Source of the DNA: Candidatus Aenigmatarchaeota archaeon
GTDB taxonomy: Archaea > Aenigmatarchaeota > Aenigmatarchaeia > QMZP01
Assembly: GCA_016185435.1 (NCBI GenBank)
Contig: JACPNN010000008.1
Coordinates: forward strand, 1 to 34,093
Direction of reading: 5' to 3'
DNA length: 34,093 nucleotides
Below the pieces are notes generated by a model, which saw nothing but the letters and a program-made list of their open reading frames with translations, made no database searches and had not been told where the DNA came from. This document shows positions 1-34,093 of this stretch, piece after piece; the first letter of the stretch is position 1, and each line of letters begins with the position of its first letter. The position numbers and the translations under genes are program-made.

Positions 1-103
1 GAGCTTCGGCTGACGTAGTCTGGGAATGACATACTGCACCTCCTGGTTTAAGGCAGATTCTGCTGCCTGTTGATATTTGGCGTCGGGAGAAAAAGGGCTT
101 TTA

Positions 104-124
104 CCACCGGTCAAAGACCGGTGG
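104..124. repeat. Perfect 9-bp hairpin in the leading intergenic stretch
   Basis: The arms CCACCGGTC (104-112) and GACCGGTGG (116-124) are perfect reverse complements around an AAA loop. The rest of positions 1-213 shows no convincing gene on either strand. The hairpin could be a transcription terminator, a structured RNA, or a subterminal hairpin of a lost IS200/IS605-type element. The sequence alone does not decide between these. Confidence 0.5.
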
Positions 125-182
125 AATAGTTACGCATTTAACCCTCTGGATTTGCCTTCCGATAGCGAGGAACTACCGAAAA

Positions 183-192
183 GCTTAAAAAG
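183..192 (+). promoter_or_regulatory. TATA box for the gene starting at 214
   Basis: The sequence GCTTAAAAAG is centred about 26 nt before the GTG at 214. The same spacing recurs across the window (for example before 1582, 3883 and 9140), so it favours a leaderless GTG start over the ATG at 223. Confidence 0.5.
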
Positions 193-213
193 ACATAATA
201 AAACTACTAGTTA

Positions 214-804
214 GTGAAAAATATGTCATTAAGAAAAGCGGCAATTCCGATAGCCGAAGGTGATAGAAGAGAAGAGCTTGAAACAGTCTTTTTTGGCGAT
301 GACATACCGAAAAGATACAGGATAAAGCCTAGAGGAACTGATACTTGTGATACTTTGGGAGAGCTCGAGGGACGATATGGGATAAATGGCGGTGCAATCT
401 GTTTTGTTAAAAATGGCACGATGCATGCTGTTCCATATAATGGGACGTTTGCGCATCTGGTTGTGGATCGCTTGCAAGGGGAAGGGTACAAGACGGGTCT
501 CTTTGTCCCGTTTTATCGCAACACAGACAGGTTCACTGATCCTGACAAACAGGCAAGATGGGAGAAATTACAGTTCTTGGTGGGCGATGTGGAGCTGGTC
601 TGCGATACGCTTGAGAGGGCGAAAAATCTGGTAAAAGGGGCAAACCTTTCCAGGCCATACGAAGCAGTGCCTGCAATTATGATGCTTTATGCAGCGAGCG
701 AAGCCTTTGATGACTTCAGGAAAGGCTTGAATTCCAGCGATCCTGCTGAAGCGGCTGTGAAAGAGTTGCTGGCAGCAAAGAAAGTTGACAGCGTTCAATC
801 ATGA
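214..804 (+). CDS. Hypothetical protein, 196 aa
   Basis: I do not recognise a family. The protein is soluble-looking, with no signal peptide and no clear membrane segment. It is mixed alpha/beta in its first two thirds and helical near the C-terminus (about residues 150-196, rich in Ala, Glu and Lys). The start is GTG at 214; an in-frame ATG lies at 223. The TATA-like element at 183-192 sits about 26 nt before the GTG, which fits a leaderless transcript. The next gene follows after 21 nt on the same strand without a promoter I can see, so the two are probably co-transcribed. Base composition is somewhat AT-richer than the housekeeping genes further right, in line with an accessory region. Confidence 0.55.
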   Translation: MKNMSLRKAAIPIAEGDRREELETVFFGDDIPKRYRIKPRGTDTCDTLGELEGRYGINGGAICFVKNGTMHAVPYNGTFAHLVVDRLQGEGYKTGLFVPFYRNTDRFTDPDKQARWEKLQFLVGDVELVCDTLERAKNLVKGANLSRPYEAVPAIMMLYAASEAFDDFRKGLNSSDPAEAAVKELLAAKKVDSVQS

Positions 805-825
805 CAATTCATATCTGGATCTATT

Positions 826-1410
826 ATGGAACCGCAAAAATACGAGAAGAATGATGTCAAATATGCTGGAACAGTTGCTGCAGGCATTGCAAGTGGGGCT
901 ATTGCTCGTATAGCTGTTCATGAAGCTGGACACGCATTGGGATGCGTATCGCTTGGCGGAGTGCCTGAGCTGACTCTTTTGGACGAAAATGGGAACACAA
1001 GTATTACTTGTCATAATCTTGACTATTCCAACTTTGAATCCATGGGAGGAAAATTTCAAGATTATGTGCGCAATACAGGAGCCCCTGTTGCTGAATATGC
1101 AGCATCATTTGCCTTGGCTTATCTCTCAACACGCATTGATGAAGAAAAACATCCATGGCTTGTAAAGGGGATGAGAATCGCTTCCACAACCATAGCGTCC
1201 TTCCCTGCTTTCGATGCTGTATTGGCTGCAATTGAGGAAACTAATGGTTATAGAACAGATTTCAGAGAACTACAGGATTTAGGTTTACCACTCTTCGTGA
1301 CAATACCTGCTACGATTGCAATAGGCGCTGGCATTGCTTATTATAACTTCAGAAAGAAGATAAAGGGTGGGAAGAAGAGGCATACGATGGTCAGTGAACT
1401 AACTGATTAA
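826..1410 (+). CDS. Membrane-associated HExxH putative metallopeptidase, 194 aa
   Basis: The key feature is HEAGHAL at residues 32-38, a gluzincin HExxH motif of the form seen in FtsH-type (M41) and related M50-like peptidases, where both His bind zinc and Glu is catalytic. It lies at the end of a small-residue-rich helix (about 14-31). A second hydrophobic segment (about 160-180) is followed by a basic tail, so the protein is probably membrane-embedded. The TDFREL stretch near residue 145 could supply an Asp third ligand, but that is a guess. There is no AAA module, so it is not FtsH. It follows the unknown gene at 214-804 by 21 nt and is probably in the same operon. The substrate is unknown. 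Confidence 0.55.
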   Translation: MEPQKYEKNDVKYAGTVAAGIASGAIARIAVHEAGHALGCVSLGGVPELTLLDENGNTSITCHNLDYSNFESMGGKFQDYVRNTGAPVAEYAASFALAYLSTRIDEEKHPWLVKGMRIASTTIASFPAFDAVLAAIEETNGYRTDFRELQDLGLPLFVTIPATIAIGAGIAYYNFRKKIKGGKKRHTMVSELTD

Positions 1411-1419
1411 CAGTGAATC

Positions 1420-1475
1420 TTCTTGGCAAGGACGATTTTGTCGCTTCTGGGCCATGGGAGCGGCCTGTGCCGTGA
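1420..1475 (+). repeat. PWERPVP tail, copy 1 (orphan gene 3' end)
   Basis: Read in frame to the TGA at 1473-1475, this gives LGKDDFVASGPWERPVP and stop. It matches the tails at 2819-2902 and 6492-6572, with differences mostly at third codon positions. The bases TGGGAGCGGCCTGTGCC are identical in all three copies. There is no intact gene in front of it: the preceding CDS ends at 1410 in another context. It is best read as the leftover 3' end of a protein-coding gene. Confidence 0.7.
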
Positions 1476-1509
1476 ACAGATAATACGATAATTTTTAAAA
1501 TTATTTTAA

Positions 1510-1561
1510 AAATAACTAAGTTATTTATACTATAATATTACATAATATTAAGATTTATAAA
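1510..1561 (+). promoter_or_regulatory. Promoter and candidate operator of ATPase gene 1
   Basis: An inverted repeat AAATAACT-A-AGTTATTT (1510-1526) is followed by a tandem direct repeat of ATAATATTA (1532-1540 and 1542-1550) and then the TATA element TTTATAAA (about 1554-1561). The TATA centre is about 25 nt before the ATG at 1582, so the transcript is probably leaderless. The symmetric element upstream of the TATA box is a plausible regulator site. Confidence 0.5.
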
Positions 1562-1581
1562 CCAGAAGGACAATATTGAAT

Positions 1582-2820
1582 ATGGCCTACATAGAAAGGG
1601 AGGTGGAAAAGGAAATCGGAAAATGGCTGGATAGCAGAGAAATAGTAGCCATGAGAGGGCCGAGGCAATGCGGAAAAACAACACTTCTCATGAGGATTGC
1701 GGAGATGCTGAAAAGCAGGGGCGTGGACGAAAGCAGGATACATTATACGAATTTTGAGGATGACCTTGCCAAGATGAAATTCGAGGAAAATCCGAAGGAG
1801 TTCATTGAGTTCAGCATGACAACGGGGGGGAAAAACTACTTCCTGCTGGATGAGGTGCAGTACCTGAAGAACGCTGGAAAACAGCTGAAGCTTGTTTTTG
1901 ATTCATTCAGCAATGCGAAAATATTCGTGACGGGTTCAGCATCATTCGATCTGACTGACATGGGGAAATACCTTGTTGGCCGCATAATATTCCTTGACAT
2001 TCACCCTTTCAGCTTTCTGGAGTTTCTCAGAGCCAAGAACCGGAAATATGAGGAACTGTACAGCAAGCTGAGAATAAGCCTGCGGGACAAAAGAGTGAGG
2101 CTGACAAAAACGGTTTTTCTAGATGACCTGAACAATCTGCTGCATGAATATCTTACATATGGCTCATATCCGAGGGTAGTGACCGAACATGATAGAAACA
2201 GGAAAAAGGAGCTCCTGAAAGGCCTTTTCATCACGTACATAGAAAAAGACATTGTGGGGCTGTATGGGAAACAATACAGGGAAAAGGTTGTAAGGCTGCT
2301 GAAGGCATGCGCATACAGCATGGGTAATATCGTCAATTATGAGACACTGAGCAGAAATGCTGGCCTCAGCTATCATGATGTGAGGAATATTATGCCTCTC
2401 CTGGAAGACTCTTTTGTGATTTTTGCCGTCAGGCCCTTCTACAGGAACAAAATGAACGAGCTGAGGAAAAATCCCAAGATATACTTTGTTGACTTCGGGA
2501 TGAGGAATCATATCATGGAGGCTTTTGATAAGATTGACTTCAGCGTGCTTTATGAGAATTTTGTACACAATGAGCTCAAAAGGCTGTTCAGTGTGAAGTA
2601 TTGGCGCACCACGGCAAAAACAGAGGTTGATTTTGTTATTGAGCACGGCAGGGAAATAATCCCTGTGGAGGTCAAAACACAAGCAAAGGTCACAAGGTCC
2701 TTCAGAAGTTTCATAGAAAGCTACAGCCCCGGAAAGGCTTTCATTCTGAATCTCACCGAGATAGGGAAAAAGAGGGTAAATGGATGCAAAGTTGTTATTG
2801 CGCCTTTTGCATACATATGA
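1582..2820 (+). CDS. AAA ATPase with C-terminal DUF4143 (AAA_14 family)
   Basis: This is a P-loop ATPase of the AAA_14/DUF4143 type, common in archaea and of unknown substrate. Walker A is GPRQCGKTT (about residues 26-34), Walker B is FLLDEVQ (about 87-93), and a sensor-like VTGSAS follows near 118. The C-terminal region carries TEVDFVIEHG...PVEVKTQ (about 355-375), matching the D...ExK core of a PD-(D/E)XK-like nuclease fold. At 412 aa it is full length. ATG 1582 is preferred over TTG 1576 because the TATA box lies 25 nt upstream. A second, divergent family member lies at 3883-5151. It is flanked on both sides by PWERPVP tail remnants, which suggests it arrived as a cassette. Confidence 0.8.
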   Translation: MAYIEREVEKEIGKWLDSREIVAMRGPRQCGKTTLLMRIAEMLKSRGVDESRIHYTNFEDDLAKMKFEENPKEFIEFSMTTGGKNYFLLDEVQYLKNAGKQLKLVFDSFSNAKIFVTGSASFDLTDMGKYLVGRIIFLDIHPFSFLEFLRAKNRKYEELYSKLRISLRDKRVRLTKTVFLDDLNNLLHEYLTYGSYPRVVTEHDRNRKKELLKGLFITYIEKDIVGLYGKQYREKVVRLLKACAYSMGNIVNYETLSRNAGLSYHDVRNIMPLLEDSFVIFAVRPFYRNKMNELRKNPKIYFVDFGMRNHIMEAFDKIDFSVLYENFVHNELKRLFSVKYWRTTAKTEVDFVIEHGREIIPVEVKTQAKVTRSFRSFIESYSPGKAFILNLTEIGKKRVNGCKVVIAPFAYI

Positions 2821-2902
2821 GCCATTCGACTGGCAGGATGAGAAGGTGCTGACCAAGGATGATTTTGTGGCTGTAGGCCCCTGGGAGCGGCCTGTGCCGT
2901 AG
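2819..2902 (+). repeat. PWERPVP tail, copy 2 (orphan gene 3' end)
   Basis: Starting at the stop codon of the upstream ATPase but in a different frame, it reads EPFDWQDEKVLTKDDFVAVG, then PWERPVP and a TAG at 2900-2902. Conservation is at the protein level, with copy 3 reading KPFGWQDGKVLAKDDFV in the same place. No start codon or upstream body belongs to it, so it is a gene-end remnant. Confidence 0.75.
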
Positions 2903-3095
2903 ATTTCATTTATAGCAAATCTCTGCAAAAGAATAGTCTGTATTCATTTTATTGTAAAAACAGTATACAACCTCTTTGAGTCTACAAAGAATTACAGCAA
3001 GGATGCCGACATCGATTGTTCTCTTTTTATGGCTATTCTCTATATAACTTGTCTTGTTGGTTCGGGTATTCTATTTTGTATGATTTTTATCACGA
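2903..3095. other. Intergenic stretch, no gene seen
   Basis: This AT-rich stretch lies between the tail remnant and the convergent gene ending at 3096. I see no RNA gene, conserved motif or credible short ORF in it. T-rich runs near 3020-3060 could end transcription from the left. Confidence 0.4.
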
Positions 3096-3671
3096 TTAAA
3101 GAGACGGAGTTGAACTTTGTCCCCTTCTTAGTTCTGATGAAGTTGCATGTAGCAGATTGAGCAGCTCATCACGTGCTCTTTCAACATCACCTTGAGATAG
3201 CAGTTCTTCTGCTGCCATGAGTGTCAGTTCACGGTCACCTGTATTTCTCCCAAGATTGCATGCTCCCACAGGATCAAGTTTCACATACTGCTCACTTGCT
3301 CTCCTCACTAATTCACTGTCTCCTGTTTGTGAGCCTGCTAAATATGCTCTCCTAACATCATTAAGCCTGGGTAGAACATTATCAACCTCCCTGTATTGAA
3401 GCCAGCTTTCACCATGAGGCATGATTTCACTACCTCTCCTCAGTAAGTTCCAGCCAGAACGTTGAAGATATTTCTTATTTCCGCTCTGCAATGCGCCATC
3501 ATATACTTCTTCTGGGACGTTATCAAGCATACGATCTAGCACTTCTCTAGCTTGCATCTTTGCTGCTTCTCGCTCTGTTAGACCTAGAGTTCTCCTAAGA
3601 ACTTCCATTTCTGGAGTCTGATATTGTGCCCTTTTGCAATAATTTAAAAGTTTCATATTTTCACTACTCAT
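3096..3671 (-). CDS. Hypothetical helical-repeat protein, 191 aa
   Basis: The protein is almost entirely helical and polar, with no signal peptide or membrane segment. Residues about 100-180 show short helix pairs (for example DDVRRAYLAGSQTGDSEL-like and RELTLMAAEELLSQGDVERA units) that resemble TPR/HEAT-like solenoid repeats, though no family can be named. It is transcribed leftwards from an AT-rich region it shares with the divergent ATPase gene at 3883. A TATA-like TATATAAAT lies on the minus strand at about 3686-3695. Its position between two ATPase cassettes in an island argues for an accessory role. A second ATG five codons in is an alternative start. Confidence 0.55.
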   Translation of the reverse strand: MSSENMKLLNYCKRAQYQTPEMEVLRRTLGLTEREAAKMQAREVLDRMLDNVPEEVYDGALQSGNKKYLQRSGWNLLRRGSEIMPHGESWLQYREVDNVLPRLNDVRRAYLAGSQTGDSELVRRASEQYVKLDPVGACNLGRNTGDRELTLMAAEELLSQGDVERARDELLNLLHATSSELRRGQSSTPSL

Positions 3672-3756
3672 AAGTTGTTATGGATATTTATATACTTTTC
3701 TCTTTTATGATATATATTTTCGTGAATATATAAATGCTCGCTCGGTCCGGTGGACT

Positions 3757-3774
3757 CAAAAACCTTGGTTTTTG
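3757..3774. repeat. 8-bp inverted repeat in divergent intergenic region
   Basis: CAAAAACC (3757-3764) and GGTTTTTG (3767-3774) are perfect arms around TT. It lies between the divergent genes starting at 3671 and 3883 and could be a regulator site or a small hairpin. Confidence 0.4.
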
Positions 3775-3802
3775 CCCTTTTGCGATATAAAGTGGATTGT
3801 AA

Positions 3803-3861
3803 TTTATATTAATCATAATTAATATATTTTTAACTTTTATATTAATCATAATCTTTATAAA
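3803..3861 (+). promoter_or_regulatory. Promoter with 17-bp direct repeat, ATPase gene 2
   Basis: TTTATATTAATCATAAT occurs at 3803-3819 and again at 3836-3852, 33 bp apart (three helical turns). The second copy directly abuts the TATA box CTTTATAAAT (about 3853-3862), which is 25 nt before the ATG at 3883. The spacing on one face of the helix suggests a regulator binding both copies. Confidence 0.55.
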
Positions 3862-3882
3862 TATCAAAATCATATATATCTC

Positions 3883-5151
3883 ATGGATTTGGTCGAAAGG
3901 CTGCTGAGGCAGAACCCCTGGTGGGAAAGCGGAAGGGTTGAGAATATAGCTGGATTTGAGCATCGCTACCTGTACCGAGATATCGAAAAATATCTCGGGG
4001 AGAAGCAGATATTGTCCATTGTGGGATTGAGAAGAGTTGGAAAGACAACGCTGATGCTCCAGATCCTGGACAGCCTTCTCAAAAAGGGTGTGGAGCCGAA
4101 AAGGCTGATGTTCTTCTCCTTCGATGAGATCCTGGCCAAAAATCCCGAAATAATAGAGGATGTTGTCCTGGCCTATGAGGAATCCATACTGAAGGAGAGG
4201 ATGGGAAATGTGTACATATTCCTTGATGAGATAAACCAGGTGCCTGACTGGCAGGTGATATTGAAAAGGTTCTATGAGCTTGATAGGAGGATAAAATTCA
4301 TTGTCTCCGGCTCATCCAGTGTGCTTCTGAGGAAGGCAAAGGAAAGTCTTGCAGGCAGGATATATGACTTCCATCTTAAGCCCCTTGGCTTCAAGGAATA
4401 TCTGAGGCTGAAGGGCATAGAGGTGAAGGATATGGATTTGCAGTCCCTTGAACTGAGAAGGCAGTTGAACAGCTTTCTGCTTAATGGCTCTTTCCCCGAA
4501 ATCATGGAGGAGAATGATTTTTCCAAGATAAGAACATATGCCAGCAGCGTGGTTGAAAAAATTATATTTCATGACATACCGAAAGTCTATGATGTGGGCC
4601 AGCCGGAGATATTGAAGGAGATCATGTCTATAATCAGCCTCAACCCGGGGATGGACCTGAGATATGACAGCATCGCATCCGCTTTGGCCGTCACATACCA
4701 GACAGTGTCCAAGTATGTCAGCTATCTTGAGAAGGCATTTCTTGTGAAACAATTGCACAACTACAGCGGCAGCAGGCTTGCCTCGGCCAGAAAGCTGAAG
4801 AAGGCGTATCCGAGCTGCACAACCCTTTCTGCTGCTTTCTGCGGCAGTGGGGAAGAGTTTTATGGCCTTGCGCCAAGGCTTGCAGAGCTTCTGGTTGTCA
4901 ACCATCTGGATGCGAACAGCTTCTGGAGAAGGAGGCATGAGGTGGATGTTGTGCATAATAAAGTGCCGTTTGAGGTGAAATATGGTGAAGCGGCAGATAT
5001 AGGAAAAGGCGACATCAAGGGGGTTATTGATTTTATGGAAAAGTTCAAGGCGGGAAAAGGGGTGATAATAACAAAAAATCTTTCCAAAAGGAAAACGATG
5101 GACGGGAAGGAGATAGATATGGTTCCGGCCTGGCGCTTTCTTCTCGGCTGA
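3883..5151 (+). CDS. AAA ATPase with C-terminal DUF4143 (AAA_14 family), second copy
   Basis: Walker A is GLRRVGKTT (residues 48-56), Walker B is IFLDEINQ (about 110-117), and FIVSGSSS follows as the sensor region. The middle part has a winged-helix-like segment (about 245-290). The C-terminus contains RHEVDVVHNKVPFEVKYGEA, the D...E-x-K pattern of the nuclease-like DUF4143 end. At 422 aa it is complete. It shares architecture but little sequence with the ATPase at 1582-2820, so the two are not recent duplicates. The start ATG has a TATA box 25 nt upstream preceded by a 17-bp direct repeat. The biochemical role of this family is not established. Confidence 0.8.
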   Translation: MDLVERLLRQNPWWESGRVENIAGFEHRYLYRDIEKYLGEKQILSIVGLRRVGKTTLMLQILDSLLKKGVEPKRLMFFSFDEILAKNPEIIEDVVLAYEESILKERMGNVYIFLDEINQVPDWQVILKRFYELDRRIKFIVSGSSSVLLRKAKESLAGRIYDFHLKPLGFKEYLRLKGIEVKDMDLQSLELRRQLNSFLLNGSFPEIMEENDFSKIRTYASSVVEKIIFHDIPKVYDVGQPEILKEIMSIISLNPGMDLRYDSIASALAVTYQTVSKYVSYLEKAFLVKQLHNYSGSRLASARKLKKAYPSCTTLSAAFCGSGEEFYGLAPRLAELLVVNHLDANSFWRRRHEVDVVHNKVPFEVKYGEAADIGKGDIKGVIDFMEKFKAGKGVIITKNLSKRKTMDGKEIDMVPAWRFLLG

Positions 5152-5200
5152 GGCATTTATTCGGGCCTTCCAATAATATAATGCATGCAGACGAAATCTA

Positions 5201-5240
5201 TATATAGTTGGAAAGCCAACTATATAGTTGGAAAGCCAAC
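5201..5240 (+). promoter_or_regulatory. Tandem 20-bp operator/TATA repeat before MNT-HEPN
   Basis: The 20-bp unit TATATAGTTGGAAAGCCAAC is repeated exactly, at 5201-5220 and 5221-5240. Each unit holds a TATA-like TATATA and the inverted repeat GTTGG-AAAG-CCAAC. The second TATATA is about 25 nt before ATG 5249, so the palindrome overlaps the promoter and the initiation region. This is the layout expected for toxin-antitoxin autoregulation by the wHTH-bearing antitoxin encoded next. The binding itself is inferred. Confidence 0.7.
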
Positions 5241-5248
5241 TGATAAGC

Positions 5249-5833
5249 ATGCTGAGCAAAAACGAGCTTGAAATCATGTCGTCGTTCTTTCCTCTGCTTG
5301 AGGAAAAGAGCGCAAAAGACATTGAAATAGCTGTGAAGCTCAGCCACGAGCCTGTCTTCAGGACTTTGAAGCTCCTTGCCGAGAAAGGGCATTTGAAGCT
5401 GAGGAAGGCTGGAAGAACAAATCTTTACTCCTTTGTCTTGGCAGAGGATTCCTATCTTGTGTTTACATACCATATGACAAAGCGAATGCAATCCTTCAAA
5501 AATTCGAACAGCCTTCTCTTCAAAAGGATTCAGGAATTTTCTGGCCTCTCAAAATGCGAATCAGTGATACTGTTCGGATCATACGCCAAAGGGGAACAGG
5601 CCAGATTGAGCGATGTGGATCTTCTTTGCGTAGGGTGCCCGCAGGATGTTGAAAAGATCGCCAGGGCGTTCAGGACAAAATATAATATCAGTATAAGCCC
5701 CATCGCCATGAAAAGGGATGATTTCAGGAAAATCAGGGATGAGAATCCCGCATTTTACAGGGAGATGATAAGCTTCGGGATAGTGCTGTTGGGCCTTGAA
5801 TTCTTCTTCAGGGAGGTGTATGAAAAATCTTGA
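5249..5833 (+). CDS. MntA-like antitoxin: wHTH plus minimal nucleotidyltransferase
   Basis: The N-terminal 65 residues form a winged helix (SAKDIEIAVKLSHEPVFRTL then the wing KAGRTNLYSF). A nucleotidyltransferase domain follows, with GSYAKG (110-115) and SDVDL (121-125), an exact GS-x10-D-x-D match to the MNT/MntA catalytic motif. In MntA-HepT systems (type VII TA) this enzyme modifies the HEPN toxin with AMP. The added wHTH would allow it to bind its own promoter. The start is set at ATG 5249 because an in-frame TTG at 5228 falls inside the operator repeat. The gene overlaps the HEPN gene by 14 nt, so the two are translationally coupled. Confidence 0.8.
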   Translation: MLSKNELEIMSSFFPLLEEKSAKDIEIAVKLSHEPVFRTLKLLAEKGHLKLRKAGRTNLYSFVLAEDSYLVFTYHMTKRMQSFKNSNSLLFKRIQEFSGLSKCESVILFGSYAKGEQARLSDVDLLCVGCPQDVEKIARAFRTKYNISISPIAMKRDDFRKIRDENPAFYREMISFGIVLLGLEFFFREVYEKS

Positions 5834-6335
5834 TTGGTTCATTGACAAGGGGCTTTTGGCCAGAAGCGGAGGGATGAGAAATATGGCAGGGAATTACATG
5901 AGGAAAGCCAGGCAGAACATCGTGACAATGGAGCTGCTCAACAGGGCAAGGGAGTTTAGGGATGAGCTGGAACTTCCTGAAGATTATGAGCCTGATGAAT
6001 GGGTTGTAATAGCGGCATATTATGCAATGTATATGGCTTCTCTGGCTGTTCTGGCCAGGTTCGGTCTCAAAAGCAGGAACCATACGGCCACGATAATGGC
6101 CTTGGAGGAGATTTTCGTAAGAAAAAGGCTTCTTGAGAAGAAGTATGTTGCGATAATCGAGAAAACAAGGCTGAGGGTGGAGGAGATAGAGAAGCTTGAG
6201 GATGTCAGAAAAAGGAGAGAAATTGCGCAGTATTCGCCGACAAAGGATACTACAAGGGAGATGGCAGAAAAGTCAAGGAAGGATGCGCATGAATTTGCCG
6301 ACAGGATGGAGGGGCTTTTCGACTCGATTGGTTGA
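5820..6335 (+). CDS. HEPN-domain toxin-like protein, 171 aa
   Basis: The helix AAYYAMYMASLAVLARFGLK (about 65-84) followed by SRNHTAT is the hallmark first half of a HEPN fold, and KRREIAQYSP (131-140) is the second conserved helix. The usual RNase motif R-x4-6-H is altered: Arg133 is followed by Tyr138 where His is expected, as in the UPF0332-like HEPN group. RNase activity is therefore uncertain. The start is ATG 5820, which has GGGAGGTG directly upstream. An upstream in-frame TTG at 5796 would lie inside the partner gene. It overlaps the MNT gene by 14 nt, and together they form a MNT/HEPN toxin-antitoxin module. Confidence 0.75.
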   Translation: MKNLDWFIDKGLLARSGGMRNMAGNYMRKARQNIVTMELLNRAREFRDELELPEDYEPDEWVVIAAYYAMYMASLAVLARFGLKSRNHTATIMALEEIFVRKRLLEKKYVAIIEKTRLRVEEIEKLEDVRKRREIAQYSPTKDTTREMAEKSRKDAHEFADRMEGLFDSIG

Positions 6336-6337
6336 TT

Positions 6338-6487
6338 ATGACAGCATGCCAGACGGATATGCAGCCTGAAAGCTACGGAGAAGCGTATGAAAGGCCAAGA
6401 AGAAGGATATGGCCCTATCTGCCTGTTCTGGCAATTCTGATTCTCGGAATATGGCTTTTCCTTTTCGGGCCCCTGTTGGAGAGGTAG
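6338..6487 (+). CDS. Small single-pass membrane protein, 49 aa
   Basis: ATG 6338 follows the HEPN stop codon by two bases. The product has a polar N-terminus (about 1-20), a basic patch RRR (21-23), one strongly hydrophobic helix (about 26-45) and ends LLER. The positive charges before the helix predict an N-in orientation. No family is recognised. The spacing suggests co-translation with the MNT-HEPN pair, so it may be a third component of that module. Alternatively it is the 5' end of a gene whose body was lost: a PWERPVP tail follows immediately, in a different frame. Confidence 0.5.
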   Translation: MTACQTDMQPESYGEAYERPRRRIWPYLPVLAILILGIWLFLFGPLLER

Positions 6488-6491
6488 CAAA

Positions 6492-6572
6492 CCCTTCGGC
6501 TGGCAGGACGGGAAGGTGCTGGCCAAGGATGACTTTGTCACTTCTAGTCCTTGGGAGCGGCCTGTGCCTTAA
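6492..6572 (+). repeat. PWERPVP tail, copy 3 (orphan gene 3' end)
   Basis: The frame reads KPFGWQDGKVLAKDDFVTSS, then PWERPVP and TAA at 6570-6572. It matches copy 2 over the whole stretch and copy 1 over its second half. It is frame-shifted relative to the 49-aa ORF upstream. The end of the repeat is 10 nt from the 3' end of the oppositely oriented tRNA-Glu. Confidence 0.75.
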
Positions 6573-6596
6573 TAAAATACAACGCCCCCGCCGGGA

Positions 6597-6678
6597 TTTT
6601 CACCATGATTATCCAGCTCAGTATGTGTATTCCCTTTTTCTGGATAACCTACCCTCTTTTTTGGAAAAAGAGGGTGGA
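6597..6678 (-). other. tRNA-Glu intron 2, T-loop position 59/60
   Basis: T-loop bases UUCA pair with UGAA near the intron end, leaving bulges AA|U on both sides and an intron helix CCA/UGG, while T-stem CCGGG/CCCGG is the exon helix. Inside are two hairpins (ACCCUC/GAGGGU and UUAUCCAG/CUGGAUAA). The intron is 82 nt long. Confidence 0.85.
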
Positions 6679-6699
6679 TTTGAACCCGGGTCTCGGCCT

Positions 6700-6750
6700 C
6701 GCTCCAGCGTCTTTCTTTGGTGCATCTTTCTTTTTTAAAGAAAGGTGCTG
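6700..6750 (-). other. tRNA-Glu intron 1, canonical position 37/38
   Basis: The BHB is textbook: exon helix CGGCC/GGCCG, 4-bp helix CUCU/GGAG, bulges CG|C and CG|A, and intron helix AGC/GCU. The 51-nt intron also contains a hairpin built from CUUUCUUU and AAAGAAAG (6726-6744 on the plus strand). Confidence 0.88.
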
Positions 6751-6865
6751 CGAGAGGGCCGCATACTTGGCCTCTATACGACGGGGGCAATATTGCTCCA
6801 CTCCTTTTTAAGTTTCTGATGATTATAAAAAGAGTGCCCACAATAATTTAAGGTAACTGATTTCC

Positions 6866-7657
6866 ATGACCGTGATCAAAGCTCTCGAGGAGCCCAAACT
6901 GAAGAATCCTGTCCTTATAGTGGGCCTGCCAGGTATAGGCAACATAGGGAGGGTTGCTGTAGGCTACCTCATCAAGGAGCTGAAGGCCAAGAAGTTCGCC
7001 CAGCTGTACTCGGAGCACTTTTTCCCTTTCGTCGTCCTCCATAAGAGCTACCAGGTGAGGCTGCTCAAGAACTATTTCTATTACTGGAGCGACCCGAAGA
7101 AACAGAGGGATATCATATTTGTCACCGGGGACTGCCAGAGCCAGTCGCCCCAGGGGCATTACGAAGTTGCCGAGAAAGTACTGGACTTCGTGGAGAAATA
7201 CGGTGTGAAGAGCGTCTTCACCATAGGGGGATTGGCCACAGGGGAGGTGGAGAAGAAGCCGAAAGCGTATGGAAGCGTGACTCATAAGGAGCTGGTGGAG
7301 AAATACAAGAATGCCGGCATAGAGTTTGAGGTAGGCAAGAGGGTGGGCTATATTGTTGGAGCTGCAGGCCTCCTTTTGGGCCTGGCAAGGGAAAGGGGGA
7401 TGAAAGGCGTCTGTATCCTGGGCGAGACATCAGGCTTCCCCATAGTCACTGATCCGAAGGCGGCAGAGATTGTGTTAAGATCCCTGACAAAGATGCTTAA
7501 ATTGGATGTCGACATGGGAAGGCTTGCCGAAAGGGTCAATGAGATGGAGAAGTTCATCAAGAAGATAGAGAGCCTGCAGAGGAAGGCTGTCATGGAGATA
7601 GCCAAGGATGAAGCTACGCCGGTGGTGAAGAAGGAAGAGATGCGATATATAGGCTAG
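6866..7657 (+). CDS. PAC2-family protein (proteasome assembly chaperone-like), 263 aa
   Basis: The N-terminus NPVLIVGLPGIGNIGRVAVG and the central FTIGGLATGE are signatures of the PAC2 family (COG1938), whose archaeal members (PbaA/PbaB) assist or resemble proteasome assembly factors. The Rossmann-like core spans about 1-215. The C-terminus (about 215-245) is a predicted coiled coil rich in Glu and Lys. The protein ends RYIG, so Tyr sits third from the end rather than in the penultimate position of a strict HbYX tail. AAGGT lies about 12 nt before the start. rpoK follows closely downstream, but that gene has its own TATA-like element, so they may not be strictly one unit. Confidence 0.85.
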   Translation: MTVIKALEEPKLKNPVLIVGLPGIGNIGRVAVGYLIKELKAKKFAQLYSEHFFPFVVLHKSYQVRLLKNYFYYWSDPKKQRDIIFVTGDCQSQSPQGHYEVAEKVLDFVEKYGVKSVFTIGGLATGEVEKKPKAYGSVTHKELVEKYKNAGIEFEVGKRVGYIVGAAGLLLGLARERGMKGVCILGETSGFPIVTDPKAAEIVLRSLTKMLKLDVDMGRLAERVNEMEKFIKKIESLQRKAVMEIAKDEATPVVKKEEMRYIG

Positions 7658-7717
7658 CTGATGGTGAAAGGCTTAAAAGCCCTTTTTGCCCACTATATTG
7701 ATTGGGAAGGAGCAGAA

Positions 7718-7924
7718 ATGAGGACTGAAGAGGATATGAGGGACAAAGGGCAGTATACGAAATTCGAGAGGACAAGGATATTGGCAGCAAGAGCTTTGCA
7801 GATAGCCCAAGGCAGCCCTGTCCTTGTCAAAGTGCCTTCAGGCATGACAGACCCTATTGAGATTGCTGAGCTTGAATGGGAGCATAACCTGATTCCTATT
7901 GATATCCTGAAGGAAGAGAAATAG
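7718..7924 (+). CDS. rpoK: DNA-directed RNA polymerase subunit K (Rpb6/omega homologue)
   Basis: YTKFERTRILAARALQIAQG, followed by P-VLV and DPIEIAELEWE, is the conserved Rpb6/RpoK core that clamps the largest RNA polymerase subunit and aids assembly. The product is 68 aa, the normal size for the archaeal subunit. The open frame extends upstream to an ATG at 7661, but that extension covers the TATA-like GCTTAAAAGC (about 7672-7681). The Shine-Dalgarno GGAAGGAG sits just before ATG 7718, so 7718 is chosen. tRNA-Ile follows 48 nt downstream. Confidence 0.92.
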   Translation: MRTEEDMRDKGQYTKFERTRILAARALQIAQGSPVLVKVPSGMTDPIEIAELEWEHNLIPIDILKEEK

Positions 7925-7938
7925 GCCAGTTCTTTGCT

Positions 7939-7948
7939 ATTTAAAAGC
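7939..7948 (+). promoter_or_regulatory. TATA box of tRNA-Ile
   Basis: TATTTAAAAG is centred about 29 nt before the first base of tRNA-Ile, between the rpoK stop and the tRNA. Confidence 0.55.
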
Positions 7949-7972
7949 TTCTGGGACAATCTGATTATATCC

Positions 7973-8110
7973 GGGCCCGTGGCTCAGTGGTAGAGCACCA
8001 CACTGATAACACCTCTGTATTTAAAGGAAAATAGGGATGGGGGGTAAAGGGGATTCCCCTTTGCGCTGGCGGATATGTGGGGGTCGTGAGTTCGATTCTC
8101 TCCGGGCCCA
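7973..8110 (+). tRNA. tRNA-Ile(GAU) with one intron
   Basis: Acceptor GGGCCCG (7973-7979) pairs with CGGGCCC (8103-8109), with A73 at 8110 and no encoded CCA. The D-arm is GCUC/GAGC, the anticodon stem CCACA/UGUGG, and the loop CU-GAU-AA gives anticodon GAU. The T-arm is GUGAG/CUCUC with loop UUCGAUU and one U-U mismatch (50-64). A 66-nt intron (8009-8074) interrupts the anticodon loop, leaving a 72-nt tRNA. Confidence 0.9.
8009..8074 (+). other. tRNA-Ile intron, position 37/38
   Basis: The splice motif is relaxed: CUGA against GCGG gives three pairs and one mismatch, with bulges UA|A and AU|A and a two-pair intron helix. Inside the intron, AAAGGGG and CCCCUUU form a strong hairpin. It lacks the CUUUCUUU/AAAGAAAG module seen in the Glu and Ala introns. 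Confidence 0.75.
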
Positions 8111-8139
8111 TTGATGCCTTTTTTGGCACAAGGTTGTGA

Positions 8140-9087
8140 ATGGGTGGGATAATGATTGGAAAAAAAATAAAGGATATTTCCGTAAACAAGGATACGTCTC
8201 TGGAAGAGCTTGTCGGCCAGCTCCATGATTCAGGCGGATTTGTCGCAAAGAAGGTTGGAATAGCGGCCAATATACTGGAAAATATGCTCTCGGAAAAGGA
8301 TTGCTACAACACACTTTCTTTTCCGGCAGCCATTATTTCAACCGGATGCAGGGGGATAATAAAGGATCTTGTCAGGAAAAAGCTGTTCCATATGGTCATG
8401 ACCACCTGCGGCACGCTGGACCATGATTTTGCGAGGGTGTGGGAGCCGTATTACCACGGCAGCTTTTCTGCGGATGACAGGGCGCTTCATGAGAAAAAGA
8501 TTCACAGATTGGGCAACATCTTTATACCATTTTCCAATTATGGGGAAATAATAGAAAAAAAGCTCAGGCCGGTTCTGGAGGACATTTATAAATCAGGCAA
8601 AAGGGATCTGGCCGCATATGAGCTTGTTTGGGAAATAGGAAAAAGACTGGAAAAGGAAAAAAACAAAGAGCATTCCATAATATGGTGGTGCTGGAAGAAC
8701 CAGATACCCGTGATTGTCCCGGGCATAACAGATGGCGCATTTGGCCTCCAGCTGGCCCTCTTCATGCAGGATCATTCTGATTTCAGGGTTGATGTGTTCA
8801 GGGATGAGAAGTTCCTCATAGGCAAGTTCTTCGGGGACATGAAGACAGGCGCCCTTATAATAGGCGGGGGGATAAGCAAGCATCATGCGATATGGTGGAA
8901 CCAGTTCAAAGGCGGCCTGGATTATGCGGTCTACATCACAACGGCAGTTGAGTGGGACGGCTCCCTTTCAGGCGCTAGGCCCAGAGAAGCTGTAAGCTGG
9001 GGGAAGATAAATGAGAAGGCAGAATATGTGACTGTGGAAGGGGATGCGACTGCGCTGCTCCCTCTGGTGGTGGGGAAGTTTCTGTAG
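8140..9087 (+). CDS. dys: Deoxyhypusine synthase
   Basis: This enzyme transfers the aminobutyl group of spermidine to one lysine of aIF5A, the first step of hypusine formation. The catalytic lysine region GGGISKHHAIWWNQ places the active Lys at residue 247. DYAVYITTAVEWDGSLSGAR and PREAVSWGKI are the NAD/spermidine-site signatures of the family. At 315 aa it is of normal length. Two starts are possible, ATG 8140 and ATG 8152; the latter has GGTGGG just before it. Its protein substrate aIF5A is encoded 52 nt downstream, an enzyme-substrate neighbour pair. It lies 29 nt after tRNA-Ile, with no TATA box seen between. Confidence 0.93.
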   Translation: MGGIMIGKKIKDISVNKDTSLEELVGQLHDSGGFVAKKVGIAANILENMLSEKDCYNTLSFPAAIISTGCRGIIKDLVRKKLFHMVMTTCGTLDHDFARVWEPYYHGSFSADDRALHEKKIHRLGNIFIPFSNYGEIIEKKLRPVLEDIYKSGKRDLAAYELVWEIGKRLEKEKNKEHSIIWWCWKNQIPVIVPGITDGAFGLQLALFMQDHSDFRVDVFRDEKFLIGKFFGDMKTGALIIGGGISKHHAIWWNQFKGGLDYAVYITTAVEWDGSLSGARPREAVSWGKINEKAEYVTVEGDATALLPLVVGKFL

Positions 9088-9109
9088 TTTCCCTCGTTCC
9101 TGTCCAACG

Positions 9110-9119
9110 CTTATAAAAG
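9110..9119 (+). promoter_or_regulatory. TATA box of aIF5A
   Basis: CTTATAAAAG is centred about 26 nt before ATG 9140. This sets the start codon and shows aIF5A can be transcribed apart from the synthase gene. Confidence 0.65.
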
Positions 9120-9139
9120 GCGGAAGACAATTACTTTTC

Positions 9140-9529
9140 ATGGTCACGAAGCCGATGCCCATAAAGGATCTGAAGACAGGCCACTATGTGATGGCTGAAG
9201 GGGAGCCATGCACAATTGTCGACATTGCTGTTTCCAAGACAGGCAAGCACGGCAGCACGAAGGCAAGGATAGAGACGATGGGCATTTTTGACGGGAGAAG
9301 GAGATATATACTGAAGCCGACTTCTGATAATGTGGAAGTGCCGATAATAGAGAAGAAGAAGGCGCAGGTCATATCCATATCAGGGACTGTTGCGCAGCTT
9401 ATGGACCTTGAAGACTACTCGACTTTTGATGCAACCATACCGGAAGAGCTGGCGGGCAAGATAGAGGCGGGAAAGGAAGTGGGCTACTGGCGCATAGAGG
9501 GGAGGACAATAATAAAGGAGGTAAAGTGA
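9140..9529 (+). CDS. eif5A: Translation initiation factor aIF5A (hypusinated)
   Basis: The N-terminal SH3-like domain carries SKTGKHGSTKAR, where Lys36 in GKHG is the hypusine site. The C-terminal OB domain (about 70-129) follows. aIF5A relieves ribosome stalling, notably at proline-rich stretches, and requires hypusine or deoxyhypusine for function. The protein is 129 aa, normal for archaea. The open frame continues upstream to 9044, but the TATA box at 9110-9119 and homology both point to ATG 9140. The deoxyhypusine synthase that modifies it lies immediately upstream. Confidence 0.95.
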   Translation: MVTKPMPIKDLKTGHYVMAEGEPCTIVDIAVSKTGKHGSTKARIETMGIFDGRRRYILKPTSDNVEVPIIEKKKAQVISISGTVAQLMDLEDYSTFDATIPEELAGKIEAGKEVGYWRIEGRTIIKEVK

Positions 9530-9585
9530 GCGTAATTTGGAAAGCAGTTGGTTTTATTAAGTGGGGTGAAAAGATATAATAATTT

Positions 9586-10050
9586 ATGGGCCATTCGATA
9601 AGGCTGTTCAACAGGTTTGACTCAGACCCTGTGGCCGTGCTGATGCACAGGAACAAGAACAATGACATGCTTATCAGTGAGACAGACCTGCAGGCCAAGA
9701 GGCACATGAAGATTCTTGAGCAGAAACAGAAGCTTACCGGATACAAGCTTTATGTGCTTGAAGTTGATGGGAAGGTTACAGGCTACGCAGACTGCCAGGT
9801 TGCTGGAAAGGATGCTGTCCTTCATGACTTATATGTCGATCCCAGCCTGAGGGGAAGGGGCTTTGGAGGCAAGCTCATGGACAGCATGCTCAAGTTTTTC
9901 ACGGACAGCAAGTGCATGAATGTGCAGACAGAGATCCAGCCTGCTGATCATTACAAGAAGAAGCTTGTAGTTGCTGCGGACTTCTCTGTGGAATCAAGGA
10001 AGCCTGGAAGAGAGATATGGGCCAAGGATCTATCTGGGATGTGGCCCTGA
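9586..10050 (+). CDS. GNAT-family N-acetyltransferase, 154 aa
   Basis: The acetyl-CoA binding motif A is clear: LHDLYVDPSLRGRGFGGKLM (about residues 82-101), containing the R-x-x-G-x-G/A pyrophosphate loop. A preceding strand pair KLYVLEVDGKVTGYADCQV forms the usual beta-sheet core. The substrate cannot be read from the sequence; small molecules or protein N-termini/lysines are all possible. A TATTAAG-like element (about 9552-9560) lies 30 nt upstream. tRNA-Ala follows 88 nt downstream on the same strand with its own promoter. Confidence 0.8.
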   Translation: MGHSIRLFNRFDSDPVAVLMHRNKNNDMLISETDLQAKRHMKILEQKQKLTGYKLYVLEVDGKVTGYADCQVAGKDAVLHDLYVDPSLRGRGFGGKLMDSMLKFFTDSKCMNVQTEIQPADHYKKKLVVAADFSVESRKPGREIWAKDLSGMWP

Positions 10051-10108
10051 AAACTGAACCGGATTTTATCTGTTTCCCCTGACAGCAAGAGCTTTTCTTC
10101 CGATAGGC

Positions 10109-10117
10109 TATTAAAAC
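10109..10117 (+). promoter_or_regulatory. TATA box of tRNA-Ala
   Basis: TATTAAAAC is centred about 26 nt upstream of the first base of tRNA-Ala at 10139. Confidence 0.5.
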
Positions 10118-10153
10118 AAATAAGGAATATTCATTCATGGGCCGGTAGGTCAA

Positions 10154-10197
10154 AGCCTTTCTTTCCTAAAGAAAGCCTTGGGAAAGAAAACGGCAAA
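10154..10197 (+). other. tRNA-Ala intron 1, D-loop
   Basis: The intron is closed by GCC (10155-10157) pairing with GGC (10192-10194). It contains a hairpin CUUUCUUU/AAAGAAAG (10157-10175). The splice motif is a relaxed bulge-helix-loop form, so the exact edges are uncertain by one or two bases. The deduced mature D-loop AAUGGUA is normal. Confidence 0.7.
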
Positions 10198-10218
10198 TGG
10201 TAGACCGCGTGCTTCGCA

Positions 10219-10284
10219 ATGAGCCTTTCTTTTTGTAAAAAGAAACGCTCAATCGAAAGAAAACAGATTGCAAAATCACGGAAA
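10219..10284 (+). other. tRNA-Ala intron 2, position 37/38
   Basis: The BHB is canonical: exon helix CGUGC/GCACG, 4-bp helix UUCG/CGGA, bulges CA|A and AA|A, intron helix UGA/UCA. Internal hairpins are GAGC/GCUC enclosing UUUCUUUUU/AAAAAGAAA (10226-10245). Confidence 0.87.
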
Positions 10285-10306
10285 AGCACGAGGCTGCGGG
10301 TTCAAG

Positions 10307-10386
10307 ACAGGCTTTTCTTTCAAAGAAAAGCCCGTACGGCAAAAGAAGGGAATACAGATTCCATAAATAGCATAACAATGTGAAAA
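10307..10386 (+). other. tRNA-Ala intron 3, T-loop position 59/60
   Basis: UUCA (10301-10304) pairs with UGAA (10381-10384), with bulges AG|A and AA|U and exon helix GCGGG/CCCGC. The intron helix is only two pairs. It contains an 11-bp stem GGCUUUUCUUU/AAAGAAAAGCC (10310-10332). The motif GGGAAUACA (10348-10356) is also present in the tRNA-Glu T-loop intron. Confidence 0.83.
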
Positions 10387-10418
10387 TCCCGCCCGGTCCA
10401 CTAGAGGCGCCTGTAGAC

Positions 10419-11558
10419 CTATAGCAGCTTGATTACAGTAATAAGGCTGCTCTCCTTTCCGGAAAGTTCCTTCCTTCCTGAAACTAGATCGTCAAAATCC
10501 CTCTCTGCATGAAGGACATCTTCATTCGCCTGACTGTCATAAGTCTCGGGGGTGTGCCTGCTCTTCCAGATTTCTTTGCCTGTCTCATTGCCTACCCTGA
10601 ATACCCGCTCCTCGCCTGCGGCAGTGCCTGTCAGCCAGATGTATTCCATTCCCATGAGGTTTGAAGGTGAGATTATTTCCCTTTTTACTTCTCCGCCCAT
10701 CCACCTGACGCAGAGCATGAAGGCATGCTGGTTGAAGCCGTTTAGTGCTGAATCTGAACGAGGTATGTAAAATACTCCATTTTTGTAACAGATTATATTT
10801 TCCCCTCCGCCTTCGCCCAGAATTTCTGCGCCTATATCAAGCCCGCCGATGTTGCCCTTCATATCCTTCAATAAGGCTTCATCATACCTGTGCTCCCGCG
10901 CAAGGTGGGTCGCATCTGCAGCTATGCCGTATCTTGGAGACCTCTTAGCCTGCGGATCCATGCATTCCGGCGGAAGAAGTCTTGGCTTGTCTACTATCAT
11001 GACGCCTGTGGGTTTCCTAGACTGGCTCTTGTCATGGGCCAGATAAGAAGTATAGCGGGTAAGGAGTATGGCATATCTTGCAGGCGCATCATTAGCCACG
11101 CCTATCTGGTCGGGCTTGCTCATGTCAGTGTTCCCCTGCCACACTTGAATCCTCGCATAGAATGTGGGAAGCTCACCTGTCCTATTCTTGTATTCGCCAG
11201 CGTTTTCCTGCACGAGTTCCTCAAACTCCTGTTTTAGCTCCATCTTGGAGACTGGCAGTTTTCTGATGGCCCTCATTGTACTGACAGAGAACTGCAGCCT
11301 GTCGAGGTGGCCATACTCAAAATCATCATTCCAGAGGGTATGCGCAAAATTTTGGAGGTGCCTTTCATCAACGAAATCAAGCGTCCCGCCTTCCCTGAAG
11401 GCGAAGTAGCGCCCTCCATCTTTATCCGGAACGGCCTTTATTGTGTCAAAGGCAACATGACCATATGCAAGTCCAGGATCGCCTATAGATGTCTTTGCCT
11501 CATACTGTCTCATTGGCTTGCCGTCGAGAATTATGATGGCATCTTTGTCCCATTCCAT
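10419..11558 (-). CDS. Divergent fold-type IV PLP aminotransferase-like protein, 379 aa
   Basis: The order of motifs follows branched-chain and D-amino-acid aminotransferases: ILDGKPM..EAKTSIGDPGLAYGHVAFDTIKA at the N-terminus, then AK-x4-Y (QAKRSPRYGIA) where the PLP lysine is expected, GEGGGENIICYKNGVFYIP for the cofactor-phosphate/Glu region, L-x-GFNQHAFM, and YIWLTGTAAGEE near the end. It is longer than the usual 300 aa and diverged, with an insertion-rich middle (about 110-190). Whether it makes branched-chain amino acids, acts in another transamination, or is not catalytic is open. The gene is monocistronic and convergent with tRNA-Ala. A minus-strand CTTAAAAAG lies upstream at about 11586-11595. 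Confidence 0.6.
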   Translation of the reverse strand: MEWDKDAIIILDGKPMRQYEAKTSIGDPGLAYGHVAFDTIKAVPDKDGGRYFAFREGGTLDFVDERHLQNFAHTLWNDDFEYGHLDRLQFSVSTMRAIRKLPVSKMELKQEFEELVQENAGEYKNRTGELPTFYARIQVWQGNTDMSKPDQIGVANDAPARYAILLTRYTSYLAHDKSQSRKPTGVMIVDKPRLLPPECMDPQAKRSPRYGIAADATHLAREHRYDEALLKDMKGNIGGLDIGAEILGEGGGENIICYKNGVFYIPRSDSALNGFNQHAFMLCVRWMGGEVKREIISPSNLMGMEYIWLTGTAAGEERVFRVGNETGKEIWKSRHTPETYDSQANEDVLHAERDFDDLVSGRKELSGKESSLITVIKLL

Positions 11559-11686
11559 TGTTACCTATTCAACGTATGTTTCCATTCTTTTTAAGTTTTG
11601 AATAAGCGCATTACATCTGTCACTTGCTGAAAAGTGAAGGTGATGAAAAGGAGTCTTAATGTGTTGTAGGAAGCTGATTTCCAACC

Positions 11687-11694
11687 TTTATTAA
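11687..11694 (+). promoter_or_regulatory. TATA box of pyrG
   Basis: TTTATTAA is centred about 26 nt before ATG 11716, giving a near-leaderless transcript. Confidence 0.5.
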
Positions 11695-11715
11695 CCTCCT
11701 CCTTCAAACTATCAT

Positions 11716-13338
11716 ATGCAGAAGAAAACAAAATTTGTCATCATCGTAGGCTCTGTTATAAGCGGCATAGGGAAAGGGACTTTCTCAGCTTCCCTTGCCA
11801 ACATACTCAAGCTCCACCACGGCCTTGTTGTGGCCCCCATCAAGTTTGACGGCTACCTGAACTATGATGCAGGCACGCTCAACCCCTACAGGCATGGCGA
11901 GGTGTTTGTCCTTGATGACGGCACTGAGACTGACCTGGACCTCGGAAGCTACGAAAGGATGCTTAACCAGAGCCTGACAAAGGACAACTACCTGACAGCT
12001 GGCAAGATATTCAAGACCATAATCGACAGGGAGAGGAAAGGCGAATACCTTGGCAGGGATGTGCAGTTTGTGCCCCATGTCACCGATGAGATAAAATCCT
12101 ATATCAAAAGGCTGGGGGAGAAAACAAGCTCTGATGTTGTCCTTGTGGAGGTCGGGGGGACTGTCGGGGATATAGAAAATTCCTACTTTCTGGAGGCCAT
12201 GAGGCAGCTTGCCCTTGAAGAAGGCAAAGGCAATGTCTGTTTTGTCAATGTGGTCTACATCCTTGAGCCCAAAAGCTTGGGGGAGCAGAAGACAAAGGCT
12301 GCCCAGCTGGGGACGCAGAGGCTGATGGCCATGGGCATACAGCCTGACGTCATTGTCTGCAGGTCTGAAAAGCCTGTTACAGTGTCGGCCAGGGAGAAGA
12401 TAAGCGCCTATTCCAATGTGACCACGAACAGGGTGGTCAGCCTGCATGATCTGGAGAATATACTGGAAATACCGATAGCGCTCAAAAAGATGAAGGTTGA
12501 TGAGGAAATAATAGACATCCTTGGCCTCAAGACAAAGCCGGATCATGAGTTCCAGAAATGGGAGAAGCTTGCCGGAATGATGGAAAGGGCAAAGAAAAAA
12601 GTGACTGTCGCCATAGCCGGCAAATACACAGGCCTGCATGACTCTTACATATCCATCCTCAAGGCTCTGGAGCATACGGCCCCATATTACGGCTCATGTG
12701 CGGACATAAAATGGATAGAGACAACTGACATAGAAAACGAAAAGCAGGCAATAGAAATGCTCAAGGATGTCGATGGCCTTATAGTTCCCATAGGCTATGG
12801 CTCCAGGGGAGCGGAAGGCAAGATACTGTGCATCAAGGTTGCGAGGGAAAAGAAGATGCCTTTCCTTGGCCTCTGCTACGGCTTCCAGATGGCCATAGTG
12901 GAATTCGCAAGGAATGTGTGCGGAATCAGGGGTGCAAACTCGACAGAAGTGGATCCTGATACAAAGGAGCCTGTAATTGATATCCTTCCTGAACAGAAGA
13001 AAATAGAGGGCCTAGGAGGCACCCAAAGGCTTGGAGGGCAGGATGTTGCGATCAGGGAAGGTACTATTGCGCACAGGCTTTACGGAAAAAAAGAGGTGAG
13101 GGAGAGGTTCAGGCACAGATGGGAATGCAATCCGAAATACATTGAAATATTGGAGAAACATGGCATGGTTTTTTCAGGAAAGCATCCGAAATATCCCATC
13201 ATGCAGATTTTGGAGCTTCCTGATAATCCTTATTTTTTTGCCACGCAATACCATCCTGAATACACCTCCAGGCCTCTGGAGCCGAATCCGGCGTACAAGG
13301 GGTTTGTCGAGGCCTGCGTGAAGCATGCCGAAGGCTAG
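11716..13338 (+). CDS. pyrG: CTP synthase (glutamine hydrolysing)
   Basis: It converts UTP, ATP and glutamine to CTP. The synthase domain (about 1-275) begins GSVISGIGKGT, then HGEVFVLDDGTETDLDLGSYER and VEVGGTVGDIE. The glutamine amidotransferase domain (about 295-540) has nucleophile Cys387 in GLCYGFQ, and His513 and Glu515 in QYHPEY. The length of 540 aa is typical. Several usually invariant stretches differ: KLDPYxNxDPGTM reads KFDGYLNYDAGTL, PGGFG before the catalytic loop reads PIGYG, and GxCLGMQ reads GLCYGFQ. The catalytic residues remain, so activity is expected. It lies apart from pyrH (23623). Confidence 0.93.
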   Translation: MQKKTKFVIIVGSVISGIGKGTFSASLANILKLHHGLVVAPIKFDGYLNYDAGTLNPYRHGEVFVLDDGTETDLDLGSYERMLNQSLTKDNYLTAGKIFKTIIDRERKGEYLGRDVQFVPHVTDEIKSYIKRLGEKTSSDVVLVEVGGTVGDIENSYFLEAMRQLALEEGKGNVCFVNVVYILEPKSLGEQKTKAAQLGTQRLMAMGIQPDVIVCRSEKPVTVSAREKISAYSNVTTNRVVSLHDLENILEIPIALKKMKVDEEIIDILGLKTKPDHEFQKWEKLAGMMERAKKKVTVAIAGKYTGLHDSYISILKALEHTAPYYGSCADIKWIETTDIENEKQAIEMLKDVDGLIVPIGYGSRGAEGKILCIKVAREKKMPFLGLCYGFQMAIVEFARNVCGIRGANSTEVDPDTKEPVIDILPEQKKIEGLGGTQRLGGQDVAIREGTIAHRLYGKKEVRERFRHRWECNPKYIEILEKHGMVFSGKHPKYPIMQILELPDNPYFFATQYHPEYTSRPLEPNPAYKGFVEACVKHAEG

Positions 13339-13375
13339 TTACAGCATATATATCGGGCACCACAAAATTAATGAT

Positions 13376-14941
13376 ATGAAGTATTTTCGCAAATGCTTGG
13401 TGGCCTTTGCCCTTTTAGCGGCCTCTCTCTTATTCCCTTATGCGGCTGCAGCTGAAAACGACATTTTTTTCAATGGGGATATCCAGTTTGATTTGAAAAA
13501 TTCTTATAAGGCAGGCGAACAGCTGAATGTGTCGATACGGGTATCCAATTTCGAGGACTTCCCCATGGCGGATGCTGCCCTGATTGTTGATATTGTTCAT
13601 GGCTGCGAGACCCCGGAATACCCGAGCCAGCTTTCCGACTGTGACAATGTGATTCACGAGGAGGTGAAAAGGGATTTGGGCATCGCCGGCAAATCTTCAA
13701 TAGCTGTTCCTTTCTCTTTTACGCTGCCATCTGACCTTAAAAAAGGGAAATACAGGCTTGACGCATATCTCAGATCAGGAAAAGCGCCTGTTGTAGGCAT
13801 GGGTCACATATTCCTTCCGGGCACATACAAAAGCTTCGATATAGCTGGCGTTTCTTCCTTTCCTGCTGCCAGAATATTGAGGGCAAAAACGCACCTGAAC
13901 AATGTGACAGGCCCTGTCGGCGCTTTGGTCAGCCCGGGCGGGATGGTTCAGGGGGAAGTATTTGTCACAAATCAGGATACAAAAAATTATTATGATCTTT
14001 CGCTGGTTGTCAGCGTGTGCAGCTGGGATGACACTGCCTGTGACGGATATGATATTCAAAAGCAGGTTGATTTCAGGGTGGAGGCAGGCGAGACTAAAAG
14101 TGTCGGGACAGAATTCGCTGCGCCTCTAAAACCTGATGCGTACGCTGTAAGGTTCGAATTGAAAGCCGGCTCAAGGCTTGTTTCCCTGTACAGAAACAGG
14201 ATAATTGTTTCAGGCGAAGGGGCAAAAATAAGGAAGCTGTATGTTGACAGGCCGTATTATGGCCAAGGGGAGAGCGGCACGCTTACAGTCTATCTTTCAG
14301 GTTCGCCGGACCATTACACAAAGCCAAAAGTCTACAACGCAACGTTGAAGTCGTATATTGCAGATCTGCAGACAAACAAAACTGTTTCCGATGGCTCGGC
14401 GCAAATACCTGAGCTTTCGTCGGATATTGGCTTGGTCAAAATGACCTTTGATCTCCTTTTCCCGCTGTCGCTGAATAAGTTCAGGGTTTGCAGTGAAATA
14501 CTATCAGAGGATTCAGAGAAATATGACGAATACTGCTATGTCATAGATTCCTCGCTGTTTGCTTCAGGAAAGCACAGGATAGAATTAAGATCCCAGAACT
14601 TCGATACAGAAAGCATGATGTACTCAGCAGATATTTGTGTTCTTGATGGCCCTATGCCCGCAACTGCAGAAGCGCAGATAATGGTTGTTGGAGAAATGGA
14701 TTCGCAGATAAAAAATTACCAGACGACAATAAAAGAGTGCAGCGGAATAAGCTTTGCCTTTGAGTCTGGCAAAGAATATGCTGTTCTGGTCAATGATTTG
14801 GATGCGAAAGAGCAGTCGAAATTTGTTGCCAGGGCTCCGCAGATATCCCGGCAAAATTACCAAAGCTTCCTTGTGCCTGCAGCAGTTCTTTTGTTTATTG
14901 CAGCTGTTTTGATTATCATGACCAGGAGGAGAAAGGCATGA
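13376..14941 (+). CDS. Secreted, C-terminally anchored surface protein with Ig-like/CARDB-type domains
   Basis: An N-terminal signal peptide (basic MKYFRK, hydrophobic 7-19, then AAAAEN) and a C-terminal helix (about 497-515) with RRRKA tail make this a type I membrane protein facing outward. The body consists of beta-rich repeats with phrases such as GEQLNVSIRVSNFEDFPMAD typical of CARDB/COG1361 domains that occur in archaeal envelope proteins. ATG 13376 is preferred over an upstream in-frame ATG (13325) that lies inside pyrG and would spoil the signal peptide. The next surface gene overlaps its stop (ATGA at 14938), so they are coupled. The function is unknown, perhaps cell-wall structure or adhesion. 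Confidence 0.7.
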   Translation: MKYFRKCLVAFALLAASLLFPYAAAAENDIFFNGDIQFDLKNSYKAGEQLNVSIRVSNFEDFPMADAALIVDIVHGCETPEYPSQLSDCDNVIHEEVKRDLGIAGKSSIAVPFSFTLPSDLKKGKYRLDAYLRSGKAPVVGMGHIFLPGTYKSFDIAGVSSFPAARILRAKTHLNNVTGPVGALVSPGGMVQGEVFVTNQDTKNYYDLSLVVSVCSWDDTACDGYDIQKQVDFRVEAGETKSVGTEFAAPLKPDAYAVRFELKAGSRLVSLYRNRIIVSGEGAKIRKLYVDRPYYGQGESGTLTVYLSGSPDHYTKPKVYNATLKSYIADLQTNKTVSDGSAQIPELSSDIGLVKMTFDLLFPLSLNKFRVCSEILSEDSEKYDEYCYVIDSSLFASGKHRIELRSQNFDTESMMYSADICVLDGPMPATAEAQIMVVGEMDSQIKNYQTTIKECSGISFAFESGKEYAVLVNDLDAKEQSKFVARAPQISRQNYQSFLVPAAVLLFIAAVLIIMTRRRKA

Positions 14942-17900
14942 GATCAGCAGTGAAGTGGCTGGCTATTGTTATTATGCCTTTTGCTTTACTGGCATATTCT
15001 GTATCGGCAGAGTTAAAAATGAACGGCTATCCATGCTCTTCCGACGGAGAGTGCGAATCAGGCTTCTGCAAGCAGGACTTCACAGGAAGAAGATACTGCT
15101 CACCTGCTAACAGCTGCATGTATGACAAGGATTATGATGACATTGCGGAGCTATACCTTAATGGCCAGACGCCGGACAATCTGCATTATTGCGTGAATGG
15201 CGCATGGATGACATGCAGAGAAGGCATTATAGGCAATCAGTGCTGCAACACAGTGCCGATAACCTTTAACTCCCCCATTTCTGAATCGTGCCTCAGGTCT
15301 TCCGTGCCTGTCCACCCGACAGCAAACTGCAATGTTGGCTCTGCTTCCATCAGCTTCTATCTGGACAGCACCAAGGTGAGGGATGGCTGCACTGCAGGCG
15401 GCGATGTGAATTGGAATATAGATGGCCGGGCTAACTGCGAAGTGAAAATACCCTCAGGCATGGCAACAGGAAAATACGCAATGACAGGCAGGTACACGAT
15501 AAACAGCAAGGAATATACAGTGGAGGTCAGGAACCCCAAATCAAACACAGGCAAACTTGATGTAAAGAGCGCCTGCGACACGAACAGCCAGTGCTCCCAT
15601 GTGCTTTTTGTCCTCTCACCTGTCAGTCCGGGCACTTTTTCTTTCACGCCTGAATATGCAGTTGACGGCAGCAGCTATGTTTTGCCTCCCAATGCAACAG
15701 CACGCCTGAAAAATGGTCAGGCATATGTGATGGAATGCTCTGACGGGGTTGTCTATTCATCCACTCCCGGAATTGTCGCATGGACGTACAAAGACAGCAG
15801 CCTTGTGAATGTGAGCAACAACAAGATTTTCGGAAGCCCGGCCTGCACTATCAGCGGGAGGGACAGATCAACAGTTATCGGAAAGGTTTCGGACACAAGA
15901 GGCTTTATTCCTTCAAGCTGCGATATCGGCATTCATGGCGCGCAGAGCAAAGAAGTAAACCTTGGCACTTTTGCTCAGGGAGGCCATTATAACATAAAGG
16001 AAGACCTCATACATGCATGGTGCGATGCCCCTGATTACATATGCCCGTGGCTGGGGGGCAGCTGGCGCAATTCAATCTGCAGGTATGGGTATGCCAATAC
16101 GCCTGAACGGTCGACAGGCTGGGTCCCGCTGAAGGAATACAATTTTACTGTTATTGACCCGCATTTAACCATTTCGACAGACGGGCATAAAATATACACA
16201 ATAAATACTGCGGCTCCGCAGAATATTGTGAATGCCCTGATAAACCTTAAAAATACAGGCATAGGAAAGCTGAAAATAAATTTCCTTAAGGTGAGCTGCA
16301 GTGTTGGCTGCGTGGAACCTGGTTACGTTGAAATGATAGATGAGAACAAAGGCCAGGATGTGCTGCTCCAGATTGATATCAATGAGGTGGCTGATCTTCA
16401 GCATTCCGAGCCGGAAAATTACGACAGCTTTGAAACTTACGGCACGCAAAATACAGTGCAGATACTGAATTTCACCTACGTTGCGAAAGTTGACATGGGA
16501 TATGATGATGCGTACAATTTCACCACAGTGGGGAGGAGGAATGAGACTACGCTTATACCGATATCTGTTTTGAGGGTATGCAATGACCAGTTTCATGAGA
16601 AACAGTCCGTAGTGATTGAGGATTCTGTATATTTCTGCGCTTACAGGGGGGGCGTTTGGCAGTGGGCAGTGGAGAGGACTTATATAGACAGAATAGTGCC
16701 TTCATCTTACTCGCTGGCAAAGAACGCCTATTTCTCCAACTCCACTCAATTGGCTGTTTACTGGGATTCAACAGAGCCCCAATCAGTCTACAGCCTCCAG
16801 TACAGAGTTAGTGATGCGCAGAACATAGGAAGCTGGACTGACTGGCTTGGCACAGCAGAAAAGAGCGCAGTGTTTGGGCCCCAGCAGCCGACAGTGATGG
16901 AGGAGGGGAAAACATATTCCTTCAGGGTGAAGGGAAGCAACATGATCTGGTCAAAGGAAAAAAGCACCACCGTGGATTTGAGCCCTCCCTCCTGCCAGAT
17001 AATTGCCAACCCATATCTTCCCCTCAATTTCACCATTTCATATGAAGCTTCTGACAACCTGTCAGGCGTGAAATCGGCTGAATTGGAGATGAAAAAAGAG
17101 GGTGAGGACTGGAAAACATTGTCTGGCAATTGCTCTGTTTTTGGGGGTAAGGCAGTATGCATTCTTTCGCCGGCAAAATATTCATTCAGGTGCAGGGCAA
17201 CAGATTATGCGGGAAACAGGGGCAACTATTCCCCCGAAAAAAGCGCCATTGTGACTGATAACACGCTCATTATCCCCTTGTCAAGATGGATGAGCAGTTA
17301 TTCGCAGGAGTGGGTTCCTCCGAGAGGCTTCAGGGTATCATTTGATGGCATGTACCATTCTGTTGCCACAAGCTGCTACAATTTCAAGCGGACTTCGGCC
17401 CAAATGGGGAGCCAGCCAGTTCCGAATCCGGACCAATGGAATGACATCAATCTGAATGGCAGCGCCTGCATTCCCGGAGGCCGGAAATCCATTGTGTTCA
17501 GCTCTGATGTTGCAGACGGCTATACATACTACTTCATGGTCAGAGCCATAAATGCCGACGGTGAAAAAGAGCCGTGGCCAAATTTGATATCCCAGACAAT
17601 AAATGACACCATGAGAGTGGCAAACACGACAGTGGATACCATACCGCCTCTGGTAGCCATGAAAGCCCTTGATAATGATGGCAATACCTTGCCTGTCAGC
17701 GACAGCATCATAGTTTCCTCGAAAGGCCTGGAGATAGTTGTCACAGCCAGCGATGGCATATCAGGAATCAGGCAGACGAGAATTGCCGGGGTGCAGAAAG
17801 GGAGGACAGAAAGGAATTTCTCAGTGGAATGTTCGAGCAGCGAATGCAGATACAAGCCTGTCCTGAATGTTGACGACAATCTGACATTTACAGCCTCTGC

Positions 17901-18510
17901 CCAGGACAACGCATTGAATGTAAACCTTGCAGGGGCCAAAGGATCTGTGATAAAATGCTTCCAGAACAGTGACTGTCCGCAGGACAATGTGTGCAACCGG
18001 CAGCTGCTGATCTGCACTCCTCCTCTGACAGTCTGCAGGGATAGTGTTTTCTGTGCGATGAGGCACCCTCTGGCTTACTTCACTGTCCATTCGATAGCCA
18101 GCCTCATAGGCTCAGGGGAGAAGCAGGTCAGTGTCAGGGTAAGGAACCTGAAACAGAAGAGGGTTGACATAGAAGTCGAACTTGGCTTATACAAACTGAC
18201 AAGATTCCGCCAGCCAAGCAGCAGCTTTGAGTATGTCCTTGACGACTCAAGGAAGAAGGCAAAAATAGAGCTTAATCCGAGAGAAGAGAGGACCCTAGCT
18301 GTAGGCATATTGACAGCGGATTTGGGAAGCCATGACATATTCCTGAAGGCGTATGATTCCGATGGCCTTGAAGACAGTGACAAACTGAGGCTTGTTGTCG
18401 ATCTGCCTGCAGGCTTTGAAGAGCTTGATGAAAGGGCGATAGTGATTATTGCTGCCATTTCGGTTGGCCTGTTCTATTTCCTGGCATTGCGCAGAGGAAG
18501 ACAGATATGA
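14938..18510 (+). CDS. Large Cys-rich surface protein, 1190 aa, TM-anchored
   Basis: A signal peptide (about 1-24, ending SVSAEL) is followed by a Cys-rich module GYPCSSDGECESGFCKQDF of Dickkopf/WAP-like spacing (about 30-60). A second one, FQNSDCPQDNVCNRQLLIC, lies near 1005. Between them are FN3/Ig-like beta domains (for example YSLQYRVSDAQNIGSWTDW, and repeated SFRCRATDYAGN- and SAQDNALN-type strands). A COG1361-like domain (about 1030-1150) precedes a C-terminal TM helix and a short basic tail. It is probably a disulfide-stabilised envelope or adhesion protein. The gene overlaps the upstream surface gene by four bases and ends before the convergent XPF gene. Confidence 0.7.
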   Translation: MRSAVKWLAIVIMPFALLAYSVSAELKMNGYPCSSDGECESGFCKQDFTGRRYCSPANSCMYDKDYDDIAELYLNGQTPDNLHYCVNGAWMTCREGIIGNQCCNTVPITFNSPISESCLRSSVPVHPTANCNVGSASISFYLDSTKVRDGCTAGGDVNWNIDGRANCEVKIPSGMATGKYAMTGRYTINSKEYTVEVRNPKSNTGKLDVKSACDTNSQCSHVLFVLSPVSPGTFSFTPEYAVDGSSYVLPPNATARLKNGQAYVMECSDGVVYSSTPGIVAWTYKDSSLVNVSNNKIFGSPACTISGRDRSTVIGKVSDTRGFIPSSCDIGIHGAQSKEVNLGTFAQGGHYNIKEDLIHAWCDAPDYICPWLGGSWRNSICRYGYANTPERSTGWVPLKEYNFTVIDPHLTISTDGHKIYTINTAAPQNIVNALINLKNTGIGKLKINFLKVSCSVGCVEPGYVEMIDENKGQDVLLQIDINEVADLQHSEPENYDSFETYGTQNTVQILNFTYVAKVDMGYDDAYNFTTVGRRNETTLIPISVLRVCNDQFHEKQSVVIEDSVYFCAYRGGVWQWAVERTYIDRIVPSSYSLAKNAYFSNSTQLAVYWDSTEPQSVYSLQYRVSDAQNIGSWTDWLGTAEKSAVFGPQQPTVMEEGKTYSFRVKGSNMIWSKEKSTTVDLSPPSCQIIANPYLPLNFTISYEASDNLSGVKSAELEMKKEGEDWKTLSGNCSVFGGKAVCILSPAKYSFRCRATDYAGNRGNYSPEKSAIVTDNTLIIPLSRWMSSYSQEWVPPRGFRVSFDGMYHSVATSCYNFKRTSAQMGSQPVPNPDQWNDINLNGSACIPGGRKSIVFSSDVADGYTYYFMVRAINADGEKEPWPNLISQTINDTMRVANTTVDTIPPLVAMKALDNDGNTLPVSDSIIVSSKGLEIVVTASDGISGIRQTRIAGVQKGRTERNFSVECSSSECRYKPVLNVDDNLTFTASAQDNALNVNLAGAKGSVIKCFQNSDCPQDNVCNRQLLICTPPLTVCRDSVFCAMRHPLAYFTVHSIASLIGSGEKQVSVRVRNLKQKRVDIEVELGLYKLTRFRQPSSSFEYVLDDSRKKAKIELNPREERTLAVGILTADLGSHDIFLKAYDSDGLEDSDKLRLVVDLPAGFEELDERAIVIIAAISVGLFYFLALRRGRQI

Positions 18511-18527
18511 AACAAGGCTGCAGAAAT

Positions 18528-19214
18528 TTATTTCTCCTGCCGATATTCTGAATTTATTGCCTCCCAGATTTTCCTGGCCTTCTCCTTCCCAATCTTCTCG
18601 ATAGACATGAGCTCTTCCTTGCTTGAATTAAAGATTGCCTTTGGGCTCCTGAAGTGATTGAGCAGTCTTTTGCTGAGCTTTGTGCTTATGGAAGGCAGGC
18701 CTGCAATTATATACTCCTGCATGAAGCTCATGCTCTCCGGCTTTTTTCCGCTCCTTATCCGGACCTCATGGCCGTTGTCAAACTGCTCCCTCTTGGCTAT
18801 GGAGTATATCATGCTTGCCGTCTCCTTCTGGTTCCTGGCCCATATCAAAGGGACTCTCAGGTCTATGGCTATGCTGGCTATGGCCCCTCTGATCGCATTG
18901 GAATTTATGTCCCTTGATGTGTAGAGGAGCTCGGGATTTCCCTCTATTATGAGCAGGCCGTTGGTATAGCTTGAGGAAAGGTTATGGGCCTGCTGGAATA
19001 TCCTGCCGTCAAGGATTGATTGAAGAAAATCATCTATGGTTTTGCGCTCTATTGCGACCCTGCTGCTTGCTATATAATCGGCAACATCAATCTGCTTCTG
19101 CGTCACTATGGCTTCCATCTCCTCCAGATATCCCAGAACTTTTGAGTTTGCTTCTCTTGTGTCGGCAAGGATGACCGGCTTGTCAGAACCCAGTGTTGTC
19201 TGCACCTTCATCAT
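18528..19214 (-). CDS. XPF/ERCC4-type structure-specific nuclease (short archaeal form)
   Basis: This enzyme cuts 3'-flap, nicked or forked DNA in repair and fork processing. Its ERCC4 domain carries ADTRE (Asp18), then IERKTIDDFLQSILDGR (the ERKxxxD core at residues 56-62). The C-terminal third is a tandem helix-hairpin-helix (GLPSISTKLSKRLLNHF and IEKIGKEKARKIWEAI). At 228 aa it is nuclease plus HhH only, without the helicase of the euryarchaeal Hef. The open frame continues to 19442, but that part overlaps the divergent gene. ATG 19214 or 19211 is the sensible start, with a minus-strand TATA-like element (CTATTAAAAC) near 19265-19273. Confidence 0.85.
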   Translation of the reverse strand: MMKVQTTLGSDKPVILADTREANSKVLGYLEEMEAIVTQKQIDVADYIASSRVAIERKTIDDFLQSILDGRIFQQAHNLSSSYTNGLLIIEGNPELLYTSRDINSNAIRGAIASIAIDLRVPLIWARNQKETASMIYSIAKREQFDNGHEVRIRSGKKPESMSFMQEYIIAGLPSISTKLSKRLLNHFRSPKAIFNSSKEELMSIEKIGKEKARKIWEAINSEYRQEK

Positions 19215-19263
19215 AAAAGAGATGTATTTCTGCCTAAAGAATCTTTGCCGAAAATCCAGGCTG

Positions 19264-19273
19264 GTTTTAATAG
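19264..19273. promoter_or_regulatory. Shared TATA-like element between divergent genes
   Basis: The element TTTTAATAG lies about 26 nt before ATG 19295 on the plus strand. Read in reverse (CTATTAAAAC), it lies about 52 nt before the minus-strand start 19214. One element could therefore serve both directions. This is inferred from spacing only. Confidence 0.4.
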
Positions 19274-19294
19274 CAGCCCTGCACAATATAAATA

Positions 19295-20998
19295 ATGAAA
19301 TATGCGGCCATTCTGCTGCCTTTGCTCCTCCTGCCATCTGCATACGCCCTGAATATAACAAACGTTGAGATAATACCCCAAAAGCCTTCAGCCTTCGGAA
19401 GCTTTTTGGCAGTTGTGGATACCGACGACAGCGATACTTCACGGGTTTTGTGGAATTTGTCCGAGATGGGCGACCTTGGCTCGGGAAGCCTGGTGAAGAC
19501 CAGAGACAGGCGGTATTTCTGCTTCTTTTCCAAGGAGGACAACACTCTTTGCGGCTTTTCTCCCCTGATTACGTCCACATTCGGAAGGGACCCTTTCACC
19601 ATGACGTTCAAGGCTGTCAGCGCAAGCCAGTCTGTGACAGCATCAAAGCAGATTTTTGTAGGAAACATGCCCCTTAAGCCCAGAGTGAACATTACTGAAA
19701 ACAGGGTGAGGATAAGGGTCGGGACTGGAAGCTATACGCCGGAGCAGATTGAATACGCTGTGTACAACAGGCAGCTGGAGAGGATTGTGACAGGGGCTAT
19801 GCCCTTTGATCTGGACAGGGGTTATGAGGCATCCTTCAGCCTGCAGGATGGCGAATATTATCTGGCCCTTTCAGCGCAAAGTGAGGGCAATTTCGGGGGG
19901 GAGGTTTTCAGGTTAAGGGTCGGGCAGCCGTCTGAAATGGACTATCCTCTCTATTCAAAAGCTGGCATTTCCGATGTCCTGAAGGCTGGAGGCCAGATTA
20001 TCAGGGAAGATCTTTCCATAACAAACAATGTGAACAGGAACTACACAAACCTTTCGGTAATTGTCCCTGAAAAGCTTTCGAGTTACATATCGATACTGCT
20101 TCCGAAAAATGCGACGGCCAAAGCCCTTTCAAGCCTTAGGTATACCCTTGTCGTAAAGGGCCTGGAGGGCGGCCTTGATGCCAGGGGGAGGGCAATGATA
20201 AAATCCAATACCACCGCTGATGGCTACATAGATGTGGGGTATATAGACCTGAACATCATTGTCACCTTTATTTCCGGCGGCATTCCTGGCGGCAGCCAGC
20301 CGCTCACTATCCAGCCTTCATCATGGTTCGGCTCCATAACCCTTGCAGGAAAGGAGCAGCCTTTCACCCTGACAAATCCCACTACTGATGCCGTGAGGAA
20401 TATAAATGTTATCCCCTCCTCCGGCCTTGCAGGCATAGTGACTGCTTCTTCTCCGCAGGAGCTGCCTCCCGGAACCTCCGGGCCCATAACTTTCAACGCA
20501 AAGCCAAGATCTGTGGGAATCCTTGAGGGCACAATGCAGATCGACAGCTCAGCAGGCCCGCTCATATTTCCTGTCAGCCTTTTTGTCGTTGCGGATGTGG
20601 CAGAAGATATAAACTCCACAAGAGAGGATTATGAGAGCCTCAAAAAGGATTTGACAGACAAAATCTATGAGGAGATTTTGAGGGGCATTGAGGCTGAAAT
20701 AAATGAGGCTGAAGACCTGGTCTCAGCAGACGCCAGCAGGGCCCAAGCTGCTTTGTCTTCAGCGAAAGGGAAGATAGGGGTTCTCAAGGCGCTTGGCAAG
20801 AAGACAACAAAATCTCCTTCATCCACTGAAGGCGGAAGCGAAAGCCCTGAGGCCAATGAAACCACAACCACGGATGGCGAAGGAGGCCTGCCGCTGATAC
20901 CAATTGGGATAGGGATTGTGATAATCCTCGTGATAGCCCTGGTGGTGCTGAAGTTCAGGAAGAAGGGGTGGGAGGGGGATATCGGGCAGACGTATTAA
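19295..20998 (+). CDS. Secreted TM-anchored surface protein with coiled-coil stalk, 567 aa
   Basis: A signal peptide MKYAAILLPLLLLPSAYAL opens the protein. Beta-rich COG1361/NEW3-type domains follow (about 20-420; ITNNVNRNYTNLSVIVPEKL is typical). Then comes a charged coiled-coil region (about 430-510), a Ser/Thr/Gly linker (TTKSPSSTEGGSE, with likely O-glycosylation) and a TM helix (about 533-553) with basic cytoplasmic end. This outside-stalk-membrane layout is shared by several envelope proteins in the window. Its stop codon overlaps that of the convergent gene at 20995 by three bases. The function is unknown. Confidence 0.68.
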   Translation: MKYAAILLPLLLLPSAYALNITNVEIIPQKPSAFGSFLAVVDTDDSDTSRVLWNLSEMGDLGSGSLVKTRDRRYFCFFSKEDNTLCGFSPLITSTFGRDPFTMTFKAVSASQSVTASKQIFVGNMPLKPRVNITENRVRIRVGTGSYTPEQIEYAVYNRQLERIVTGAMPFDLDRGYEASFSLQDGEYYLALSAQSEGNFGGEVFRLRVGQPSEMDYPLYSKAGISDVLKAGGQIIREDLSITNNVNRNYTNLSVIVPEKLSSYISILLPKNATAKALSSLRYTLVVKGLEGGLDARGRAMIKSNTTADGYIDVGYIDLNIIVTFISGGIPGGSQPLTIQPSSWFGSITLAGKEQPFTLTNPTTDAVRNINVIPSSGLAGIVTASSPQELPPGTSGPITFNAKPRSVGILEGTMQIDSSAGPLIFPVSLFVVADVAEDINSTREDYESLKKDLTDKIYEEILRGIEAEINEAEDLVSADASRAQAALSSAKGKIGVLKALGKKTTKSPSSTEGGSESPEANETTTTDGEGGLPLIPIGIGIVIILVIALVVLKFRKKGWEGDIGQTY

Positions 20999-21744
20999 AG
21001 TCCGTATTTTTCCGGACATTTTCTTAAAGGTGTCGTACCTTCGTCTATCAGCTGTATGGCATCAGCTCTCGCGCGGTCGTATAGAGGAGCACCTGAACTG
21101 GGATAATTCACACGATATTTGAATTTCGGCGCAAGTTCCGTGTTCAGTTTTCTGAGGCAGGCCACATCGAAAGCCATTTGCGCCAATTCAATATAATAAG
21201 GCCCGAATTCTGTGAAGATGTATGTGATGTCCCCTGATAATTCGTTCTCGTTTATATATTTGTCAGCGCGCGTGACCATGGCGCCGCCAGCTTCATGCAT
21301 CATTGTTATTACACAGTGAAAGAGATTTTGGCCAATTCGGATATCCACCCTGTCGCCACGAAGACCTCCTGTTGTCCTTGTCGTATCCGAAAATGGTTCT
21401 CCATAGTCCATGGGCATGATCCCGGCCTCGCGCCTCATTTCTTCGGGCTCAAGGAATTTTACACTGACCAGCCGTCTCAGGTCTCTTCCTGTAAAAGAGA
21501 AATATAAAGCCTCGCATACTTCCTTCAGAAAACCTCTGTAAGCACGAGGGAAAGATTTCCTCCTTCTTTTCCACATTTCCTGATCGATAATGCCTTCAAA
21601 TTTGCCGACTTTGGAAAGATCAAAATCTATAGGGGCATTGACAGGCAGAGATATTGGGCTATGCCCCAAGTCATCATCGTCGGTCAGCTCAGCTATTGAA
21701 TCATATGCCGTGGGTATTCTTAATGAAAGCGTGTTAGAAGACAT
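20995..21744 (-). CDS. Hypothetical protein with HEAGG degenerate zincin-like motif, 249 aa
   Basis: No family is recognised. Residues 146-160 read VITMMHEAGGAMVTR, which resembles the HEAGHA helix of metallopeptidases but has Gly154 in place of the second zinc His. It is therefore either an inactive relative or a chance match. The rest is mixed alpha/beta, polar, and without signal peptide or TM segment. ATG 21744 is chosen because a TATA element (TTTATAAAAA on the minus strand, about 21764-21774) lies 25 nt upstream; an in-frame start at 21813 would overlap that promoter and the end of gatA. It converges with the surface protein on its left. Confidence 0.5.
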   Translation of the reverse strand: MSSNTLSLRIPTAYDSIAELTDDDDLGHSPISLPVNAPIDFDLSKVGKFEGIIDQEMWKRRRKSFPRAYRGFLKEVCEALYFSFTGRDLRRLVSVKFLEPEEMRREAGIMPMDYGEPFSDTTRTTGGLRGDRVDIRIGQNLFHCVITMMHEAGGAMVTRADKYINENELSGDITYIFTEFGPYYIELAQMAFDVACLRKLNTELAPKFKYRVNYPSSGAPLYDRARADAIQLIDEGTTPLRKCPEKYGL

Positions 21745-21809
21745 GCCCTCTATTTGGACGCAATTTTTATAAAACCATGCAGAGGTCTTACAGACCAAGA
21801 AACATCCAA

Positions 21810-23210
21810 TCAAGAATGCAGCCTCTCAAACCCATAAGCAGCATCAAGAAGCTTTTTCTCCTTGAAGTGGCCGGCCATCATGTGCATGCCGACTGGCATT
21901 CCTTTTTCCTTGCCGCAGGGCAGGCTTATGTGGGGTATGCCTGCAAGATTTGGGCAGACTGTAAGTATGTCCATTTTGTAGTGGTCCACTGGAGAAAGCT
22001 TTTCTATTTCGCTGAATTTTGGGGCTATGATGGGCATGGTGGGGGCTATTATTATGTCATGCTTTGAAAATGCCTTGTTGAATTCATCAATAATGACCCC
22101 CCTTGCCTGCAGGGCCCTGATATAATATTTATCCTTGTAGCCTGCCATCCTGGAGAAGGTCCCCAAAAGGATTCTTCTTTTTGCCTCCCTTCCAAGGTAT
22201 TTTCCCCTTATGGAACTGAAATACTCATTATAGTCCCCTTCCATGGCATCCTGCTTTCCGTATCTCATGCCACAGTATTTGGCCAGGTTCGTGCTGGCCT
22301 CTGAAGTGGCTATTATATAGTAGCTTGCCAGCCCGAGGCCTGTGGAAGGAAGGCTTATTTCATCATATCGGGCCCCTTCCTTTTCCAGCAGGCGGATAGA
22401 ATCCCATATATGTTTTGAAATTTTCTTATCAATTCTAAAATATTCCTTTGGGACAGCAATTTTCAATCCTTTCAGTCTTCCTTCTAATTTGCCGTAATCC
22501 TCTTTTTTAGAAAGGCTGCTTGTCGGATCTTTCTCATCCTTGCCTGCCATGACAGATAAAAGCAGGGCTATGTCCTCAACGCTTGTGGCCATGCAGCCGA
22601 TCTTGTCCAGAGAATTTGCATAGTCGATGAGGCCGTATCTGCTTACCAGGCCATATGTAGGCGTCAAGCCTATCACGCCGCAAAAGGAGCCAGGACAGGA
22701 TATGCTTCCTCCTGTCGATTCAGCCAGGGCTATGTGAGGCATGCCTATGGCTGCTGTGAAGCCTGCAGCGCCCCCACTGGAACCGCCGCAGCTCCTGTCC
22801 GGATCATGCGGGTTCTTTGGTATTTCATAGCCTGAATTGACAGAGAATGTGCCAAAACCGAATTCGTCCTGCTGGGTTTTGCCGACTACTGCTCCGCCCT
22901 CGTTTTTTATTGCCTCTACACAGGTAGCATCAAAAACAGGCACATAGCCTTCCAGTATCCTTGAGCCTGCTGTCGTCTGCATGCCTCTTGTGCATATGCA
23001 GTCCTTCACTGAAACTGGTATTGGATACAGCCTGCCTTTTTTATGTGCTTCGAGCTTTTCAGCAATTGTTAAAAAAAAGTTATACTGCTTGTCCAGCTTT
23101 CTTGCCCTCTCTAAGAATTTTTCATGGAATTCTTTCACATCGGCTGAACCTTCTTTTACGCTTTTGACAAAGTCCTTGGCGCTGGTTCCATAGCTGGAGG
23201 CCATCTTCAA
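21810..23210 (-). CDS. gatA: Amidase, probable aminoacyl-tRNA amidotransferase subunit A
   Basis: This is an amidase-signature enzyme with the Ser-cisSer-Lys triad: Lys69 in PVSVKDC, the GGSSGG loop (142-147) and nucleophile Ser169 in ESTGGSISCP. Archaeal and bacterial GatA releases ammonia from glutamine for the conversion of Glu-tRNA(Gln) or Asp-tRNA(Asn), together with GatB and GatC. The length of 466 aa matches GatA and the strongest resemblance is to that branch. However, the usual GSDTGGSIRQPA reads AESTGGSISCPG, and neither gatB nor gatC is in the window. Another amidase remains possible. The start is ATG 23210 or the second ATG two codons in. Confidence 0.75.
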   Translation of the reverse strand: MKMASSYGTSAKDFVKSVKEGSADVKEFHEKFLERARKLDKQYNFFLTIAEKLEAHKKGRLYPIPVSVKDCICTRGMQTTAGSRILEGYVPVFDATCVEAIKNEGGAVVGKTQQDEFGFGTFSVNSGYEIPKNPHDPDRSCGGSSGGAAGFTAAIGMPHIALAESTGGSISCPGSFCGVIGLTPTYGLVSRYGLIDYANSLDKIGCMATSVEDIALLLSVMAGKDEKDPTSSLSKKEDYGKLEGRLKGLKIAVPKEYFRIDKKISKHIWDSIRLLEKEGARYDEISLPSTGLGLASYYIIATSEASTNLAKYCGMRYGKQDAMEGDYNEYFSSIRGKYLGREAKRRILLGTFSRMAGYKDKYYIRALQARGVIIDEFNKAFSKHDIIIAPTMPIIAPKFSEIEKLSPVDHYKMDILTVCPNLAGIPHISLPCGKEKGMPVGMHMMAGHFKEKKLLDAAYGFERLHS

Positions 23211-23276
23211 TATGCTTTCCTTTATTCTTAAATGTTAGGCAGCAGGAATTTATCTTGGCAAGGTGAAGTTAATTGT

Positions 23277-23618
23277 ATGCAGCTCAAGTCAAAGCCGACT
23301 CTCAGGGGGAGAAGGAGATACATCTTTTTCAGGATTCATTCTGAAAAGCCTCTGGGCTTCATAAATGTCAGGGGAGCGATATTGAATTCCATGCTCTGCT
23401 GGGCTGGGGAGAAAGGATATTCGAAAGCGGGCATAAAGGTGATACAGAACCTCTGGAAGCCTTTGAGGAAAATGGGCGTGATAAGGTGCAGCCATACGTC
23501 TGTCGATGATGTTAAGGCGGCTTTGGCCTTGATACATCAGATAGGTGATGAGAGGGTTGTATTCCAGAGTCTAAGGGTCTCAGGGACGATAAAGTCAGGC
23601 ACGGAGAAGCTGGGGTGA
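23277..23618 (+). CDS. rnp2: RNase P protein component 2 (Pop5 family)
   Basis: The protein (113 aa) follows the Pop5/Rpp14 pattern: RRYIFFRIHSEKPLGFINVR at the start, a central LRKMGVIRCSHTSVDDVKAAL and the terminal VSGTIKSG. In archaea, Pop5 pairs with Rpp30 and supports the catalytic RNase P RNA in removing tRNA 5' leaders. The open frame continues upstream to 23232, but the homology starts at ATG 23277 and AAGGTGAAG sits just before it. The UMP kinase gene follows after four bases, so the two are co-transcribed. Confidence 0.85.
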   Translation: MQLKSKPTLRGRRRYIFFRIHSEKPLGFINVRGAILNSMLCWAGEKGYSKAGIKVIQNLWKPLRKMGVIRCSHTSVDDVKAALALIHQIGDERVVFQSLRVSGTIKSGTEKLG

Positions 23619-23622
23619 AGGG

Positions 23623-24294
23623 ATGGAGACTATTGTTTTGAGCCTTGGGGGGAGCCTGATATCCACTGGCCAGGGGATAGACCATGAATATCTGAAGGCC
23701 TTCAGGGATCTCATTCTTCAGTACATGAAGAGGAAAAGGTTTGCGATGACTGTTGGCGGGGGGAGCATATGCAGGCAGTACCAGAAGGCTTCAGACGCAT
23801 TCCATGCCAGCCCGGACACGAAAGACTGGATAGGCGTATATTCAACCTACCTGAACGCTGCCCTTGTTTGCGCCTCCTTCGGGGGGTATGCCTATCCCAG
23901 GATGCTTTTTGACCCGACAAAAGTCCCGAAAACAAAGAAGAGGCTCATGGTATATGCCGGCTGGAAGCCGGGCTTCAGCACTGATTACGACGCCGCAAGG
24001 CTTGCGGTAAGCCTTGATTGCAGGATGGTCATTAATCTGAGCGACATCGATTATGTGTACGACAAGGACCCGAAAACCTCTCTGGATGCGAGGCCCATAA
24101 AGAGGATGTCATGGAAGGAGTATGCAGTACTGGCCGGGAAATGGGAGCCGGGCAAGAACATGCCCTTCGATCCTATCGCTGCTCGGCTGGCCATGAAAAA
24201 CGGCCTTAAGGTGGTGATAATGAACGGGAAGAAGCTCCAGAACTTCAGGGACTTCCTGGACGGGAAGGCATTTTTCGGGACGACTGTTGAATGA
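23623..24294 (+). CDS. pyrH: UMP kinase (archaeal type)
   Basis: This amino-acid-kinase-fold enzyme phosphorylates UMP to UDP. The N-terminal VLSLGGSLI is the phosphate-binding loop and VGGGSICRQY the second glycine-rich loop. NLSDIDYVYDKDP is the conserved nucleotide-site motif, and FDPIAARLAMKNGLKVVIMNG closes the fold. The length of 223 aa fits archaeal PyrH. It lies between RNase P component 2 (4-nt gap) and a methyltransferase (3-nt gap), which suggests an operon. With pyrG at 11716 it supplies UTP and CTP synthesis. Confidence 0.9.
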   Translation: METIVLSLGGSLISTGQGIDHEYLKAFRDLILQYMKRKRFAMTVGGGSICRQYQKASDAFHASPDTKDWIGVYSTYLNAALVCASFGGYAYPRMLFDPTKVPKTKKRLMVYAGWKPGFSTDYDAARLAVSLDCRMVINLSDIDYVYDKDPKTSLDARPIKRMSWKEYAVLAGKWEPGKNMPFDPIAARLAMKNGLKVVIMNGKKLQNFRDFLDGKAFFGTTVE

Positions 24295-24297
24295 ATT

Positions 24298-24993
24298 ATG
24301 AGAGAGAAAAAGAAGCATCTGGAAGGCACGCTCAGAGTTCTAAGGGAGAGCCAGAAGGAAACGGGCAAGTATTACGTGGAGGTGCTTGGAAGGAAATTTG
24401 TTGTCTATCCTGGTGTGTTTTCCCCAAAATATTTCAACGATACAAAGTTCTTTGCGAGAGAGGTTCATATAAGACAGGGCGAAAGGTTCCTTGAGATAGG
24501 GCCAGGAACAGGGGTCATCTCTGTCTTTGCGGCCCTGAAGGGGGCAAAGGTTGTTTGCATAGACATCAATGCTTATGCTATTGAAAACACTAAGGAAAAT
24601 GCAAAAATAAATAGGGTAAAGGGCAGGATAACCACTTTGCATGGAAACCTTTATGACCCTCTTCCAAAGGATGCAAAATTCGACACAATCTTCTGGAACA
24701 TCCCGTTTGGCTATGTGAAAAAGGATAAAATTAGTGTTTTGGAAAAAGCTGTTTTTGACCCTGAATACAGGTCTACAAAAAGTTTTGTTTTTGGTGCAAA
24801 TATGCATTTGGGAAAAAATGGGAGGCTGCTGATAGGGTTTTCAACAACTTTGGGTCACTTCAGCGTTCTGAGGAAATTCCTGGAGGAAGCTGGATTTGAA
24901 GTCAAGCTTCTCGCTCAGACCGAATCTGTTGAAACCCGTCCTGTCAAGTTTGAGCTGTTCGAGGCAAGGAAAAACCAGAGATGGGCCCGCTGA
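24298..24993 (+). CDS. Class I SAM-dependent methyltransferase, HemK/PrmC-like
   Basis: Motif I is FLEIGPGTGVISVFAALKGA (about residues 64-83), the acidic end of strand 2 is VVCIDIN, and motif IV is FWNIPFGYV (about 138-146). The NIPF form of the NPPY motif points to N-methylation of Gln, Asn or adenine, as in PrmC/HemK and related enzymes. The substrate is not evident. The length of 231 aa is complete. The last 12 bases overlap the 3' end of the antisense tRNA-Pro, so its C-terminal codons double as tRNA acceptor sequence. It is probably transcribed with pyrH. Confidence 0.75.
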   Translation: MREKKKHLEGTLRVLRESQKETGKYYVEVLGRKFVVYPGVFSPKYFNDTKFFAREVHIRQGERFLEIGPGTGVISVFAALKGAKVVCIDINAYAIENTKENAKINRVKGRITTLHGNLYDPLPKDAKFDTIFWNIPFGYVKKDKISVLEKAVFDPEYRSTKSFVFGANMHLGKNGRLLIGFSTTLGHFSVLRKFLEEAGFEVKLLAQTESVETRPVKFELFEARKNQRWAR

Positions 24994-25054
24994 GATTTGA
25001 ACTCAGGTTGCCAGCACCCCAAGCTGGAGTCCTGCCAGACTAGACTACGGGCCC
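24982..25054 (-). tRNA. tRNA-Pro(GGG), no intron
   Basis: Acceptor GGGCCCG (25054-25048) pairs with CGGGCCC (24989-24983), with A73 at 24982. The anticodon stem is CCAGC/GCUGG with loop UU-GGG-GU, anticodon GGG. The T-stem is CUGAG/CUCAG with loop UUCAAAU. The tRNA is 73 nt and encodes no CCA. A minus-strand TATA-like CTTAAACC (about 25081-25088) is upstream. The tRNA 3' end overlaps the convergent methyltransferase gene by 12 nt. Confidence 0.95.
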
Positions 25055-25099
25055 ATGATAAAAGTAAATATGCGGATATGGGTTTAAGACTGTTTATTT

Positions 25100-25717
25100 T
25101 TATGAGGCTGAAACAAGTGACAGGACAGTGCCAGAGACAAGCGGTATCAGGAGATTGTCATCAATAATCCCAAGACTCCTGTATTTCTTGAAGTGCGGCA
25201 GGTCTGGTATAAGCTCAGCTATTGTGGTAATGAGAGCGGCTATAACAGCATGCCCGAATGGAACAAAAAATCCTGCTGACAGGGAGAAAACAAAATGGGC
25301 CAGGCTTCCCTCAAGCGTCTTCTTGCCTATCAGCCTGTGCTTCCCGAAGGCCTTGCCTATAATCGTCGCAAATCCGTCTCCTATCGTCACAATCGTCATG
25401 CTGGCCTCTGCTATATTCAGGGGGAATAAAACGAAAGTCAGGCCTGCCCCGAAAAAGAACCAGAAGGCCCCCATGAACGGCCATGGGACAGTCTCTCTTT
25501 CCAGGTCGCTCTTCAGTTTCCCTAGATGCCTTTTGGCATGTTTCAGGAGTACAAGATCCTTCGCGGCCCTTTTCCTCACAATATATGACGCCAGAAGCAA
25601 TCCCAGGGAAGCCGTGAAGGCGTAAAGGGATAGAGCAAGGCCGTCTCCTATAACAACAGCTGCTATCACAAGGGAGAAGCCTGCAATATGCACGGCTTTC
25701 CTGTAGTACTCTTTCAT
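25100..25717 (-). CDS. Dolichol kinase/DGK1-like CTP-dependent lipid kinase, 205 aa
   Basis: It is an integral membrane protein of the dolichol kinase/SEC59/DGK1 group (COG0170), also related to CdsA. Signatures are RKAVHIAG at the N-terminus, VTIGDGFATIIGKAFGKHRLIGKKTLEGSLAHF in the middle (CTP/metal site) and SLGIIDDNLLIPLVSG near the end. About six TM helices are predicted. These enzymes phosphorylate a polyprenol or diacylglycerol with CTP, a step in archaeal lipid-linked sugar or membrane lipid metabolism. AAGGAGAG lies about 6 nt before the start. It is divergent from the CBS gene. Confidence 0.8.
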   Translation of the reverse strand: MKEYYRKAVHIAGFSLVIAAVVIGDGLALSLYAFTASLGLLLASYIVRKRAAKDLVLLKHAKRHLGKLKSDLERETVPWPFMGAFWFFFGAGLTFVLFPLNIAEASMTIVTIGDGFATIIGKAFGKHRLIGKKTLEGSLAHFVFSLSAGFFVPFGHAVIAALITTIAELIPDLPHFKKYRSLGIIDDNLLIPLVSGTVLSLVSAS

Positions 25718-25800
25718 TGCATCTCTCCTTATATTTTAGGTATGGGAAGGGAAGCTTAATAGTAAAAGAAGCAATATTAGATATCTCTGCAGGTCTGAAT

Positions 25801-26562
25801 ATGAATCCCTTGCCATGGAACCAGGGCATAAAGGCCATCATGAGCTCCCATGTTGTCGTCTGCAACCCTTCCCACTCCCTGAAAAGCGCTGCCAAAAGGA
25901 TGCTCTCGACAGGATACAGGAGGCTGCCGGCGGTCAAGGGAAGCAGGCTCCATGGCATGCTGACAGCTGTCGATATCCTCTCCCATCTGCTGAAGAATGG
26001 CTCGATGAATGTTCCTGTGTCGAGAGTGATGTGCAACCCTTACATAATAAATTCAGGCACCTGTATCAGACACACATACCATCTCTTCCATGTCCTTATG
26101 AGAGGGGGTTATCCTGTGATGACCAATGGAAAACTGGAAGGCATGGTCACTGATTTCGATTTGCTTGCTTTGCTGGGAAAGAAATCAAAGATCAAGGTGA
26201 GGGAAGCGATGACGCATAAGCCTTTTTTCATTTCCCCTTACACCTCATGTCTGGATGCGGCAAAAATAATGGCAAAAAGCGGGACGAGACGCTTGCTGGT
26301 GATGGATGAGGAGAAGCTTGATGGCATCATAACCCCTTCTGACATCCTCCTGTCTTCTATGGAAGGAAGGCCGTTCAAAAAGAGCATAGACGGCGTTTTT
26401 AGCACGGCTCTTGCAGCTACCAGCCCGAACGAAAGCATATCGCATGCAGCAGCTATAATGAAATCGAAGAGTTTGGGCGGGCTTCCTGTCATGGAGAAGA
26501 GCAGGGTTGTAGGCATAATAACAGAAAGGGATATAATGGAGTGCCTTAGACTGGCCAAATAG
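25801..26562 (+). CDS. Protein with four CBS domains, 253 aa
   Basis: Four CBS repeats fill the protein: about 14-62, 73-120, 133-182 and 197-250, each with the pattern of a Leu-rich helix and a GR/KLPVV-like strand (for example GYRRLPAVKGSRLHGMLTAVD, GTRRLLVMDEEKLDGIITPSD). Such modules bind adenine nucleotides and act as sensors or regulators. No catalytic domain is attached, so it probably acts on a partner. The start is placed at ATG 25801, because the frame upstream to 25717 runs through the divergent promoter region (GCTTAATAG near 25753). The partner is unknown. Confidence 0.75.
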   Translation: MNPLPWNQGIKAIMSSHVVVCNPSHSLKSAAKRMLSTGYRRLPAVKGSRLHGMLTAVDILSHLLKNGSMNVPVSRVMCNPYIINSGTCIRHTYHLFHVLMRGGYPVMTNGKLEGMVTDFDLLALLGKKSKIKVREAMTHKPFFISPYTSCLDAAKIMAKSGTRRLLVMDEEKLDGIITPSDILLSSMEGRPFKKSIDGVFSTALAATSPNESISHAAAIMKSKSLGGLPVMEKSRVVGIITERDIMECLRLAK

Positions 26563-26594
26563 CAGATTAAGGCGGACTGATTAATAGTAGATTT

Positions 26595-27239
26595 ATGAAA
26601 GCAGTTATTTTCGATATGGATGGCACTTTGGTGCGGTATGCCGGACCTTTCCAGAGCAGCTGGGATGCCATTGGCGCTGCTGCCGGTTTAAAAGAGGAAT
26701 GGGCAAGGCTGCTGGATTTTTATCTGCCCAAGAAGGAATTGTATTCTGAATGGCTGCAGGCCAATGCAAGCAGCCTCAAGGGCGTTTCTTTTGAAACGGT
26801 GAGCAGGCAGGTATTGCCTCCCCCTTACACGCCTGCCGTCCCTGAAACAATGGCGCATCTTGCAGGCAGCTATCACCTGGGCATCCTGACCAGTGGGGTG
26901 GATTTCATCGCCGAATACATACGGAATGATTTGCACATGAATTTTGCAATGGCCAATAAATTATATGTCAGCAATGGCCTCTTTACAGGGGAGATAGCCG
27001 AAAATGTCCATCTATGGAGAAAGGGTGAAGTATTGGATCACGTCTGCAGGAAGCAGGGATGGCCTCTGAATGAGGTTTGCTTCGTGGGCGACCACCTGAA
27101 CGATATTCCTGCTATGGAGATTGCCGGCTATTCCATCGCTTTTGATCCGAAAAAGCAGAAGCTTGCAGATGCGGCAGATGCTGTTACGCATGATTTCCGC
27201 GAGATCCCAAACCTGATAGCTGCATGGGAAACTCGCTAA
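26595..27239 (+). CDS. HAD-superfamily phosphatase (phosphoserine-phosphatase-like), 214 aa
   Basis: Motif I is FDMDGTLV (nucleophile Asp7 and acid/base Asp9), motif II is ILTSG, motif III Lys lies in RKGEVLDHV, and motif IV is VGDHLNDIPAM. The helical cap between motifs I and II (about 15-90) is of the phosphoserine phosphatase/C1 type. Together these make an active Mg-dependent phosphatase likely; the substrate is not fixed by the sequence. A TATA-like AGATTAAGG (about 26563-26571) lies 28 nt before the ATG, so the transcript is probably leaderless. Its neighbours do not suggest a pathway. Confidence 0.8.
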   Translation: MKAVIFDMDGTLVRYAGPFQSSWDAIGAAAGLKEEWARLLDFYLPKKELYSEWLQANASSLKGVSFETVSRQVLPPPYTPAVPETMAHLAGSYHLGILTSGVDFIAEYIRNDLHMNFAMANKLYVSNGLFTGEIAENVHLWRKGEVLDHVCRKQGWPLNEVCFVGDHLNDIPAMEIAGYSIAFDPKKQKLADAADAVTHDFREIPNLIAAWETR

Positions 27240-27243
27240 GCCT

Positions 27244-27756
27244 TTACTGTTTTATGTTCCCGTTGATGACTATATTGACGCAGCGCCCAGTGCAATAACG
27301 GCTTGTAATGACGCCCTTGTAGCGGTTGTTTTGGATATAGACATTTTCTGCGACATTTCCGTTGTCCCTCTCCGCTTCCACGTCTACGGCCATGCCTCCT
27401 CCCCAGTATCCCATGCTGCCGTCAATGTAATTGTCAGTTATATAGAGGTTGGTTCCTTGGAGGATGGAAATGCCGTTCCTGTAATTGTCTGTTATGATGC
27501 TCTTAGTGACAGTCACGTTATTGGTGATTCCTGAATCTCCGATAAAAATCCCATCTCCGGCAAAACTTTTTATGGTCATGTCCCTTATAGTGATGTTAAT
27601 CGCACTGACACTATGGTTGAGGCTAGGCTGGCGGTTGTTATCGAAAGTGCCTTTCCCTGCAATGACCCCATAATCCCATTCATAGTTACTTTCATCTGGT
27701 TGTCTCCCTTGTTTCTGATGTGTCCTGTCTCCGTCCACAGTCATGCTTTCTATCAC
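27244..27756 (-). pseudogene. Right-handed beta-helix fragment, split from the upstream ORF
   Basis: The product repeats beta-helix rungs, such as ITIRDMTIKSFAGDGIFIG and VTVTKSIITDNYRNGISIL, typical of pectate-lyase-like parallel beta-helix surface proteins. It starts from a GTG whose GTGA overlaps the stop of the ORF at 27753-28565. The frame before that GTG continues as EVLRATASNIVIES, itself a good beta-helix strand, so the fragment appears to be the continuation of a larger protein after a frameshift or deletion. It has no signal peptide of its own. Translational coupling with the upstream ORF is the alternative. The product would be extracellular carbohydrate-binding or structural. Confidence 0.55.
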
Positions 27757-28565
27757 GATATTGCTCGCAGTTGCCCTGAGGACTTCAGTATGCAGTCCAG
27801 ATCCCTCATGTCCGTGAGGCCGTCGCAGTCATTGTCTATGCCGTCATTACAGATAGTCTCGTTGGGGGTGGCGGGCTTCCATGCGCCCTTGACGCAGACA
27901 TTGCCGCTGGCGCATGTTCCGCTTCCTGTGCATATTCCGTTTGAAGAGCACTCTGTGCTCTTGCAGCATGACTTCCCCTCGCCGGATAAATCCTCCCTGC
28001 AGAACAGGTTCCTGCAGCACTGGGCGCCGCTGCATGACTCGTTCCTGCCTGCGCACTTGGATCCGGCTGATGCCGGCCTCTCAGGCGACTGGCTCCTGAG
28101 GACGATTTTCCTGCCCGTGAAATCGAAAAGAACTGTGAGTATTTTTGACTCAGGGCTTATGTTATACTCGACAGGCAGGTTGGGGTTCAGGAGCGGCCTC
28201 ATGTTCGGGTCCGTGACGAAACCAAAGTCCTGCCCGGATTGCATGATATAGCACACCTTGCCCACCAGATTGTTGGGCCGCAGGCCGGATAAGGCGCTGT
28301 GGCATTCTTCTATGTTTCTTGCCACCTCCTCCCCGGTGAACTGGGATTTGTTCTGGATTATGGGGAAGGCCTCCAGGGGTTTTTTGTCGTCCGGGGCAGG
28401 CTGCGGGTATAATGACTGGAAATTTATAATGATCATGGCTATTACAGAAAGGGCGACGAGCATTATTATGAATTTGACCGCATATTCAAGCGGCAGGACG
28501 GCTTTGAAGATGGCCGGGTTTGCGCGTCCTTTAAGCCTCATCATAAAATATTCCTTCTCCCGCAA
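27753..28565 (-). CDS. Membrane-anchored Cys-rich protein with MopE-like metal motif, 270 aa
   Basis: A single N-terminal TM helix (about 28-50, after RLKGRANPAIF) anchors an outward domain. A Cys-rich module follows (about 170-225; SKCAGRNESCSGAQCCRNLF, then CCKSTECSSNG). Near the end is CNDGIDNDCDGLTDMRDLDC, the DxDxDG-type putative metal-binding motif of MopE-like proteins. The protein stops soon after, at the junction with the beta-helix fragment; the original gene was probably longer. An alternative start is the second or third Met (MMRLKG). It belongs to the same class of envelope proteins as the genes at 13376-18510. The role is unknown. Confidence 0.62.
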   Translation of the reverse strand: MREKEYFMMRLKGRANPAIFKAVLPLEYAVKFIIMLVALSVIAMIIINFQSLYPQPAPDDKKPLEAFPIIQNKSQFTGEEVARNIEECHSALSGLRPNNLVGKVCYIMQSGQDFGFVTDPNMRPLLNPNLPVEYNISPESKILTVLFDFTGRKIVLRSQSPERPASAGSKCAGRNESCSGAQCCRNLFCREDLSGEGKSCCKSTECSSNGICTGSGTCASGNVCVKGAWKPATPNETICNDGIDNDCDGLTDMRDLDCILKSSGQLRAIS

Positions 28566-28666
28566 TAAATGGCTGATGCCTTGAATTTGGAAGGCGGGAG
28601 CTTCCTTCTGTTTTTATTTTCATTCCTCCCTAATCTGAAAATAGCTGATTTCCGGATGCTTTCCTT

Positions 28667-29152
28667 ATGGATCCAAAAGCCCGTAAAAAGGACTTTTATG
28701 AACTGCAGAGGCTGCTTTCCTTTCAGGAAAAGCTGAAAGGCATGGCGGTTGTAGTTGAAGGGAAGAGGGATATTGCAGCTTTAAAAAGCCTTGGCTTCAA
28801 TAATATTATCGGAATCAACGGCAAACCTTTGAATGACGTTGCAGGCATGGTGAGCGAAAAGGGGCAGGAGGCTGTTCTGCTTACCGACTTTGACAGGGAA
28901 GGCAGGAAGCTGAACAGGAAGCTCAGAATCCTTCTCCAGAACTGCAATGTGAAGGTTAATGAGAGGCTGAGAATGGAAATTATGAAATTCGGAAGGAGCA
29001 GGATAGAGGACTTTAATAAAATTGGGAGGAGAGGTGATTTTTATGGCAAAATTAGCTCCTACTTCAATAAAGTACGTGATACGAGCTTATTTGAAGGCGA
29101 AGGGGATAGTGGAAAAGCCAGACGTGATAGGGGCCATATTCGGGCAGACTGA
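28667..29152 (+). CDS. Small Toprim-domain protein (UPF0292/COG1658-like), 161 aa
   Basis: A Toprim domain is evident: VVVEGKRDIAALKSLGF (the conserved Glu) and LLTDFDREGRKLN (DxDxxG). Small Toprim proteins of this type resemble the catalytic part of RNase M5 and primases; their archaeal role is unsettled. The recognisable domain ends about residue 125. The last 36 residues (FNKVRDTSLFEGEGDSGKA and following) come from a stretch that also encodes the start of dnaG in another frame, an overlap of 110 nt. Loss of the original stop codon is a likely cause. The dnaG start downstream implies an operon. Confidence 0.72.
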   Translation: MDPKARKKDFYELQRLLSFQEKLKGMAVVVEGKRDIAALKSLGFNNIIGINGKPLNDVAGMVSEKGQEAVLLTDFDREGRKLNRKLRILLQNCNVKVNERLRMEIMKFGRSRIEDFNKIGRRGDFYGKISSYFNKVRDTSLFEGEGDSGKARRDRGHIRAD

Positions 29153-30257
29153 GGGCCTTTTGGGCTCTGCTCTGGACTTAAGGGAGCTTCAGCGCACTGG
29201 CAGGATTGGAAGGATAGAGGTCAATGTAAAGAGCGTGCACGGGAAGAGCGAGGGGGAGATAATAATACCCTCGAGTCTGGATTCTGCCGAGACAGCCCTG
29301 ATAGCTGCCACTCTGGAGACGATTGAGAGGATAGGGCCATGCGATGCCGAGATAGAGCTGAGGGGAATAGAGGATGCCAGGATGGTTAAGAGAGACTATG
29401 TCATAGAAAGGGCCAAGGAGATCCTTCAGAAGCATCTGAGTTCAAGCTCTCCTGACATATCCGATGTCTCGGAGAGGATAAAAGAAGCTGTCAAGACGCA
29501 TGAGATCACAACCTATCAGGGCCTGCCTGCCGGTCCGGCAATAGCAGAAAGCGACGACATAATAATTGTGGAGGGCAGGGCCGATGTCATAAATCTGCTG
29601 AAGAACGGGATCAGCAATGTGATAGCCATAGAAGGCACCAGCGTTCCAAACGCAATACACGGCCTGACAAGGGAAAAGACGACAACGATATTCATGGACG
29701 GGGACAGGGGCGGGGAGCTCATAGTGAAAGAGCTTCTGCAGAAGGCGGATGTTGATTTCGTTTGTTTTGCCCCTTCAGGCAAGGAAGTCGAGGAGCTGGC
29801 AAAGAAGGAGATATACAAGTCTCTGAGAGGGAGAATGACGGTCGAGCAGTTCATCGCGGAAGGCAGGCCCGGGGCTGAAAAGAGGCAGGAGCTTGAAGGC
29901 AAAAAGCATGATGAAGAGGGGGATGAAGAGATTCCTGCGAAAGAGAGGAAGGAACAGATAAGGCTTGATGCAGGCATGGCAGAGCTTTTCAGAAATACGC
30001 TGGAAGACCTTGTAGGAAGCAGGGCTGCATGCATCTTTGACGAGAAGCTGGATCTTTTGGGAAAAGTTCCTGTCTCAGAGCTTGTCAATGCCATGAAAAC
30101 CATAGATAACCCGTTCGCGATCATTTTTGACGGGAAGATTGACAGCAAGCTTGGCATGCTTGCCAAGAAAAAGGGCGTCAAGTTCCTTGTCGGGATGGAG
30201 AAGGATGCGGATATCAGGGGCGTGACAGCTGTTGAGAAGGGCGATCTGGAAATGTGA
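29043..30257 (+). CDS. dnaG: Archaeal DnaG primase
   Basis: The archaeal DnaG opening MAKLAPTSIKYVI and VEKPDVIGAIFGQTEGLLG, then LRELQRTGRIGRIEV, are diagnostic. The Toprim domain (about 170-260) has Glu177 in IIIVEGRADVINLL and the DGDRGG loop (Asp219, Asp221). In archaea, DnaG is part of the exosome and can bind RNA and poly(A) tails besides any primase role. At 404 aa it is complete. ATG 29043 is chosen over the in-frame GTG/ATG upstream because family homology begins exactly there and GGAGAGGTG precedes it. A charged linker (about 285-320) separates Toprim from the C-terminal domain. Confidence 0.92.
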   Translation: MAKLAPTSIKYVIRAYLKAKGIVEKPDVIGAIFGQTEGLLGSALDLRELQRTGRIGRIEVNVKSVHGKSEGEIIIPSSLDSAETALIAATLETIERIGPCDAEIELRGIEDARMVKRDYVIERAKEILQKHLSSSSPDISDVSERIKEAVKTHEITTYQGLPAGPAIAESDDIIIVEGRADVINLLKNGISNVIAIEGTSVPNAIHGLTREKTTTIFMDGDRGGELIVKELLQKADVDFVCFAPSGKEVEELAKKEIYKSLRGRMTVEQFIAEGRPGAEKRQELEGKKHDEEGDEEIPAKERKEQIRLDAGMAELFRNTLEDLVGSRAACIFDEKLDLLGKVPVSELVNAMKTIDNPFAIIFDGKIDSKLGMLAKKKGVKFLVGMEKDADIRGVTAVEKGDLEM

Positions 30258-30298
30258 TATTGCTGAGATTCATGCACCACATATGGCATACGCAATCA

Positions 30299-30307
30299 TT
30301 TAAAAAT
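30299..30307 (+). promoter_or_regulatory. TATA box of the exporter operon
   Basis: TTTAAAAAT is centred about 28 nt before ATG 30331, the first gene of a three-gene operon. Confidence 0.55.
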
Positions 30308-30330
30308 AACAGCCCTATATCTTGCTACTT

Positions 30331-31503
30331 ATGATGCCATATGCCAGGGCATATCTTGCTGTGATTGTTGTTCTGCAATTCCTGTCTCAGGGCGCGGATG
30401 CCCAGCCTTATTCGACAGGAGTTGACATACTCACGTCAGGTATATCCCCCAATCCTGTAGAGCCCGGCTCTGATCTGACATTGACTGTCAGGCTCACCAA
30501 TCAGGCTGACTTCGAGACAGTCATTGACAGGCTGAATGTGATTGCCTCCAGGCCCTTCGTTTTCAAATCTTCCCAGCTTCCTTTGGACAATATAAGGATA
30601 TGTAGGGGGTGCAGTTATACAAGGACTCTGTATTTCACCATGGACCCTGAGGCTGTTTCAGGGACATACAGCCTGACGCTTGTTGCGGCATCAGGGGATT
30701 TCTCAGTGCCGCATGTCGTGGAGGTGAAGGTGGTGGGAAAGCCTAATCTGGGCATCGAGGTTCTGGGAGGCAGCAGGCTGGATTCCATAGCCCCAAATGA
30801 CAGGTTCAATGTCACTCTGGCAGTCAAAAACAGGGGTTCAGGCATAGCAAAGGAAATAGCCATCAGCCCGGTTTCAAAGGACTTTATACCTCTTGGCTCA
30901 GGCTCATTCTTCACAGATTCCCTTGCTCCGGGAGGCATCAGGCTTGTTACAGTTGATTTTCTTGTCAGCCCGAACCTTAAGGCAGACTCCTATACAATAC
31001 CTCTGGTTATTGCTTACAAGGGTGAGACGGGAGACAGCCTGTCTTCCAATTCGAGCATAGGCGTGAAAGTGATAAATTCCGGCAGGCTTGATATCCAGAG
31101 CGTCAAGATCGCCTCTGCCGGAGGGGAAACAGCCATCTATGAAGGTGCGCCTTTCCTTGCAATAGTGAGAATTGAGAATATAGGATATGGGGATGTCACA
31201 TCGATTGCGGCAGAGCTGAACTGCCCTTTCGGCAGGAAAAAGAGCTTTCTTGGAAAGCTGGAGAAAGAGGAGGATGCGCCAGTAGTTTTCGACATGAAGG
31301 CTGCCAGGAGCGGAAAATACGAATGCCTCATGAACATAAGCTACAGCAATGATATGGGGGAGCTGCGTCTTTCTGGCAAGATAGACATCGAGATAGAAAG
31401 GAAAGGCATTGATGCTGTTCTTGTTCTTCTGGCAGTCATGATAGCTGCGGCTTTTCTTGCGCTGTTTTTCAGGAAAAGGATGGAAAAGGGGAGCCAAAAG
31501 TAG
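30331..31503 (+). CDS. Secreted/TM-anchored CARDB-type protein of exporter operon
   Basis: A signal peptide (about 1-24, ending QGADAQ), beta-rich COG1361/CARDB repeats (SISPNPVEPGSDLTLTVRLTN- and APNDRFNVTLAVKNRGSG-like) and a C-terminal TM helix (about 365-383) with FFRKRMEKGSQK tail define a type I membrane protein with an outside beta domain. It ends five bases before the FtsX-like permease and two genes before the ABC ATPase. A COG1361 protein next to a MacB-type transporter recurs in archaeal genomes; it may act as substrate binder or outer partner (by analogy to MacA). ATG 30331 or 30334 is preferred over TTG 30322, as a TATA box lies 28 nt upstream. Confidence 0.75.
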   Translation: MMPYARAYLAVIVVLQFLSQGADAQPYSTGVDILTSGISPNPVEPGSDLTLTVRLTNQADFETVIDRLNVIASRPFVFKSSQLPLDNIRICRGCSYTRTLYFTMDPEAVSGTYSLTLVAASGDFSVPHVVEVKVVGKPNLGIEVLGGSRLDSIAPNDRFNVTLAVKNRGSGIAKEIAISPVSKDFIPLGSGSFFTDSLAPGGIRLVTVDFLVSPNLKADSYTIPLVIAYKGETGDSLSSNSSIGVKVINSGRLDIQSVKIASAGGETAIYEGAPFLAIVRIENIGYGDVTSIAAELNCPFGRKKSFLGKLEKEEDAPVVFDMKAARSGKYECLMNISYSNDMGELRLSGKIDIEIERKGIDAVLVLLAVMIAAAFLALFFRKRMEKGSQK

Positions 31504-31508
31504 CGGAT

Positions 31509-32738
31509 ATGAGAAAAGAGCTGATAGCTTTTCTGGCGTTCAGGGATATACTCAAAGACAGGCGCATAGTGCTTCTTGTCATCTTCCTCATGACGTTTTC
31601 TTTCATCAACCTCACCTTTTTCCCTGCATTCCTGAACGGCCTGAGCAATACCTTCCAGGAAGAGGTGATCGACACTGTGACGGCCCACATACTTGTCGAG
31701 CCTTCTGCCGATTCGAAGGACAAGATTATAGATCATGAGGCTGCTGCGAGGAAGAAGATAGAGCTGATTCCCGGCGTGCAGGGCGTTTCAAGCCGCATCG
31801 TCATGCCTGCTGCCATTTCCTACAAAGGGAGGCAGGCCGCTGTGCCGCTTATTGGCATAGATCCTGAAAGGGAAAGGGATGCATCAAAAATATATAAGAG
31901 GATTATAGCAGGGGAATTTCTCGGAAAGGATGACAATGAGTTCATAATGCTTGGCAGGGAGGTTGCCGGGGAAAGGCTGGAGGACAAGATAGGGAAAACT
32001 GTTATAGGGAAGGAAGAGGAAGGCCTTGGAGGCGTCAGGCTGGGAGACATTGTGAAGGTAAAGTTCCAGAACGGCGTGGAAAGGGAATACAAGGTGAAGG
32101 CTGTCCTGGGCAGGGAAGTATTCAGCTCTGTTGCGGAGAGCGCCTTCATCCGTTCTGATGAGTTATCCTCTGTCCTCGGGGTTCATGACAAGGCCAGTTC
32201 CATCCTTGTGAGGCTGGAGGATATGGGGAAGGCCGATGATGTGAAGGCACTTGTGCTTGGCATGGGGATCCCCAATGTGCAGGTGAAGACATGGAGCGAG
32301 GCATCTAATTTCGCCGTTGGAATAAAACAGACTTTTGGGACAGTAATATACATCACCAGCCTTGTCGGGATAGTTGTCGTCGTCTCAACGATCGGCATCA
32401 TTGTCTTCATCAACGTCACAAGGAAGAGGCGCATAATAGGTGTTCTGAAGGCCATAGGCATGCATTCAGGGGACATAATGTTCCTTTTCCTTATACAGTC
32501 CCTCTTCTTTGTCATAGTCGGCATGATTCTGGGGACCGTATTGCTCCATGTCCTGCTCTACTACTTCAGCCAGAACCCCTTGCTCCTGCCATTAGGTTTT
32601 CTGGTACCCTCTATAGGGTTCGATTCCATTTTCTGGGCCTGGGTCATCATGTTTGTGTCGGCAGTTTTTGCAGGCTATATTCCGGCAAGCCTTGCCGCAA
32701 GGGAGAAGATAATAGAGACGATAAAGGTGGTTGAATGA
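31509..32738 (+). CDS. MacB/FtsX-family ABC transporter permease, 409 aa
   Basis: One N-terminal TM helix (about 20-40), a large extracytoplasmic MacB_PCD domain (about 45-270) and three C-terminal TM helices (about 280-400) with TRKRRIIGVLKAIGMHSGDI give the FtsX/MacB/LolC architecture. Such permeases work with a LolD/MacB-type ATPase as mechanotransmission or export systems rather than classic importers. The ATPase gene overlaps its stop by four bases (ATGA, 32735-32738), so they are coupled. The upstream CARDB protein is separated by five bases. Confidence 0.88.
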   Translation: MRKELIAFLAFRDILKDRRIVLLVIFLMTFSFINLTFFPAFLNGLSNTFQEEVIDTVTAHILVEPSADSKDKIIDHEAAARKKIELIPGVQGVSSRIVMPAAISYKGRQAAVPLIGIDPERERDASKIYKRIIAGEFLGKDDNEFIMLGREVAGERLEDKIGKTVIGKEEEGLGGVRLGDIVKVKFQNGVEREYKVKAVLGREVFSSVAESAFIRSDELSSVLGVHDKASSILVRLEDMGKADDVKALVLGMGIPNVQVKTWSEASNFAVGIKQTFGTVIYITSLVGIVVVVSTIGIIVFINVTRKRRIIGVLKAIGMHSGDIMFLFLIQSLFFVIVGMILGTVLLHVLLYYFSQNPLLLPLGFLVPSIGFDSIFWAWVIMFVSAVFAGYIPASLAAREKIIETIKVVE

Positions 32739-33403
32739 TAGAGGCGGAAAACTTGGGAAAAATATATCAGGACGGGGAAATCAGGGTGACAGCTTTGGAT
32801 GACATCAGCCTGAAGATCGGGAAAGGCGAATTCATCTCGATAATGGGGCCATCAGGTTCTGGAAAAAGCACGCTGCTCCATTTATTGGGTCTTCTTGACT
32901 TTCCGACTAAAGGATCCATAAAAATCAGGGGAAAAGATGTATCAAAACTGGATGAAAAGCAGGGCGCTGATTTCAGGCTTAAGGAGATGGGCTTCGTATT
33001 CCAGTTCTATTCCTTATTGCCTGAGCTGAATGTTCTGGAGAATGTCTGTTTGCCCCAATTGATGCTTGAAGGGAAGAGCAATGATTATGCTGCAGAGCTT
33101 CTTGAAATTATGGATTTGGCCGAAAGAAAAAGGCATTATCCCGGCCAGCTTTCAGGCGGGGAGCAGCAGAGGGTCGCTATAGCAAGGGCCCTTGTGAACA
33201 GGCCGTCCATACTGCTTGCGGACGAGCCGACGGCCTCTTTAGACTCGAAGAATGCCATGAACGTGATGGCCATATTCAAAAGGCTGAACGAGGAGCTTGG
33301 CCAGACCATAATCATGGTCACGCATGAGGAGGCCCTGGGAAGAATGGCGCAGAGGGGGGTGTGGCTCAAGGATGGGATCGTGGTGGGAGAAAGACGATTT
33401 TGA
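32735..33403 (+). CDS. ABC transporter ATPase of the LolD/MacB type
   Basis: Walker A is GPSGSGKST (about residues 38-46), followed by [14 protein letters not shown]. The Q-loop lies in [14 protein letters not shown], the signature is [15 protein letters not shown], Walker B is [12 protein letters not shown] and the switch His is in MVTHEE. At 222 aa it is a standard MacB/LolD-class nucleotide-binding domain. It powers the FtsX-type permease encoded immediately upstream, with four-base overlap. The transported compound is unknown; lipoprotein, antibiotic or peptide export and septum/cell-wall control are all known for this class. Confidence 0.92.
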
Positions 33404-33439
33404 ATTGAAAGACTTTAATTATTGCCTCTAATTATATGA

Positions 33440-33973
33440 ATGGGTAAAACAAGTCTTATAGAACACAGAATTGAGAAATTAGAAAAGAAGAGTGAAGAAG
33501 AAGAAAAATACCGTCGGTTACACCAAGTGGCTCTAATACTGAACGCATTTGCCATAATAGCTGCTATTTATGTAGTTTTTTTGCAAGTGGATTTAGAAGT
33601 CAAATCTCAAATTGATCTTTCTCAACCAACTGCAGAACTTGTTTTATATCGACCAACTTCTTTTTTTGCAAGCGAGTTAACCAGACTTCCGCAAGGCGCA
33701 TGGCCAATAAATATGTGTCTTAGGAATAATGGGAAGATAGAAGCACGATACATAAATCTGATTTTAGATCAAGACGAAAATCCTTGGCTAAGACACTCTT
33801 CAGGAAGGATAGAAACAATCAGTCCGGGGGGTGATGTTAATTGCACACCATCAAACAGTCAAATTCGCTTGACTTCTTCGACATGTAATTATAAAGATAA
33901 GGATTTCATATGCAATGAATCTCAAATACCTATAGGAATTCAACATTTAATAATGGGTAAGGTAACACTTTAG
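33440..33973 (+). CDS. AT-rich hypothetical membrane protein, 177 aa
   Basis: A short N-terminal coiled coil (EHRIEKLEKKSEEEEKYRRL, about residues 8-27) leads to one TM helix (about 30-50) and an outer domain with four Cys (FIGLQ-unlike; CLRNNG, VNCTPSN, TCNYKD, FICNES). No family is recognised. Codon use is clearly AT-richer than the neighbouring transporter genes. It lies between that operon and a transposase end, and its stop codon overlaps the convergent transposase stop. These traits suggest a recently acquired gene. The topology (N-in, domain outside) is inferred. Confidence 0.5.
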   Translation: MGKTSLIEHRIEKLEKKSEEEEKYRRLHQVALILNAFAIIAAIYVVFLQVDLEVKSQIDLSQPTAELVLYRPTSFFASELTRLPQGAWPINMCLRNNGKIEARYINLILDQDENPWLRHSSGRIETISPGGDVNCTPSNSQIRLTSSTCNYKDKDFICNESQIPIGIQHLIMGKVTL

Positions 33974-34093
33974 CCACCAAATACCCTCCTGTTCCTTAAT
34001 AGGAGCATGAGCTTTTTAACCTGCTCCTCAACTGGAAATTTCCTGTGATTGTACCGCCAGACATACTCAGCAAGGTAGGCACTTAACCGTTCC
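33970..34093 (-). mobile_element. Transposase C-terminus (IS1595/ISXO2-like), cut by window edge
   Basis: The minus strand reads ERLSAYLAEYVWRYNHRKFP, then VEEQVKKLMLLLRNRR-VFGG and stop at 33970-33972. A terminal (L)xEYxWRYNHRK followed by a short Leu-rich helix is the end pattern of ISXO2/IS1595-type DDE transposases. Only 40 codons are visible, so the family is tentative and the catalytic residues lie outside. Neither a terminal inverted repeat nor a target duplication can be judged here. Confidence 0.6.

Follow-up and report, generated by a model that had tools for sequence, protein, structure and literature searches.

Background

A maximum of three introns has been described for single tRNAs of Thermoproteales (PMC4033280), and in tRNA-Pro(UGG) of Pyrobaculum islandicum these occupy positions 25/26, 37/38 and 56/57 (PMC4090602, PMC4033280). 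Transposition of tRNA introns in Thermoproteales was the subject of a 2010 study, which we follow here as it is cited in the same two papers, and the mechanism of this process is unknown (PMC4090602). Intron gain in tRNA-Thr of Caldiarchaeum has been linked to a recombinase-encoding insertion (PMC3293823), and multi-intron tRNAs occur in the ARMAN-1 and ARMAN-2 lineages (PMC4033280, PMC12397907).

To this set we compare a tRNA-Ala(CGC) gene in a stretch of 34,093 nt from an Aenigmatarchaeota genome (designated G000; the whole stretch is referred to as the window). Like the multi-intron tRNAs of Thermoproteales, with up to three introns of bulge-helix-bulge (BHB) or relaxed type per tRNA, D-arm and T-arm positions included, this gene is interrupted in several arms. 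It differs from tRNA-Pro(UGG) of P. islandicum in being another isoacceptor and in the positions of its introns, which lie in the D loop, at 37/38 and at 59/60. Three-intron tRNAs and intron transposition in Thermoproteales and multi-intron tRNAs in ARMAN-1 and -2 are already known, and the tRNA-Ala gene is therefore of a known kind. We conclude that the locus is very probably a functional tRNA-Ala(CGC) gene with three BHB-type introns, each a copy from a single hairpin family that was dispersed through transposition.

Results and discussion

Structure and splice motifs of the tRNA-Ala(CGC) gene

The four exons of the gene (Table 1), read directly from the sequence, join to a 72-nt product, GGGCCGGTAGGTCAATGGTAGACCGCGTGCTTCGCAAGCACGAGGCTGCGGGTTCAAGTCCCGCCCGGTCCA, in which 21 of 21 stem pairs form and G3-U70 and A73 are present; the anticodon CGC occupies 10215-10217 within exon 2. 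ARAGORN reports the joined exons as tRNA-Ala(cgc). The unspliced locus was missed by ARAGORN, intron modes included, and by Rfam at its gathering score, as the initial annotation had thought possible for a standard tRNA finder. The exon positions and tRNA-Ala features proposed in that annotation are all recovered in the joined exons, and its coordinates for the second and third introns proved exact except for a 1-nt sliding ambiguity at 37/38. The boundaries of intron 1 are ambiguous by +/-1, with 10152-10195 or 10154-10197 equally possible.

The introns at 37/38 and 59/60 have textbook BHB motifs. At 37/38 an outer helix CGUGC/GCACG and a central helix UUCG/CGGA are separated by the bulges CAA and AAA, and at 59/60 an outer helix GCGGG/CCCGC and a central helix UUCA/UGAA enclose the bulges AGA and AAU; both central helices, and the 3-nt bulges at 37/38, are as first described. 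With cleavage behind the second bulge base at 59/60, the mature T loop reads UUCAAGU, as it does in the orthologue of relative G001. A canonical BHB was sought for the D-loop intron and was not found; the sole helix at this junction is an inner one, GCC/GGC, with unpaired A-rich sequence around it, a relaxed form, as had been stated. Every junction of the gene accordingly carries a BHB or a relaxed BHB, canonical at two of three and relaxed in the D loop. Similar motifs accompany the T-loop introns of this genome, in which all four central-helix pairs are kept beside 3-nt bulges (10 of 12 introns) or three pairs are kept (the rest). In these 12 introns the base on the intron side varies in step with exon base 57: UUCG occurs with CGAA or UGAA, and UUCA with UGAA or UGGA.

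Table 1. Positions of the tRNA-Ala(CGC) gene and its parts, of a second intron-bearing gene in the window, and of hairpin family copies outside tRNA genes with the repeats found at gene starts.
Feature	Position	Strand	Length (nt)	Remarks
tRNA-Ala(CGC) gene	10139..10400	+	262	3 introns; mature product 72 nt
Exon 1	10139..10152	+	14	Acceptor 5' strand and D-stem 5' strand
Intron 1	10153..10196	+	44	D loop; hairpin family member; relaxed splice motif
Exon 2	10197..10218	+	22	D-stem 3' strand and anticodon-stem 5' strand
Intron 2	10219..10284	+	66	Position 37/38; BHB UUCG/CGGA; hairpin family member
Exon 3	10285..10306	+	22	Anticodon-stem 3' strand, variable region, T-stem 5' strand, TTCAAG
Intron 3	10307..10386	+	80	Position 59/60; BHB UUCA/UGAA; strong hairpin family member
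Exon 4	10387..10400	+	14	T60, T-stem 3' strand, acceptor 3' strand, A73
tRNA-Glu(CTC)	6583..6788	-		Anticodon-loop and T-loop introns; T-loop intron 6622-6675 of the same hairpin family
G000 non-tRNA copy	C9:4062			Gene-start repeat 40 nt (40/40 identical)
G000 non-tRNA copy	C9:3946			Gene-start repeat 14 nt
G000 non-tRNA copy	C7:54970			Gene-start repeat diverged
G000 non-tRNA copies	C17:136623, C17:132513, C17:132762, C17:143748, C22:56215, C9:46122
G025 non-tRNA copy	L206			Genome of another family, same order; gene-start repeat 15 nt
G025 non-tRNA copy	L207			Gene-start repeat ~23 nt
G025 non-tRNA copy	L208			Gene-start repeat 15 nt, one mismatch
G025 non-tRNA copies	Others

Evidence for a functional gene

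The initial annotation had proposed an intron-aware search of the locus and had named a second intact tRNA-Ala(CGC) gene, combined with no transcript from this locus, as evidence that would speak against it. A purpose-written intron-aware parser scored the gene at 40.2, whereas the highest score in four null counterparts of the ~159 kb of targeted stretches was 36.2. A DNA search of the 95%-complete assembly found no second tRNA-Ala(CGC), the only other tRNA-Ala genes found being UGC and GGC-like. The GGC-like gene, probably GGC (G000:C18:3855-4016, minus strand), carries an insertion of unusual form in its anticodon loop and a further one in its variable region.

Relatives of the same family and order contain seven intron-free tRNA-Ala(CGC) orthologues, which match the window gene in the length of the D loop (7 nt) and of the anticodon and T loops and which fix the junctions of its introns. 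In the alignment of all eight sequences 100% of stem cells are paired and nine pairs are changed on both sides, the double changes falling in all four stems; neither figure was reached in any of 500 shuffles. In the window gene itself, both partners of a pair differ from the consensus in the D stem, in the anticodon stem and in the T stem, and each of these pairs spans an intron. Such changes speak for selection acting on the RNA after splicing, and not for a pseudogene.

These changes bear directly on the proposal that insertions have inactivated the gene and left a tRNA pseudogene in decay, with GCG codons read by tRNA-Ala(UGC). Such a tRNA is present in the genome and could decode GCG, so that the CGC gene might be dispensable, and the D-loop insertion is without a canonical BHB. 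However, none of the 21 stem pairs is broken when the introns are bridged, with double changes relative to the orthologues in the three stems named, the motifs are exact at two of the three junctions, and tRNA-Ala(UGC), located on C2, itself carries two introns (282 nt in the T loop and 143 nt at the anticodon). We regard decay of the locus as very improbable and retain the interpretation of a functional gene, for which we infer from the sequence that the three introns would be spliced in vivo.

Splicing enzymes of the host

A 404-aa ORF in the C5:50321 region matches the epsilon2 endonuclease of ARMAN-2 (4fz2) over nearly its full length (2.5e-92). Enzymes of that class are single three-unit chains of ~390 aa with the Y/H/K triad and the loop residues Y160/K161, a description to which the ORF conforms; the equivalents of Y236, H251 and K282 and of the ARMAN-specific loop residues Y160 and K161, all needed for epsilon2 endonuclease activity (PMC12397907), are kept. 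Enzymes of this type cleave relaxed motifs at various positions, according to a review (PMC4033280). In endonuclease architecture and key residues, in tolerance of relaxed motifs and in multi-intron tRNAs the host resembles ARMAN-1 and -2 (PMC4033280, PMC12397907), whereas the endonuclease of Crenarchaeota is of the (alpha beta)2 type (PMC4033280). The enzyme points to an ARMAN-like lineage rather than to Thermoproteales, and the host lineage apparently differs from that in which intron transposition was described. A comparison of deoxyhypusine synthase gave no clear affiliation, its best hits being spread among archaeal phyla at 62% or less. RtcB is also encoded in the genome. By analogy with established archaeal splicing, the epsilon2 endonuclease, with an ARMAN-specific loop that tolerates relaxed motifs, would cut each intron of the tRNA-Ala transcript and RtcB would join the four exons into the 72-nt tRNA.

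Between the codons for MPDGH and those for WGYGFPIGG, the rtcB gene (G000:C9:72538-73878, minus strand, locus L239) is interrupted by 30 nt that contain an in-frame stop. The insert has a BHB-like fold (GGCC/GGCU, bulges AUA and AAU), and the predicted cuts restore the reading frame exactly. A different 30-nt insert, also with an in-frame stop, is present at the same codon in rtcB of G003 (locus L245), and rtcB of G001 and of G017 has no insert. The 30-nt insert is possibly an mRNA intron in the splicing ligase's own gene.

A dispersed family of intron hairpins

The 59/60 intron resembles approximately 15-20 other places in the genome, and those with a full-length hairpin are 82-95% identical. 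Each family unit consists of a pyrimidine-purine hairpin and, after it, a purine-rich segment (AAAGAAAGG-NATTAC type). A covariance model built from 23 copies (R1) detected more than 40 G000 copies at E<1e-4, mostly in tRNA loops. It matches all three introns of the tRNA-Ala gene, with 56.1 bits for intron 3 (10310-10360, E 7.8e-14) and weak matches to intron 1 (10154-10199, 17.9 bits, E 0.0025) and intron 2 (10222-10276, 15.8 bits, E 0.009), and it also matches the T-loop intron of tRNA-Glu (70.9 bits, E 7e-18); a repeat search within the window reported no further copies. A second model (R2), built only from the G025 genome of another family, independently found 15 G000 copies at E<1e-4. Most sites are T loops; copies also occupy D loops, such as that of tRNA-Arg(GCG) at C23:4363, as well as anticodon introns, and some units are nested within others. 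The family is present in tRNA T loops of relatives G004, G005, G008, G009, G014 and G034, and many other relatives, including G001, have no copy at E<=0.01.

Similar introns in unrelated tRNAs and positions, together with intron-free orthologues in relatives, are the marks of large-scale tRNA intron transposition and are found here. The likeness to Thermoproteales, as far as the 2010 study is reported in PMC4090602 and PMC4033280, lies in similar introns being shared by unrelated tRNAs at different positions of one genome; unlike in those accounts, copies here also lie outside RNA genes, some with duplicated flanks of 14-40 nt, and nested composites occur. The duplicated tRNA fragments that accompany intron gain in Caldiarchaeum tRNA-Thr are a further point of likeness (PMC3293823), but in contrast to the Caldiarchaeum insertion the units are ~50-80 nt with no coding capacity. 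In the open-access literature searched we found no report of a dispersed intron family in ARMAN-1 or -2.

Gene conversion between tRNA loops could produce similar introns without transposition of an element, and both the predominance of T-loop copies and the similarity of T-arm exons, sufficient for recombination, would suit it. We consider it unlikely, as copies also occupy D and anticodon loops and the edges of protein genes, which have no common exon homology, and several have duplicated flanks. Under the preferred explanation of transposition, one short hairpin family would have entered many tRNA genes, in D, anticodon and T loops alike, its insertions being tolerated where they can be spliced (tRNA) or are harmless (gene edges).

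Copies outside tRNA genes

Flanking direct repeats scoring at least 14 accompany 8 of 45 G000 copies and 1 of 135 mismatched controls, although some of the repeats counted may be fragments of repeat modules and not duplicated target sites. The repeats vary in length (14-40 nt) and accompany only these 8 of 45 copies; insertion sequences and MITEs have a transposase and duplicate their target site at a fixed short length. At six sites in two genomes the repeat begins within ~3 nt of an ATG; the hairpin copy sits between two copies of the start of a gene, of which the first 14-40 nt of the ORF are duplicated, and the downstream copy opens the real gene. The two C9 sites of G000 fall within C9:3946-4113. 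The genes so opened code for a Csa3-like protein (scoring below the Pfam cut-off), for a DEAD helicase, for ribosomal protein S15 and for a cytidylyltransferase-like protein; one further ORF has no Pfam match.

The position of several G025 and G000 copies between two copies of a gene's start would also be compatible with functional 5'-leader regulatory RNAs, from which the tRNA introns derived or which they merely resemble. This is a reading to which we give little credence, because the genes concerned are unrelated (S15, DEAD helicase, cytidylyltransferase-like, Csa3-like), repeats of up to 40/40 identity look like recent insertion scars, and most family copies are tRNA introns. Within the transposition interpretation, selection to keep the ORF accounts for the inclusion of the ATG in a repeat but not for the end of the repeat at that point; the 5' end of a leaderless transcript would explain this at the six sites. 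We tentatively raise the possibility, less probable than its opposite, that this BHB-intron family (~50-80 nt) is mobile via an RNA intermediate. Copies near gene starts would then carry a duplicated transcript 5' end, as if a 5' RNA fragment had been ligated to the intron before both were copied into DNA, and the same splicing system would process rtcB mRNA. No reverse transcriptase was found in G000, and one was found in G025.

The gene-start copies were also inspected by eye as BHB-spliced mRNA introns and were not convincing in this role. Copies at C2:44274 and C2:56292, which overlap 23S/16S, are antisense to the rRNA and are therefore not counted as spliced family introns. In the rRNA region (L194; G000:C2:38537-44588 and 54936-56511) the 23S match spans ~6 kb and the 3' end of 16S lies ~4 kb from the main 16S match; the rRNA genes there probably carry several large introns.

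The tRNA set of the genome

The ~159 kb of targeted stretches of G000 also served as the basis of the tRNA inventory. The parser found another three-intron gene in these stretches, tRNA-Arg(UCU) at C13:17904-18184, and about nine genes with two introns. The view that three introns in one tRNA are rare consequently holds across archaea but not within this genome, in which multi-intron tRNAs are usual. Rfam placed 13 tRNAs of this genome over threshold. Among the individual genes, tRNA-Ile(GAT) in the window (7973-8110, plus strand) has one anticodon-loop intron and was missed by ARAGORN and found by Rfam. The tRNA-His(GTG) gene (G000:C4:82080-82659) has two introns, and a duplicate of its first 17-19 nt precedes the gene, across a hairpin copy.

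Conclusions

In the open-access literature searched we found no description of a dispersed family of this kind that shares its genome with an epsilon2 enzyme and also has copies and duplications beyond the RNA genes. In genomes like this one, much of the tRNA complement escapes standard annotation. The genome offers more than 40 related copies, some of them outside RNA genes and some with duplicated flanks, and it has intron-free relatives, so that the mechanism by which these introns spread is testable by comparison of strains.
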